A DNA stretch of 64,000 bases, from NCBI RefSeq assembly GCF_018398425.1, contig NZ_JADPMV010000001.1, positions 496,001 through 560,000 on the forward strand, read 5' to 3'. Below the pieces are notes generated by a model. That model worked only from the letters and a program-made list of their open reading frames with translations. It had not been told where the DNA came from and ran no database searches. Position numbers and translations under genes: made by a program. Positions 1 to 64,000 of this stretch are shown in pieces (position 1 is the first letter of the stretch; every line of letters starts with the position of its first letter). This DNA is from Pseudomonas lalucatii (GTDB taxonomy: Bacteria; Pseudomonadota; Gammaproteobacteria; Pseudomonadales; Pseudomonadaceae).

Positions 1-482
1 AAGGCCTCAAGCCCTACACCGCGCTGCAACTGGAAGGCCGCGACGTCTACATTTCCAACGGCTGCGTCGGCTGCCACTCGCAGATGATCCGTCCGTTCCG
101 CGCCGAGACCGAGCGCTACGGCCACTACTCGGTGGCCGGCGAGAGCGTCTGGGACCACCCCTTCCTGTGGGGCTCCAAGCGTACCGGCCCGGACCTGGCC
201 CGGGTCGGCGGCCGCTACTCGGACGAGTGGCACCGCGCCCACCTGTACAACCCGCGCAACGTGGTGCCGGAGTCGAAGATGCCCTCCTACCCCTGGCTGG
301 TAGAGAACAAGCTCGACGGCAAGCACACCGCCAGGAAGATGGAAGTCATGCGTGACTTCGGCGTGCCCTACAGCGATGCAGACATCGCCGGGGCCAAGGA
401 TGCGGTGAAGGGCAAGACCGAGATGGACGCGCTGGTCGCGTACCTGCAGGTCCTCGGCACCGCCATCAAGAACAAGCGGTAA
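1..482 (+). CDS. ccoO: cbb3-type cytochrome c oxidase subunit II, C-terminal part (5' end outside window)
   Basis: This is the membrane-anchored mono-haem c subunit of the high-affinity cbb3 terminal oxidase, which passes electrons from CcoP towards the CcoN haem/copper site. The frame is open from base 3. The haem c motif CVGCH is encoded at 63-77 and is followed by the conserved [15 protein letters not shown] stretch typical of CcoO. The N-terminal membrane anchor lies upstream of the window. The stop is at 480-482, and ccoQ follows after 6 bases, so the usual ccoNOQP operon order is kept. Identification is very secure; only the start is missing. Confidence 0.96.
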
Positions 483-488
483 TCCACG

Positions 489-689
489 ATGCCTTCTTTT
501 CTCACGGACGTCGGGACTATTCGCGGCATAGGCACGGCGGTGGTGTTCATCGCCTTCATCGCCGTGGTCCTCTGGGCCTACAGCAGCAAACGCAAGTCGA
601 GCTTCGACGAAGCCGCCAACCTGCCCTTTGCCGATGACCCCAAAGCCGACGAGCGTGACGAGCAATCTTCCAGGAGCAATAACCAATGA
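489..689 (+). CDS. ccoQ: cbb3 oxidase small subunit CcoQ/FixQ
   Basis: A 66-residue single-span membrane protein. Its hydrophobic helix covers roughly residues 10-30 ([20 protein letters not shown]) and is followed by a short charged cytoplasmic tail. CcoQ is a non-catalytic subunit that stabilises the cbb3 complex. It sits between ccoO and ccoP as expected, and its TGA stop overlaps the ccoP ATG in an ATGA, implying translational coupling. Length and position are typical. Confidence 0.93.
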
Positions 690-1675
690 CCACGTTCTGG
701 AGTTGGTACGTAACAGTACTTTCACTGGGCACCATCTTCGCCCTGACCTGGCTGATCTTCGGCACCCGCAAGGGCCAGCGCCAGGAGAGCACCGAGGAAA
801 CCGTCGGCCATGTGTTCGACGGCGTCGAGGAGTTCGACAACCCGCTGCCCAAGTGGTGGTTCATGCTGTTCGTCGCCACCATCGTCTTCGCCCTCGGCTA
901 CCTGGCCCTCTACCCGGGCCTGGGCAACTGGAAGGGCCTGCTGCCGGGCTACGACTACCTGGATAACGAGGCCAAGACCCCCTTCGCCGCCAACGTGCAG
1001 ATCGCCGACGGCGAACAGCGCAACGCGGGCTGGACCGGCGTGCACCAGTGGGAGAAGGAAATGGCCAAGGCCGACGCCCAGTACGGGCCGATCTTCGCCA
1101 AGTACGCGGCCATGCCGATCGAGCAGGTCGCCCAGGACGAGCAGGCCCTGAAGATGGGCGGTCGCCTGTTCGCCTCGAACTGCTCGGTGTGCCACGGCTC
1201 CGACGCCAAGGGCGCCTACGGCTTCCCCAACCTGACCGACGGCGACTGGCTGTACGGCGGCGAGCCGGAAACCATCAAGACCACCATCATGGCCGGTCGT
1301 CAGGCGGCCATGCCGGCCTGGAAGGACAGCCTCGGCGAGGAAGGCATCAAGCACGTTACCGCCTACGTGCGCAGCCTGTCCGGCCTGAAGTCCCCCGAGG
1401 GCATCGATGCCGACCCGCTCGCCGGCAAGGAAATCTTCGCCAGCAGCTGCGCCGTGTGCCACGGCGCCGAAGGCAAGGGCCAGCACGCCATGGGCGCGCC
1501 GAACCTGACCGACAAGACCTGGCTCTACGGCTCCAGCTTTGCCCAGGTGCAGCAGACCCTGCGTTACGGCCGCAACGGCCAGATGCCGGCCCAGGAGGCC
1601 TTCCTCGGCAACGACAAGGTGCACCTGCTGGCCGCCTATGTGTACAGCCTGTCGCAGCAAGGCGCAGAGCAGTAA
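686..1675 (+). CDS. ccoP: cbb3 oxidase di-haem subunit III
   Basis: This 329-residue di-haem cytochrome c subunit is the electron entry point of the cbb3 oxidase. It has a short N-terminal membrane segment (about residues 8-26), a second helix around residues 55-75 ([19 protein letters not shown]), and two cytochrome c domains in the periplasm. The haem motifs are CSVCH (C166, C169, H170) and CAVCH (C255, C258, H259). Two helices are typical of the longer CcoP form. It closes the structural operon; the maturation genes begin 138 bases downstream. Confidence 0.96.
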
Positions 1676-1813
1676 GGCTCGCTCCTGCTGCATCGCGACC
1701 CCCGGTCGCACCCAAGTCGGGCGCGGTCGGGGGTACCATAGCGTATTAGTGAAATGCCCTGGGCCGGTGCACGTCGCCCCGGGGCAGCCAGTCAACCGCT
1801 GTGGTAGTCCCCG

Positions 1814-3226
1814 ATGAGTTCGCAGATTCCGGTAAAAGACGTCACCCCTGCCCCGTCCAAGGTCGAGTCCGTCGACCTCTACGCCAATCGCGAAAAGATC
1901 TACACCCGCGCCTTCACCGGCCTGTTCCGCAACCTGCGCATGCTCGGTGGCGCCCTGCTGTTCATCCTCTATTTCGGCACCGTGTGGCTCAGCTGGGATG
2001 GTCGCCAGGCCGTCTGGTGGGACCTGCCGGCGCGCAAGTTCCATATCTTCGGCGCCACCTACTGGCCCCAGGACTTCGTCCTGCTCTCGGCCCTGCTGAT
2101 CATCGCCGCCTTCGGCCTGTTCTTCATCACCGTGTTCGCCGGCCGCGTCTGGTGCGGCTACACCTGCCCGCAGAGCGTGTTCACCTGGGTGTTCATGTGG
2201 GCGGAGAAGGTCACCGAGGGCGACCGCAACCAGCGCATAAAGCTGGACAAGGCGCCGATGACCGGCCGCAAGCTCCTGCGCAAGGCGGCCAAGCACGGCA
2301 TCTGGGTCGCGGTATCCCTGGCCACGGCGCTGACCTTCGTCGGCTACTTCGCGCCGATCCGCGAGCTGATTCCCGAACTGCTGACCCTTGAGGCCAGCGG
2401 CTGGGCGGTGTTCTGGGTCGGCTTCTTCACCCTCGCCACCTACGGCAACGCCGGCTGGTTGCGCGAGCAGGTGTGCATCTACATGTGCCCCTACGCCCGC
2501 TTCCAGAGCGTGATGTTCGACCAGGATACCCTGATCGTCTCCTACGACCCGCGCCGCGGCGAGCACCGCGGGCCGCGCAAGAAGGACGCCGACTACAAGG
2601 CCGAGGGCCTCGGCGACTGCATCGACTGCAAGATGTGCGTGCAGGTCTGCCCGACCGGCATCGACATCCGCGACGGCCTGCAGATCGAATGCATCGGCTG
2701 CGCCGCCTGCATCGACGCCTGCGACAGCATCATGGACAAGATGAACTACCCGAAAGGGCTGATCAGCTACACCACCGAGCACAACCTGTCGGGGCAGCAG
2801 ACCCACCTGGCCCGGCCGCGTCTGATCGGCTACGCCCTGGCCCTGCTGGCGATGATCGGCCTGTTCGTCTGGGCCATCGCCAACCGCCCCCTGGTGGAAC
2901 TGGACGTGATCAAGGACCGCGTGCTGTACCGCGAGAACGAGGCCGGCCGTATCGAGAACGTCTACACCCTGAAGATCATGAACAAGTCCCAGCGCGACGT
3001 GACCTACCTGATCGAAGCCGACGGTCTCGACGGCCTGGTCTACGAAGGCAAGCGCGAGGTCAAGGCGCTGGCCGGCGAGGTCCTGAGCCTGCCGGTAGAG
3101 CTGTCGATCGAGCCCGAGAAGCTGCCGTCCAGCGCCAACGAAATCCGCTTCCGCGTCCAGTCCATCGACGATGCGCGCATCACCAACGACGCCGACAGCC
3201 GCTTCATCGGCCCGGCCGTCCGCTGA
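1814..3226 (+). CDS. ccoG: cbb3 oxidase accessory protein CcoG/FixG (polyferredoxin-like)
   Basis: A 470-residue membrane protein of the maturation operon, thought to handle copper (Cu(II) reduction) during cbb3 assembly. Several membrane helices occupy the N-terminal half (about 40-200). A CGYTCP motif is present, followed by two 4Fe-4S ferredoxin motifs, [12 protein letters not shown] (about 268-280) and [12 protein letters not shown] (about 296-308). One more helix (about 336-355) precedes a C-terminal immunoglobulin-like region. The ribosome site is weak, but the ATG at 1814 gives the family's usual N-terminus. Confidence 0.95.
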
Positions 3227-3243
3227 CCCATGAGCCCCAATCC

Positions 3244-3750
3244 ATGAGCGAACAATCCCCGGTCAAACCCTGGTACAAGCAGTTCTGGCCCTGGTTCATC
3301 CTCGGCCTGCTGGGTTATTCGGTAGTCCAGGGCGTGACCCTGCTGACCATCGCCAGCAAGAACCCGCCGGGACTGATTTCCGACGACTACTACGACGTCG
3401 GCAAGGGCATCAACCAGTCGCTGGAGCGCGAGAAATTCGCCGAGCGCCTGCAGCTGAGCGCCCGCCTCGAGCTGGATGAAGAAACCGGCATCGCCGAGCT
3501 GCGCCTGCAGGGGTACAGCGGCCCGGCGCAGCTGGTACTCAACCTGATCTCGCCGACCCAGCCCGAGCGCGACCGGCGCATCATCCTGCAGCCCCAGGGC
3601 CAGGGCCTGTACCGCGGCCAGATGCAGGATGCCGTGCAGGGCCGGCGCTTCGTCGAGCTGATCGGCCAGGAAGGTGGCCAAGACTGGCGCCTGTTCGAGG
3701 AACGGACCCTGGAACCCGGCAAGGCCGTCCACCTCGGCGCCGCGCGCTAG
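3244..3750 (+). CDS. ccoH: cbb3 assembly protein FixH/CcoH
   Basis: A 168-residue FixH-family protein with one N-terminal transmembrane helix (about residues 14-38) and a periplasmic domain. CcoH is needed for stable assembly of cbb3 oxidase and interacts with CcoP. The start at 3244 ([17 protein letters not shown]) is chosen because the open frame further upstream runs through ccoG and is not coding. It lies 17 bases after ccoG and 23 bases before ccoI, in the expected ccoGHIS order. Confidence 0.92.
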
Positions 3751-3773
3751 CGACAGGTCGAAGATCGCCCCCG

Positions 3774-6182
<2,409 letters not shown>

Positions 6183-6194
6183 GCCGGAGACCCG

Positions 6195-6401
6195 ATGTCC
6201 GCGCTCTATATCCTGATTCCCGTGGCCCTGATGCTGGTGGCCTTCGCCATCTGGCTGTTCTTCTGGGCGGTCGACAGCGGCCAGTACGACGACCTCGACG
6301 GCCCGGCCCACAGCATCCTGTTCGACGACGAGGACCCGCAGCACAAGGCCGCGCTCGACGAAGTGGACAAGCCGAGCGAGCAGGGCCCGAAAGGTGACTG
6401 A
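6195..6401 (+). CDS. ccoS: cbb3 oxidase maturation protein CcoS
   Basis: A 68-residue membrane protein with one N-terminal helix (LYILIPVALMLVAFAIWLF) and an acidic tail. The W-x-V-D-S-G-Q-Y-D-D-L-D-G segment is characteristic of CcoS. It is required for cofactor insertion into CcoN. It starts 12 bases after ccoI and overlaps the next gene by 8 bases, indicating one transcript with coupled translation. Confidence 0.93.
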   Translation: MSALYILIPVALMLVAFAIWLFFWAVDSGQYDDLDGPAHSILFDDEDPQHKAALDEVDKPSEQGPKGD

Positions 6402-7077
6402 ACTGGCGCCGCAGCTGCTCTCCGCGCTGATCCTCGGCCTGCTCGGCGGCGGCCACTGCCTGGGCATGTGCGGCGGCCTGATGGGCGCCCTGACCCTGGC
6501 CATTCCCGCCGAACGCCGGGCCCGGCGCCTGCGCCTGCTGCTCGGCTACAACCTCGGGCGCATCCTCAGCTATGCCACCGCCGGCCTGCTCCTCGGCCTG
6601 GCCGGCTGGGCCCTGGCCAGCAGCCCCGCGGCCCTGGCCCTGCGCGTGCTGGCCGCGCTGCTGCTAATCGCCATGGGCCTGTACCTGGCCGGTTGGTGGA
6701 GCGGCCTGACCCGCATCGAGGCCCTCGGCGGCGGCCTGTGGCGACGTATCCAGCCGCTGACCCGGCGCTTCATGCCGGTCGACAGCCCGGCCAAGGCCCT
6801 GCTGCTCGGCGCGCTCTGGGGCTGGCTGCCCTGCGGCCTGGTCTACAGCACCCTGCTGTGGGCGGCCAGCCAGGGCGACGCCCTGGACAGCGCCGTGCTG
6901 ATGCTGGGCTTCGGCCTGGGCACCCTGCCGGTACTGCTCGCCACCGGCATGGCCGCAGAACGCCTCACCGCCCTGCTGCGCAGACGGGGGGTGCGCACCG
7001 CCGGCGGCCTGCTGGTGATCCTGTTCGGCCTCTGGACCCTGCCCGGCCCGCACCAGCACTGGCTGATGGGCCACTGA
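6394..7077 (+). CDS. Sulfite exporter TauE/SafE-family membrane protein (cbb3-linked)
   Basis: A 227-residue polytopic protein with about six hydrophobic helices and the glycine-rich LGLLGGGHCLGMCGGLMGAL start characteristic of the cytochrome-biogenesis-linked branch of the TauE/SafE (DsbD-like) family. The GTG start at 6394 lies inside the end of ccoS, 8 bases before its stop, so the two are likely co-translated. Genes of this family commonly end ccoGHIS operons and are presumed to help copper handling or haem protein maturation. The transported substrate cannot be read from sequence. Confidence 0.88.
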   Translation: MTELAPQLLSALILGLLGGGHCLGMCGGLMGALTLAIPAERRARRLRLLLGYNLGRILSYATAGLLLGLAGWALASSPAALALRVLAALLLIAMGLYLAGWWSGLTRIEALGGGLWRRIQPLTRRFMPVDSPAKALLLGALWGWLPCGLVYSTLLWAASQGDALDSAVLMLGFGLGTLPVLLATGMAAERLTALLRRRGVRTAGGLLVILFGLWTLPGPHQHWLMGH

Positions 7078-7094
7078 GCCGACACCCGGCGCGC

Positions 7095-7108
7095 TTGATG
7101 CAGGTCAA
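7095..7108 (+). promoter_or_regulatory. ANR/FNR box with class II promoter upstream of hemN
   Basis: TTGATGCAGGTCAA differs at one position from the FNR/ANR consensus TTGAT-N4-ATCAA. A plausible -10 hexamer, TAGACT, lies at 7131-7136. This puts the start of transcription near 7143 and the centre of the box at exactly -41.5, the activating position for FNR-type proteins. hemN begins 28 bases after that start. Confidence 0.85.
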
Positions 7109-7170
7109 GATGCCCGCCGGCCCGCGCCCCTAGACTCCCGGCATCGCTCGCTATTCCGGGAACCTCGCCC

Positions 7171-8556
7171 ATGCTCGATGCCATCCAGTGGGACGCCGAC
7201 CTGATCCACCGCTACGACCAGGCCGGCCCGCGCTACACCTCCTACCCCACCGCCGTGCAGTTCCATGGCGACATCGGCCCCTTCGACCTGCTGCACGCCC
7301 TGCGCGACAGCCGCAAGGGCCTGCGCCCGCTTTCGCTCTATGTACATGTGCCGTTCTGCGCGCACATCTGCTACTACTGCGCCTGCAACAAGGTGATCAC
7401 CAAGGATCGCGGCCGCGCCCAGCCCTACCTGCAGGCGCTGGAGCACGAGATAGGCATCATCGGCCGCCACCTGGACCCGCGCCAGCGGGTCGAGCAGCTG
7501 CACCTGGGCGGTGGCACCCCGACCTTCCTCAGCCACGACGAACTGCGCCAGCTGATGGCCCGGCTGCGCAGCCACTTCCAGCTGCTGGACGACGACTCCG
7601 GTGACTACAGCATCGAAATCGACCCGCGCGAGGCCGACTGGTCGACCATGGGCCTGCTCCGCGAGCTCGGCTTCAACCGCGTCAGCCTCGGCGTACAGGA
7701 TCTCGACCCGACGGTGCAACGCGCGATCAACCGCCTGCAGAGCCTGGAGGAGACCCGCGCCATAGTCGAAGCCGCCCGCACCCTGCAGTTCCGTTCGCTG
7801 AACATCGACCTGATCTACGGCCTGCCGCTGCAGACCCCGGCGCACTTCGCCCAGACCGTCGAGGAAGTGATCGCCCTGCAACCGGACCGCCTGTCGCTGT
7901 TCAACTATGCCCACCTGCCCGAGCGCTTCATGCCGCAACGCCGGATCAGCGCCGAGGACCTGCCCTCGCCGACCCACAAGCTGGCCATGCTGCAGGGCAG
8001 CATCGAGCAGCTAAGCGCCGCCGGCTACCGCTATATCGGCATGGACCACTTCGCCCTGCCCGACGACGAATTGGCCATGGCTCAGGAGGACGGCAGCCTG
8101 CAGCGCAACTTCCAGGGCTACACCACCCACGGCCATTGCGACCTGATCGGCCTGGGCGTCTCGGCCATCAGCCAGATCGGCGATCTCTACTGCCAGAACG
8201 GCAGCGACCTGGGCAACTACCAGAGCAGCCTGGCCAGCGGCCAGCTGGCGACCCAGCGCGGCCTGCAGTGCGACGTCGACGACCGCCTGCGCCGCGCGGT
8301 GATCCAGCAGCTGATCTGCCACTTCGAACTGGCGTTCGCGCCGATCGAGCGGGCCTTCGCCATCGACTTTCACACCTACTTCGCCGAGGCCTGGACGCAG
8401 CTGCAGGGAATGCATCGCGACGGCCTGATCGTCCTGAGCCCCGAGGCGATCCGCGTGCGCCCGGGCGGACGCCTGCTGATCCGCGCGCTGTGCATGCTGT
8501 TCGACCGCTACCTGACGCCCCAGCAGCGTCCGCAGCGCTATTCCCGGATCATCTAG
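7171..8556 (+). CDS. hemN: Oxygen-independent coproporphyrinogen III dehydrogenase
   Basis: A 461-residue radical SAM enzyme that converts coproporphyrinogen III to protoporphyrinogen IX without oxygen, supplying haem in anaerobic or micro-oxic growth. The 4Fe-4S cluster motif CAHICYYC gives C63, C67 and C70. The upstream residues YTSYPTAVQFH and the GGGTPTFL motif match HemN rather than HemW-like paralogues. Length is as usual. The ANR-type promoter just upstream, and anr itself as the next gene, fit anaerobic induction. Confidence 0.96.
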   Translation: MLDAIQWDADLIHRYDQAGPRYTSYPTAVQFHGDIGPFDLLHALRDSRKGLRPLSLYVHVPFCAHICYYCACNKVITKDRGRAQPYLQALEHEIGIIGRHLDPRQRVEQLHLGGGTPTFLSHDELRQLMARLRSHFQLLDDDSGDYSIEIDPREADWSTMGLLRELGFNRVSLGVQDLDPTVQRAINRLQSLEETRAIVEAARTLQFRSLNIDLIYGLPLQTPAHFAQTVEEVIALQPDRLSLFNYAHLPERFMPQRRISAEDLPSPTHKLAMLQGSIEQLSAAGYRYIGMDHFALPDDELAMAQEDGSLQRNFQGYTTHGHCDLIGLGVSAISQIGDLYCQNGSDLGNYQSSLASGQLATQRGLQCDVDDRLRRAVIQQLICHFELAFAPIERAFAIDFHTYFAEAWTQLQGMHRDGLIVLSPEAIRVRPGGRLLIRALCMLFDRYLTPQQRPQRYSRII

Positions 8557-8748
8557 GCGGCTTCGCCTGCCACCGGGCAGCATCGGCGCCCATGCGCATT
8601 TCGCCGCGCCCTCGGCCTTCCATGCCAGGCGCTCCGCCGGCCACTGGCCGGGATGCACCGCGCCGCAACTTTGCCCGGATTGGCTGGCTGGGCACCTCTG
8701 CCTGCTGTAACCTTGCTGCTAGTGTGTGATTAGCCAGGGACAACCCCG

Positions 8749-9483
8749 ATGTCGCAATGCGCCAACCTGCGTGCACCTCATCAAGCCCACTGCAAGGACT
8801 GCAGCCTAGCGCCGCTGTGCCTGCCGCTCTCGTTGAATCTCGAGGACATGGACGCCCTCGATGAGATCGTCAAGCGCGGCCGGCCGCTGAAGAAAGGCGA
8901 ATTCCTGTTCCGCCAGGGCGATGCCTTCGGCTCGGTGTTCGCCGTACGCTCCGGAGCCCTGAAGACCTTCAGCCTGAGCGACGCCGGCGAAGAACAGGTC
9001 ACGGGGTTCTACCTGCCCAGCGAACTGGTCGGCCTGTCCGGCATGGACACCGAGAGCTATCCGGTCTCGGCCCAGGCCCTGGAAACCACCTCGGTCTGCG
9101 AGATTCCCTTCGAGCGTCTCGACGAGCTGTCCGTGCAGCTGCCGCAGCTGCGACGCCAGCTGATGCGCGTGATGAGCCGGGAGATTCGCGAGGACCAGCA
9201 GATGCTGCTACTACTGTCGAAGAAAACCGCCGACGAGCGCATCGCCACCTTTCTGGTCAACCTCTCGGCGCGCTTTCGCGCCCGCGGCTTCTCCGCCCAG
9301 CAGTTCCGCCTGGCCATGTCGCGCAACGAGATCGGCAACTACCTGGGACTGGCCGTGGAAACCGTGTCGCGGGTATTCACCCGCTTCCAGCACAGCAAGC
9401 TGATCGAGGCCGAGGGCAAGGAGGTGCATATTCTCGACCCCATCGAACTCTGCGCCCTGGCCGGCGGCAAGCTCGACGGCTGA
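8749..9483 (+). CDS. anr: Anaerobic transcriptional regulator ANR (FNR family)
   Basis: A 244-residue CRP/FNR-family regulator that senses oxygen through a 4Fe-4S cluster and activates cbb3, hemN and denitrification-type genes. Cluster ligands are C15, C18, C24 and C117. The cyclic-nucleotide-binding-like fold spans about 30-145. The C-terminal helix-turn-helix (about 190-225) contains the recognition segment [11 protein letters not shown], with the Glu, Ser and Arg used to read TTGAT half-sites. The start at 8749 is preceded by a short purine-rich stretch. The hemN-anr neighbourhood is standard for pseudomonads. Confidence 0.96.
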
Positions 9484-9544
9484 GCCCTGTACGGCTGCCT
9501 AGCCGGGCCGGCCACTACCCTTCGTAAGCCGTAGGAGTCCCGCG

Positions 9545-10093
9545 ATGATCTTCGACGAGTTCAGCATCAAGACCCTGGTCCGCCCGGTAGCCGACTTCCC
9601 CAAGCCCGGGGTGACCTTCCGTGACATCACGCCCCTGTTCCAGTCGCCACGGGCGCTGCGCATGGTCGCCGACAGCTTCATCCAGCGCTATGTCGAGGCC
9701 GAATTCAGCCATATCGGCGCCATGGACGCCCGCGGCTTCCTTATCGGCTCGATCATCGCCTACGAGCTGAACAAGCCGCTCATCCTCTTTCGCAAGCAGG
9801 GCAAGCTGCCGGCCGAAGTGCTCAGCGAAGCCTACACGACCGAGTACGGCGAGGCCTTCCTCGAGGTGCACGCCGACAGCCTGTGCGACGGCGACAGCAT
9901 CCTGATCTTCGATGACCTGATCGCCACCGGCGGCACCCTGCTGGCCGCCGCGCAACTGGTGCGGCGCATGGGCGCGCGCATCCACGAGGCCGCGGCGATC
10001 ATCGACCTGCCGGATCTGGGCGGCTCGCAGAAGCTGCAGGATATCGGCATCCCGACCTTTACCCTGACCGCCTTCGCCCTGAACGAGCGCTGA
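9545..10093 (+). CDS. apt: Adenine phosphoribosyltransferase
   Basis: A 182-residue type I phosphoribosyltransferase that makes AMP from adenine and PRPP. The PRPP-binding motif [14 protein letters not shown] is at about 119-132, and the N-terminal [15 protein letters not shown] stretch is diagnostic of Apt. It starts 61 bases after anr on the same strand. It ends facing the convergent gene at 10133, with no strong terminator between them. Confidence 0.96.
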
Positions 10094-10132
10094 GGAAGCG
10101 GTATCGGCTCGGCCCGCCGGGCGCGCCTGCGC

Positions 10133-10831
10133 CTATTCGAAATAGGCCTGGAAGAAGCGATCCAGCTCGCCCTCGTACTGCTCCAGGGAATACAGCGTAT
10201 CGGCCGCCAGCAGGTCGAGCAGGACCATGCCGTTGGGCCCGGAGTCCTCGACGACCGCGGCGCGCAGCCGCCCGCTCATGCCCAGATTGACCTGGCGCAG
10301 GTTACGGTAGACCTCGCGCAACCCGCTCATGGACCAGTCCGCCGACAGGCCCCGCTGCTGACGCAGGTACTGGCCCAGCAGGTAGGAGCCGAAGACCCGG
10401 AAAAGGGTTTCCTCGGTGCCGCTGAACGGCTGGTGGAACCAGGCCATGGCCTTCAGCATCCGCGTGTGCGGACACCCAGAAGTAGCGCCCAGGGCGCCGA
10501 GCAGCGAGCCCAAGGCACGCTGCAAGGTGGTGTGTTGCCGAGTCTCACGCCCGCGCCAGTGCACCTCGACCTCCACCCTTTCGTAGGATGGCGACTGCGC
10601 CAGCAGCTCCACCGGCGCCACCAGCGCCTGCGCGAAGGGGCAACGCGGCGACTGCTCCGGCCGCAATGGGCAATGCCGGCACTGATGGAATTCCAGCCGC
10701 GTCCAGTCGGGCAGTGCCGTGCCCTGCTCGGTCGTGCCAGGTTGCAGTGCGATCCGGTGATCCCAACTGCGGCCATCGGCGAAGTGAAACCTGTAGAGGA
10801 TGACCGAGTCATCCGCGGCCTCTAGATCCAT
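10133..10831 (-). CDS. Conserved hypothetical protein with a CxxC...C cluster
   Basis: A 232-residue protein I cannot assign to a named functional family. The N-terminal third looks beta-rich (VILYRFHFADGRSWDHRIAL). A compact cysteine group, C51, C54 and C64 (QCRHCPLRPEQSPRCPF), followed by C120, could bind zinc or an iron-sulfur cluster. The C-terminal half is probably helical. No signal peptide or membrane helix is seen. The start is supported by AGGTTAG upstream. It faces away from the histidine kinase gene and converges on apt. A similar unannotated gene near anr/apt in related Pseudomonas is recalled, not checked. Confidence 0.75.
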   Translation of the reverse strand: MDLEAADDSVILYRFHFADGRSWDHRIALQPGTTEQGTALPDWTRLEFHQCRHCPLRPEQSPRCPFAQALVAPVELLAQSPSYERVEVEVHWRGRETRQHTTLQRALGSLLGALGATSGCPHTRMLKAMAWFHQPFSGTEETLFRVFGSYLLGQYLRQQRGLSADWSMSGLREVYRNLRQVNLGMSGRLRAAVVEDSGPNGMVLLDLLAADTLYSLEQYEGELDRFFQAYFE

Positions 10832-10989
10832 GGTCTAACCTGATCGTCGAGCGGGGTGAGAATTTAGGGTAGCAGCTTGCCGGCGTAGCCATTGTCCAGG
10901 CGTCATTCTCATGTCGCCTGACATTCGGAGTTGGCCATAGGACGCACTTAACCGCCCCCTCACTCTCTGTCGCAACAAAGGAGCTGGCG

Positions 10990-12276
10990 ATGGACGACAG
11001 GCAGAGCGGCTTGACCAGCGGACTGGTCGAGCAAATCGACATCGGGGTGATCATCCTCGACTCCAGCTTACGCATCCAGTACTGGAACAGCTTCATCAGC
11101 CAGTGCAGCGGCAAGGTCCTGGAGCAGGCCCGCCACCTGCCATTCACCCAGATCTTCCCGGAAGCCGACACGCGCCACCTGCATCGCATGCTGGTGCAGG
11201 TCCGCGATCATGGCCAGCACGTCTATAGCCAGTGGCGCGACAACCCCTACCTGATCCATCTGCCTTACAAGCCGGCGAGCACGCCAGGCGCCCTGATGCT
11301 GCAGAACACCCTGCTGCTCCCCTTTCACGACCCGGAGGGTCGACAGTGCTTCGGCCTGTTGCTGTACGACAGCACGGATTTGGCGCGCCGCGACGAACAG
11401 CTGGACGCCGTGCTCGAGACGTTGAGTGGCAAACAGGCCGAACGGGAACAGCTGCTCAAGAAACTGGAAAAAGCCAACAGCCAACTCCTGCAATCGGAGA
11501 AGCTCGCGGCCATCGGCCAGCTCGCCGCCGGCGTGGCCCATGAGATCAACAATCCGATCGGTTACGTGTTCTCCAACCTCAAGACCCTGGCCGGCTATGT
11601 TCAGGATCTGCTGCACATAGTCGATGCGGTGGACGGCGCCGCCAACCTCGACGAATTGCACCGCCTCAAGCGCAGCATGGAATATGACTATATCCGCAAC
11701 GATGTAGAGGCCTTGATCGGCGAATCCGAGGACGGCATCGACCGGGTCAAGAAGATCATCTCCGCGCTCAAGGATTTCTCCCACATGGAGGAAGAGGCCT
11801 TTCGCTGCGCCGACCTGCACCAGGGCCTGGACAGCACCCTCAACGTGGTCAACAACGAGCTGAAGTACAAGGCCGAGATCGTCAAGGAATACGGCCAGTT
11901 GCCGGAGGTGGAGTGCATCCCCTCGCAGATCAATCAGGTGCTGATGAACCTGTTGGTCAACGCGGCCCATGCCATGGAGCAGTTCGGCCGCATCACCCTG
12001 CGCAGCAATCAGGAAGGCGACTGGGTCTGGCTGGAGGTCGAGGACACCGGCAAGGGCATCGAGCCCCACCTGCTCAACCGCATCTACGAACCCTTCTTCA
12101 CCACCAAGCCAGTCGGCAAGGGCACGGGGCTGGGCCTGGCCCTGTCCTACAGCATCGTGCAGAAACACCACGGCCGTATAGAGGTCAGCAGCGAGCTCGG
12201 CCAGGGTACGCGCTTTCGCATCTGGCTTCCTGTCCAACAACCCACTCCAGACAGTGCAGGCAGCCCGCCGCTATGA
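10990..12276 (+). CDS. PAS-domain sensor histidine kinase
   Basis: A 428-residue soluble histidine kinase with no evident membrane helix, so it senses a cytoplasmic cue. An N-terminal PAS domain (about 15-135; QIDIGVIILDSSLRIQYWN) is followed by a coiled coil (about 140-175), the dimerisation/phosphoacceptor helix with H184 (GVAHEINNPIGYV), and a HATPase domain with N, G1 (DTGKGI), F and G2 (GKGTGLGLAL) boxes. AAGGAGC precedes the ATG. Its stop overlaps the next gene's start in an ATGA, so it is the obvious kinase for the downstream receivers. It resembles the kinase paired with the YN-GYP regulator in P. aeruginosa (recalled as PA2571). Confidence 0.9.
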   Translation: MDDRQSGLTSGLVEQIDIGVIILDSSLRIQYWNSFISQCSGKVLEQARHLPFTQIFPEADTRHLHRMLVQVRDHGQHVYSQWRDNPYLIHLPYKPASTPGALMLQNTLLLPFHDPEGRQCFGLLLYDSTDLARRDEQLDAVLETLSGKQAEREQLLKKLEKANSQLLQSEKLAAIGQLAAGVAHEINNPIGYVFSNLKTLAGYVQDLLHIVDAVDGAANLDELHRLKRSMEYDYIRNDVEALIGESEDGIDRVKKIISALKDFSHMEEEAFRCADLHQGLDSTLNVVNNELKYKAEIVKEYGQLPEVECIPSQINQVLMNLLVNAAHAMEQFGRITLRSNQEGDWVWLEVEDTGKGIEPHLLNRIYEPFFTTKPVGKGTGLGLALSYSIVQKHHGRIEVSSELGQGTRFRIWLPVQQPTPDSAGSPPL

Positions 12277-13625
12277 ACGCCCCGCTCCTGGCGCACGACG
12301 CCACCCTCCTTCTGGTCGATGACGAGGAGAACATCCTCAAGAGCTTGCGTCGCCTGCTGCGCCAGGAACCCTACGAAATTCTCATGGCCGACGGCGCCGG
12401 ACAGGCCCTGCAGCTGCTAGAGGCGCATCGGGTTGACCTGGTGATCTCCGACGCGCGCATGCCGGGCATGGATGGCGCCAGCCTGCTTAGCGAGGTCCAG
12501 CAGCGCTGGCCGGAGTGCATGCGTATCCTGCTCACCGGACATGCCGACATCGGTACCACCATCAAGGCGATCAACCAGGGCCAGATTTTCCGCTACATCA
12601 GCAAGCCCTGGGACGATGACGAGCTGCGCCTGATCATTCGCCAGGCCCTGGCCTTCCAGCACTCCGAACGGGAACGCCAGCGCCTGGAGCGCCTCACCCA
12701 CGAGCAGAACCAGCACCTGCAGGAGCTCAACACCACCCTGGAACAACGGGTGCGCAGCCGCACGGCTGAGCTGCAGCAAACCGCCGACATGCTCGACATG
12801 GCCTATGAAGAGCTCAAGCGCAGCTACGTGACGGCGACCGAGGTGTTTTCCAGCCTGGTCAACCTGCGCATTCCACGGGATAAGCAAAGCAACGGCGCGG
12901 TCATCGCACTGGTGCGCGCCTACGCCGAACAGCATGGCCTGGGCGAGGCTTCCAGCCGCGACCTGGCGATGGCGGCCGCGCTGTACAACGTCGGCAAGCT
13001 GACCTGGAGCGACAGCCTGCTCAACAGCCCGGCCGACCTGCTCTACAAGCACGAGCGCGAGCGCTATCGGCAATACCCGGTGCTCGGCGAAAGCCTGCTG
13101 ATGAGCCTAGAGCCGCTGCAGGATGCCGCCCGCCTGATCCGCCATCATCAGGAGCGCTGGGACGGTGGCGGCTTTCCCGACCGGCTCAAGGGCGAGGCCA
13201 TCCCCCTGGGCGCACGCCTACTCAAGCTGGCGGTCGACTTCATCGAGTTGCAATGCGGGCTGGTGCTCGAGCGCAAGCTGAATCGCGACGAGGCCCTGCT
13301 GCTGGTGCAGAAGTACAGCGGCAAGCTCTACGACCCGCAACTGTGCGAAAGCTTCATCGAACTCTGCACCACCCTGGCCCCCGACCTGACCCTGGCCGAC
13401 CCCAGCATCCTGGTGCTCGACACCCGTCGCCTGATGCCAGACATGCGGCTGGCGCGCGACCTCAGAGCCGACAACGGCACATTGCTGCTCAACGAGGGCA
13501 AACAGCTGACCCAGGCGCTGATCAACAAGTTGATCACCTTCGAGGAAAGCGAAGGCGCGCAATACACCCTGTTCGTGCGATCCCCGGACCCCACTGGCGC
13601 GCCCCTTCAGGAGACGATCCGATGA
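12273..13625 (+). CDS. Response regulator with degenerate HD-GYP domain (YN...GFP variant)
   Basis: A 450-residue RpfG-like protein. The receiver domain (about 10-130) has phosphoacceptor D60 and the segment FRYISKPW. A coiled coil (about 135-185) follows, then an HD-GYP-like domain (about 190-375). The metal-binding HD pair is replaced by Y238-N239 (AALYNVGKL), and GYP reads GFP at 300-302 within HHQERWDGGGFP. Catalytic c-di-GMP hydrolysis is therefore doubtful; a binding or scaffolding role is likely. A P. aeruginosa YN-GYP protein (recalled as PA2572) is the known parallel. Four-base overlaps join it to the genes on both sides. Confidence 0.9.
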   Translation: MNAPLLAHDATLLLVDDEENILKSLRRLLRQEPYEILMADGAGQALQLLEAHRVDLVISDARMPGMDGASLLSEVQQRWPECMRILLTGHADIGTTIKAINQGQIFRYISKPWDDDELRLIIRQALAFQHSERERQRLERLTHEQNQHLQELNTTLEQRVRSRTAELQQTADMLDMAYEELKRSYVTATEVFSSLVNLRIPRDKQSNGAVIALVRAYAEQHGLGEASSRDLAMAAALYNVGKLTWSDSLLNSPADLLYKHERERYRQYPVLGESLLMSLEPLQDAARLIRHHQERWDGGGFPDRLKGEAIPLGARLLKLAVDFIELQCGLVLERKLNRDEALLLVQKYSGKLYDPQLCESFIELCTTLAPDLTLADPSILVLDTRRLMPDMRLARDLRADNGTLLLNEGKQLTQALINKLITFEESEGAQYTLFVRSPDPTGAPLQETIR

Positions 13626-14152
13626 TCAAGATCCAACTGGTGGACGACGAGCCCCAGATCCTCAAGTCCTTGCAGCGCCTGCTCCACCCACAGGACTGGC
13701 AGGTACATGCCTTCGACGATGTATACCAGGCGCTGGACGCGCTCACCGAGCATGAATACGCGGTGATCCTGTCCGACTACCGCATGCCCCACCTGGACGG
13801 CATCACCTACCTGAAGTTCGCCAAGCAGCGCCAGCCCGAGGCGGTGCGCCTGATGCTCACCGGCCATGGCGACCGCCAGTCGATGATCCAGGCCATCAAC
13901 GAGGCGGAGATCTACCGCTTCATTTCCAAGCCCTGGGAAGACTACGAGGTGGAAGCGGCCCTGCGCAGCGCCATCGATCTCCACCTGCTGCGCAGCGAGA
14001 ATCAACGCCTGCTGACGCAACTGCGCGCGCAACAGAGCGCCCTGGACCGTCAGCAGCAGGAGCTGCTGCGGTTGGAAACGGAGAACCCCGGCCTGACCCG
14101 CGTGTTACGCGACGCCGACGGCTCCATCCTCATCGAAGACAGCGACGCATGA
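13622..14152 (+). CDS. Receiver-only response regulator with C-terminal coiled coil
   Basis: A 176-residue protein with one receiver domain (about 1-120): acidic pocket DDE, phosphoacceptor D52 (VILSDYRMPHLDG), conserved Thr (MLTGHGD) and Lys in FISKPW. A helical tail rich in Gln/Leu (about 125-160) may dimerise. There is no DNA-binding or enzymatic domain, so it probably acts by protein contact or as a phosphate sink. It overlaps the preceding gene by ATGA. Its receiver resembles those of the flanking YN-GFP and GGDEF-EAL proteins. Confidence 0.88.
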   Translation: MIKIQLVDDEPQILKSLQRLLHPQDWQVHAFDDVYQALDALTEHEYAVILSDYRMPHLDGITYLKFAKQRQPEAVRLMLTGHGDRQSMIQAINEAEIYRFISKPWEDYEVEAALRSAIDLHLLRSENQRLLTQLRAQQSALDRQQQELLRLETENPGLTRVLRDADGSILIEDSDA

Positions 14153-14251
14153 CCAGGCCCAGCGCCTGCCCGCCGCCGTCCAGGCCCCCTTGCGCACGAC
14201 TGTGACGTCTCGCCGACCGGTGCCGCCCAAGACGAAGGAGCGTCCTACCCC

Positions 14252-17005
14252 ATGAACAATGCACGCCCTCTGCTTCTGCTGTTGATCGCTGAGAGTGAGG
14301 ATGACTACCAGCACATTCGCCGGCTGCTCGGCGAGGAGAAGCTGGTGCACCGGCGCCTGGAATGGGCCGGCAGCCTCGACCAGGCTGCCGAGACTCGGGA
14401 CTCGCCCCTTGAGCCCCGTATCTGGCCCCATCGCCTGAAGAGCGGCGATGAGATCTTGGCAGAGGTGACGGTCAGCGCCCTAGACCTCGAGGGGCTCCCG
14501 GCCGCTCTCGCCGCGCTCAGGGACGTAACCCCGGGGGCTCAGTCTGACCGAGCGGCACAGCGCAAGAATCGGGATTGTCAGCAATTGCTGAGCGACAGCC
14601 GCGACGCCATCCTGCTGGTCGATAGGCACGACACCGTGCGCTACGCCAACCCGGCCGCGGAAACCCTGCTCGCCGCCCCCCTCGACGAACTGCTGCGCCA
14701 GCCCCTGGGGCTGGCCCTGGAACCTGGCCGATTGCACGAGTGCGCCTTGCCGTTGGCCAACGGTGAGACGCTCAACCTAGAGGTGCAGTGTTCGCGGACC
14801 GAGTGGGATGGCCAGGACATGCGCCTGCTCCTGCTCCGGGACATCAGCGCTCGCCTCGCGTCGGACAAACAGCTACGCCTACTGCGCCGCTGCCTCGAGA
14901 GCAGCTACCAGGGCGTGCTGATCTGCGATGCCCATGCCCAGGATCTGCCGACCCTCTACGTCAACCCGGCGTTCGAGCGCATCACCGGCTACAGCGCCGC
15001 GGAGGTCATGGGACGCAATTGCCGCTTCCTCCAGGGCGCCGAGCGCGACCAGGCCGCAGCCGCCGAGATACGCCAGGGGCTGCAGGAACAACGCGAGATC
15101 CACGTAGTGCTGCGCAACTTCCGCAAGGACGGCAGCCCCTTCTGGAACGCCCTGTACATCGTCCCCGTACCCGACGAGCAGGGCCGCATCGGTCACTACC
15201 TCGGCATCCAGAACGACATATCCGAACAGAAGCGCTTCGAAAGCCAATTGGCCTACAACGCCAGCCACGACGTGCTCACCGGCCTGCCCAATCGTTCCCT
15301 GCTGGAAGATCGCCTGAACCAGGGCTGCCAGATCAGCCGGCGCTACCGACGCAGCCTGGCGGTGCTGTTCATCGACCTGGACGGCTTCAAACCGATCAAC
15401 GACAACATGGGCCACAGCGTCGGCGACCAGATCCTGGTGGAGCTCGCCCGGCGCATGAATCAGCAGGTGCGTCCCGGCGACACAGTGGCGCGCCTGGGCG
15501 GCGACGAGTTCGTCATCGTTCTGCCAGACCTGGCCCGCGAAGAGGATGCCTTGCTGGTGGCGGACCGCATCATGGCCAGCATCGCCCAGCCCTACAGGGT
15601 GGCCGGCATCGAGATGCACATCACCGGCAGCATCGGCATCGCCCTCAACGACGGCTCCATCGATCAGCCCAGCGTACTCATCCAGCAGGCCGACCTGGCC
15701 ATGTACAAGGCCAAACAGCAGGGACGCAACAACTACCAGTGCTACACCCAGGACCTCGACCAGCGGGTCAGCGAGCGCACCACGTTGCGCAGCGAGCTGC
15801 AGAAGGCCATCGAGGCCGAAGCCTTCCAGCTCTACTACCAACCACAGATCGAGGGCCGCAGTGGCCGGGTCGTGGGTTACGAGGCACTGCTGCGCTGGCA
15901 GCACGCCGACCGCGGCTTCATCTCGCCGGCCCAGTTCGTCCCGGTGGCCGAGAATACCGGACAGATCATCCCGCTCAGCGAGTGGGTCCTGCGCACGGCC
16001 TGCCGCCAGGCGCGCGCGCTCCTCGACCAGGGCTGGACCGGCACTACCCTGGCCGTCAACGTCTCGCCGGTGCAGTTCCAGAGGGCCAACTTCGTCGAGA
16101 GCGTGCTCAGGGTACTGGAAGAGAGCGGACTGCCAGCAGAGCTGCTGGAACTGGAGCTCACCGAGGCCGTGCTGCTGGATAACGCCGAACGGGCGATCTT
16201 CGTCCTACAGGAGCTGAAGGACCTGGGCGTGCATATCGCCATCGACGATTTCGGCAGCGGCTTCTCCAGCCTGAGCTACCTGAAGCGCCTGCCGATCGAC
16301 AAGCTCAAGATCGACCGCTCCTTCGTCCAGGAAGTGATCAGCGACAGCACCGACGCGGCGATCTCCCTGGGCATCATCTCCATGGCCCACCACCTCAAAC
16401 TCAAGGTGGTCGCCGAGGGCGTGGAAACCGAGCCCCAGTACGCCTTTCTGAAGAAGAACCGCTGCGACGAATTCCAGGGCTACTACTTCGCCAAGCCCAT
16501 GCCGCTGTCGCTGCTGCAGGAGTTTCTTCGCGCCCAGCGCGACAGCCGGCAACTGCAGCAGCCCGACCCCAGCGGCGAACGCAACGCCCAGACCCTGCTG
16601 CTGCTCGACGACGAGGAAAACATCCTGCGTGCCTTGACCCGCGTGCTGCGCCGCGACGGCTATAGGATTCTCTCCGCCAGCCATGCCCAGGAGGCCTTCG
16701 CCCTGCTGGCCAAGCACGAGGTGCAAGTGATCCTCTCGGACCAGCGCATGCCGGAAATGAATGGCACCGAGTTCCTCAGCCGGGTCAAGGATCTCTACCC
16801 CGCCACCATCCGCATCGTGCTCTCGGGTTATACCGACCTGAAGTCCGTCACCGACGCGATCAATCAGGGCGCCATCTACAAGTTCCTCACCAAGCCCTGG
16901 GACGACGCCCAACTGCGCACCACCGTGGCCCAGGCGTTCCAGCACTACAGCCTGGCGCAGGACAAGGATCAAGGCGCGGCAGCGCCGGACCACCAGCCGT
17001 CCTGA
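14252..17005 (+). CDS. PAS-LOV-GGDEF-EAL-receiver protein (cyclic-di-GMP turnover, probable blue-light sensor)
   Basis: A 917-residue multidomain protein. Residues 1-45 resemble the first part of a receiver. A PAS fragment and a PAS domain (about 105-200) follow. A second PAS (about 205-335) has LOV hallmarks: GRNCRFLQG with photoactive-type C257, then Asn in LRNFRKDG, Asn in PFWNAL and Gln in LGIQNDIS, the flavin-contacting positions. GGDEF is intact at 416-420, with an RxxD inhibitory site (407-410). The EAL domain starts EALLRW at 544-549 and keeps IDDFGSG. A C-terminal receiver has phosphoacceptor D830. It begins 99 bases after the receiver-only gene, probably in the same unit. Confidence 0.92.
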   Translation: MNNARPLLLLLIAESEDDYQHIRRLLGEEKLVHRRLEWAGSLDQAAETRDSPLEPRIWPHRLKSGDEILAEVTVSALDLEGLPAALAALRDVTPGAQSDRAAQRKNRDCQQLLSDSRDAILLVDRHDTVRYANPAAETLLAAPLDELLRQPLGLALEPGRLHECALPLANGETLNLEVQCSRTEWDGQDMRLLLLRDISARLASDKQLRLLRRCLESSYQGVLICDAHAQDLPTLYVNPAFERITGYSAAEVMGRNCRFLQGAERDQAAAAEIRQGLQEQREIHVVLRNFRKDGSPFWNALYIVPVPDEQGRIGHYLGIQNDISEQKRFESQLAYNASHDVLTGLPNRSLLEDRLNQGCQISRRYRRSLAVLFIDLDGFKPINDNMGHSVGDQILVELARRMNQQVRPGDTVARLGGDEFVIVLPDLAREEDALLVADRIMASIAQPYRVAGIEMHITGSIGIALNDGSIDQPSVLIQQADLAMYKAKQQGRNNYQCYTQDLDQRVSERTTLRSELQKAIEAEAFQLYYQPQIEGRSGRVVGYEALLRWQHADRGFISPAQFVPVAENTGQIIPLSEWVLRTACRQARALLDQGWTGTTLAVNVSPVQFQRANFVESVLRVLEESGLPAELLELELTEAVLLDNAERAIFVLQELKDLGVHIAIDDFGSGFSSLSYLKRLPIDKLKIDRSFVQEVISDSTDAAISLGIISMAHHLKLKVVAEGVETEPQYAFLKKNRCDEFQGYYFAKPMPLSLLQEFLRAQRDSRQLQQPDPSGERNAQTLLLLDDEENILRALTRVLRRDGYRILSASHAQEAFALLAKHEVQVILSDQRMPEMNGTEFLSRVKDLYPATIRIVLSGYTDLKSVTDAINQGAIYKFLTKPWDDAQLRTTVAQAFQHYSLAQDKDQGAAAPDHQPS

Positions 17006-17136
17006 GGCGCCCGACCTTGGCGACTGTGCCAGGCCGAGCCTGCTTGGCCAGGATATCGCCCTTCATGGCTATCGCCGAACCCCGAGCTGCCGCCCGGGAG
17101 CGCCCACTCGCACATCCGGGCCGCGCGACAGACGCC

Positions 17137-17736
17137 CTACAGCTGGATAGGTCGCCGACCGGCGATCGAATGGGCCAAGGTGCCGCCGTCGACCAGCTCG
17201 AGCTCGCCGCCGAGCGGCATGCCATGGGCGATACGCGAGGCGACCAGGCCCTTGCCCGCCAACAGCTGAGCGATGTAGTGCGCGGTGGCCTCGCCTTCTA
17301 CCGTCGGGTTGGTGGCGAGTATCACCTCGCTGAAGTGCCCCTCGCCGACCCGCACCAGCAACTCGGGAATGCCGATGGCTTCCGGGCCCAAGCCATCGAG
17401 CGGCGACAGATGGCCCTTGAGCACGAAATAGCGGCCGCGATAGCCGGTCTGCTCCACCGCATAGACGTCCATCGGCCCCTCCACCACGCACAGCAGGCTG
17501 TCGTCGCGACGTGGATCGAGGCAGCTCTGGCACAGTTCGTCCTCGCTCAGGGTGCGACACTGCTTGCAATAGCCAACTCCTTCCATGGCCTGGGTCAAGG
17601 CCTGGGCCAGGCGCAAGGCGCCACTGCGATCACGCTCCAGCAGGTGCAGCGCCATGCGCTGGGCGGTCTTCTGCCCGACGCCCGGCAGGACGCGCAGGGA
17701 GTCGATCAGGTGACGGATCAAGGGGCTGAAGCTCAT
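17137..17736 (-). CDS. recR: Recombination mediator protein RecR
   Basis: A 199-residue RecFOR-pathway protein that helps load RecA at single-strand gaps. It contains the helix-hairpin-helix region ([16 protein letters not shown]), the four-Cys zinc motif [16 protein letters not shown] and a Toprim domain beginning [15 protein letters not shown]. Length is normal. It is the last gene of the dnaX-ybaB-recR set, a conserved bacterial arrangement. Confidence 0.97.
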
Positions 17737-17902
17737 AGGTTACTCGCAAGCAACAGGCGTGTTAGCCACGCCTCGACTGTTGGACCACTACTGCTGCCAC
17801 GCGGGCAGACGGTACGCAGAACGGGCCACAGGCAGGCGTACCGGCGACCAGCGAGCCTCCCGCGCCTGCATGCGACGCCGCCCCGCGTGCTGGACGTTCC
17901 GG

Positions 17903-18229
17903 TCAGAAGGGCATCTTGAAGCCGGGTGGCAGCTGCATGCCGGCGGTCATGCCGGCCATCTTGTCCTGGCTGTTCTGCTCGACCTTGCGCACCGCATCGT
18001 TCACCGCGGCGGCGATCAGGTCTTCGAGAATCTCCTTGTCTTCCTGCATCAGGCTGTCGTCCAGGCTGACGCGCTTGACGTCGTGCCGACCGGTCATCAC
18101 CACGCTCACCAGGCCCGCGCCGGACTGACCGGTCACTTCGGCATTCGCCAGCTCTTCCTGCATCTTCTGCATCTTTTCTTGCATCTGCTGGGCCTGCTTC
18201 ATCAGGCCGGCCATGCCACCTTTCATCAT
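17903..18229 (-). CDS. ybaB: YbaB/EbfC-family nucleoid-associated protein
   Basis: A 108-residue DNA-binding nucleoid protein with a Met/Gln-rich helical N-terminus ([19 protein letters not shown]) and the conserved [23 protein letters not shown] core. The dimer binds DNA without strong sequence preference. It lies between dnaX and recR, with 87 bases to the former and 166 to the latter, as in most gamma-proteobacteria. Confidence 0.95.
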
Positions 18230-18316
18230 GGTGCTAGTCCTCGGTAATCAGGGGTCATTCAATACGACCTGTTCACAGTAAAGGGCGTTTCCCACGCCCG
18301 CCACCCCATACAGGCC

Positions 18317-20389
18317 CTAGGTATCCACCGGTTCTATGCTGTCCGCCCGGATGCTCGCGGCGAACTGCTGGATCATCTGTTGTACCAGCGGGTCGTTGTG
18401 GATCGACGCCTCGGCCTCGCGCTGACGGCTGGCTCGCTTGCGTGCCGCCGCCTGGGCCGGGGTTTCCTGCTCGGGCTGGCGCAGCTCGATCTGCAGCTTC
18501 AGCTCACGCCCCAGGTGCTGGTTCAGGGCCTCATTCAGGCGACGCTGCTGGGTCGCGTTGAACAGCGCGCTGTGCCCCGGGTCCAGGTGCAGCAGCCAGT
18601 TGTCGCCCTCGGCTGAGATCAGCGTGCAGTTGGCCCCGATGCTCCCGGTCATGCCGGACAGCCCCAGCTGGGGGAAGAGCGCCAACCAGTCGGCGGCCAG
18701 GCCAGTGGCCGGCTGCGCCGCGACCGTTGGCTCCGGCTCGGCCGGCTGTGCGGTGGCGACTGAAGCGAAGTCGTAGTCGAAGGACTCGGCATCCATCTCC
18801 ACATAGTCGTAGTCGCCCGGCGGCGGTTCATCTTCGCCCTCGACCTCGGCCGGCGCATCGCTGTCGACGGTTTGCAGCGCCACGCCCCCGGGGACGGCTC
18901 GAACAGGTGCCGCCTCGACCTCGGCAGCCGCCGGCGCCGCGGCACCGACCGGGGCGGGGGCGATGGGCATAGGCTGGGGAGCCTGCTCCTCCCACGGCAG
19001 GTCGGTGACCGCCGGCGCGGCGGCCGCCGCGGTCGCAGGCGCCTCGGGCACGGTAGGCGCTGCGGACTCCGCTGCGACCTCAGGCTCGACAGGCGCCCCT
19101 ACAGGAGCGGCCGGCTGCTCCGCCAGCTGCGGCTCGGGCGGTGCTGCCGGCGCCGTGATCGGCACCTGGGACTCGCCGGCAGGGACAGGGGCGACAACAG
19201 CCGGCGCGATCCTGGCCGCGTCGGCCACTGGGTTGTTCCGGGGATCAGCAGTGGCCTGGCTAATCCCTAGCGGCTTTAGCGCCACCCTCGGCGCATCGTC
19301 GCTGTCCGCCGGGCGGAACGCCAGCATGCGCAACAGCACCATCTCGAAGCCGCTGCGCGGGTCCGGCGCCAGGGGCAGGTCGCGGCGGCCGATCAGGCCC
19401 ATCTGGTAATAGAACTGCACGTCCTCGGCCGGCAGCGCCTGGGCCAGCTGCAGCACCCGCTCGCGATCGCCCTGGCCGTTGTCCACCGCTTCCGGCAGTG
19501 CCTGGGCGATGGCCACGCGGTGCAGCACGTTGAGCATCTCCGCCAGCACGCCATTCCAGTCCGGGCCCTGCTCGGCCAGATGACGCACCGCATCGATCAG
19601 GGCGCGCGCATCACCCTCCAACAGGGCGTGCAACACGCCATACACCTGGCCGTGGTCCAGGGTGCCGAGCATGGCCCGCACATCGGCGGCCAGCACCTTG
19701 CCCTCGCCGAAGGCAATGGCCTGGTCGGTCAGGCTCATGGCGTCGCGCATCGAGCCATCGGCCGCACGGCCGAGCAGCCAGAGGGCATCCGCCTCGAAGG
19801 GGATGCTTTCGGCGGCGAGCACATGGCTGAGATGCTCGACCACCCGCTCCGGCGGCATGTTCTTCAGGGAGAACTGCAGGCAGCGCGAGAGGATGGTCAC
19901 CGGCAGTTTCTGCGGATCGGTGGTCGCCAGCAGGAACTTGACGTGCGGCGGAGGCTCTTCCAGGGTCTTGAGCAAAGCATTGAACGAGTGCGACGAGAGC
20001 ATGTGCACTTCGTCGATCAGGTAGACCTTGAAGCGCCCACGGCTCGGCGAGTACTGCACGTTGTCCAGCAGTTCGCGGGTGTCCTCGACCTTGGTGCGGC
20101 TGGCGGCGTCGACTTCGATCAGGTCGACGAAACGCCCTTCGTCGATCTCCTTGCAGATCGAGCAGACGCCGCAGGGCGTCGAGCTGATGCCGTTCTCGCA
20201 ATTCAGGCACTTGGCGATGATCCGCGCGATGGTGGTCTTGCCCACCCCGCGGGTGCCGGTGAACAGGTAGGCGTGGTGCAGCCGCTGGCTGTCGAGGGCG
20301 TTGATCAGCGCCTTGAGCACATGGGTCTGGCCGACCATTTCGCGAAACGAGCGCGGACGCCACTTGCGTGCAAGAACCTGATAACTCAT
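18317..20389 (-). CDS. dnaX: DNA polymerase III subunits gamma/tau
   Basis: A 690-residue clamp-loader ATPase. Walker A is GTRGVGKT (45-52). The zinc ligands C61, C64, C73, C76 and C79 region is CLNC...CGVCSIC, and the DEVHMLS Walker B and SRC motif follow. After the AAA+ part (to about 365) there is a long Ala/Pro/Glu-rich linker (about 380-560), then the tau-specific C-terminal domain that contacts the polymerase. I see no A-rich slippery heptamer of the E. coli type, so a programmed frameshift to gamma is not supported by sequence. Confidence 0.96.
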   Translation of the reverse strand: MSYQVLARKWRPRSFREMVGQTHVLKALINALDSQRLHHAYLFTGTRGVGKTTIARIIAKCLNCENGISSTPCGVCSICKEIDEGRFVDLIEVDAASRTKVEDTRELLDNVQYSPSRGRFKVYLIDEVHMLSSHSFNALLKTLEEPPPHVKFLLATTDPQKLPVTILSRCLQFSLKNMPPERVVEHLSHVLAAESIPFEADALWLLGRAADGSMRDAMSLTDQAIAFGEGKVLAADVRAMLGTLDHGQVYGVLHALLEGDARALIDAVRHLAEQGPDWNGVLAEMLNVLHRVAIAQALPEAVDNGQGDRERVLQLAQALPAEDVQFYYQMGLIGRRDLPLAPDPRSGFEMVLLRMLAFRPADSDDAPRVALKPLGISQATADPRNNPVADAARIAPAVVAPVPAGESQVPITAPAAPPEPQLAEQPAAPVGAPVEPEVAAESAAPTVPEAPATAAAAAPAVTDLPWEEQAPQPMPIAPAPVGAAAPAAAEVEAAPVRAVPGGVALQTVDSDAPAEVEGEDEPPPGDYDYVEMDAESFDYDFASVATAQPAEPEPTVAAQPATGLAADWLALFPQLGLSGMTGSIGANCTLISAEGDNWLLHLDPGHSALFNATQQRRLNEALNQHLGRELKLQIELRQPEQETPAQAAARKRASRQREAEASIHNDPLVQQMIQQFAASIRADSIEPVDT

Positions 20390-20852
20390 CGAAACCCGTC
20401 ACGAGAGGAAAGCATTGAAGTGGGCTAATGCTAACGGAGCATGGGGCAAATTGCATCCGATGCACAGCCCCGCTAATGCCCGCCGCGTCACTCGGTAGAA
20501 AATCAGCTGGCCAATATTTGACCAGTCGGTTACCATCCGCAGCGTTCGTACCACGCTGCACGTCAATCAGGCCTCCCGGCCTCGCGGATTACCAAGCGAA
20601 GAGCGCATCTACCCCTGTCGTAGATGCCGCACAGCTCTCGACCTGGACCGACCCGCAGACTGACCAGGCCGTCGCGCCAAACACCGACTCTAGCCTGCTA
20701 CCGAAGTACCGACCCGCTCGCGCGCCGACAGCTCGGCCGCCACGCGTGCAACTTCGCTCCGCTCGGATTCACCTTGCCGGCCGATGGGCCGGCTCCCTGG
20801 AGCATTACTCTGCGCAATGACGCGCCCGCCAGTTCAGGAATCACCCCCGGAA
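20390..20852 (+). other. Intergenic stretch upstream of dnaX, no gene recognised
   Basis: This holds the dnaX leader (minus) and the upstream region of the small gene at 20853. Open frames here have no family resemblance and unconvincing starts. A 13-base palindrome, TGCATC-C-GATGCA (20452-20464), about 70 bases before dnaX, is the only structured element noticed; its role is unknown. Confidence 0.5.
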
Positions 20853-21074
20853 ATGAATACCCAACAGCAACTCAGAACCGCCATGCACACGCTCTCCAGC
20901 GCCTTTGCCCCACACGACTGCCGCATCCTCGCCGCCCGCAATGGCAGCTTCAGCTTCACCATCGTCAACCATGCCGGTATCGCCCAGCACAGCCAACGCC
21001 TGTATCCGGGCCAGTACGGCGACGAGTCCCTGCAGCAGGTGATACGGCGCGCTCGCCAAACATTGCGCGCCTGA
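20853..21074 (+). CDS. Small conserved hypothetical protein
   Basis: A 73-residue soluble protein starting MNTQQQLRTAMHTL. The frame is open further upstream (from 20784), but the ATG at 20853 is preferred because the upstream part lacks protein-like character. It reads as alpha-beta-beta-beta-alpha (helix 1-16, strands around CRILAAR, GSFSFTIVN and GIAQHSQRL, C-terminal helix). No catalytic motif is visible. A gene of this type is recalled beside dnaX in related Pseudomonas; function is unknown. Confidence 0.65.
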   Translation: MNTQQQLRTAMHTLSSAFAPHDCRILAARNGSFSFTIVNHAGIAQHSQRLYPGQYGDESLQQVIRRARQTLRA

Positions 21075-21146
21075 TCGGCGCGGCACCGCTGAACTTAACG
21101 CTCGCTCCATGGTCTGCTCTTATCCACCTCAGGATAGAGTACGGTC

Positions 21147-21434
21147 ATGGACAACCCCAATCAGCAACTCGTCGATCGCCTGTTCACCCCCTTGCGCGCC
21201 AACTTCAGCAATCCACGCCCGGACGGCAGCATCGTCCTTTCCCTGCTCGACGAAAGCGACGCCACCGCCTACAGCCGAGTGCTCAGCGCCACTCAACTGA
21301 GCGACCCGCAGGCCTTCGCCCAGAGCCTGGAAGACATTCGCCTGGAACTGGCAGTCCGCTCCGGCAATATTCCCGCAGAGATGCGCAAGGCACTGAAGGA
21401 ACAGGACAGCGTGCTCAGCTACCACAGCGCCTGA
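21147..21434 (+). CDS. Small conserved hypothetical protein
   Basis: A 95-residue soluble, acidic protein starting MDNPNQQLVDRLFTPLRANF, with predicted helices at both ends and no recognisable motif, signal peptide or membrane segment. A clear intrinsic terminator follows 18 bases after the stop, which supports a real, separately ended transcript. A comparable small gene between dnaX and ligA is recalled in P. aeruginosa. Function is unknown. Confidence 0.68.
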   Translation: MDNPNQQLVDRLFTPLRANFSNPRPDGSIVLSLLDESDATAYSRVLSATQLSDPQAFAQSLEDIRLELAVRSGNIPAEMRKALKEQDSVLSYHSA

Positions 21435-21452
21435 GGCAAACGCTCGAACAAC

Positions 21453-21478
21453 AAGGCCCCGCCCAGGCGGGGCCTTTT
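21453..21478 (+). terminator. Intrinsic terminator after the small gene at 21147
   Basis: Ten-pair GC-rich hairpin (AAGGCCCCGC / GCGGGGCCTT, loop CCAG) followed by TT. It lies immediately downstream of the 95-residue protein gene and is oriented for plus-strand transcription. Confidence 0.85.
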
Positions 21479-21847
21479 GTTGCGCACACGGTCACACGCA
21501 CGAACCCGCCAGCGCGCGCGACCGCTCGCTCACCAGCCGCCCCGCACAGAGGCGCCAATGATGGCTTAATGCCCTGAAAGTTCCCGACAAACATGGACCG
21601 AAGCTGCGGCAGCAGCTCCCGACAACGGACCAACACCTCTCGCCTGCTACGGGCCTACAGGGGGCGCCTTATCTCGGACAGGGAAACAACAGGCGAATGA
21701 CATCCGGCACCACGATTCGGAAGTAATAGACCGAGTGGCGGGACAGCAGCAGATAGGAAGGGGGAGTAGACACGGATGTATCACTCCTTGTACCACTGCG
21801 TGGTATCGGGTGAAAAACCGTTAAGAATCAGCATCTTATATACTGGA
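21479..21847. other. Intergenic stretch before the 4.5S RNA, no gene recognised
   Basis: No convincing open frame or RNA was seen. The right end, just beyond the 3' end of the minus-strand 4.5S RNA, carries on the minus strand a weak AAGA...TCTT dyad and a run of five T, which may terminate that RNA. Confidence 0.4.
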
Positions 21848-21958
21848 GGTGGACCCCACCAGCCACACCCCGGCACACAATGTCACCGCTGCGGCTGCTC
21901 CCTTCCGGGCCTGACCGGGTTCACGGCTGATCGTTGCGGGGGGACCGGCAGGGCCACC
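21848..21958 (-). ncRNA. ffs: 4.5S RNA, signal recognition particle RNA (bacterial small type)
   Basis: Read on the minus strand, the apical domain has the universal GGTCAGGCCCGGAAGG core followed by GAGCAGCC, which is the Ffh-binding symmetric and asymmetric loops. The ends pair: 5' GGTGGCCC with 3' GGTCCACC, giving a 111-base hairpin. It combines with Ffh to form the SRP that targets nascent membrane proteins. A near-consensus promoter starts transcription about 26 bases upstream of the mature 5' end, in line with 5' processing by RNase P as known in E. coli. Confidence 0.95.
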
Positions 21959-21990
21959 ATAACGCTGCCCACCAGGCGGCGGGCCGCGCC

Positions 21991-22018
21991 ATTGTACCGG
22001 CTTGGCCTGAACTTACAA
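21991..22018 (-). promoter_or_regulatory. Sigma-70-type promoter for the 4.5S RNA
   Basis: On the minus strand TTGTAA (complement of 22013-22018) and TACAAT (complement of 21991-21996) are separated by 16 bases. The predicted start near 21984 leaves a leader of about 26 bases before the mature RNA. Confidence 0.7.
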
Positions 22019-22236
22019 CAGCTTCAAGCACTTAGCGCAAAAAACGATGCCCTGGCTCCTGCGGAACTGGCGAGGCGACGAGCAGCCACTGGTCTGCCGT
22101 GGAACTTCCGCCCTGCCGCCCGCTCACAAGGCGCTCGCGTTTGCACCGGGGCCATTTCCGGCGGTGCCAACGAGGCGAAATCGCAGTACCCTGCGCGGGG
22201 CACTACAGCACCACCTCTCAATTCAAGGAGTACCAC

Positions 22237-22515
22237 ATGGCCATGACCAAAGACCAGCTGATCAGCGATATCGCCGAAGCCATCGACACCCCGAAGAGCA
22301 CCGTGCGTGCTGCCCTCGAGCAACTCAGCGAGATCGTCAGCGACGCCCTGGAAAATGGCGACGAAATCACCCTGCCTGGCATCGGCAAGTTGAAGGTCGG
22401 CGAACGTCCGGCCCGCACCGGCCGCAACCCGCAGACGGGCAAGGCGATCGAGATCGCGGCGAAGAAGGTGGTCAAGTACGTGCCGGCCAAGGCCCTGACC
22501 GACGCGATCAACTAA
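22237..22515 (+). CDS. HU-family DNA-binding protein
   Basis: A 92-residue bacterial histone-like protein starting MAMTKDQLISDIAEAIDTPK, with AAGGAG seven bases before the ATG. It has the family layout: two N-terminal helices, a beta-saddle (GDEITLPGIGKLKVGERPA) and the DNA-intercalating arm with the R-x-G-R-N-P-x-T-G signature (TGRNPQTGKAIEI). It differs from the canonical HupB sequence at the N-terminus, so it is probably an HU paralogue. It lies alone between the 4.5S RNA and the Tad locus and converges on tadD. Confidence 0.9.
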   Translation: MAMTKDQLISDIAEAIDTPKSTVRAALEQLSEIVSDALENGDEITLPGIGKLKVGERPARTGRNPQTGKAIEIAAKKVVKYVPAKALTDAIN

Positions 22516-22590
22516 GTCAAAGCGGCAAGCCATCGCACGAAGGTGGGTGAGTTCGCCGCGAAGCCAGCCCACCCGAGTCACTGACAGTCA

Positions 22591-23637
22591 TCAAGGCGCA
22601 GTTACCGCGGTCACCTCGACTCCCGGAACCGCTGCAACTGAGTCGATGGGGGGCTGGCCGGCGCCGAGTCGGCGAATGCGCCTGACCTGCTGAATCCGAT
22701 TGAGGTTTTCCCACGCCGCGGCGTAATGCGCCGGCGATTGTTCGATCGCGCTGCGAAAGAACTGCTCGGCCACATCCAGCTTACCCTCCACCAAACAGAT
22801 GTAGCCGACATCGTTACTGGCCTGGGCTCTATTCCCGATCTGCTCGAATGCGGAAAGCGCCTCTTCGTATCGCTCCATCCGCGCCAGCAACAACCCGTAG
22901 TTGCGCCACAAGGGCTGGTAGGAGGCATCGTAGTCGATACCACGCTGGTAGGTCCGCTCGGCCTCGGACCACTGCCCGTCCAGGTAATAGGAGTAGCCCA
23001 GGCTATTCTGCACCAGCACCGAGCGCGGATCGATCAACAAGGCCAAGCGGTAATAGGCCTCGGACTGCAGGAAGTCGTTGCGCAGGTCGGCAAGAACCCC
23101 CAGCCCGTTGTAGACCTTGAGCGGCGACTGGCTGTCCACCTTGAGTCCGGTCACATTCGCAGGATCAAGGCCATCACCGTGTCCCTGGCGCCGCTGGTCC
23201 AGGGCCACCGCCTTGGACAACAGCTTGACGGCGGCCTCATGGTTGCGCCCGGCCAGCTTCAAGAGCCCCTTCTCCGCCAGAGCATCGAGGTTCTCCGGAT
23301 CGCTCGTCAGCACATCATCGAAGGCCAACTCGGCGAGTTGAGCATTGCCGCGCTCGCGGTGGATGCGACCGACCCAGACCAACGCCGCATAGCGCTTCGG
23401 GTCCAGCTCCAGGGCGTGCAGGTACTGGAACAGCGACTGATCCAGATCGCCCGCCTGGTAGGCCATGGCGGCCATCTGCATGGCCTGATCGGGCGAATTG
23501 GTCTGTTTCTTCACTTGGTAGAGCAGCGAGTTGTCGCCCCTGTAGACCGCACGGCTATCGATCGTCGATTCCGGCCCCATGGTCTGACACCCCGACAGCA
23601 CGGCCATCGTGCCCAACAGCAGTCCGATCCTTTTCAT
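22591..23637 (-). CDS. tadD: Tad pilus TPR lipoprotein TadD
   Basis: A 348-residue outer-membrane-type lipoprotein. The signal peptide ends in the lipobox LSGC with C17 as the acylated residue. Tetratricopeptide repeats fill about 50-310 (for example AMAYQAGDLDQSLFQYLHALELDP). TadD proteins act as pilotins or assembly factors for the RcpA secretin channel. It is the last gene of the minus-strand tad operon, starting 1 base after the tadC stop. The C-terminal 30 residues have no repeat. Confidence 0.88.
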   Translation of the reverse strand: MKRIGLLLGTMAVLSGCQTMGPESTIDSRAVYRGDNSLLYQVKKQTNSPDQAMQMAAMAYQAGDLDQSLFQYLHALELDPKRYAALVWVGRIHRERGNAQLAELAFDDVLTSDPENLDALAEKGLLKLAGRNHEAAVKLLSKAVALDQRRQGHGDGLDPANVTGLKVDSQSPLKVYNGLGVLADLRNDFLQSEAYYRLALLIDPRSVLVQNSLGYSYYLDGQWSEAERTYQRGIDYDASYQPLWRNYGLLLARMERYEEALSAFEQIGNRAQASNDVGYICLVEGKLDVAEQFFRSAIEQSPAHYAAAWENLNRIQQVRRIRRLGAGQPPIDSVAAVPGVEVTAVTAP

Positions 23638-23638
23638 C

Positions 23639-24607
23639 TCATACCTTCCCGAAGACTTTGAGCACCCCGACGATGGCCGGGCCTATGGCCACCAGGAAAA
23701 AGCTCGGCCACAGGCACAAGATTAGTGGGAATACCAGCTTCGTGCCGATCTTCGCCGCCGTTTCCTCGGCTTTCTGGGTACGCCGATCGCGAAACTCCTC
23801 GGCATAGATGCGCAGGGTGGCGGCGACGCTGGTGCCGAAGCGGATGCTCTGTGCCAGCAGGCTGACCAGTCCCTGGATGTCCTCCAGCCCAGTGCGCTCG
23901 GCCAGGTGCTTGAGCGCCTCGGTGCTGGGGATGCCGGCACGGATCTCGGCATTGACCAGGGCCAGCTCCACCGCCAGCTCCGGCTGGCTCACGGCCATCT
24001 CGTCGGCCACCCGCTCGATGGCCTGGGGCAGCGCCAGGCCCGACTCCACGCACACCACCATCAGGTCCAGGGCATCGGGGAAAGCCACCAGCAGCCGCGT
24101 CATGCGCGCCTGCTTGCGCTTGTCGACATAGATGGCCGGTACCAGCCAGCCGACCGCGGCGCCCCCCGCCACCAGGCCGACGCCCATCAGCAGGGACAGT
24201 TTGGGGATCAATGGCAACGCCAGCAGCGTCAGGCCTGTCAGTACCAGCGGTGCCAGCAGGCGCACGGCCCAGTATGTCTGCACCGCCGCAGGCGAGCGAT
24301 AACCGGCATGCATCAGCAGAGTCCGCGTCGCCGAATCCCGCCCGTCCTCGGCGGAGGTGAAGCGCTGGCCGACCTGCTCCAGCATGAGCTGCAGGTTGCT
24401 CGGCGTCTCCTGCCCATCGCCCTCCCCGCCATGCCCGCGCTTGATCAAGGCCAGGCGACGCTGCAGCGGATCCTGCAAACCGATCACCAGCAGGCTCACG
24501 GCGACCAGGACGAGCACCACGCTCAGGCCAATGGCGCCGACGAACAGCATGCGGGCCATTTCCTCGTTCTCTACTACTCGATTGAGCAGGCTTAGCAGAT
24601 AGTCCAT
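23639..24607 (-). CDS. tadC: Tad pilus inner-membrane platform protein TadC
   Basis: A 322-residue member of the type II secretion F family with four hydrophobic helices: one near the N-terminus, a pair about 95-150, and one near the C-terminus (FPLILCLWPSFFLVAIGPAIVGV). With TadB it forms the inner-membrane platform that works with the TadA motor. The ATG at 24607 is chosen over the upstream GTG because GGAGGTG sits seven bases before it. It lies 30 bases after tadB. Confidence 0.92.
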   Translation of the reverse strand: MDYLLSLLNRVVENEEMARMLFVGAIGLSVVLVLVAVSLLVIGLQDPLQRRLALIKRGHGGEGDGQETPSNLQLMLEQVGQRFTSAEDGRDSATRTLLMHAGYRSPAAVQTYWAVRLLAPLVLTGLTLLALPLIPKLSLLMGVGLVAGGAAVGWLVPAIYVDKRKQARMTRLLVAFPDALDLMVVCVESGLALPQAIERVADEMAVSQPELAVELALVNAEIRAGIPSTEALKHLAERTGLEDIQGLVSLLAQSIRFGTSVAATLRIYAEEFRDRRTQKAEETAAKIGTKLVFPLILCLWPSFFLVAIGPAIVGVLKVFGKV

Positions 24608-24637
24608 GACGAGCACCTCCCGCGCTACCGCCAGCGG

Positions 24638-25624
24638 TTAGACTTGGATCCTGATGATCTTGCGGATCCAGAAGATCCCGACGAGCATGGCGACGAAGGC
24701 CGCCATCACCAGCTTCTGGCCGATGGGCTCCTTGATCAACAGGGGCAGATAGGTCGGGCTAGAGATCACGATCGCCGCCGCCAGCACGAACGGTACGGCC
24801 ACCAACACCCAGGCGGACATGCGCCCCTCGGCCGACAGGGTCTTGACCTTGCGCTGGAAGCGGAAGCGCCCGCGGATGAGACTGCTCAAGCGCTCCAGTA
24901 CCTCGGTCAGGTTGCCGCCGGTGTCGCGGTGGATCAGCACCGAGGTCACCAGCATCATCACGGTCATGCTCGGCATCCGCTCGAGCAGGCCGAGCATGGC
25001 CCGGCGCACGTCGTTGCCGTAGTTGATATCGGCGAAGGTCAGGCCGAACTCGTGGGCCACCGGCCCCTTGTGCTCCTCGGCCACCAGTTGCAGGGTCTCG
25101 TTGAACGGATGGCCGGCGCGCAGGGCACGGCACATCGCGTCCAGGGCGTCCGGCAGGCCCTCCTCGAACTGGGCGAAACGCTTGCCGCGGTCGCTGGCGA
25201 TCTTCAGCACCGGCAACCAGCAAACAATCAGGGCAACCGGCAGCGCCAACCACCAGAGCCGAGTGAACAGCCACAGCAGCACGCCGGCCGCCACGCCCAG
25301 CAGCAGCCCGAGCAACAGCACGCGGTAGGCGCGATAGCCGTGTCCGGCCTGCTCGATCATCTGCGCCAGGGCCTCCATGGCCGGCAACTGTTCCAGCCGG
25401 GCCTCCAGGGGCGACAGGCGCCGCAAGTATTTCTGCCGCAGCACCGTCTGCATGTTCGGCAGGTTGCTGGCATGCTCCAGCACATGCAGGCGCGACCTGA
25501 TACGTTTGCGCACCTTCCCCGCTTCACCGAATACCGGCACCACCAGCCCCTGGCTGAGCAGGAACACCGCGGCGAACACCATGCCGAGGAAGGCCAGGAT
25601 GAATTCGCTGGGAATCTGGTTCAT
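24638..25624 (-). CDS. tadB: Tad pilus inner-membrane platform protein TadB
   Basis: A 328-residue type II secretion F-domain protein. It has an N-terminal helix ([23 protein letters not shown]), a central helix pair (about 105-145), the conserved cytoplasmic segment [20 protein letters not shown] and C-terminal helices. The ATG at 25624 overlaps the tadA stop in an ATGA, which decides this start over one 18 bases upstream. It pairs with TadC. Confidence 0.93.
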
Positions 25625-27054
25625 GACTGAGCCTCCATCCATTCCGGGCGAAACAGGTTGAGCGGTAGCTCGATGCCACGCTTGGCCAGCACATCGCGGA
25701 ACGCCGGCACCATGCCGGTCGGCCGGTAATCGCCAAGCACTTCGCCCTGCTCGCCGATGCCACGGCGAACGAAGCCGAATATCTCGGTCATGGTGATGAT
25801 CTCGCCCTCCATGCCGTTGATCTCCTGCACGCTGACCAGGCGCCGCTTGCCGTCTTCCTGGCGCTCCAACTGGATCACCACATCGATGGCCGAGGCGATC
25901 TGCTGGCGCAGGGCCTTGATCGGAAAGGTCGCGCCGGTCATCGACACCATGTTCTCGATACGCCCCAGGGCATCACGCGCGGTATTGGCGTGGATGGTGG
26001 TCAGCGAGCCGTCGTGGCCGGTGTTCATCGCCGTGAGCATGTCCAGCGCCTCGGCGCCACGCACCTCGCCTATGACGATGCGGTCCGGGCGCATGCGCAG
26101 GCTGTTGCGCACCAACTCACGCTGGTTGACCTCGCCACGCCCCTCGATATTCGGCGGCCGGGTTTCCAGGCGCACCACGTGCGGCTGCTGCAGTTGCAGT
26201 TCGGCCGAGTCCTCGATGGTGACGATCCGTTCGTTGTGCGGAATGAAGCTGGACAGGACGTTGAGCATGGTGGTCTTGCCGGTGCCGGTACCGCCGGACA
26301 CCAGCACGTTCAGGCGTCCGCGCACGATGGCCTTGAGCACCAGGGCGATGGCCGGAGTCAGGGTGCCCATCTGCACCAGGCTCTCGGCATTGAGCAGGTC
26401 CACCGCGAAACGACGGATCGACATGCTCGGCCCGTCGATGGCCAGCGGCGGGATGATCGCATTGACCCGCGAGCCGTCCTTCAGGCGCGCGTCCACCAGC
26501 GGCGAGGACTCGTCGATACGCCGGCCCAGGTTGGAAACGATACGGTCGATGATGTTCAGCAGATGCTGATCGTCGCGAAAGCGCACATCGGTGCGCTGCA
26601 ACTTGCCGTGGCGCTCGACATAGACCGAGGCGTGGCCGTTGACCAGAATGTCCGACACGCTGTGATCGGCCAGCAGCGGCTCCAGCGGCCCGAGCCCGAG
26701 CACCTCGTCGGTGATCTGCTTGATGATCAGCTGGCGGCTGCTGACGCTCACCGGCGCCGAATGCTCGTCGAGCAGGCGCTGGCTCAGTTCGCGGATCTGC
26801 CGCCCGGCATCGGCGGGCTCGAGGGAGTCGAGCAGCGACAGGTCCATGACCTTGAGCAGCTGCTGATAGATCTTCTCCCGCCACTCGCTTTCCATCGGAT
26901 TCAATCTGGACCTGGTCTCATAGAGGGTGTCCGGCGCGCTGCCCTCCCAGGCCATAGGCGCCGCGGCGGCGCCTTCGGCGAGGGCCTCCTGCGCGTCTGC
27001 CTTCGAGTGCTTGGCGGGCTGCTGGCGCAGTCGATTACGAAATTCACTGAGCAT
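25621..27054 (-). CDS. tadA: Tad pilus secretion ATPase TadA
   Basis: A 477-residue hexameric motor ATPase (CpaF family) driving Flp pilus extension. It has an N-terminal domain, then the conserved [18 protein letters not shown] segment. Walker A is [10 protein letters not shown] (about 252-262), followed by an Asp box with [14 protein letters not shown], Walker [16 protein letters not shown], and the His box with [14 protein letters not shown]. All motifs are intact. It is 3 bases after tadZ and overlaps tadB. Confidence 0.96.
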
Positions 27055-27057
27055 GGT

Positions 27058-28278
27058 CTATCCCCTGAACAGTCGGCCGAAGGTACGTTTCAGCAAACCC
27101 TGCTCGGCTGCCTTGGTGCCGAGCAGGGCCTGGCTCAGCTCGCGCATGCCGAGGGTCAGCGGCGCCCGCGGCGCATGCAGCTCCAGCGGCACCCCGGTGT
27201 TCTGACTTTCGCTGACCACTGCATAGTCGTTGGGGAGCTTCTGCAGCTCCGTGCAACGCAGCGCCTCGGCGATGTCCTGCAGGCTGACCGGCGAGGCCTT
27301 GTCGTAGCGGTTGACCACCACCTGGAAGCGGTTGTTCTGCACCCCCAGTTCGTCGCGCATGATGCGCACCAGACGGGTGGCGTCCTTCAGGTGGCTGAGG
27401 CTCTGCTGCAGCAGGATGTAGACCCGATCGGCCTGTTCCAGGGTGACGCCGGTGAGGTGATCGATCTGCCGCGGCAGGTCCACCACCACCCAGTCGTAGG
27501 TGCTGCGCGCCAGGCGCAACAGGGCCTCCAACTGCTCGAGACGTACATCCTGGGCCAAGCACAACTCCCCGGCCCGTCCACCCAGCACATGCAGGTTCGG
27601 GCTGAAATGGCTGCAGAAGCCGCGCAAGGCGACGCTGTCCATCTCATCGATCTGCTGCATGACCTCCACATGGCTGTGCGCCGGCACCACATCCAGGCAG
27701 TGGGCGACGCTGCCGAACTGCAGGTCCAGATCCAGCAACAGGGTGCTGCCGCCTCGCGCGCTGAGCTGGTGAGCCAGGTTGCAGGCCAGCAGGGTGGCGC
27801 CCGAACCGCCCTTGGCGTTCATCACCGCCACCAGCTTGCCGCCGACCGCCTGCCCGGCATGGGTCTCCTGAATCATCCGCTCCAGGGCGGCCAGCAGCTC
27901 GTCGGCGGCCACCGGCTCGGGCAGGAAATCCCGGGCACCGGCCTGCATCGCCAGACGAATCCCCTCATGTTCCTCCAACGGACCACAGATCAGGAACGGT
28001 GGTCGCTCCTGGGCCGGCCGCTGCAGCAGGGCGGCCAACTCCTCGCGCCACAGATGGCTGACTCGCAGCAGCAGGAAATCGGGCATCCGCTCCAAGCCAA
28101 ACAGTGGATCGGTATGGCCGTTGCTGACCAGCCGCGTGGTCACCTGCAGGCTGGGCAGGCGTTCGCTCAGGGCCTTCAGGTGAGTCAGCGCCGCAGCGTC
28201 GCGGCTGCTGATCAGTAGCTGCATTTTCTGCTTATCCGGCGCTCGGATTGCCGTCGGAACTTCTCTCGATGTCAGCAT
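27058..28278 (-). CDS. tadZ: Tad pilus localisation protein TadZ (CpaE family)
   Basis: A 406-residue protein with an N-terminal atypical receiver-like domain (about 17-140) and a ParA/MinD-type ATPase domain. The Walker A is VMNAKGGSGATLLACNLA, with Ala where many ParA proteins have Lys or Thr after GxG. TadZ homologues position the pilus machine, often at a pole. The gene overlaps the upstream tadE-like gene by 7 bases. The start used gives a 17-residue lead before MQLLISSRDAA, which is a possible alternative start. Confidence 0.9.
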   Translation of the reverse strand: MLTSREVPTAIRAPDKQKMQLLISSRDAAALTHLKALSERLPSLQVTTRLVSNGHTDPLFGLERMPDFLLLRVSHLWREELAALLQRPAQERPPFLICGPLEEHEGIRLAMQAGARDFLPEPVAADELLAALERMIQETHAGQAVGGKLVAVMNAKGGSGATLLACNLAHQLSARGGSTLLLDLDLQFGSVAHCLDVVPAHSHVEVMQQIDEMDSVALRGFCSHFSPNLHVLGGRAGELCLAQDVRLEQLEALLRLARSTYDWVVVDLPRQIDHLTGVTLEQADRVYILLQQSLSHLKDATRLVRIMRDELGVQNNRFQVVVNRYDKASPVSLQDIAEALRCTELQKLPNDYAVVSESQNTGVPLELHAPRAPLTLGMRELSQALLGTKAAEQGLLKRTFGRLFRG

Positions 28279-28763
28279 GATGTGTCTCCACCCTCGCCAT
28301 CTGAGCCGAGGCTTTCGCGGGGCAAGATCGCCCTGAATACCGGTAAGGTAACGTCGCCACCCAGCGGTGGCGGGATCAACAAGGTGAAGGGAAAGCTCTC
28401 GACACTCAGCTCAACGAAACGGATGGAACTCAGGTTGGCAGGATCACCGGGGTTGTTCACCACGGCGCCGTTCTCATCCAGGTAGGTCAGCGTCAGGTCG
28501 GAGGTTTGCAGGTTGGCGACCAGGCTGCTGGCGCTGCCGTCCCCGGCATCATTGAAGATCGCCCGCCGCTTCACTATCGTCTCGTCGCTGATGGCGCACA
28601 CCGCCGCCAGCCGTGCGCCCCGGCGTACCACCTCGTCCAGGGCATTGACGGTGAACAGCAGTCGGCCCATCTCCAGGATGCCGAACAGCAGGGTGAACAG
28701 CAGCAGGCCGATGATGGCGAACTCCACCACATAGACGCCCTGCATACGTTTCTTGTCCATCAC
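28272..28763 (-). CDS. TadE-like minor pseudopilin
   Basis: A 163-residue TadE-family protein. A short basic N-terminus (MMDKKRMQG) precedes VYVVEFAIIGLLLFTLLFGI, a prepilin-type segment with Glu at the +5-like position after Gly, which would be cut by the TadV peptidase. The periplasmic part is about 130 residues, with a few Cys. Start and stop overlap neighbours on both sides (4 and 7 bases). It could be called TadE or TadF; sequence alone does not settle which. Confidence 0.85.
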   Translation of the reverse strand: MMDKKRMQGVYVVEFAIIGLLLFTLLFGILEMGRLLFTVNALDEVVRRGARLAAVCAISDETIVKRRAIFNDAGDGSASSLVANLQTSDLTLTYLDENGAVVNNPGDPANLSSIRFVELSVESFPFTLLIPPPLGGDVTLPVFRAILPRESLGSDGEGGDTSC

Positions 28764-29230
28764 AGCGCCCTCATGACCACGGTGGAGTTCAGCGCGATGT
28801 TCAAGGGAATCGACGAACCGAAGAAGGTCGGCAACGAATTGCCGACCACCGGGCGAAAGGTGTAGGAGATGCTCACCCGCACGTGTTCGGCGCCCACCGA
28901 GCTGACCTGTACGTCACTCGGCGCCAGATTCGGCACCACCGATGCATAGCCACGCGGATTGGCCGGCACACCGTAGACGGCGACGTTCTTGGTCCTGGTC
29001 TGCAGATCGCCGGTCAGGTCGATCTGCCCGAGCGTGGCGTTCCAGGCCTGTCCGGCGACGTAACGGCCGGCGTCGCGGCTGGCCTGCAGCAGGTTGTTGT
29101 AGTGGTACAGCAGGCGGCCGAACTCGCCGATAGCCAGCAACAGCAACAGCAGCAATGGCAAGGCGATCGCGAATTCCACCATGGCCACGCCACGCTGGCT
29201 ATGAAGCGGTTTGGATGGCCTGTTGCTCAT
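28760..29230 (-). CDS. TadE-like minor pseudopilin
   Basis: A 156-residue TadE-family protein starting MSNRPSKPLHSQRG. The Gly/VAMVEFAIALPLLLLLLLAIG segment is a classic TadE prepilin-like helix with Glu at +5, followed by the conserved YHYNNLLQASRDAGRYVAG pattern. A longer upstream reading (to 29317) is rejected because it is Arg/Gly-rich and lacks a ribosome site, whereas AAGAGAGG precedes this ATG. It overlaps the next gene by 4 bases. Confidence 0.87.
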   Translation of the reverse strand: MSNRPSKPLHSQRGVAMVEFAIALPLLLLLLLAIGEFGRLLYHYNNLLQASRDAGRYVAGQAWNATLGQIDLTGDLQTRTKNVAVYGVPANPRGYASVVPNLAPSDVQVSSVGAEHVRVSISYTFRPVVGNSLPTFFGSSIPLNIALNSTVVMRAL

Positions 29231-29317
29231 CGCACACCTCTCTTCAGGTAATGGTCCCGGCCCTCGGCCCCTGCAGGTCCCACGCATCCGGCCCTGCAGG
29301 CGCGGCAGCCTGCCCAC

Positions 29318-30652
29318 CTAGGAATCGGGGCTCGGCGTCGTGGGCGTCAGATAGGTCTTGTACAGCTGGATGATCTTCGGCCCCACGTCATCCACCACGG
29401 GCCCCGGCACGCTATCGCCGGCGCAATCCATGACGAACTGGCCGAAGATCTGCGCCTGGTTGCCCTGCTGGCTGACCGTCTGCACCAGGAAGAAACAGCC
29501 ATAGCCCAATACCGGCACCGAGGTCTGCCCGCCCGAGGCACCATCGCAGTTGCCCACCACTATCTTCAGCAGGCGACGCTCGAGCACGCCATTGGCCTCA
29601 CAGCCGCTGGGGCAGTTGGCGACGCTCTCCAGCCAGTCGTTGTAGTCGTACAGACTCGTGCTGGCCGTCGCCAAGTCGCCGTCGTTCGAGGTGACCGGCT
29701 GGTTCTGGTGCTCCACCTGCGGGGGCGAGGTGCTATCGTTGTAGGTCATCCGCGGTGTGGTGAAACTGATCACCTTGTCCGGCGGATAGTCGCCGGGGCT
29801 GATCGGCCCGGAGTACTGGCCGAAGCGGGTGTTCAGCCCCTGGGCCACCGGCCCGACGGTATTGCCCGGCTCGGTTTCCACCGGCTCGCCCGGGGTCAGG
29901 CACTGATCGATGCCCCCGGCCAGGGCCTCGCGGATATCCGCCGCGCCGGTGTTGTCGCCCAGGCGGATCAACTGGAAGTTGCCGGGGCCGATCGCCGGGG
30001 CGTTGCCCGCCGCACTCTTCAACACCTCCAGGTCGCCAAAGCGGTAGCCCCAGAACATGCCCGTACCCGGGTCGTACTGGTTCTCATCACCACAAACCAG
30101 CAAGGGCGCCAGATCGCAGGGCGCGGTCTGGCTCGGCCCGGCAGTGGCGATGGCCGCCACCGCCTTGTCGGCGAGGCCGCCCGCGCCGAACGCCTGGGCG
30201 AAACCCCAGAAGAAGCCGGGCAACGCGTAGTCCGCCACCGTTACCCGCACGAAACGGGCATCCACCGGCCCGGGGAAGGCGAACGGCCCTTCGACATCGG
30301 TGGCCAACTCCACCTGCGCGAAAGCACCGACGCCGCCGGCCGCCGTGATGGCCGCCGCCAGCTCGCCGTTGCCACTGGCGTTGGCATTGAGCGACAGGGT
30401 ATTCAATGCGGCATCCCGCGTCTGACTGGACGCGTTCCCGGTGCCCATGACCTGACTCAGGGTCTTGGCACCGCTGAGAGCCGCGGCGTCCACCGCATTC
30501 TGCAGCCGCGCCTTGTTCAGCAGCATGTGCCCACCGTCCAGCGCCAGGGCGGACATCAGCAGCATGGATGCCAGCGCCACCACGATCAGCACCATCACCG
30601 CGCCCCGCTGCCGATGCGGCAACGCGCGGGGCCGTTGCATACGGGGGTTCAT
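29318..30652 (-). CDS. tadG: Tad pilus assembly protein TadG
   Basis: A 444-residue TadG-like protein. It has a basic N-terminus, one membrane helix (VMVLIVVALASMLLMSALALD), then the family signature LDGGHMLLNKARLQNAVDAAALSGAKTL and a large periplasmic region with several Cys. TadG and the TadE proteins form an alignment subcomplex thought to link the inner-membrane platform to the secretin. It sits 9 bases after the small lipoprotein gene and 87 bases before the first TadE-like gene. Confidence 0.88.
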   Translation of the reverse strand: MNPRMQRPRALPHRQRGAVMVLIVVALASMLLMSALALDGGHMLLNKARLQNAVDAAALSGAKTLSQVMGTGNASSQTRDAALNTLSLNANASGNGELAAAITAAGGVGAFAQVELATDVEGPFAFPGPVDARFVRVTVADYALPGFFWGFAQAFGAGGLADKAVAAIATAGPSQTAPCDLAPLLVCGDENQYDPGTGMFWGYRFGDLEVLKSAAGNAPAIGPGNFQLIRLGDNTGAADIREALAGGIDQCLTPGEPVETEPGNTVGPVAQGLNTRFGQYSGPISPGDYPPDKVISFTTPRMTYNDSTSPPQVEHQNQPVTSNDGDLATASTSLYDYNDWLESVANCPSGCEANGVLERRLLKIVVGNCDGASGGQTSVPVLGYGCFFLVQTVSQQGNQAQIFGQFVMDCAGDSVPGPVVDDVGPKIIQLYKTYLTPTTPSPDS

Positions 30653-30661
30653 GATCCGCCC

Positions 30662-30934
30662 TCAGTTATTGATGTTGATCTGGATTGGCTGGCCGACCTG
30701 CTGCGCATCGCCGGTCACCCCGCGATAGCCATCCATGACCTTTTCCGTCAACGGGCCGTCGCTGCCGGTCGCGGAGACCTCGGTACCGGGGGCCGCCGCC
30801 TGCTGCTTGTCGGCGATCTGCTGGTAGTGCACGTCGTAGACCGTGCTGCCGAGCGGCCCTACCCGCCCCTCCTCATAGGTCATGCAACCGCCCAGGGCGA
30901 ATGCCAGCGTGCACAGGGGAATCATGGTTTTCAT
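30662..30934 (-). CDS. Small Tad-locus lipoprotein
   Basis: A 90-residue predicted lipoprotein. The signal peptide MKTMIPLCTLAFALGGC gives acylated C17; the mature part is short, polar and lacks repeats. GGAGGCAG precedes this ATG, which favours it over the longer upstream frame. It lies between rcpA and tadG, so it may be an RcpB-like or accessory outer-membrane component, but I see no domain that proves it. Confidence 0.72.
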   Translation of the reverse strand: MKTMIPLCTLAFALGGCMTYEEGRVGPLGSTVYDVHYQQIADKQQAAAPGTEVSATGSDGPLTEKVMDGYRGVTGDAQQVGQPIQININN

Positions 30935-31020
30935 CTTCGCTGCCTCCAATAATTCGATATCGCGGCGGCCTGCTTTGCAGGCACTCACCCGTCACCCGCA
31001 AGCGCTTGCTCCCGTAGCCG

Positions 31021-32547
31021 CTAATTCAGGTCATGACCGAAATTGCCCTCGCTGACCCCGAGGCTGACAGGCACCCGCCGCCCCGGTTGGCGTCCCTTGG
31101 TCTTGCCGAGCAGGTAGAAATCCAGGTCGCTCGGTTCGACGAACTTCTCGGTGGGCAGGCGCACGCTTCTGGCGTCTATCGGCTTGGCCAGATGCGGCGT
31201 CACCAGGATCACCAGCTCGGTTTCGCCATTGACGAACTCCTGGCTGCGAAACAGGTGGCCGAGCACCGGTATGTCGCCCAGGCCGGGGAAGCGGCTGACG
31301 AAGTCGCGGGTGTTCTCGCTGATCAGACCGGCGATGGCGATGGTCTGGCCGTTGCCCAGTTCCACGGTGGACTGCGCGCTGCGCTTGGTCAGTGCCGGCA
31401 CCAACAATGATGTCTCTACGGCGTCCCCCGTCTGCACCACCAGGCTATTGGCCGCCACCAGCTCGCTGACCGAGACATTCAGGTTGAGGTTGATGCGCCC
31501 GGAGTCGAGCACCACCGGGAGGAACTTGACCCCCACGCCGAACTCCTTGAACTCGATGGTGATGCCATCCTCGTCGGATACCGGGATGGGGAACTCGCCG
31601 CCGGAGATGAATTCCGCCTGCTGCCCGGTCAGGGTGGTCAGGGTCGGCTCCGCCAGCACCTTGGCCGAGCCGTTGTCCTTGGACGCCTCCAGCACCACGT
31701 TGAAGAGGAATTCGTCCGAGAGGAACTGGGCGAAGATGCCCTTGCCGCTGCCGATCAGGCTGGTCGGATCGGGAATGATAAAGCCGTCGTTCAGCGGATC
31801 GGGAACCAGGCCGATCGGGATGCCGCCAGGCCCGACTCCGCCGTTGAAGCCGCCACCGGACCAACGGCTGGATGAGCCGAAGTCCAGCGCGTTGAAGCGC
31901 ACGTTGAGGCTCTTGACCAGGCTGCGCTGCATCTCCGCCACCTTGACCTCCAGCATCACCTGCTGGCTGCCGCCGACGGTCAACAGATTGATCACTTCCA
32001 GCGACTGGGTGGGCGCCGCGGCGGCTGCCTCACCCTCGCCCTGGACCACGCTGGCGGTCTGCGCGGTGTAGGTCTTGGCCAGCTTGACCGCGGTATCCGC
32101 CGCCGCCGCGCTGCTCACCTGGCCGCGCAGCACCAGCGCGCCCTGGGCGCTGAACACCTCGATGCGCTCGTTGGGCATCAGTTGATGCAGCTTGCCCTTC
32201 AATCCACCGAGGTCGTGCACCACCTCGAGGTCGAGGCTGTCGATCAGGCGGTTCCTGCCATCCCAGAGCAGCACGTTGGTGCTGCCCAGGGAGCGTCCGA
32301 GCAGGTAGACCTCGGAGGGGCTGGTAATCAGGATGTCGGCGATCTCCGGGTTGCCCACCGAGACCTTCTTGACCGGTGCGCGGGTGGTGAGTATCCGCGA
32401 CTTGTAGATCGGCACCTGGACGTTGCTGGTGTTGGCCGCCGGCATGGCTGCGACCCCAGGCGACGTTTCCGCCGCCATCAGGGGCACGAGCGGCGAGCAG
32501 GTACCGAGCAGCACCAACGCGCAAGCGATTTTCCGAATGCTTTGCAT
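31021..32547 (-). CDS. rcpA: Tad pilus outer-membrane secretin RcpA (CpaC family)
   Basis: A 508-residue secretin subunit. The N-terminal signal peptide is IRKIACALVLLGTCSPLVPLMA. A pilus/secretin N-terminal domain and a BON-like domain span about 50-190. The secretin core (about 230-460) has the conserved VPALTKRSAQSTVELGNGQT and PVLGHLFRS segments. It forms the multimeric pore for the Flp pilus. GGAGAAGG precedes the ATG at 32547. It lies 79 bases after rcpC. Confidence 0.94.
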   Translation of the reverse strand: MQSIRKIACALVLLGTCSPLVPLMAAETSPGVAAMPAANTSNVQVPIYKSRILTTRAPVKKVSVGNPEIADILITSPSEVYLLGRSLGSTNVLLWDGRNRLIDSLDLEVVHDLGGLKGKLHQLMPNERIEVFSAQGALVLRGQVSSAAAADTAVKLAKTYTAQTASVVQGEGEAAAAAPTQSLEVINLLTVGGSQQVMLEVKVAEMQRSLVKSLNVRFNALDFGSSSRWSGGGFNGGVGPGGIPIGLVPDPLNDGFIIPDPTSLIGSGKGIFAQFLSDEFLFNVVLEASKDNGSAKVLAEPTLTTLTGQQAEFISGGEFPIPVSDEDGITIEFKEFGVGVKFLPVVLDSGRINLNLNVSVSELVAANSLVVQTGDAVETSLLVPALTKRSAQSTVELGNGQTIAIAGLISENTRDFVSRFPGLGDIPVLGHLFRSQEFVNGETELVILVTPHLAKPIDARSVRLPTEKFVEPSDLDFYLLGKTKGRQPGRRVPVSLGVSEGNFGHDLN

Positions 32548-32626
32548 GTCCTTCTCCTTGCCTGAAAGGTCTTTTGCTCGACCACGTCCGAAGGCTAGCC
32601 GGCCATGTGCCGGTGGCAAGCAACTC

Positions 32627-33439
32627 CTAGAGATGCACCTTGGCCACCTTCACCTCGGTGCCACGAATGATGGTCACGCCTCCGCCGCCGGAGCTGCGCC
32701 GCACCACGCGCTTCACCGGGGCCGGACTAGGTGCCGGCGCCGGCGCCGCGACCACCGCCGGCTTCTCGACGGCCTCCGGCTTCTTCTCGTCGTTCAGCGG
32801 GTTGCGCAGGGCCAGTTGCAGCTTGCCTTCGGTCTGCGCCTTGACCAGCACCTCGGCCTCTTCGCTGGTCATCTCCAGCGTTACCGCGCGCACCACCACC
32901 GGCTGGGTCTTGTCGGTACTGGCGGTCTGGTCGACCGCCAGCACCCGCAGGTCTTCGAGGATGGTCTTCGACTCGGCGTTGCTGTTATTGCCGACCTTGC
33001 GCGTGGCCAGGACATCGACCCGGTTGCCCGGCAACAGGAAGCCGCCGACCCCGACCACATCGTCCACCCGCACCGAGATGGCGCGCTTGTTCGACTCGAT
33101 CAGCGAGGCCAGGGTGCTGCCGCCCAGGTGCTCGGCCAACCGCGCACCGCGCACTATGTCGCCGCGCAGCATGCCGAAGGTGGCGATCTTGCCCACCACC
33201 TTGTCGGGGGCGTCGAAGGCATCGTCCGGCGCCGTGCCCTTGGGCATGGGCACCAGGGTCACGTGCTGGGCCTCGACCATCTGGCCGAAGGGTATCTCCA
33301 CGGTGGCCACCACCACGTTCTGCAGGTTGTCGTCCGGGCTGGCGTTCAGCCGGGCGCTGAGCCAGTTGTTGGCCATCCACGCCGCGCCAAGACCGAGCAC
33401 CAGGGAAAGAGCCACCAGGGAAAGAGTTCGCGCACTCAT
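32627..33439 (-). CDS. rcpC: Tad pilus assembly protein RcpC (CpaB family)
   Basis: A 270-residue periplasmic protein with an N-terminal signal or anchor helix (LSLVALSLVLGLGAAWMANNW), an SAF-like domain (about 45-110; VVVATVEIPFGQMVEAQHV) and the RcpC/CpaB core (LPGNRVDVLATR...). The Pro/Ala linker near 230 precedes a basic, Gly-rich C-terminus. CpaB proteins stabilise the secretin and bind peptidoglycan-side components. It sits 12 bases after the AAA+ ATPase gene. Confidence 0.92.
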   Translation of the reverse strand: MSARTLSLVALSLVLGLGAAWMANNWLSARLNASPDDNLQNVVVATVEIPFGQMVEAQHVTLVPMPKGTAPDDAFDAPDKVVGKIATFGMLRGDIVRGARLAEHLGGSTLASLIESNKRAISVRVDDVVGVGGFLLPGNRVDVLATRKVGNNSNAESKTILEDLRVLAVDQTASTDKTQPVVVRAVTLEMTSEEAEVLVKAQTEGKLQLALRNPLNDEKKPEAVEKPAVVAAPAPAPSPAPVKRVVRRSSGGGGVTIIRGTEVKVAKVHL

Positions 33440-33451
33440 GTCAGTATCTCC

Positions 33452-34786
33452 TTAGCCGAGAAAGTCGAGCTGAACGAAGTAGTTGCGCCAGGCCCATTCC
33501 AGTTCGCCTGGCGACAGCGGGCCGGCGCCGTCTTGGTAGCGCTGGCGATCCAGCGCCATGCCGAGCAGGTCGCGGGGGTGGCAGGGCACCAGCGGCATCC
33601 CCTCGGCCTCGTACAAGCCCTGCAGTACGAAGCCCAGCAATGCCTCGTCGTAGGCGATGCCCAGGCGCTCGCACTCCTGGCGCCAGATGCGCGTGTATTG
33701 ATCGGGCGTGAGGTAGTCGAAGTGCAGCTTGTAGCCGATGCGCCGCAGGAAGGCCTCGTCGGCCAGCTCCAGCGGGTTGAGATTGGTCGAGAACACCAGG
33801 ATCAGGTCGAAGGGCAGCTCGCAGTGGCGGCCGCCGCCGAGGTTGAGGAAGTCGCGCTTCTCCTCCATCGGCACTATCCAGCGGTTGAGCAGCTGCGCCG
33901 GCTCGACGCGCTGACGGCCCATGTCGTCGATGATGAACAGGCCGTTGCTGGCCTTGAGCTGCAACGGCGCCTGGTATTGACGGCTGAAGGGGTCGTAGCG
34001 GATGTCCAACTGCTCCATGCTCAGTTCGCCGCCGGTGATCACCACCGGGCGCCTGCAGCACAGCAGGCGGCGATCGATGCCCTGGTTGAGCATCAGGTTC
34101 TTTTGCTGGCCCTGATCCTCCAGGCGCTGATGCACCTGCGGGTCGTAGATCTCCACCACCGCCTCGTTGATCGCGATGGCATGAGGCACCCAGACCGCCT
34201 CGGCGAACAGCCCGATCAGCCGCGAGCTGATATAGGTCTTGCCGGTACCCGCCGGGCCATAGATCATCACGGCCCGGCCGGAATTCATCGCCGCCCCCAG
34301 TTGATCGAGCATGGCCTGCGACAGCACCACCTCGGCGAAGGCCGCGTGCATATCGCTGGCGGTGATACGACCGTGGTGGATGGTCTGCAGCTTGAGCAGG
34401 GAGCGGTAGCTGCTCACCGGGTAGGGCGCCGCGCCGATATAGCCGCTGCGGGCCAGGGCGTCGCGGGCGCTGCTGCGACCGCGCTCGGTCAAACCGTAGC
34501 GCAGCGCCTGGCCACCGCTCGCACCTCCCGCCTGCCCCAGCACTTCGATGCGACCATCCTTGCGCAGGAAGCCGAGCACCTCTTCGAGCACCGAACCGGT
34601 CAGCGCCAGGCGCTCCACCAACCGCGGCATATCCAGCACGCCGGCATCGTGCAGGTGCTTGCACACCAGGTCACCGAGGAAGCTGTCTGCCAGGCCGGTC
34701 TCGCGCACCGTTCGCGGTTGCGGGGCCAGTCGCTGCACCGCCTCGCGCTGGCTGGGGTAGGCGTCGCTGTCGCTGATGGCGTACAT
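33452..34786 (-). CDS. AAA+ ATPase of the Tad locus with winged-helix-like N-terminus
   Basis: A 444-residue soluble ATPase with Walker A GPAGTGKT, Walker B GLFIIDDMG, sensor 1 VFSTNLNP and an arginine-finger-like FLRRIGYK. The first 130 residues look like one or two winged helices (HLHDAGVLDMPRLVERLALT..., ending ALRYGLTERGR). This is unlike the TadA motor family and is not one of the core tad genes. It is co-directional and tightly packed between tadV and rcpC, so it is probably part of the pilus system. Remodelling of a pilus component or a regulatory role is possible; function cannot be read directly. Confidence 0.82.
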   Translation of the reverse strand: MYAISDSDAYPSQREAVQRLAPQPRTVRETGLADSFLGDLVCKHLHDAGVLDMPRLVERLALTGSVLEEVLGFLRKDGRIEVLGQAGGASGGQALRYGLTERGRSSARDALARSGYIGAAPYPVSSYRSLLKLQTIHHGRITASDMHAAFAEVVLSQAMLDQLGAAMNSGRAVMIYGPAGTGKTYISSRLIGLFAEAVWVPHAIAINEAVVEIYDPQVHQRLEDQGQQKNLMLNQGIDRRLLCCRRPVVITGGELSMEQLDIRYDPFSRQYQAPLQLKASNGLFIIDDMGRQRVEPAQLLNRWIVPMEEKRDFLNLGGGRHCELPFDLILVFSTNLNPLELADEAFLRRIGYKLHFDYLTPDQYTRIWRQECERLGIAYDEALLGFVLQGLYEAEGMPLVPCHPRDLLGMALDRQRYQDGAGPLSPGELEWAWRNYFVQLDFLG

Positions 34787-34814
34787 GGTTGGCCTCCCGG
34801 GGTCAGTGAGCGAT

Positions 34815-35321
34815 CTACAGCCAATACAGACTGGCCAAGGTGCCCAGCAAAATTGCCATCGAATAAGGAAAGGGCTTGCCGGCCACTTCGTCCGCCGCCG
34901 GTGCCAGATAGGCCCGGGCCCTGAGCATCAAGCCGTAGCGCGACAGCGTCTGCAGCAGTTGCCCGCGCAACAACACCAGCAGAAAGCCGCACAGACCACC
35001 GGCCATCAGGCTGAACAGCGCCGCCCAGAGCGCGCCACTCGGAGTAAGAAAGGCGCCGACCATGGCCATCAGCTTGACGTCGCCGGCGGCCATGCCGCCC
35101 AGGGCGTAGAGCGGAAGAAACACCCCGAAGCCGACCAGCAGCCCCAGCGTCCCATCGCCCAGTCCGCCGAACCCGCCCGAATAAGCCTGGCCGGCCAGCC
35201 CCAACGCGAGGCCCAGCGCGACCAGGAAGTTGGGGATGCGGTGGCGACGTAGATCGCTCACCACCGCTATGCCCAGCAGCCCTAGCAGCACAATGACGGG
35301 GACCATCTGCTCCATGGACAT
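34815..35321 (-). CDS. tadV: Tad prepilin peptidase TadV (A24 family)
   Basis: A 168-residue membrane aspartic protease that trims Flp and TadE-like prepilins. The two catalytic aspartates are visible: D23 in SDLRRHRIPN and D81 in AAGDVKLM. About five hydrophobic helices are present and the N-methylation domain of PilD is absent, as usual for TadV. The start at 35321 is supported by a GAGAGAG stretch; the longer frame upstream has no ribosome site. Confidence 0.92.
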   Translation of the reverse strand: MSMEQMVPVIVLLGLLGIAVVSDLRRHRIPNFLVALGLALGLAGQAYSGGFGGLGDGTLGLLVGFGVFLPLYALGGMAAGDVKLMAMVGAFLTPSGALWAALFSLMAGGLCGFLLVLLRGQLLQTLSRYGLMLRARAYLAPAADEVAGKPFPYSMAILLGTLASLYWL

Positions 35322-35349
35322 CGCTGCATCTCTCTCAGGAACTGTCGCA

Positions 35350-35544
35350 CTAGCACGGAGCAGAGTTAGTAATGGCTCCACACAAGGTCCTGATATTGGT
35401 ATCTACAGCGCCGCCTAGAAGTACAAATGCAGCGACAACCCCTACAGTTACCAGCCCCCCCGCCACCGCATATTCCACGATGGTCAGACCCTCTTCGTCT
35501 TTTACGAACTTCATCACCGAAGTCTTGATTGCTTGAAAAGTCAT
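35350..35544 (-). CDS. flp: Flp-type pilin, major Tad pilus subunit
   Basis: A 64-residue prepilin. The leader ends at G19 (KDEEG), and the mature part begins LTIVEYAVAGGLVTVG with the Glu-Tyr pair of the Flp motif. A short hydrophobic helix and a Cys-containing C-terminus (TLCGAITNSAPC) complete it. GAGGTG lies seven bases before the ATG at 35544; a GTG nine bases upstream is rejected. It is first in the minus-strand operon, matching high expression of the major subunit. Confidence 0.95.
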   Translation of the reverse strand: MTFQAIKTSVMKFVKDEEGLTIVEYAVAGGLVTVGVVAAFVLLGGAVDTNIRTLCGAITNSAPC

Positions 35545-35965
35545 TTCGCCCACCTCACTAGAAAGTTGTTCTTCCAGGAAACCGGCGGCACTTCTTGCCC
35601 CGCCTGACTCGAACCCTAGTAAGGGTCAGGCCCAAGGGTTAGAAGAGTTTTGCGGAACACTAGGACTATTTTGCGACGCAAGCGAAACGGCGTGCGGAAC
35701 CGCAGTGCCTGGCAGCACGCGGGAAAAGCCGTTGCACGGGAGGGTCTTGCCAATACTTCCCAAGAAGATTCGCAAGCGGCGAAGCAATCCGAAAAAGATC
35801 GAAATCGCCAGACAGAGGAGAGCCGCACAGCCATTGGCTCGAGCCTGTATACAGAACCCGAAAGTCTAAGAAGGCTGCGCTTTATCGAGAGTTGATCTTT
35901 ACAGTACTGGCATTCTGACAATACTTCGAAGTGGGGACACAACTAAGGCGCAGAGCTAAGAAGCG
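35545..35965. other. AT-richer divergent promoter region between flp and the AraC-type regulator
   Basis: This spacer carries the flp leader (minus) and the promoter of the AraC-type gene (plus). Base composition is visibly lower in GC than the flanks, as is common for regulated promoters. An 81-codon plus-strand frame is Arg/Lys/Ser-rich and not protein-like. No clear sigma-54 element was found for flp. Confidence 0.55.
35898..35925 (+). promoter_or_regulatory. Putative sigma-70 promoter for the AraC-type regulator
   Basis: TTTACA (35898-35903) and AATACT (35920-35925) are separated by 16 bases, 41 bases before the ATG at 35966. Confidence 0.4.
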
Positions 35966-36841
35966 ATGTCTAACTCGGCCACCAAGCCATTCCTGTTATG
36001 GCTCGACATGACACACGACCGATCGGTTGACGAGCTGATCGCGCACTTTAGTGCCAGCTGCGAATGTCGCCTGGCCGTGGCCTCCGCCATGCCGCAACGC
36101 GCCAGCGCGCAGCAGCCGGACATGATCTGCATGCACTTCGACCGTCCGGATGCGCTTGGCCTCAACCTGCTGCTGGAGGTCAAGCGCAGCGTGCCCTCCA
36201 TCCCTATCACCATGTTCACCGTGCAGCACTCCGAGGAGCTGGCCGTGTGGGCCATGCGCGCCCGGGTGTGGGAGTACATGGTGCTGCCGCTGACGGAGGC
36301 AGAGAGGAGTCGTTACCTGCGCGCCCTCACCCAGCTGTGCGAGCTACGCCGCAATCCCAACGGCCAGGGCAAGAAGCGCCAGGTCGACCGTTACCCGGCG
36401 TTTCCGGGCAGCATCCGCATGACCGCGGCGCACCAGAAGCACCAGGCGTTGAACAAGGTCCTGCAGTACATCGATGAGAATTTTCGCGAGAACATCGACC
36501 AGAAGGCGCTGGCGCAGCGTTGCGGGATGACCAGTTTTCGCTTCAGCCGCCTGTTCAAGGAGGTCATGGGGATCGGCTTCATGGACTACATCCTCGGCAA
36601 GCGCATGGATTTCGCCAAGGAGCTGCTCGACAACAGCCAGATGCCCATCACCAGCATCGGTTACGAGGCCGGCTTCAAGGACCCGTCCTACTTCGCCCGG
36701 TCCTTCAAGCAGTACAACGGCTGCACCCCCAGCGAGTATCGCCAGTCGAATCGCTGCGAACAGCCCGGCGGGCTCGACTCGGCCGGGGAGGATTCCTCGC
36801 AGAAGCTGATCGAAGGCCTGCTTCGCGGCGTCAGGGCCTGA
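35966..36841 (+). CDS. AraC-family regulator with degenerate receiver domain
   Basis: A 291-residue protein. The N-terminal 120 residues have a receiver-like pattern (FLLWLDMTHD..., PDMICMHFDRPDALGLNLL, PITMFTVQHSEE). Aligning the conserved Pro-Asp puts His where the phosphoacceptor Asp should be, and the usual Lys of KP is Leu (LPLTEAE), so it is a pseudo-receiver. The C-terminal AraC domain (about 155-265) has two helix-turn-helix units and the GYEAGFKDPSYFARSFKQYNGCTPSEYR signature. It is divergent from flp and likely regulates the Tad operon (inference from position). Confidence 0.88.
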   Translation: MSNSATKPFLLWLDMTHDRSVDELIAHFSASCECRLAVASAMPQRASAQQPDMICMHFDRPDALGLNLLLEVKRSVPSIPITMFTVQHSEELAVWAMRARVWEYMVLPLTEAERSRYLRALTQLCELRRNPNGQGKKRQVDRYPAFPGSIRMTAAHQKHQALNKVLQYIDENFRENIDQKALAQRCGMTSFRFSRLFKEVMGIGFMDYILGKRMDFAKELLDNSQMPITSIGYEAGFKDPSYFARSFKQYNGCTPSEYRQSNRCEQPGGLDSAGEDSSQKLIEGLLRGVRA

Positions 36842-36966
36842 CCCCCTCGCGGCAGACCTGGTCCGCCCGTCGACGTTGCCATAGCCCGCAGAGTGGATGG
36901 CGCCCTCTTCATCCAGCGGATACCGCCGGCAGAGCGCGTCTGCTGCGCGCAGCGCACCCTACATGC

Positions 36967-39360
<2,394 letters not shown>

Positions 39361-39365
39361 TCAAA

Positions 39366-39395
39366 CGAAAAGAGCAGCCTGGGCTGCTCTTTTCG
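39366..39395 (-). terminator. Hairpin terminator between zipA and ligA
   Basis: Thirteen-pair stem (CGAAAAGAGCAGC / GCTGCTCTTTTCG) with its T-run inside the descending arm, located after the zipA stop on the minus strand. It may end smc-zipA transcripts or attenuate read-through into ligA. Confidence 0.7.
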
Positions 39396-39410
39396 CGAAA
39401 CAATTGCTAC

Positions 39411-40238
39411 TTAGCGTTTGCTGGTCAACTGCTTGCGCTCGAACTCGACGATGCGCTGGCGGTAGTGCTCTATGGTCTGGGCGGTCATCACGCTGCGCTG
39501 GTCGTCCTTCAGCTCGCCGTTGAGCTCGTGGGCCAGCTTGCGCGCGGCCGCCACCATCACGTCGAAGGCCTGCTTGGGGTGGCGCGGGCCGGGCAGGCCG
39601 AGGAAGAAGCTCACCGCGCGGGTGCTGAAGCCCTCGATGTCGTCCAGGTCGAAGGTGCCCGGCTTGAGGGCATTGGCCATGGAGAACAGCACCTCGCCGT
39701 TGCCGGCCATGCTTTCGTGCCGATGGAAGATGTCCATCTCGCCGAAACGCAGGCCGCTCTCGAGGATGTTCTGCAACAGCGCCGGGCCCTTGAAGCCTTC
39801 GCCATCGCGGGCGATCACGTTGATCACCAGCACTTCTTCCACCGGTGCCGGCTCTTTGGCGACCGACTTCTTGGCGCCGTTATGGCTCTCGGCCGCGGCC
39901 TCGTCGACGGGGCTGAGCAGGGTCGGCACCGGCTCGTCCAGACCCAGGTTCAGGTCGCCCTGGCGCGGCTCGCTGGTGCGCCGGCGATTGAGCTCGCGGG
40001 CGCTCATGGCCGGCAGGTCGTGCTCGTCCAGGGACGGCTCCTGATGGCGCTCGACGACCCGCGGCGGGCCGAGCAGGTCGGGATCGCCGTCATCGTCCGC
40101 GCCACCGACCAGGCTCCGGTCGAGCTTGAACTTCAACTTGCCCTTGCCGCCACGCATGCGCCGCCAGCCATCGAAGAGGATGCCGGCAATGACGATGATA
40201 CCAATGACGATCAGCCACTCGCGCAGACCGAATTCCAT
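39411..40238 (-). CDS. zipA: Cell division protein ZipA
   Basis: A 275-residue bitopic division protein that tethers FtsZ to the membrane. It has one N-terminal membrane helix ([23 protein letters not shown]), a charged linker (about 30-140) and the C-terminal FtsZ-binding domain (about 145-270; [19 protein letters not shown]). Length and position next to ligA and smc are typical. It starts 221 bases after smc. Confidence 0.95.
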
Positions 40239-40459
40239 GAAATACCCTGACCCCTAATGAATTTTCTATGAAAAAGAGCATCCTGCCCTTACTTCGATGA
40301 CCTTGAAGCGTGGCGCCAACTCCATGTTCTGACAGGCGTTTTCCACGCGCAATTAGAGTGCGCATTAAGCTAGCACGACGAAAGGCAACTTTACACAGCC
40401 AACAGGTCGTTATAGCCGGGCGGCGGGGTTAGAAAGCGCAGTTTCTTTGCGCCCACGCC

Positions 40460-43948
<3,489 letters not shown>

Positions 43949-43951
43949 GGC

Positions 43952-44614
43952 TTAGCGCTGCTCGGCCAGGGTCGCCAGGACCAGCTGGCAGTTGTGTTCG
44001 CCATAGCCCAGCAGCAGCTCGCGGGCGCGCGGGTGATCGCGCTCGACGATGGCCTGCAACAGCTCGGCGAAGGTGGCGAGATAGCGCGCCATCTCGCCCT
44101 TGCGGCGCTCCAGGACCAGGTGGTAGGAGCGGCTGATCGCCGGCAGCAGGTTCTCCACGGTCTCCTGCAGATAGGGGTTGTCGGCGAAGGGAAAGGCCGC
44201 GCGCATGACATCGAAGCTGTACTCGACGAAGGCGTTGATATCCTCGCGCCGCTGGCTCTCCACCAGCTGCCGCTGGATGGCCAGGAACGGCGCCAGATCC
44301 GCCTCCTCGCGCCAGCCGTCGGCCACCGCCCGGGCCAGCAGGACATAGAGCTCGACGACCAGGGCGTAGAGGCTCTTGACCTTGTGCGGCGTCAGTTCGC
44401 TCACCTGGGCGCCGCGGCGCGGCAGGATCACCACCAGATGCCGGCGCTCGAGAATCAGCAGGGCCTCGCGCACCGAACCGCGGCTGACGTTGAGCGCCTG
44501 GGTGACCTTCTGCTCCTGAATACGCTCGCACGCCTTCATCTCACCACGAATGATGCGTTCCGCGAGGTAATGGGCGATCTGTTCGGCGAGGCTGTCCGAG
44601 GCCTTGAACGTCAT
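43952..44614 (-). CDS. GntR-family (FCD/FadR-type) regulator, upstream of smc and divergent from xdhA
   Basis: A 220-residue regulator with an N-terminal winged helix (IIRGEMKACERIQEQKVTQALNVSRGSVREALLILERR) and a C-terminal FCD ligand domain with metal-type His/Asp positions. The ATG at 44614 is chosen because the open frame beyond it is Gly/Pro-rich with no ribosome site. Divergence from xdhA, which has two palindromes in its promoter, suggests control of purine genes, though it abuts smc. Its effector is unknown. Confidence 0.88.
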   Translation of the reverse strand: MTFKASDSLAEQIAHYLAERIIRGEMKACERIQEQKVTQALNVSRGSVREALLILERRHLVVILPRRGAQVSELTPHKVKSLYALVVELYVLLARAVADGWREEADLAPFLAIQRQLVESQRREDINAFVEYSFDVMRAAFPFADNPYLQETVENLLPAISRSYHLVLERRKGEMARYLATFAELLQAIVERDHPRARELLLGYGEHNCQLVLATLAEQR

Positions 44615-44886
44615 GATTTTCCTTGGGCTCCATGGACCTTGCGGGGCAGGCGACAGTGCGGCCATGGCCCCCGCCGTAGCGGCGCTGGAGGGGCTGGCGC
44701 GGGGCGCGAGTGTAGCACAGGGCGGTTGCCGGCCAATGCCAGGCAAGCGCGTCCCGCCCCCCGTGGCAGGCACGCCCGGGTTCGTCAACTGCCGCGGCCC
44801 GGGATGGCGCCGGGGCGAAAAGGGCTAGCCTCTACTTCCAGCGCCAGGGCCGACCAGGCCTCATAACCGAATCGCATGACAATCAC

Positions 44887-44925
44887 CTGACCACTGGGTC
44901 AAATATTTGTTGACCCAAAAGTCAG
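44887..44925 (+). promoter_or_regulatory. xdhA operator: nested dyad with two TGACC-N4-(G/A)GTCA sites
   Basis: Sites TGACCACTGGGTCA (44888-44901) and TGACCCAAAAGTCA (44911-44924) lie 23 bases apart, centre to centre. Together they make a perfect larger dyad centred at 44906: CTGAC outer arms (44887-44891 and 44921-44925) and GGGTCAA/TTGACCC inner arms (44896-44902 and 44910-44916). The right site overlaps the -35 hexamer. A 14-base site of the same form recurs near the permease gene at 52616. Confidence 0.75.
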
Positions 44926-44938
44926 AAAACCCTAGATT
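44910..44938 (+). promoter_or_regulatory. Sigma-70 promoter of xdhA
   Basis: TTGACC (44910-44915), a 17-base spacer and TAGATT (44933-44938) form a good promoter about 80 bases before the TTG start codon. The -35 hexamer lies inside the operator dyad. Confidence 0.72.
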
Positions 44939-45025
44939 TGCCCCATGACAGAACGGGCGCCAATGCCGTCCGTTCGCCCTGTACGAGTCGCTCGTAAAGA
45001 ACAATAAAGTGCCTGGAGGTCGTCC

Positions 45026-46465
45026 TTGATCCAGTTTTTACTCAACCGGGAGCTGCGTACAGAGCAGCGACTCGATCCTAACGTCACCGTGCTCAACTAC
45101 CTGCGCGAGCACCTCGGCAAGCCCGGCACCAAAGAAGGCTGTGCCTCCGGCGACTGCGGTGCCTGCACCGTGGTGGTCGGCGAACTGGACGGCGAGCGCA
45201 TCCGCTACCGCACCCTGAACTCCTGCCTGACCTTCGTCTCCTCCCTGCACGGCAAGCAACTGATCACGGTCGAAGACCTCAAGCACCAGGGCAGGCTGCA
45301 CAGCGTGCAGCAGGCCATGGTCGACTGCCACGGCTCGCAGTGCGGCTTCTGCACCCCAGGCTTCGTCATGTCGCTGTTCGCCCTGCAGAAGAACTCGAAT
45401 GGCTATGACAAGGCCGAGACGATGGAAGCCCTGGCCGGCAACCTGTGCCGCTGTACCGGCTACCGGCCGATCATCGACGCCGCCGAGCAGGCCTGCTGCC
45501 AGAAGCAGCCCGACCAGTTCGACGCCTGCGAGGCCGAGACCGTCGCCCAGCTGAAGGCCATCGCCCCGCGCGAGACCGCCGAGCTCAACAGCGGCGACAA
45601 GCGCTGCCTGCTGCCGCTGACCGTCGCCGACCTGGCCGAGCTCTACGCCGCCAACCCGCAGGCGCGCCTGCTCGCCGGCGGCACCGACCTGGCCCTGGAG
45701 GTCACCCAGTTCCACCGCGAACTGCCGGTGATGATCTATGTCGGCCACATCGAGTCGATGAAACGCGTCAACGTCACCGCCGACAGCATCGAGATCGGCG
45801 CCGCCACCGTGCTGTCCGACTGCTACGCGGCACTGGCCGAGGACTACCCGGACTTCGGCGAGCTGCTGCACCGCTTCGCCTCCCTGCAGATCCGCAACCA
45901 GGGCACCCTCGGCGGCAACATCGGCAACGCCTCGCCGATCGGCGACGCCCCGCCGCTGCTGATCGCCCTCGGCGCGCAGATCGTCCTGCGCAAGGGCAAC
46001 AGCAGCCGCAGCCTGGCCCTGGAGGACTACTTCCTCGACTACAAGGTCACCGCCCGCGAGGAAGCCGAGTTCATCGAGAAGATCATTGTGCCGCGCGCCC
46101 GGGCCAACCAGGCGTTCCGCGCCTACAAGGTGTCCAAGCGCCTGGACGACGACATCTCGGCCGTGTGCGCCGCCTTCAACCTGCACATCGAGGACGGCGT
46201 GGTGAAGCAGGCCCGCATCGCCTTCGGCGGCATGGCCGCCATCCCCAAGCGCGCCGCCGCCTGCGAAGCCGCCCTGAACGGCGCCGGCTGGTATCCGGAG
46301 GTGATCGAACGCGCCTGCGCCGCGCTGGCCGAGGATTTCACCCCGCTCAGCGACTTCCGCGCCAGCAAGGAATACCGCCTGCTCACCGCGCAGAACCTGC
46401 TGCGCAAATTCTTCCTCGAGCTGCAAGCTCCCGAAGTCGAAACCCGGGTGACCGCCTATGTCTAA
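45026..46465 (+). CDS. xdhA: Xanthine dehydrogenase small subunit (2Fe-2S and FAD)
   Basis: A 479-residue subunit carrying electrons from the molybdenum site to NAD+. The N-terminal plant-type 2Fe-2S domain uses C39, C44, C47 and C67 (GCASGDCGACTVVVG). The second 2Fe-2S domain has CGFCTPG and CRCTGYRP. The FAD domain follows (about 195-470; LLAGGTDLALEVTQ, GTLGGNIGNASPIGDAPP). The start codon is TTG, six bases after GGAGG; no in-frame ATG gives the complete N-terminus. It overlaps xdhB by 8 bases. Confidence 0.96.
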   Translation: MIQFLLNRELRTEQRLDPNVTVLNYLREHLGKPGTKEGCASGDCGACTVVVGELDGERIRYRTLNSCLTFVSSLHGKQLITVEDLKHQGRLHSVQQAMVDCHGSQCGFCTPGFVMSLFALQKNSNGYDKAETMEALAGNLCRCTGYRPIIDAAEQACCQKQPDQFDACEAETVAQLKAIAPRETAELNSGDKRCLLPLTVADLAELYAANPQARLLAGGTDLALEVTQFHRELPVMIYVGHIESMKRVNVTADSIEIGAATVLSDCYAALAEDYPDFGELLHRFASLQIRNQGTLGGNIGNASPIGDAPPLLIALGAQIVLRKGNSSRSLALEDYFLDYKVTAREEAEFIEKIIVPRARANQAFRAYKVSKRLDDDISAVCAAFNLHIEDGVVKQARIAFGGMAAIPKRAAACEAALNGAGWYPEVIERACAALAEDFTPLSDFRASKEYRLLTAQNLLRKFFLELQAPEVETRVTAYV

Positions 46466-48851
46466 CCACATCCAACACAAATCTCAGGAAGAGCTGGCCG
46501 AACTGTTCCGCGCCGGCATCACCACCGGCGTCGGCCGCAGCGTCAAGCACGAGAGTGCGGACAAGCACGTCTCCGGCGAGGCGGTGTACGTCGACGACCG
46601 CCTGGAGTTTCCCAACCAGCTGCACGTCTATGCGCGGATGAGCGAGCGCGCCCATGCCCGCATCGTCAAGATCGACACCAGCCCCTGCTACGCCATTCCC
46701 GGAGTGGCCATCGCCATCACCAGCAAAGACGTACCCGGCCAGCTGGACATCGGCCCGGTGGTCGCCGGCGATCCGCTGCTGGCCGACGGCAAGGTCGAGT
46801 ACGTCGGCCAGGTGGTGCTCGCGGTCGGCGCCGACAGCCTGGAGACCGCACGCAAGGCGGCCATGGCGGCGATCATCGAGTACGAGGACCTGGAGCCGGT
46901 ACTGGACGTGGAAGAAGCGCTGCGCAAGCAGCACTTCGTCCTCGACAGCCACCAGCACCGCATCGGCGACTCGGCCGCCGCCCTGGCCAGCGCACCGAAC
47001 CGCCTGCAGGGCAAGCTGCACATCGGCGGCCAGGAACATTTCTACCTGGAGACGCAGATCTCCTCGGTAATGCCCACCGAAGATGGCGGCATGCTGGTCT
47101 ACACCTCGACGCAGAACGCCACCGAAGTACAGAAACTGGTCGCCGAAGTGCTCGGCGTGCCCATGCACAAGATCGTCATCGACATGCGCCGCATGGGCGG
47201 CGGCTTCGGCGGCAAGGAAACCCAGGCCGCCGGTCCCGCCTGCCTGTGCGCGGTGATCGCCCACCTCACCGGCCGGCCGACCAAGATGCGCCTGCCGCGC
47301 ATGGAAGACATGAGCATCACCGGCAAGCGCCACCCCTTCTACGTCGAGTACGACGTCGGCTTCGACGACGACGGCCTGCTGCACGGCATCCAGATGGAAC
47401 TGGCGGGCAACTGCGGCTACTCGCCGGACCTGTCCGGCTCCATCGTCGACCGCGCGATGTTCCACTCGGACAACGCCTACTTCCTCGGCAATGCCACCAT
47501 CAACGGCCATCGCTGCAAGACCAACACCGCCTCGAACACCGCCTACCGCGGCTTCGGCGGCCCCCAGGGCATGGTCGCCATCGAAGAAGTCATGGACGCC
47601 GTGGCGCGCAAACTGGGCAAGGACCCGCTGGAAGTGCGCAAGCGCAACTACTACGGCAAGCACGAGCGCAACGTCACCCATTACCACCAGACCGTCGAAC
47701 ACAACGTCATCCATGAGATGACCGCCGAGTTGGAAGCCAGCAGCGATTACGCCCAGCGCCGCCGTGAAATTCTTGAATTCAACAAAAAAAGCCCGGTGCT
47801 GAAGAAGGGCCTGGCGCTGACCCCGGTGAAATTCGGCATCAGCTTCACCGCGACCTTCCTCAACCAGGCCGGCGCGCTGATTCATATCTACACCGACGGT
47901 TCGATCCACCTGAACCACGGCGGCACCGAGATGGGCCAGGGCCTCAACACCAAGGTCGCGCAGATAGTCGCCGAGGTGCTGCAGGTCGACATCTCGCGCA
48001 TCCAGATCACCGCGACCAATACCGACAAGGTGCCCAATACCTCGCCGACCGCTGCCTCCAGCGGCGCCGACCTCAACGGCAAGGCCGCACAGAACGCCGC
48101 CGAGACCCTCAAGCAGCGCCTGGTGGACTTCCTGGTGCGCGAGTACAGGGTCACCCCGGAGGACGTCGAGTTCCGCAACGGCCAGGTGCGCGTGCGCGAG
48201 CAGTTCCTGAGCTTCGAGGAGCTGATCCAGAAGGCCTACTTCAACCAGGTGTCGCTGTCGTCCACCGGCTTCTACCGCACGCCGAAAATCTACTACGACC
48301 GCGACAAGGCCGCCGGCCGCCCCTTCTACTACTTCGCCTACGGCGCCGCCTGCGCCGAGGTGCTGGTCGACACCCTGACCGGCGAGTACAAGATGCTGCG
48401 CACCGACATCCTGCACGACGTCGGCGCCTCGCTGAACCCGGCCATCGACATCGGCCAGGTAGAAGGCGCCTTCGTCCAGGGCATGGGCTGGCTGACCATG
48501 GAAGAGCTGGTGTGGAACGCCAAGGGCAAGCTGATGACCAATGGCCCGGCCAGCTACAAGATCCCGGCCATCGCCGACATGCCGCTGGACCTGCGGGTCA
48601 AGCTGGTGGAGAACCGCAAGAACCCGGAGGACACGGTGTTCCACTCCAAGGCCGTGGGCGAGCCGCCGTTCATGCTCGGCATCGCCGTGTGGTGTGCGAT
48701 CAAGGATGCGGTGGCCAGCCTCGGCGACTACAAGGTGCAGCCGCTGATCGACGCCCCGGCCACCCCGGAACGCGTGCTCTGGGGCGTGGAGCAGGTGAAG
48801 AAACTGCAGCAACCGGCCAAGGCCGCAGCTGCCGAGATCGAACTGGCATAG
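46458..48851 (+). CDS. xdhB: Xanthine dehydrogenase large subunit (molybdopterin)
   Basis: A 797-residue molybdenum hydroxylase subunit that oxidises hypoxanthine and xanthine to urate. Seen are the MGGGFGGKETQA cofactor loop, the TAYRGFGGPQG substrate-side segment, the PTAASSGADLNG motif and the catalytic glutamate E735 in AVGEPPFMLG. Length is typical for bacterial XdhB. It is followed by a REP-type palindrome and a short reading frame before xdhC. Confidence 0.97.
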   Translation: MSNHIQHKSQEELAELFRAGITTGVGRSVKHESADKHVSGEAVYVDDRLEFPNQLHVYARMSERAHARIVKIDTSPCYAIPGVAIAITSKDVPGQLDIGPVVAGDPLLADGKVEYVGQVVLAVGADSLETARKAAMAAIIEYEDLEPVLDVEEALRKQHFVLDSHQHRIGDSAAALASAPNRLQGKLHIGGQEHFYLETQISSVMPTEDGGMLVYTSTQNATEVQKLVAEVLGVPMHKIVIDMRRMGGGFGGKETQAAGPACLCAVIAHLTGRPTKMRLPRMEDMSITGKRHPFYVEYDVGFDDDGLLHGIQMELAGNCGYSPDLSGSIVDRAMFHSDNAYFLGNATINGHRCKTNTASNTAYRGFGGPQGMVAIEEVMDAVARKLGKDPLEVRKRNYYGKHERNVTHYHQTVEHNVIHEMTAELEASSDYAQRRREILEFNKKSPVLKKGLALTPVKFGISFTATFLNQAGALIHIYTDGSIHLNHGGTEMGQGLNTKVAQIVAEVLQVDISRIQITATNTDKVPNTSPTAASSGADLNGKAAQNAAETLKQRLVDFLVREYRVTPEDVEFRNGQVRVREQFLSFEELIQKAYFNQVSLSSTGFYRTPKIYYDRDKAAGRPFYYFAYGAACAEVLVDTLTGEYKMLRTDILHDVGASLNPAIDIGQVEGAFVQGMGWLTMEELVWNAKGKLMTNGPASYKIPAIADMPLDLRVKLVENRKNPEDTVFHSKAVGEPPFMLGIAVWCAIKDAVASLGDYKVQPLIDAPATPERVLWGVEQVKKLQQPAKAAAAEIELA

Positions 48852-48855
48852 AACC

Positions 48856-48908
48856 GTAGGAGCGGGCCATGCCCGCGAACCCGCATCGCGGGCATGGCCC
48901 GCTCCTAC
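48856..48908. repeat. REP-type palindromic element between xdhB and xdhC
   Basis: A perfect inverted repeat with 23-base arms (48856-48878 and 48886-48908) and a 7-base loop. It begins GTAGGAGCGGGC and resembles the REP/REPIN sequences dispersed in Pseudomonas genomes. It begins 4 bases after the xdhB stop. It may stabilise xdhAB mRNA or lower read-through to xdhC. Only one copy was noticed in the window. Confidence 0.85.
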
Positions 48909-48930
48909 AATCAGCCAAAGGTGAACAACA

Positions 48931-49062
48931 ATGACAAAACACACCGAACCGAATAGCCAACCCGCACGCCCGGCTCCGGTGCCGATTCTGGAACCCTCGC
49001 CGAGCAACTGGCGCCTGCCGCGCCCGGGACAAACGCCGCCGACCTGGAGGCTGAGCAAATGA
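48931..49062 (+). CDS. Possible 43-residue Pro-rich peptide coupled to xdhC
   Basis: A short frame starting MTKHTEPNSQPARPAPVP and ending in two related blocks, NWRLPRPGQ and TWRLSK. AAAGGTG lies about nine bases before the ATG, and the TGA overlaps the xdhC ATG in an ATGA. It could be a real small protein or a leader whose translation delivers ribosomes to xdhC. There is no membrane segment and no family is recognised. Confidence 0.5.
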   Translation: MTKHTEPNSQPARPAPVPILEPSPSNWRLPRPGQTPPTWRLSK

Positions 49063-49895
49063 GTTGGATCAGCGCACTGGCCGAACTGCAGCAGCAGGGT
49101 GAACCCTGCGTACTGGTGACCATCATCGAGGAGCGCGGCTCGACACCGCGCAACGCCGGCTCGAAGATGGTGGTCACCGCCGCGCGCACCTTCGAGACCA
49201 TCGGCGGCGGCCATCTGGAATACAAGGCCATGCAACTGGCCCGCGAGATGCTCGAGAAGCGCAGCCAGGACACGCGCCTGGAGCGCTTCAGCCTCGGCGC
49301 CAGCCTCGGCCAATGCTGCGGCGGCGCCACCGTGCTGCTGTTCGAACCCATGGGCCAGCCCCAGGCGCAGATCGCCGTGTTCGGCGCCGGCCATGTCGGC
49401 CGCGCCCTGGTGCCGCTGCTCGCCAGCCTGCCGTGCAAGGTGCGCTGGATCGACTCGCGGGATCACGAGTTCCCCGCACAGCTGCCCGCCGGGGTGGAGA
49501 AGGTGGTCAACGACGAGGTGGTCGACGAGGTGGAGAACATGCCACCGGGCAGCTACTTCATCGTCATGACCCACAACCACCAGCTCGACCTGGAACTGAC
49601 CGCCGCGATTCTCAAACGGGGCGATTTCGCCTACTACGGCCTGATCGGCTCGCAGACCAAGCGCGTCAAGTTCGAACACCGCCTGCGCGAGCGCGGCTTC
49701 GCCCCCGAGCTGGTGCAGCGCATGCGCTGCCCCATGGGCCTGGCCGAGGTCAAGGGCAAGCTGCCGGTGGAGATCGCCGTGTCCATCGCCGGCGAGGTGA
49801 TCGCCACCTACAACGCCGCCTTCGGCCAGGACGTGAAAAAGGGCCAGCCGAGCATCGCCAAGCTGCTGCCGGCCTCGCGCCGCGCCCAGTCCTAG
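49059..49895 (+). CDS. xdhC: Xanthine dehydrogenase accessory protein XdhC
   Basis: A 278-residue chaperone that binds the molybdenum cofactor, promotes its sulfuration and inserts it into XdhB. It has the N-terminal EERGSTPRNAGSKM segment, Cys pair GQCCGGATVLLFEP, and a C-terminal Rossmann-like domain (IAVFGAGHVGRALVPLLASL). The ATG at 49059 overlaps the upstream short frame. Its position after xdhAB is standard. Confidence 0.95.
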   Translation: MSWISALAELQQQGEPCVLVTIIEERGSTPRNAGSKMVVTAARTFETIGGGHLEYKAMQLAREMLEKRSQDTRLERFSLGASLGQCCGGATVLLFEPMGQPQAQIAVFGAGHVGRALVPLLASLPCKVRWIDSRDHEFPAQLPAGVEKVVNDEVVDEVENMPPGSYFIVMTHNHQLDLELTAAILKRGDFAYYGLIGSQTKRVKFEHRLRERGFAPELVQRMRCPMGLAEVKGKLPVEIAVSIAGEVIATYNAAFGQDVKKGQPSIAKLLPASRRAQS

Positions 49896-49956
49896 GCGGC
49901 GCGCCGCACACCGCCAACACCACCTAAGCCAGGGGCGCAGATGCCCCGAGACCGAG

Positions 49957-51270
49957 ATGTATCGAATGTCCAGCCACCTGAAAGCCTACCGCGCCGCCAT
50001 CCTGCACAACCTCGCCGACCCCGCCGTGGTCGGGGTCGAGCGCTCCTATGAGTACTTCGAGGATGGCCTGCTGCTGGTCGAGAACGGCCATATCGCCGGG
50101 GTCGGCCATGCCGCCGAGCTGCTGCCCACGCTCAAGGACGTGGAGGTCGTCGAATACCGCGACGCCCTGATCACCCCCGGCTTCATCGACACCCACATCC
50201 ACTACCCGCAGACCGGCATGATCGCCTCCTACGGCGAACAGCTGCTGGACTGGCTGAACACCTACACCTTCCCCACCGAGCGGCAGTTTGCCGACCAGGC
50301 CCATGCCAGCGATGTCGCCGGCATCTTCCTCAAGGAGCTGCTGCGCAACGGCACCACCACCGCCCTGGTGTTCGGCAGCGTGCACAAGCAGTCGGTGGAC
50401 GCCTTCTTCGAGGCGGCCCGGGCGCTGAACCTGCGGATGATCGCCGGCAAGGTGCTGATGGACCGCAACGCCCCGGACTACCTGACCGACACGCCGGAAT
50501 CCGGCTACGCCGACAGCAAGGAGCTGATCGAGCGCTGGCATGGCAAGGGCCGCCTGCACTACGCGGTGACCCCGCGCTTCGCCCCCACCAGCAGCCCGGA
50601 ACAATTGGCCCTGGCCGGCAAGCTGCTGGGTGAGTACCCGAACCTGTACATGCACACCCACCTGTCCGAGAACCGCAAGGAGATCGAGTGGGTCAAGGAG
50701 CTGTTCCCCGAGCGCAGCGGCTACCTGGACGTCTACGACCACCACCGGCTGATCGGTGCCCGCTCGGTGTTCGCCCACGGCGTGCACCTGTGCGACGAGG
50801 AATGCCGGCGCCTGGCCGAGACCGGCTCGGCCGTGGCCTTCTGCCCCACCTCCAACCTGTTCCTCGGCAGCGGTCTGTTCGACCTGAACAAGCTGGAAGC
50901 CCACGGCGTACGGGTCGGCCTGGGCACCGACGTCGGTGCCGGCACCAGCTTCAGCCAGTTGCAGTCGCTGAACGAGGCCTACAAGGTCATGCAGCTGCAG
51001 GGCAAGAAGCTCGACCCCTTCAAGTCGCTGTACCTGGCCACCCTGGGCGGCGCCAATGCGCTGTACCTGGACGACAGGATCGGCAACTTCGAGAGCGGCA
51101 AAGACGCCGACTTCGTGGTGCTGGACTACCGCGCCACGCCGCTGATCGCCTACCGCATGCAGCAGGCCACGAGCCTGGCCGAGAAGCTGTTCGCCCTGAC
51201 CATGCTCGGCGACGACCGCGCTGTGAAGGAGACCTACGCCGCCGGCCAGTCGGTGCACCGTCGCGACTGA
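49957..51270 (+). CDS. guaD: Guanine deaminase
   Basis: A 437-residue zinc amidohydrolase converting guanine to xanthine. Zinc-site residues are visible in PGFIDTHIHYPQTGM, MHTHLSEN, HGVHLCDEE and the later GLGTDVGAGTS aspartate. Length fits the 430-450 residue bacterial enzymes. Translation could also start at the ATG three codons later (49966). It feeds XdhABC, encoded just upstream, and ends at a bidirectional terminator. Confidence 0.95.
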   Translation: MYRMSSHLKAYRAAILHNLADPAVVGVERSYEYFEDGLLLVENGHIAGVGHAAELLPTLKDVEVVEYRDALITPGFIDTHIHYPQTGMIASYGEQLLDWLNTYTFPTERQFADQAHASDVAGIFLKELLRNGTTTALVFGSVHKQSVDAFFEAARALNLRMIAGKVLMDRNAPDYLTDTPESGYADSKELIERWHGKGRLHYAVTPRFAPTSSPEQLALAGKLLGEYPNLYMHTHLSENRKEIEWVKELFPERSGYLDVYDHHRLIGARSVFAHGVHLCDEECRRLAETGSAVAFCPTSNLFLGSGLFDLNKLEAHGVRVGLGTDVGAGTSFSQLQSLNEAYKVMQLQGKKLDPFKSLYLATLGGANALYLDDRIGNFESGKDADFVVLDYRATPLIAYRMQQATSLAEKLFALTMLGDDRAVKETYAAGQSVHRRD

Positions 51271-51288
51271 GCCGGCTTGACGGGCAGC

Positions 51289-51330
51289 CACCAAAAAGCC
51301 CCGCAGCTTGCGCAGCGGGGCTTTTTGGTG
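51289..51330. terminator. Bidirectional terminator between guaD and the second GntR gene
   Basis: Sixteen-pair stem (CACCAAAAAGCCCCGC / GCGGGGCTTTTTGGTG) with a 10-base loop. Its A and T tracts serve both the guaD (plus) and GntR (minus) transcripts, which converge here. Confidence 0.9.
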
Positions 51331-51338
51331 AATCTCGA

Positions 51339-52106
51339 TCAGCGATTGGCGCCGTTGCGTCCCGGCTTCTTCTTGGTCTGCAGCACGTGGGAGAACACCG
51401 CGTGCAGGTCATCCGAGGCGCTCTCCTCGTCGAGGTTGAGCTTGCTGTCGATATGATCCATGTGATGCATCATCAGGGTCACCGCCTTGGCGGCGTCGCG
51501 CGCCTCTATGGCATCGATCAGCTGGTTGTGTTCGTCGTAGGAGCAGTGCGAGCGGCTGCCGCTTTCGTACTGGGCGATGATCAGCGAGGTCTGCGACACC
51601 AGGCTGCGCTGGAAGCTGATCAGCGGCGCGTTCCTCGCCGCCTCGGCCAACTTCAGGTGGAACTCGCCGGACAGGCGGATGCCGGCGCCACGGTCGCCCC
51701 GGGCGAAACTGGCATGCTCGTCCTCGACCATCTGGCGCAGCTCGGCGAGCTGCTCGGCGGTGGCATGCTCCACCGCCAGTTCGGTGATGGCCCGTTCGAC
51801 CATGCGCCGCGCATAGAAGATCTGCCGCGCCTCCTCGACGCTCGGGCTGGCCACCACCGCACCACGGTTCGGCCGCAACAGCACCACCCCTTCATGGGCC
51901 AGGCGCGACAAGGCGCGACGGATGATGGTACGGCTGACGCCGAAGATCTCGCCCAGGGCCTCTTCACTCAGCTTGGTGCCGGGCGCCAGGCGCTGCTCGA
52001 GGATGGCATCGAAGATATGCGCGTAGACGACATCGTCCTGAGTCCCGCTGCGGCTGCTCTTGCCTGCTCGCGGCTGCTTCTTAAGGGGCTGCAATTGTTC
52101 GTTCAT
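51339..52106 (-). CDS. GntR-family (FCD) regulator of the purine/ureide genes
   Basis: A 255-residue regulator with a polar N-terminal extension (to about 25), a winged helix (LAPGTKLSEEALGEIFGVSRTIIRRALSRLAHEGVV) and an FCD domain with Asp/His metal-type positions (GEFHLKLAEAARN, HMDHI). Palindromes of the ATTGT-N2-ACAAT type, usual for this subfamily, lie upstream of this gene, the permease, uraH and puuE, which makes it the best candidate for their regulator, with autoregulation. The effector is probably a purine catabolite (inference). Confidence 0.88.
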   Translation of the reverse strand: MNEQLQPLKKQPRAGKSSRSGTQDDVVYAHIFDAILEQRLAPGTKLSEEALGEIFGVSRTIIRRALSRLAHEGVVLLRPNRGAVVASPSVEEARQIFYARRMVERAITELAVEHATAEQLAELRQMVEDEHASFARGDRGAGIRLSGEFHLKLAEAARNAPLISFQRSLVSQTSLIIAQYESGSRSHCSYDEHNQLIDAIEARDAAKAVTLMMHHMDHIDSKLNLDEESASDDLHAVFSHVLQTKKKPGRNGANR

Positions 52107-52212
52107 TCTGGCTCGTATCTAAGGAGGGGCGGCCTGGTACCGGGCACTCTACTGCGTTTCACCCCGTAGCTGGCAAGCAGCCGGGGAAAGAAATCGGAGG
52201 AAAGGCCCGGCC

Positions 52213-52224
52213 ATTGTACACAAT
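52213..52224 (-). promoter_or_regulatory. GntR-type palindrome upstream of the regulator gene
   Basis: ATTGTACACAAT, 107 bases before the regulator's start codon (minus strand). The identical 12-mer occurs at 57641-57652. On the minus strand TACAAT inside it could serve as a -10 element, so binding would repress. Confidence 0.7.
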
Positions 52225-52569
52225 TCAACCAACCAGGACAGCCTCCCCACTGTTTCTCCACCCCTTGGCTTGCCCGAGCCCACGCATCGAAAGAGTCCGC
52301 AGACCCGGGCGCGGCGAGAAATGACTAAACCCATTTTTTATAAAAATGTCCCTCTTGCTCACAAATCCGTCCGTCAGTCATCGCCAGGACCAGGGTGAGC
52401 AATAGCCAGCCAGGCCTTCTGCGCCCCAGATCGCCTCTTCACGTGCAACGTATTCAATTGATTTATAAGGTTTTTATGTTACTGCGCAGCGATCACCGGC
52501 GAATCTTCGCCCGGCCCCGATGCGACCGGCGGCGTCCTGGCACCGGGCAAACAGCCCTAAAAACATTAT

Positions 52570-52597
52570 TTGCTTTTTTTGTATACAACATCATAAT
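52570..52597 (+). promoter_or_regulatory. Purine permease promoter with TTGTATACAA operator in its spacer
   Basis: TTGCTT (52570-52575) and CATAAT (52592-52597) are 16 bases apart. The perfect 10-base palindrome TTGTATACAA (52579-52588) lies between them, so a bound repressor would block polymerase. Confidence 0.65.
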
Positions 52598-52615
52598 CGC
52601 GACAAGGTGACTTCC

Positions 52616-52629
52616 TGACCGCTCGGTCA
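52616..52629 (+). promoter_or_regulatory. TGACC-N4-GGTCA site near the purine permease promoter
   Basis: TGACCGCTCGGTCA, a perfect palindrome just downstream of the predicted transcription start. It matches the form of the xdhA operator sites at 44888 and 44911, suggesting a second shared regulator. Confidence 0.6.
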
Positions 52630-52739
52630 ACAACTAAGCCAGCAAGCACCCCACACGCACCACCTGCCTCAGAGAGTCGAAGCTTGAAGCGTCCATGGCT
52701 CTGGGTGGTACACAACAAGAGAAATGAGGAGTACCCGCT

Positions 52740-54089
52740 GTGGAAAGCGCTAAACAAGAACAACTTGCGACTCACACTCAAGGCCTGGCGAGAGTCGGCC
52801 TACTCGACCGCTTCTTCAAGCTGACCGAGCATCGCACCACCCTCAAGACCGAACTGCTGGCCGGCCTGACGACCTTCGTCACCATGGCCTACATCATCTT
52901 CGTCAACCCCAACATCATGGCCAACGCCGGCGTCGATCACGGCGCCGCGTTCGTCGCCACCTGTATCGGCGCCGCCCTCGGCTGCTTCCTCATGGGCCTG
53001 TACGCCAACTGGCCGGTCGGCCTGGCACCGGGCATGGGCCTGAACGCCTTCTTCACCTATACGGTGGTCGGCGAGATGGGCTACAGCTGGCAGATCGCCC
53101 TGGGGGCGGTGTTCATCTCCGGCATCCTGTTCATGATCATGAGCCTGTCGCGCATCCGCGAATGGCTGCTCAACAGCATTCCCATGAGCCTGCGCTTCGC
53201 CATGGGCGCCGGGGTCGGCCTGTTCCTCGGCCTGATCGGTCTGAAGACCGCCGGCATAGTCGTCGACAGCCCCGCCACCCTGCTGACCATGGGCTCCTTC
53301 GGCGAGCCCTCGGCCCTGCTGGCCGCGGTGTGTTTCCTGCTGATTGCCGTGCTCAGCCACCGCAATGTGTTCGGCGCCATCCTCTTCAGCATGCTGGGCG
53401 TCACTGCCATCGGCTGGGGTCTGGGTCTGGTCGAGTACAATGGCCTGGTGTCGATGCCGCCGAGCCTGGCCCCGACCTTCCTGGCCATGGACATCGCCGG
53501 CGCCTTCAACGTGACCATGGTCAGCGTCATCCTGGCGTTCCTGTTCGTCAACATGTTCGACACTGCCGGCACCCTGATGGGCGTCGCCCACCGCGCCAAC
53601 CTGGTGGATGAGGACGGCAAGATCCAGAACCTGTCCAAGGCCCTGAAGGCCGACAGCACCTCCAGCGTGATCGGCTCCATGGTCGGTTGCCCGCCGGTGA
53701 CCAGCTACGTGGAAAGCGCCTCGGGCGTCGCCGCCGGCGGCCGCACCGGCCTCACCGCAGTCACCGTCGGCGTGCTGTTCCTCGCGGCGATGTTCTTCGC
53801 CCCGCTGGCCGGGATGATTCCGGCTTACGCCACCGCCGGCGCGCTGATCTATGTGGCGATGCTGATGATGAGCGGCATGGCGCATATCGACTGGGAAGAC
53901 CTCACCGACACCATCCCGGCCATCGTCACCGTGGTGATGATGCCGCTGACCTTCTCCATCGCCAACGGCATCGCCCTGGGCTTTCTGACCTACGCCACGT
54001 TGAAGCTGCTCACCGGCCAGCGCGACAAGGTCTCCGTCAGCCTCTACGTGTTGTGCATCATCTTTATCGCCAAGTTCGCCTTCCTGTAA
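52740..54089 (+). CDS. AzgA-like purine (guanine/hypoxanthine) permease, NCS2 family
   Basis: A 449-residue polytopic transporter with about 12 or more hydrophobic helices. It has the conserved VNPNIMANAGVDHGAAFVATCIG and APGMGLNAFFTYTVV segments and the NMFDTAGTLMGVA motif of the guanine/hypoxanthine branch rather than the urate/xanthine branch. The start is GTG with GAGGAG eight bases upstream. It imports purine bases for GuaD and Xdh. A terminator follows. Confidence 0.92.
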   Translation: MESAKQEQLATHTQGLARVGLLDRFFKLTEHRTTLKTELLAGLTTFVTMAYIIFVNPNIMANAGVDHGAAFVATCIGAALGCFLMGLYANWPVGLAPGMGLNAFFTYTVVGEMGYSWQIALGAVFISGILFMIMSLSRIREWLLNSIPMSLRFAMGAGVGLFLGLIGLKTAGIVVDSPATLLTMGSFGEPSALLAAVCFLLIAVLSHRNVFGAILFSMLGVTAIGWGLGLVEYNGLVSMPPSLAPTFLAMDIAGAFNVTMVSVILAFLFVNMFDTAGTLMGVAHRANLVDEDGKIQNLSKALKADSTSSVIGSMVGCPPVTSYVESASGVAAGGRTGLTAVTVGVLFLAAMFFAPLAGMIPAYATAGALIYVAMLMMSGMAHIDWEDLTDTIPAIVTVVMMPLTFSIANGIALGFLTYATLKLLTGQRDKVSVSLYVLCIIFIAKFAFL

Positions 54090-54110
54090 GGTTCGCTTGA
54101 GCTGTACCCG

Positions 54111-54136
54111 ACCCCGGCGCGCCAGCGCCGGGGTTT
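54111..54136 (+). terminator. Intrinsic terminator after the purine permease
   Basis: Ten-pair hairpin (ACCCCGGCGC / GCGCCGGGGT, loop GCCA) followed by TT, 22 bases after the permease stop. Confidence 0.8.
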
Positions 54137-54158
54137 CGTCACTTGAGGAGGCCACCCG

Positions 54159-54785
54159 ATGAGCCTGGAAACCTGGCTGCTGTTCGCCAGCGCCGCACTG
54201 GTCGTGATCCTGATCCCCGGCCCGCTGTCCCTGCTGATGGTGAGCAACAGCCTGAACTATGGCCTGCGTCGCTCCCTGCCGGCCTTTCTCGGCGGCGTCT
54301 GCGCGTCGATCTGCCTGCTCAGCGCCTCGGCACTCGGCCTGGGCGCCCTGTTGCTGGCCTCGGAACAGCTGTTCAGCATCCTCAAGCTGATCGGCGCCCT
54401 CTACCTGTTCTACCTCGCCTGGCAGAGCTGGCAGCAATCGCGGCAGGCCGCCCGGCCGACGCAGGCCGAGGAGCAGCCGGTCAACCCCAGCTTTCGCAGC
54501 ATGTTCTGGAAGGCCTTCGGCCTGGGCGCCAGCAACCCCAAGGACATTCTGTTCTTCGCCGCCTTCCTGCCGCAGTTCCTCAGCGCCGATCGACCACTGC
54601 TCGGCCAGTTGCTGCTGCTGATCCTCACCTGGACCGTGCTGGACCTGGGCTGCAAGCTGTTCTACGGCCTCGGCGCCCGCGGCGCCGCGCGCTACCTGCG
54701 CTCGGGCAAGGGCCAGGCGTGGTTCAACCGCATCAGCGCCGGCCTGTTCGCCGGTGCCGGCACGGCCTCCCTGCTGAGTCGTTGA
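54159..54785 (+). CDS. LysE/RhtB-family amino-acid exporter
   Basis: A 208-residue membrane protein with about six helices and the family N-terminus (LETWLLFASAALVVILIPGPLSLLMVSNSL). The substrate is not evident; the family exports amino acids and related small molecules. GAGGAGG precedes the ATG. It lies after the permease terminator, so it is probably a separate unit, and no direct link to purines is shown. Confidence 0.87.
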   Translation: MSLETWLLFASAALVVILIPGPLSLLMVSNSLNYGLRRSLPAFLGGVCASICLLSASALGLGALLLASEQLFSILKLIGALYLFYLAWQSWQQSRQAARPTQAEEQPVNPSFRSMFWKAFGLGASNPKDILFFAAFLPQFLSADRPLLGQLLLLILTWTVLDLGCKLFYGLGARGAARYLRSGKGQAWFNRISAGLFAGAGTASLLSR

Positions 54786-54949
54786 CCGCAGCGGGCGGCC
54801 CCGTGCGCCGCCCCGCTCCCTCCCACCTTCGCCCCTTGCAAGCCGTACTCGCGGCTCGGCTCGAACGCCGCCCTCGCCTCGAACGCCCCTTGCCGATGCC
54901 CAGGTACGACGGTTTAGCGCGCGCCTGCGACAATTGCGGTCGTATTCGG

Positions 54950-54976
54950 TAAAGCTCCGCATCGCCCAGCCGACAG
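54950..54976 (+). promoter_or_regulatory. Sigma-28 (FliA)-type promoter of the chemoreceptor gene
   Basis: TAAA (54950-54953), exactly 15 bases, then GCCGACAG (54969-54976), against the consensus TAAA-N15-GCCGATAA. It lies 53 bases before the chemoreceptor start codon. Confidence 0.72.
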
Positions 54977-55028
54977 AATAGCTACCGCCTGCAACCGTCC
55001 GCGTTGTCTATCGACCTGGGAACCTCCG

Positions 55029-56975
55029 ATGAACATAAAACAAAAACTGACCTGGGCCTTTGCCGTCATCGCCTGCGTGCCCATCATGCTGGTCGCCACC
55101 CTGGTGATCCTCAACCTGCGCAGCGATGCCCGCGACGAGTTCGTCGACGCCAGCTCCCGCGAGATCCGCCAGGTGGAAAATGCCATGCAGCTGTTCTTCG
55201 ACGGCATCAGCCAAAATGTCGACTACCTGGCCAAACATCCCCTGGTCACCGCGGTCGACGGCAACCTCAAGAAGTACATGGACGCCAACGCCGCCGGGAC
55301 GCCGCTGGGCGAACACGGCGAGAAGCTCCTGGCGCTGTTCACCGACGTCGCGGCCAGCCACCCGGCCTACGCCTATATCACCAACGCCACCGTCGACGGC
55401 GGCTACGTCAGCTGGCCCAACGATGCCGGCCTGAGCAGCTACGACCCGCGCCCTCGCCCCTGGTACCAGGCCGGCATCAATGGCCAGGGCAAGACCGTGC
55501 GCTCCGATGCCTACTACTGGGCCAACGACGACGCGACCCTGGTGGCCAGCGTACGCAGCGTGGCCAACGGCCTGGGCAACCCAGGCGGCGTGCTCAGCAT
55601 CGACGTATCGCTCAACCAGCTGACCGACATCGTCAAAGGCATCAAGCTCGGAGAAAGCGGCTACCTGATGCTGATGGAGAACAACGGCACCGTGCTGGTG
55701 GACCCGAGCCAGCCCGCCCACAACTTCAAGAAGCTCGGCGAACTGGGCGCGGGCTACGACGAGCTGGCGCAGACCAATCAGGGCCTGGTGGAAGTCGAGC
55801 TCGGCGGCGTGCGCTATATGGCCAATGTCTGGTCGTCGGAGCGCCTGGACTGGCGCTTCATCGGCTTGATTCGCCATGACGACGTGATGAGCGGCGCGAC
55901 CCAGCTGGCCTGGATCATCGCCGGCATGGCCGCCCTGCTGGCGCTGATCTTCGCCTTCGTGGGCGCCAGCTTCGCCGGCCTGATCGTCAGCCCGATCCGT
56001 GCCGTGGCCTCGGGCCTGGAAGGCATCGCCCAGGGCGAAGGCGACCTGACCCACTCCCTGACGGTCCGTGGCCAGGACGAAACCGCGCAGCTGGCCGGCT
56101 GGTTCAACCAGTTCCTTGCCAGCATCCGCCAGCTGATCCTCAACATCGGCCAGGCGGCCAAGCAGATCCATCAGACCTCCGGCACCTCCGCCCAGGTTTC
56201 CGGAAACATGGCCGAGGCCGCCGGGCGTCAGCGCGAGTCGGTCGACATGGTCTCCACCGCCTTCCATGAGATGGTCGCCACGGCCAACGAAGTGGCGCGC
56301 TCCTGCAACCAAGCCGCCGACTCCGCCGACAATGGCCAGCGCCAGGCCCAGGAGGGTCAGCAGCAGATCGATGCCGCGGTCAGCAGCGTCGAGCAGCTGA
56401 GCCAGGAAATCTCCCAGGCGGCGGCGGCCATGCAGCAACTCGAGCAGGACAACAACAACATCCAGTCGATCCTCGGCACCATCCGCTCGATCGCCGAGCA
56501 GACCAACCTGCTGGCGCTGAACGCCGCCATCGAAGCGGCCCGGGCCGGCGAACAGGGACGCGGCTTCGCCGTGGTCGCCGACGAGGTGCGCGCCCTGGCC
56601 AAGCGTACCGCCGACTCGACTTCGGAGATCGACGGCCTGCTCAGCAACCTGGCGCAACGCACCCGGCAGATGGCCAAGCAGATGCATGCCAGCCTGGAGG
56701 TCTCGCAGCGCACGGTTTCCAGCATCAACGAGGCGAGTTCGAGCTTCGGCCTGATTCGCGAGTCGGTCGACGTGATCCGCGACATGAACGCGCAGATCGC
56801 CACCGCCGCCGAGGAGCAGCATCAGGTGGCCGAGGACATCAACCGCCATATCACCCAGATCCACGGCGACGCCCAGTTGGTGGCCGACCTGGCCGAATCG
56901 GCGCGTTCCGACTCGCAGAACCTCTCCGGCCTGTCCCAGGAGCTCAACGGCCTGGTCCAGCGCTTCCGCACCTGA
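55029..56975 (+). CDS. Methyl-accepting chemotaxis protein with dCache-type sensor domain
   Basis: A 648-residue chemoreceptor. It has an N-terminal helix (about 10-28), a periplasmic double-Cache domain (about 35-290; [14 protein letters not shown] and [20 protein letters not shown] line the usual membrane-distal pocket), a second membrane helix (about 296-325), HAMP ([21 protein letters not shown]) and the signalling tip [29 protein letters not shown]. Placement among purine catabolism genes suggests purine sensing, as known for McpH of P. putida (family knowledge; ligand inferred). A sigma-28 promoter precedes it. Confidence 0.92.
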
Positions 56976-57072
56976 GCCCCCGCCCATCCCGGTCCCGGCG
57001 ACTCCACTCGCCGGGACTCGGCGCTCCGGCCAAACCCACTCCCCCTGTGCCAGTCCACTTGCTGCGGCCGTA

Positions 57073-57096
57073 AAAAAGCCCGCAGTAAGCGGGCTA
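57073..57096 (-). terminator. Intrinsic terminator after uraH
   Basis: On the minus strand, AGCCCGC / GCGGGCT with a 5-base loop and then a run of T, 42 bases after the uraH stop. Confidence 0.88.
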
Positions 57097-57137
57097 ACGA
57101 CTCGTTGTACGAGTCGGAGGGTATCCAGTATTCCTCA

Positions 57138-57491
57138 TCAGCTTCCGCGGTAGGTGGAATAGCTGTAAGGCGAGATCAGCAACGGCACGTGGTAGTGCTC
57201 CTGGCCGGCATCGATGCCGAAACGCAGTACCACCACATCGAGAAACGCCGGGCTGGGCAGCTGCACGCCACGCCCGCGGTAGTAATCGCCGGCATGGAAG
57301 TGCAGCTGATAGACACCGCTGCGGTAGTCCTGGCCCTGCAGAATCGGCGCATCGCAACGGCCATCCTCGTTGGTCAGCACAGTGGCGAGCAGCTCCAGCT
57401 GCGTGCCTTCGACGCGGTACAGCTCGACCTTCAGCGCGCTACCGGGGCAGCCGTGCGCAGCATCCAGAACATGTGTCGTCAATCGTCCCAT
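57138..57491 (-). CDS. uraH: 5-hydroxyisourate hydrolase (transthyretin-like)
   Basis: A 117-residue enzyme that hydrolyses 5-hydroxyisourate to OHCU in urate breakdown. It has the signatures RLTTHVLDAAHGCPG at the N-terminus and YRGS at the C-terminus, plus the catalytic-type His in HVPLLISPYSYSTYRGS. The ATG at 57491 is chosen because the upstream extension is Gly/Arg-rich. It is divergent from puuE, and a GntR-type palindrome lies 150 bases upstream. Confidence 0.95.
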   Translation of the reverse strand: MGRLTTHVLDAAHGCPGSALKVELYRVEGTQLELLATVLTNEDGRCDAPILQGQDYRSGVYQLHFHAGDYYRGRGVQLPSPAFLDVVVLRFGIDAGQEHYHVPLLISPYSYSTYRGS

Positions 57492-57640
57492 TGCTTCAGG
57501 GCGCCCGCGCCGGCCAGCGGCCACGCAGGCACCACACCTCCTCTACGCTTATGAAAACCACCAGGCTGCCCAGGCGCGAGCAGCCTCGACCTGGGCGGAG
57601 CATAGCACCAAACGAGCAACATGAAACATTTTAGATTGAA

Positions 57641-57652
57641 ATTGTACACAAT
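57641..57652 (-). promoter_or_regulatory. GntR-type palindrome upstream of uraH
   Basis: ATTGTACACAAT, identical to 52213-52224. TACAAT on the minus strand may serve as the uraH -10. Confidence 0.68.
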
Positions 57653-57802
57653 GCCACCGAGTGATTACCCTCACCGTCAGCATCCTCACCACTCAGGACA
57701 GCAATCCGCAGGGGCCTGCGGCACGGCCGCCCCGGCAAGAATGACCGAACCGCCCTGGCGGTTGTTCTTTCAGCGGATTTTCCGGAACAGGCAAATTTTA
57801 GA

Positions 57803-57833
57803 TTTACAAACAGCAAATCAATTTGTATACAAT
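57803..57833 (+). promoter_or_regulatory. puuE promoter overlapped by a TTGTATACAA operator
   Basis: TTTACA (57803-57808) or the overlapping TTACAA (57804-57809) with TACAAT (57828-57833), spacer 18-19. The perfect palindrome TTGTATACAA (57823-57832) covers the -10, which fits repression by the FCD regulator at 51339. Confidence 0.7.
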
Positions 57834-57909
57834 TACCTCATCACGGCTGCGCACCCCGGAATCCCCTGGCTGCGCAGAGGCCGCAACAACACCAAGAAGG
57901 AAGACTGCA

Positions 57910-58842
57910 GTGAGCGCTGACTACCCACGCGACCTGATCGGTTACGCCAACAACCCGCCGCATCCCCACTGGCCGGGCGATGCCCGCATCGCCCTGTCGT
58001 TCGTCCTCAACTACGAGGAAGGCGGCGAGCGCAACGTGCTGCACGGCGACAAGGAATCCGAGGCCTTTCTCTCCGAGATGGTTTCGGCGCAGCCGCTGCA
58101 AGGCGAGCGCAACATGTGCATGGAGTCGCTCTACGAATATGGCAGCCGCGCCGGTGTCTGGCGTCTGCTCAAGCTGTTCGAGCGCCACGGCATTCCGCTG
58201 ACCGTGTTCGCCGTGGCCATGGCCGCCCAGCGCCACCCGGAGGTGATCAAGGCCATGGTCGCCGCCGGCCACGAGATCTGCAGCCACGGCTACCGCTGGA
58301 TCGACTACCAGTACATGGACGAGGCCCAGGAGCGCGAACACCTGCTCGAGGCCATCCGCATCCTCAGCGAACTGACCGGCGAGCGTCCGCTGGGCTGGTA
58401 CACCGGGCGCGTCGGGCCGAACACCCGCCGCCTGGTGAGGGAGGAAGGCGGCTTCCTCTACGATTCCGACACCTACGACGACGACCTGCCCTACTGGGAC
58501 CCGGCCAGCACTGCGACCAGGCCCCATCTGGTGATCCCCTACACCCTGGACACCAACGACATGCGCTTCACCCAGGTGCAGGGCTTCAATACCGGCGATG
58601 ACTTCTACCAGTACCTCAAGGACGCCTTCGACGTGCTCTACGCCGAAGGCGTCGCGGGTGCGCCGAAGATGCTCTCCATCGGCATGCACTGCCGCCTGCT
58701 CGGCCGTCCGGCTCGCCTGGCCGCCCTGGCACGCTTCATCGAGTACGCCAAGGGCCACGACAGGGTCTGGTTCGCCAGGCGCGTCGACATCGCCCGCCAC
58801 TGGCACGCCACCCACCCGTTCAAAGAGGAGCGCGCACAATGA
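57910..58842 (+). CDS. puuE: Allantoinase PuuE (polysaccharide-deacetylase fold)
   Basis: A 310-residue cofactor-light allantoinase that opens allantoin to allantoate. The NodB-like fold has SFVLNYEEGGERNVLHGD at the N-terminus, then EICSHGYRWIDYQ and GWYTGRVGPNTRRLVREEGG. The GTG start at 57910 (MSADYPRDLIGYANNPPHP) with AAGGAAG upstream gives the standard N-terminus. Its stop overlaps the uraD start (ATGA). Confidence 0.94.
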   Translation: MSADYPRDLIGYANNPPHPHWPGDARIALSFVLNYEEGGERNVLHGDKESEAFLSEMVSAQPLQGERNMCMESLYEYGSRAGVWRLLKLFERHGIPLTVFAVAMAAQRHPEVIKAMVAAGHEICSHGYRWIDYQYMDEAQEREHLLEAIRILSELTGERPLGWYTGRVGPNTRRLVREEGGFLYDSDTYDDDLPYWDPASTATRPHLVIPYTLDTNDMRFTQVQGFNTGDDFYQYLKDAFDVLYAEGVAGAPKMLSIGMHCRLLGRPARLAALARFIEYAKGHDRVWFARRVDIARHWHATHPFKEERAQ

Positions 58843-59354
58843 GCCGTTTCCAGAGCCTGACCCCGTCGCGCCTCAGCCGCGAAGACTTCGTCAGGGTCTT
58901 CGCCGATATCTACGAACACTCGCCCTGGGTCGCCGAGCAGGCCTACGACCTCGGCCTGGACGAGCAGATCGACGACATCGACGGCCTGCATCAGCGCATG
59001 GCCGACCTGCTGCTCAGCGCCAGCGCCAAGGCGCAACTGGCGCTGATCAACGCCCACCCGGACCTGGCCGGCAAGGCCGCCGTGCGCGGCGAGCTGACCG
59101 AGTCGAGCACCTCGGAGCAGGCCGGCGCCGGCATCCACGAATGCAGCGCCGAGGAGTTCGCCCGCTTCACCGAGCTCAACGACGCCTACAAGGCCAAGTT
59201 CGGCTTCCCCTTCATCATGGCGGTCAAGGGCAGCAACCGGCACCAGATCCTCGCCGCCTTCGAGGAGCGCATCCACCACAGCCCCGAGCAGGAGTTCGCC
59301 CGCGCCTTGGCCGAGATCAACAAGATCGCCCTGTTCCGCCTGCAACAGCTCTAG
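58839..59354 (+). CDS. uraD: OHCU decarboxylase
   Basis: A 171-residue 2-oxo-4-hydroxy-4-carboxy-5-ureidoimidazoline decarboxylase that yields S-allantoin. The ALINAHPDLAGKAA segment with the catalytic-type His, and the later KFGFPFIMAVKG and RIHHSPEQE segments, are family signatures. It overlaps puuE by 4 bases and precedes alc by 46 bases. Confidence 0.95.
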   Translation: MSRFQSLTPSRLSREDFVRVFADIYEHSPWVAEQAYDLGLDEQIDDIDGLHQRMADLLLSASAKAQLALINAHPDLAGKAAVRGELTESSTSEQAGAGIHECSAEEFARFTELNDAYKAKFGFPFIMAVKGSNRHQILAAFEERIHHSPEQEFARALAEINKIALFRLQQL

Positions 59355-59400
59355 CCAACGCAAGCGCCCCATTCACGCCATCACCTGAGGCAGACACTCA

Positions 59401-60396
59401 ATGAAAGCTTACGCCGTACCCTTCGAGAAATACGTCAACCTCGCCGACGCGCGCCTCGGCACCCAGGCCATTTCGGTCACCGACGACTGGTTCGCCGACG
59501 TCAACCGCCTGTTCCAGCCGACCCCGGCGGTGTGGAAGGAAGGCGTGTTCGACGACAACGGCAAGTGGATGGACGGCTGGGAGTCGCGCCGCAAGCGCTT
59601 CGAGGGTTACGACAGCGCGGTGATCCGCCTCGGCGTGGCCGGCTCGATCAAGGGCGTGGACATCGACACCAGCTTCTTCACCGGCAACTTCCCGCCGTCC
59701 GCCTCCCTGGAAGGCTGCTTCGTCGCCGAGGGCGACCCGACCGACGCCACCGAGTGGACCGAGGTGCTGCCGGCCGTGGAGCTGCAGGGCAACAGCCACC
59801 ACTACCACGAGATCGCCAACGTCCAGGCCTTCACCCACCTGCGCTTCAACATCTACCCGGACGGCGGCGTCGCCCGCCTGCGCGTCTACGGCGTGCCGTT
59901 CCGCGACTGGAGCAGCGTCGGCGACAACGAGCAGGTCGACCTGGCCGCCGCCCTCAACGGCGGGCGCGCCCTGGCCTGCTCCGACGAGCACTTCGGCCGC
60001 ATGAGCAACATCCTCAACCCGGGCCGCGGCATCAACATGGGCGACGGCTGGGAAACCGCGCGCCGCCGTACCCCGGGCAACGACTGGGTGATAGTCGCCC
60101 TCGGCCACCCCGGCGAGATCGAGCGCATCGTCGTCGACACCCTGCACTTCAAGGGCAACTACCCGGACAGCTGCTCGATCCAGGGCGCCTTCGTCAAGGG
60201 CGGCACCGACAGCCAGATCGAGACCCAGAGCCTGTTCTGGCGCGAACTGCTGCCGAGCCAGAAACTGCAGATGCACGCCGAACACGAGTTCGTCGAGCAG
60301 ATCCAGGCCTTGGGGCCGATCACCCATGTGCGGCTGAACGTGTTCCCCGACGGTGGCATCAGCCGCCTGCGCCTGTTCGGCAAAGTCAGCAAGTGA
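59401..60396 (+). CDS. alc: Allantoicase
   Basis: A 331-residue enzyme splitting allantoate into ureidoglycolate and urea. It is built of two related jelly-roll halves: [14 protein letters not shown] start, [20 protein letters not shown] in the first and [20 protein letters not shown] in the second, each followed by an [16 protein letters not shown] / [16 protein letters not shown] repeat. Length is typical. Confidence 0.96.
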
Positions 60397-60402
60397 GTCC
60401 AT

Positions 60403-60427
60403 GCCCCCTCGCCGCGGCTGAGGGGGC
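60403..60427 (+). other. Stem-loop between alc and allA
   Basis: GCCCCCTC / GAGGGGGC with a 9-base loop and no T-run. It is more likely an mRNA-stabilising or attenuating hairpin than a full terminator. Confidence 0.45.
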
Positions 60428-60456
60428 TCAATGCAACAGAGAACAAGTAGACCGAC

Positions 60457-60960
60457 ATGCGCAAACTGATCATCGAGCCCTTGAGCAAAGAAGCCTTCGC
60501 CCCCTTCGGCGACGTCATCGAGACCGAGGGCAGCGAGTTCTTCATGATCAACAACGGCTCCACCCGCCGCTACCACAAGCTGGCCACGGTGGAGACCGCC
60601 CAGCCGGAGGATCAGGCGATCATCAGCATCTTCAGCGCCGAGGCGCTCGAGATGCCGCTGACCGTGCGCATGCTGGAGCGCCATCCGCTGGGCAGCCAGG
60701 CCTTCGTGCCGCTGCTCGGCCACCCCTTTCTGATCGTGGTCGCGCCACTTGGCGATGCACCTGAATCGGAGTTGGTCCGCGCCTTCCGCAGCAACGGCAG
60801 GCAGGGCATTAATTACCATCGCGGCGTCTGGCACCACCCGGTGCTGACGATCGAAAAGCGGGATGACTTCCTGGTGGTTGATCGCAGCGGTTCTGGCAAC
60901 AACTGCGATGAGCATTTCTTTACCGAGGCAGAGCAACTGCTCCTCGACCCCCACCAATAA
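60457..60960 (+). CDS. allA: Ureidoglycolate lyase
   Basis: A 167-residue cupin-fold enzyme that cleaves ureidoglycolate to glyoxylate and urea. It starts MRKLIIEPLSKEAFAPFGDV and contains MLERHPLGSQAFVPL and GRQGINYHRGVWHHPVL, the conserved family segments. It lies between alc and puuD on the same strand and completes the ureide branch. Confidence 0.94.
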   Translation: MRKLIIEPLSKEAFAPFGDVIETEGSEFFMINNGSTRRYHKLATVETAQPEDQAIISIFSAEALEMPLTVRMLERHPLGSQAFVPLLGHPFLIVVAPLGDAPESELVRAFRSNGRQGINYHRGVWHHPVLTIEKRDDFLVVDRSGSGNNCDEHFFTEAEQLLLDPHQ

Positions 60961-61009
60961 GAGAAGCCCAGGGGACCGGCACACCGGCACTGGGAAAGAG
61001 GTACACACT

Positions 61010-62320
61010 GTGGAAGCACATTTGACTGAATGGCTGAACCTGGGCATCCGCTGGATCCATATGATCACCGGCATCGCCTGGATCGGCGCATCCTTCTATT
61101 TCGTCTGGCTGGAGAACAACCTCAACCGCAGCAACCCCCGCGACGGCCTGTCCGGCGACCTCTGGGCGATCCACGGCGGCGGCATCTACCACCTGGAGAA
61201 GTACAAGCTGGCCCCGCCGCAGATGCCGGACAACCTGCACTGGTTCAAATGGGAGGCCTACGCCACCTGGCTGTCGGGCGTCGCCCTGATGCTGGTGGTC
61301 TATTACCTCAACCCGAGCCTGTACCTGGTCAAGCCTGGCGTCGATCTGGCACCGGCGATGGCCATTGTCATCGGCTTCGGCTCGATGATTGCCGGCTATG
61401 TGGCCTACCACTTGCTTTGCGACTCGGCCCTGGGCAAGCGCCCGGCCCTGCTCGGTGCGGTGCTGTTCGTCCTGCTGATCGCCGCGGCCTGGGGCTTCAG
61501 CCTGATCTTCAGCGGTCGTGCGGCCTACATCCACGTCGGCGCCATTATCGGCACCATCATGGTCGGCAACGTGTTCTTCACCATCATGCCGGCGCAACGC
61601 GCCCTGGTTAAGGCCATCGAAGAGAACCGCGAGCCCGACCCGGTATTGCCGGCCAAGGGCCTGCTGCGCTCGCGCCACAACAACTACTTCACCCTGCCGG
61701 TGCTGTTCATCATGATCAGCAACCACTTCCCGAGCACCTACGGCAGCCAGTACAACTGGCTGATCCTGGCCGGCATCGCCATCCTCGCCGTGCTGGTGCG
61801 CCATTACTTCAACACCCGCCACGACAGCAACAGGTTCGCCTGGACCCTGCCGGCCGCGGCCCTGGGCATGATCTGCCTGGCCTACGTCACCGCGCCGGTA
61901 CGCCCGGAACCGACCGCCGCGCCGGTGGCCGCGAGCCAGCAGAGCGTCGACGCCAGCGTCGCCAAGGTCGAAGCCGTGCCGGCCGAACAGAGCGGCGCCC
62001 CGACCGAGCAGGCGGACCCCGCCGCGCCAGCGCAGGCGACACCGGCCGCCAGCGCCGACAACGACTTCGCCAGGGTGAATACGGTGATCCAGGAACGCTG
62101 CACCGTGTGCCATTCGGCCAGCCCGAGCAGCCCGATGTTCAGCAGCGCCCCGGCCGGCCTGATGCTCGACACCCCGCAGCAGATCCAGCAGCAGGCGGCG
62201 AAGATCCACGCGCAGACCGTCGCCAGCCAGGTCATGCCGCTCGGCAACATCACCCAGATGACCCAGGCAGAGCGTGACCTGATCGGCGCCTGGATCGCCA
62301 AGGGCGCGCAGATCAACTAG
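61010..62320 (+). CDS. puuD: Membrane urate oxidase PuuD with C-terminal cytochrome c domain
   Basis: A 436-residue protein that oxidises urate to 5-hydroxyisourate and hands electrons to the respiratory chain. It has about eight helices in the urate-hydroxylase domain (residues 10-310; GIRWIHMITGIAWIGASFYFVW), an Ala/Pro linker (about 310-345) and a cytochrome c domain with haem motif CTVCH (C364, C367, H368). The GTG at 61010 with AAAGAGG upstream gives the expected N-terminus. No soluble urate oxidase (UraO/HpxO) gene is seen in the window. Confidence 0.93.
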   Translation: MEAHLTEWLNLGIRWIHMITGIAWIGASFYFVWLENNLNRSNPRDGLSGDLWAIHGGGIYHLEKYKLAPPQMPDNLHWFKWEAYATWLSGVALMLVVYYLNPSLYLVKPGVDLAPAMAIVIGFGSMIAGYVAYHLLCDSALGKRPALLGAVLFVLLIAAAWGFSLIFSGRAAYIHVGAIIGTIMVGNVFFTIMPAQRALVKAIEENREPDPVLPAKGLLRSRHNNYFTLPVLFIMISNHFPSTYGSQYNWLILAGIAILAVLVRHYFNTRHDSNRFAWTLPAAALGMICLAYVTAPVRPEPTAAPVAASQQSVDASVAKVEAVPAEQSGAPTEQADPAAPAQATPAASADNDFARVNTVIQERCTVCHSASPSSPMFSSAPAGLMLDTPQQIQQQAAKIHAQTVASQVMPLGNITQMTQAERDLIGAWIAKGAQIN

Positions 62321-62354
62321 CGACAAGCCACTGGGGCGCCCGCCCCAAGACGCG

Positions 62355-62382
62355 CAAGAGCCCGCCCCATGGCGGGCTCTTG
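62355..62382 (+). terminator. Hairpin terminator after puuD
   Basis: Twelve-pair stem (CAAGAGCCCGCC / GGCGGGCTCTTG, loop CCAT) 35 bases after the puuD stop; the following T-run is short. Confidence 0.7.
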
Positions 62383-62519
62383 CCGTTTACAGGCCGCCAC
62401 CTCTGCTTCAGTCCCCTCCAACTGGGCCGCGCGGCCGCAGCATCGAAGCTGCCCAGGACCGGCCCGCTACACTTGACGGGAGCCCTCCACCGTAGCGAAC
62501 GCCGCCAGAGGTACTGCCG

Positions 62520-64000
62520 ATGCTCGAAGCCAGCTGGATCGCCTTCGCATTCTTGATGGGCCTGGCCGCGCGCTTTATCGGTTTACCTCCCCTGGTCGGC
62601 TACCTGGCCGCGGGCTTCACCCTGTCGGGCCTGGGCCAGTACCTGCACATCGGTCCCCTGGACAGCTCGATCCTCGCCCACATCGCCCACCTCGGCGTGC
62701 TCCTGCTGCTGTTCACCGTCGGCCTCAAGCTGAAACTGAGCAACCTGATGCGACGCGAGGTGATAGGCGGCGGCCTGCTGCACTTCCTCATCTCCAGCCT
62801 GCTGTTCCTCACCGCGGTGACGCTGCTTCTGGAGCTGCCCTTGCGCGAGGCCCTGCTGCTGTCGGTGGCCCTGTCCTTCTCCAGCACGGTGCTGGCGGCC
62901 AAGGTGCTGGAAAGCAAGCGCGAGCTGCGTTCCTTCCACGGTCGCCTGGCCATCGGCGTGCTGATCATCCAGGACCTGCTCGCCCTGGTGGCGATGAGCC
63001 TGGCCAACGGCGAGGCACCCTCGCCCTGGGCCCTGCTGGTGTTCGCCCTGCCCCTGCTGCGGCCGCTGCTGTTCCGCCTGCTGGACGCCAGCGGCCACGA
63101 GGAGCTGATGGTGCTGCTCGGCCTGCTGCTGGCCCTGGTCATCGGCGGCTACGGCTTCGAGTCCCTCGGCCTGAGCTCGGAGCTCGGCGCCCTGGCCTTC
63201 GGTGCCATGCTGGCCAAGCACAAGCGCGCGATCGAACTGTCCAACGCGCTGTGGAGCATCAAGGAGGTGTTCCTGGTCGGTTTCTTCCTGCAGATCGGCA
63301 TCAGCGGCCTGCCCGGCACCGACGCCCTGGCTTTCGCCCTGGTCCTGGCGCTGCTGCTGCCGCTCAAGGGCTTGCTGTTCTTCCTGCTGTTCGTGATGTT
63401 TCGCCTGCGGGCCCGCAGCGCCTTTCTCAGCAGCGTCAGCCTGACCAACTACAGCGAATTCGGCCTGATCGTCGCCAGCGTGGTGCTGCCGCAGTGGCTG
63501 ATTCCCCTGGCCATCACCGTGGCGCTGTCCTTCGTCATCTCCGCCCCGCTCAGCCGCCTTGCCCACCCGCTGTACGAGCGCCTCGCCCACCTGCTGATCC
63601 CACTGGAGCGCAATACCCGCCATCCCGACGAGCAGCCGGTCTCCCTGGACGACGCGCAGATCCTGATCATGGGCATGGGCCGTACCGGCCGGGCCGCCTA
63701 CGACTATCTCGAGGCCAAGGGCTTCGAGGTGGTAGGGCTGGATTCCGACCCCGTGGTCATCGATGCCTGTGCCAAGGCCGGGCGTCGGGCGCTGTTCGCC
63801 GACGGCGAGGACCAGATGCTCTGGCAGCGCCTGGACATGCCTCGCATCGAAGCGGTGATCCTGGCACTGAATGACGCCGAGACCAAGATCATCTCCATCG
63901 GCAAGCTGCGCGAACGCGGCTTTCCCGGCCTGATCGCCTCCCACGCCATGTACGAGGACATCGCCCAGCGCATCCTCGATGCCGGAGCCGACCGCACCTA
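62520..64000 (+). CDS. Kef-type cation/proton antiporter (CPA2), truncated by window end
   Basis: An open frame of at least 493 codons from the ATG at 62520 (AGAGG upstream) to the window edge. An N-terminal CPA2 antiporter domain with about 12 helices (LGVLLLLFTVGLKLKLSNLMRR; FSSTVLAAKVLESKRE) is followed by a Rossmann NAD-binding TrkA-N domain (ILIMGMGRTGRAAYDYLEAKGFEVVGLDSD). It probably exchanges K+ (or Na+) for H+ under NAD(H) or thiol control. The C-terminus lies outside the window. It is not functionally tied to the purine genes. Confidence 0.88.
   Translation, partial: MLEASWIAFAFLMGLAARFIGLPPLVGYLAAGFTLSGLGQYLHIGPLDSSILAHIAHLGVLLLLFTVGLKLKLSNLMRREVIGGGLLHFLISSLLFLTAVTLLLELPLREALLLSVALSFSSTVLAAKVLESKRELRSFHGRLAIGVLIIQDLLALVAMSLANGEAPSPWALLVFALPLLRPLLFRLLDASGHEELMVLLGLLLALVIGGYGFESLGLSSELGALAFGAMLAKHKRAIELSNALWSIKEVFLVGFFLQIGISGLPGTDALAFALVLALLLPLKGLLFFLLFVMFRLRARSAFLSSVSLTNYSEFGLIVASVVLPQWLIPLAITVALSFVISAPLSRLAHPLYERLAHLLIPLERNTRHPDEQPVSLDDAQILIMGMGRTGRAAYDYLEAKGFEVVGLDSDPVVIDACAKAGRRALFADGEDQMLWQRLDMPRIEAVILALNDAETKIISIGKLRERGFPGLIASHAMYEDIAQRILDAGADRT

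Follow-up and report, generated by a model that had tools for sequence, protein, structure and literature searches.

The window (the whole 64,000-nucleotide stretch of Pseudomonas lalucatii DNA analysed here) encodes a 917-residue protein, with an ATG at 14252 and a stop codon ending at 17005, in which a LOV domain, a GGDEF domain, an EAL domain and a C-terminal receiver (REC) follow one another; we termed it LGER. From the LOV domain through the C-terminal receiver this protein is under purifying selection, with all motifs whole, and together with kinase and YN-GYP partners it belongs to a family with recurring operon partners, the linkage not being universal. The reading towards which we lean, with slightly better than even confidence, is that LGER is a blue-light receptor that also supplies the enzymatic output of a two-component circuit with several regulators, i.e. 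a light-gated counterpart of the HnoK/HnoB/HnoD system. Features of the locus are collected in Table 1.

Table 1. Features of the LGER locus; positions refer to the window.
Feature	Position	Strand	Basis
Histidine kinase, 428 aa, HATPase_c, no receiver	10990..12276	+	Pfam
REC + degenerate HD-GYP (YN-GFP), NosR family	12273..13625	+	NF053512, 585.5 bits vs cut-off 400; motif
Stand-alone receiver (REC1), 176 aa	13622..14152	+	Pfam, NCBIfam
LGER gene	14252..17005	+	ORF; Pfam domains; AlphaFold2 model
N-terminal receiver remnant, residues 1-48 (approx.)	14252..14395	+	Aligned with intact REC of G206 and nine other relatives
First-PAS C-terminal strands, residues 49-95 (approx.)	14396..14536	+	Joined to REC remnant by 477-bp deletion
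PAS domain, not LOV (~residues 105-205)	14564..14866	+	PF00989; PAS-like strands/helices in AlphaFold2 model
LOV domain, residues 207-330	14870..15241	+	Pfam, NCBIfam, PDB sequence matches; pLDDT 83-94 per block
Cys257 codon, predicted flavin-adduct cysteine	15020..15022	+	Motif; Cys in 38/42 LOV-like relatives
Helical linker between LOV and GGDEF, 21 residues (322-342)	15215..15277	+	D(I/V)(T/S)...DxL definition of PMC10396304
GGDEF domain, residues 337-494; GGDEF 416-420, I-site R407xxD410	15260..15733	+	Pfam; motif check
EAL domain, residues 514-749; EAL 544-546	15791..16498	+	Pfam; alignment
C-terminal receiver, residues 783-892; phospho-acceptor D830, NosR-type	16598..16927	+	Pfam, NCBIfam, own-genome receiver comparison

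The LOV domain and the enzymatic domains of LGER

The initial annotation had read a full LOV signature in this protein, and each of its elements was found: the stretch GRNCRFLQG covers residues 254–262 including Cys257 and fits the GxNCR(F/L)LQ motif, and Asn289, Asn299 and Gln320 are in place. Arg258, Gln261 and Arg274 are present as well; we take Asn289, Asn299 and Gln320 to be flavin contacts and Arg258 and Arg274 to be phosphate-binding arginines, in roles as in YtvA and phototropin. The comparison of LOV with generic PAS domains proposed along with it pointed the same way. With the LOV domain alone as query, 150 distinct PDB sequences matched at E ≤ 1e-6, and among the best 60 of these 150 the top match was 9vf7 (3.6e-35, with GRNCRFLQG in the alignment), followed by 7r5n, 5luv, 3sw1, aureochromes, the blue-light photoreceptor 2mwg/2pr5 and phototropins; PDB entries titled ‘sensory box’, ‘PAS/PAC’ or ‘hybrid kinase’ among the matches are presumably LOV domains too. 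The NCBIfam model YtvA_fam matched residues 210–335 with 9.3e-40 and 136.7 bits (cut-off 250), covering profile positions 1–126 of 243. These matches support the assignment of a canonical LOV domain, with greater similarity to LOV proteins than to PAS domains in general. A 24-base LOV pattern occurred three times in the whole genome and not once when reversed, and is thus above chance. All three exact motif matches lie within LOV-GGDEF-EAL-REC genes, two of which are found elsewhere in the genome, including a full-length paralog at G000:C1:1493816-1496401, and neither a PHY nor a BLUF domain was found in the genome; on the tentative reading of LGER as a photoreceptor response regulator given below, blue light would enter the cell only through c-di-GMP response regulators.

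An intact GGDEF domain with I-site, an intact EAL domain and a C-terminal receiver had also been claimed, and judged by their key residues all three are complete. Both the GGDEF motif and the RxxD I-site of the predicted diguanylate cyclase domain are retained; across 28 aligned rows the EAL residues E544, E638, D665, D666 and K686, presumably metal-binding or catalytic, are invariant, with N603 nearly so; and the receiver has D786, D787, D830, S858 and K881. The four best NCBIfam models for LGER are all named as phosphodiesterases, with DibA at the top (537.6 bits), although this score lies below the cut-off of 980 for a DibA equivalog (NF045675), a status we rejected. Foldseek with the whole AlphaFold2 model (mean pLDDT 82.2, pTM 0.41) contributed little, giving DosP, MorA, PA0575 and PA0861 as top matches at whole-query TM-scores of about 0.28–0.38, which are low because the domain arrangement is uncertain, as the pTM indicates.

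Between the window and the sister locus in another genome, G206, dN/dS was 0.21 for LOV, 0.08 for GGDEF, 0.15 for EAL and 0.07 for REC, and 0.15, 0.09 and 0.11 for the neighbouring kinase, YN-GFP and REC1 genes. When four domains were compared among 29 near orthologs, not all of them independent, the C-terminal receiver had the highest median identity (87%) and LOV the lowest (71%); a value for the PAS2 stretch was set aside, as the alignment rows started only 160 residues ahead of GGDEF. LOV-like relatives kept Cys257 in 38 of 42 cases, Asn299 in 41 and Asn289 in all 42; the cysteine is replaced by Ser in L068 and L071, by Pro in L085 and by Gly in L087. Four further relatives (L074, L075, L076, L086) retain REC and EAL without any LOV domain and are nested in the tree among LOV-bearing rows, making LOV loss likely. 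With the receiver conserved most and either the cysteine or the LOV domain missing in some relatives, the core input seems to be phosphorylation, and light is probably an added rather than a defining input of LGER. That one chain combines light sensing and phosphorylation with c-di-GMP turnover, as initially proposed, is still the natural reading of a sequence with all these domains intact together.

Taken further, the same data would make LGER a phosphorylation-run c-di-GMP enzyme whose output is set by the receiver and the YN-GFP protein, with LOV as a minor element, maybe a flavin-binding redox or structural module. We consider this unlikely: the lower LOV identity and the losses of Cys257 or of the entire domain would fit, as would the linker, whose presence is independent of LOV, yet the near-complete retention of the cysteine and both asparagines in LOV-like relatives and the constraint on LOV relative to G206 argue against it. 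The 21-residue linker, being common to family members without LOV, was dropped as a sign of light control. In the excerpted part of PMC10396304, two LOV-GGDEF pieces with a 21-residue linker, taken from LOV-GGDEF-EAL proteins, showed light-driven synthesis in neither case, one of them lacking the GGDEF residues and the other being a truncation.

Operon partners and their recurrence

The kinase/YN-GFP operon partner noted in the initial annotation lies upstream, the YN-GFP gene carrying the motifs LYNVGKL and WDGGGFP. In the kinase, which is 87% identical to that of G206, the HisKA and PAS matches fall slightly below the Pfam cut-offs. Its stop codon is overlapped by the YN-GFP start by 4 bp, as is the YN-GFP stop by the REC1 start, and a gap of 99 bp separates REC1 from LGER. 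No consensus promoter was found in 10700–17300 (mean in shuffles 0.9), where terminator-like sites numbered four versus 3.1 in shuffles. With the C-terminal receiver as query, 35 receivers were retrieved from the own genome: after the query itself came the paralog (213.5 bits), both YN-GYP proteins (118 and 117.6), the third LGER (101.9) and both stand-alone receivers (85.2 and 83.0), followed by a gap down to 59.6 bits. The LGER, YN-GYP and stand-alone receivers are one kin group in this genome.

Among 298 genomes of the genus, one per species and with no more than three LGER candidates scored in each, 15 LGER matches exceeded 1000 bits; they fall into 12 genomes, the window genome’s own two being counted, and all 15 contain the exact LOV pattern. 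A YN-GYP gene was matched in 141 of the 298 genomes. The high-scoring group (>680 bits) has 14 members in all. Such a gene is found on the same contig and strand for 14 of the 15 close LGER copies, with 0.6 to 11.1 kb between the matched stretches, the second LGER of genome G159 being without a YN-GYP match nearby. Both YN and GFP are kept in 23 of 25 YN-GYP rows. Adjacent pairs also occur beyond Pseudomonas (L078, L082, and L106, the latter without LOV). Within the stretches compared (about 8 kb upstream), no YN-GYP gene was seen for 10 of the 29 near orthologs, one of which, L048, carries it at a greater distance, in L190, nor was one seen within the stretches compared for the more distant L079, L080, L084, L085 and L087. 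That close relatives mostly retain the kinase and dead HD-GYP neighbours suggests a jointly working circuit. The C-terminal receiver and the kinase/YN-GFP partner, at first considered less familiar, are features of a family. In titles and abstract openings of the literature we found no LOV-GGDEF-EAL-REC order with a YN-GYP partner; the domain order may stand in the tables of the 2016 LOV census (PMC4801262).

The neighbours might be wired otherwise, the C-terminal receiver taking its phosphate from a different kinase, for instance the PAS/GAF kinase encoded amid the genes of the paralog locus, and the YN-GFP protein acting on another target. A large separate kinase indeed adjoins LGER in the paralog and in several relatives, the 99-bp gap is long enough for a promoter, although the consensus search gave none, and in P. 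aeruginosa the kinase PA2571 made no contact with its YN-GYP neighbour PA2572 in a two-hybrid test (excerpt of PMC3411652). We nevertheless regard such wiring as improbable, as our probes matched no kinase gene other than that of the small kinase in window positions 9001–18500 and in L187 of G206, and the receivers form one kin group.

The N-terminal deletion scar

The simple fusion assumed initially did not hold up, as the LGER N-terminus is the scar of an in-frame deletion. Alignment with G206, where the sister locus encodes an intact REC-PAS-PAS-LOV-GGDEF-EAL-REC protein, revealed the loss of 159 codons (477 bp) of the N-terminal receiver and first PAS domain, leaving residues 1–95 as a fused remnant of both; a plain fusion with an ordinary N-terminus was thereby ruled out. 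The phospho-acceptor portion of the N-terminal receiver, present in G206, is deleted, and residues 1–50 of the model have pLDDT values of 42–54 per ten-residue block. Having lost this receiver, the window LGER is not a standard family member. PF00989 passes in two stretches of LGER, and LOV does follow a PAS domain, as its description as a second PAS implied; by descent, though, it is the third PAS-type unit.

Relative to G206, dN/dS was 0.53 for the receiver remnant and 0.66 for the first-PAS remnant, versus 0.41 and 0.24, respectively, when the intact G206 and G159 orthologs are compared with each other over these stretches, a contrast based on fewer than 50 codons per stretch and averaging over pre-deletion time. 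In the tree the window LGER groups with G206 and G159 and the paralog with the P. fluorescens HK44 locus; a recent duplication of the two operons is thus unsupported. That the window copy is decaying, broken by the deletion while the full-length paralog does the work, would agree with the loss itself and the raised remnant ratios but appears very improbable, given purifying selection and whole motifs from LOV to REC, a degenerate GGDEF (DSDRF) that belongs to the paralog and not to the window copy, a tree in which the two are not recent duplicates, and the brevity and time-averaging of the stretches compared.

The proposed circuit and known systems

In the favoured reading of LGER as a light-gated circuit component, we infer that the LOV domain binds flavin and that blue light makes the flavin form an adduct with Cys257, a change that would be relayed through the helical linker to the GGDEF-EAL pair. 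Independently, the kinase would phosphorylate D830 of LGER along with the YN-GFP receiver and REC1, and the YN-GFP protein, a dead HD-GYP, would bind and tune LGER as HnoD does HnoB. On balance the EAL domain would most likely make LGER a net hydrolase of c-di-GMP, with higher activity when the light and phosphorylation signals concur, while GGDEF may act as a GTP-binding regulator or a conditional cyclase. Only tentatively do we suggest a photoreceptor response regulator in which light and phosphate act from opposite ends of one c-di-GMP enzyme, with YN-GFP as a dedicated allosteric subunit. If true, the two operons would differ in role: one would combine a live GGDEF with cut-down input, the other a dead GGDEF with full input. 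LGER would be a natural gate, with light and phosphorylation acting on the same enzyme, and relatives with Ser for Cys, without LOV or with a degenerate GGDEF would be natural variants separating the inputs. The genus is rich in degenerate HD-GYP proteins, for which the excerpted literature describes few targets; the LGER neighbourhood offers a candidate target.

The literature entered the following comparisons as excerpts. SL2, a LOV-GGDEF-EAL protein of Synechococcus elongatus and light-activated phosphodiesterase (PMC8846402), resembles LGER in having LOV ahead of GGDEF-EAL and sets a blue-light phosphodiesterase precedent; its excerpt mentions neither a C-terminal receiver nor a YN-GYP partner, both of which LGER has. 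LOV-RR proteins, 20 of which were counted in a 2014 review (PMC4844311), likewise combine LOV and receiver in the same chain, but there LOV is directly joined to the response regulator, and the excerpt counts GGDEF/EAL proteins apart and describes no combination. The LOV-activated diguanylate cyclases (LadC) share LOV-GGDEF with a 21-residue linker of the short-linker class (PMC10396304), and the LadC dark-state structure 8c05 ranked 23 among fold matches to the LGER model; unlike LadC, LGER has EAL and REC. For the enzyme part of LGER, the comparisons with NCBIfam models, PDB sequences and folds all matched best to DibA and other PAS-GGDEF-EAL phosphodiesterases (DosP, MorA, PA0575 and PA0861 being solved relatives).

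PA2571/PA2572 of P. aeruginosa also place a kinase beside a YN-GYP response regulator, one without detectable phosphodiesterase activity (PMC3411652), which we assume to fall in the lower-scoring YN-GYP set (66% identity or less). PA2572 contacted a chemoreceptor, and the neighbour there is the chemoreceptor gene PA2573; PA2571 carries a receiver domain, whereas the window kinase has none (PMC3411652). In the Burkholderia NosP-NosK-NosR system, NosK phosphorylates NosR, a degenerate HD-GYP (PMC12570481), to which the window YN-GFP protein is akin by its NosR model score (Table 1). Unlike in that system, the YN-GFP gene has no FIST neighbour and is adjoined by a LOV-GGDEF-EAL-REC candidate target; the single FIST (NosP-type) match of the genome lies on another contig (G000:C2:240405-240995), ruling out an NO-sensing NosP operon at the window locus. 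In Shewanella oneidensis, HnoD, a degenerate HD-GYP, suppresses HnoB via direct contact (PMC6335343). As in HnoK/HnoB/HnoD, the window and its relatives encode a kinase together with two response regulators, one bearing EAL and the other a degenerate HD-GYP; unlike HnoB, the EAL regulator LGER carries LOV and GGDEF domains and has its receiver at the C-terminus.

Domain architecture and shortened N-terminus

Re-examination bore out the reading frame, coordinates and motifs of the initial annotation, which had claimed a LOV domain (Cys257) fused to an intact GGDEF with I-site, an EAL and a C-terminal receiver (REC), a combination termed LGER below. When LOV was checked against generic PAS, residues 207–330 matched solved LOV domains best in a PDB sequence search, several of the best-matching entries being known LOV domains. 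The residues expected in a functional LOV domain are kept (Cys257, Arg258, Gln261, Arg274, Asn289, Asn299, Gln320). Pfam places GGDEF at 337–494, EAL at 514–749 and the receiver at 783–892; the I-site is retained and the receiver is intact (D786, D787, D830, S858, K881). The AlphaFold2 model has a pLDDT of 42–67 per block over residues 1–100 and mostly high confidence thereafter, except in the EAL-REC linker and the tail.

In alignments with relatives, residues 1–48 resemble the first part of a receiver, and 49–95 the final strands of a PAS domain; the intervening stretch, present in 9/9 aligned relatives, is missing. In another genome of the genus (G206, locus L187), the sister gene follows counterparts of the window's kinase, YN-GFP and REC genes (87%, 92% and 90% identical, respectively) and has REC and first PAS intact; relative to it, the window is 477 bp short in this region, with the frame preserved. 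The N-terminus bears a hidden in-frame deletion, the event being visible against L187. Between the window and G206, dN/dS is 0.53 (residues 1–48) and 0.66 (49–95) in the remnant, versus 0.41 and 0.24 for the matching stretches compared between the intact G206 and G159 genes; LOV (0.21), GGDEF (0.08), EAL (0.15) and REC (0.07) complete the window–G206 comparison. Faster change in the remnant than between intact orthologs is suggestive only, because each stretch spans fewer than 50 codons.

Features of the window and of other loci (window positions unless prefixed; G000, own genome)
Feature	Position	Strand	Remarks
DUF6901 protein gene	10133-10831	-	adjoins kinase on opposite strand
Kinase	10990-12276	+	4-bp overlap with REC-YN-GFP gene
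REC-YN-GFP	12273-13625	+	4-bp overlap with each flanking gene
REC, stand-alone	13622-14152	+	4-bp overlap with REC-YN-GFP gene
LOV gene (LGER, 917 aa)	14252-17005	+	begins 99 bp past stand-alone REC gene
Paralog	L039:9145-12456		match G000:C1:1493816-1496401; REC-PAS-PAS-LOV-GGDEF-EAL-REC, full-length
Third LGER-type gene	L040:2072-6720		G000:C1 ~351-356 kb; REC-GAF-LOV-GGDEF-EAL-REC, 41% identical
Halomonadaceae relatives	L068:7368-10613; L071:7371-10586		Ser for LOV adduct Cys
P. fluorescens HK44 relative	L104:7329-11729		LGER gene broken within EAL; open pieces ~950 bp apart
FIST (NosP-type) match	G000:C2:240405-240995		sole match of genome; other contig than window

Operon partners and their linkage to LGER genes

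NCBIfam NosR includes the YN-GFP protein (585.5 bits versus a cut-off of 400), a degenerate HD-GYP in which Tyr-Asn replaces the catalytic His-Asp. YN and GFP are common to 23 of the 25 other such (YN-GYP) proteins in the fetched loci, the exceptions being L081 and L117. With the C-terminal LGER receiver as query, 35 receivers were found in the own genome; the six best after the query itself comprise the YN-GYP pair, the stand-alone pair and the two other LGER receivers, after which the score drops, the sixth reaching 83.0 bits and the next 59.6. Compared pairwise, the three receivers of the window are 47%, 44% and 35% identical. Such sequence kinship among receivers adjoining one kinase suggests that they may have a common phosphate donor.

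Linkage was assessed in 298 genus genomes, with three candidates per genome scored for the LGER query, so that the number of LGER matches is a lower bound. Matches at E<=1e-160 occurred in 45 genomes, many of them GGDEF-EAL matches only. Above 1000 bits there were at least 15 LGER matches in 12 genomes (that of G243:C64 with an internal stop), 15/15 carrying the exact LOV pattern. YN-GYP matches at E<=1e-90 occurred in 141 genomes; the 14 best all exceed 680 bits (the next scores 631.8), and each shares contig and strand with one of the 15 LGER matches, the matched stretches being 0.6–11.1 kb apart. In this sample, only one of the 15, the second LGER in G159, lacks a nearby high-scoring YN-GYP match.

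Among 29 near orthologs, 19 have a YN-GYP gene inside the fetched stretch; none was found for the other ten, with ~8 kb upstream covered (L048, L049, L058, L059, L062, L067, L069, L071, L073, L077). L190, a longer stretch from a contig that agrees with that of L048 in length and gene set, shows YN-GYP further out. As to the 13 more distant LOV-like relatives, YN-GYP is present for L078, L081 and L082, was not found in the fetched loci of L040, L046, L047, L079, L080, L084, L085, L087 and the second gene of L062, and in L072 adjoins that locus's other LGER.

Light inputs and variation among relatives

The exact 24-base LOV pattern, a search that misses other motif spellings, occurs at three places in the own genome, all within LGER-type genes (window, paralog, third gene); neither PHY nor BLUF domains were found there. 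It matched in 79/298 genus genomes, versus seven matches in total for the reversed control. Kinase, YN-GYP and REC genes of its own accompany the paralog, whose GGDEF reads DSDRF, the sole such case among the 54 sequences compared. A REC-CheB gene immediately precedes the third gene, which hints at a connection with chemotaxis; a similar-sized receiver ORF lies upstream of relatives in L046, L047, L062 and L072. Close to the FIST match is a PAS-containing frame of 920 codons that matches a kinase weakly.

A contig scan yielded 541 relatives, the best 80 of which were taken forward; the compared set comprises, besides the window, 54 distinct ORFs of the fetched loci with GGDEF, EAL and C-terminal REC. 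Forty-two are LOV-like and 12 are not. The adduct Cys is kept in 38/42, the others having Ser (L068, L071), Pro (L085) or Gly (L087); at position 320, 30 have Gln, 11 have Leu and one has Ala. Exact GGDEF and EAL motifs occur in 45/54 and 53/54, and the receiver Asp in 51/54. Median identity among the near orthologs, several of which are close to one another, is 87% for REC, 77% for GGDEF, 75% for EAL and 71% for LOV. The Ser forms, in which the remaining checked contacts are retained, may be naturally occurring photo-dead or semiquinone-type variants. In relatives of the P. syringae/viridiflava type and in Pseudomonas sp. CFII64 (L074, L075, L076, L086), GGDEF-EAL-REC and a kinase are retained; the LOV domain is absent, and no YN-GYP gene was found within the locus.

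In the paralog locus and in several relatives, a large PAS/GAF kinase is interposed between the genes. Elsewhere (L050–L057, L060, L061, L063–L066, L083), LGER frames of 1923–2008 codons with LOV-GGDEF-EAL-REC directly follow the kinase, YN-GYP and REC genes; in layout, the first 860 residues of L050 are PAS-GAF-PAS, as in the sensor part of the large PAS/GAF kinase.

Comparison with known systems

LOV-GGDEF-EAL proteins are, as the initial annotation held, already known: excerpts of one review (PMC4844311) give GGDEF or GGDEF+EAL in ~18% of bacterial LOV proteins and LOV joined to a response regulator in 20 proteins. In the literature searched, which did not take in the main LOV census, we found no LOV-GGDEF-EAL protein that combines a REC at its C-terminus with a degenerate HD-GYP partner. 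According to excerpts of PMC6335343, the degenerate HD-GYP regulator HnoD contacts the EAL regulator HnoB directly and suppresses it, and inputs of the kinases lift this suppression. In NosK-NosR, the degenerate HD-GYP regulator is phosphorylated, with a proposed action on a true enzyme (PMC12570481, in part), and SL2 is a phosphodiesterase activated by light (PMC8846402, in part). Against an HnoD- or NosR-like reading of the window's neighbours counts the report, in excerpts of PMC3411652, that PA2571 and PA2572 of P. aeruginosa do not interact. Under the definition used in PMC10396304, the LOV-GGDEF linker is 21 residues long, a length that excerpts of that paper assign to a class with moderate light effects; a linker of the same kind also occurs in LGER relatives without LOV. 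Weighing the HnoD, SL2 and NosR precedents against the PA2571/PA2572 result and the linker in LOV-less members, we lean slightly towards a predicted phosphodiesterase whose output the REC would control and the YN-GFP protein would tune, with the LOV domain feeding in a light signal.
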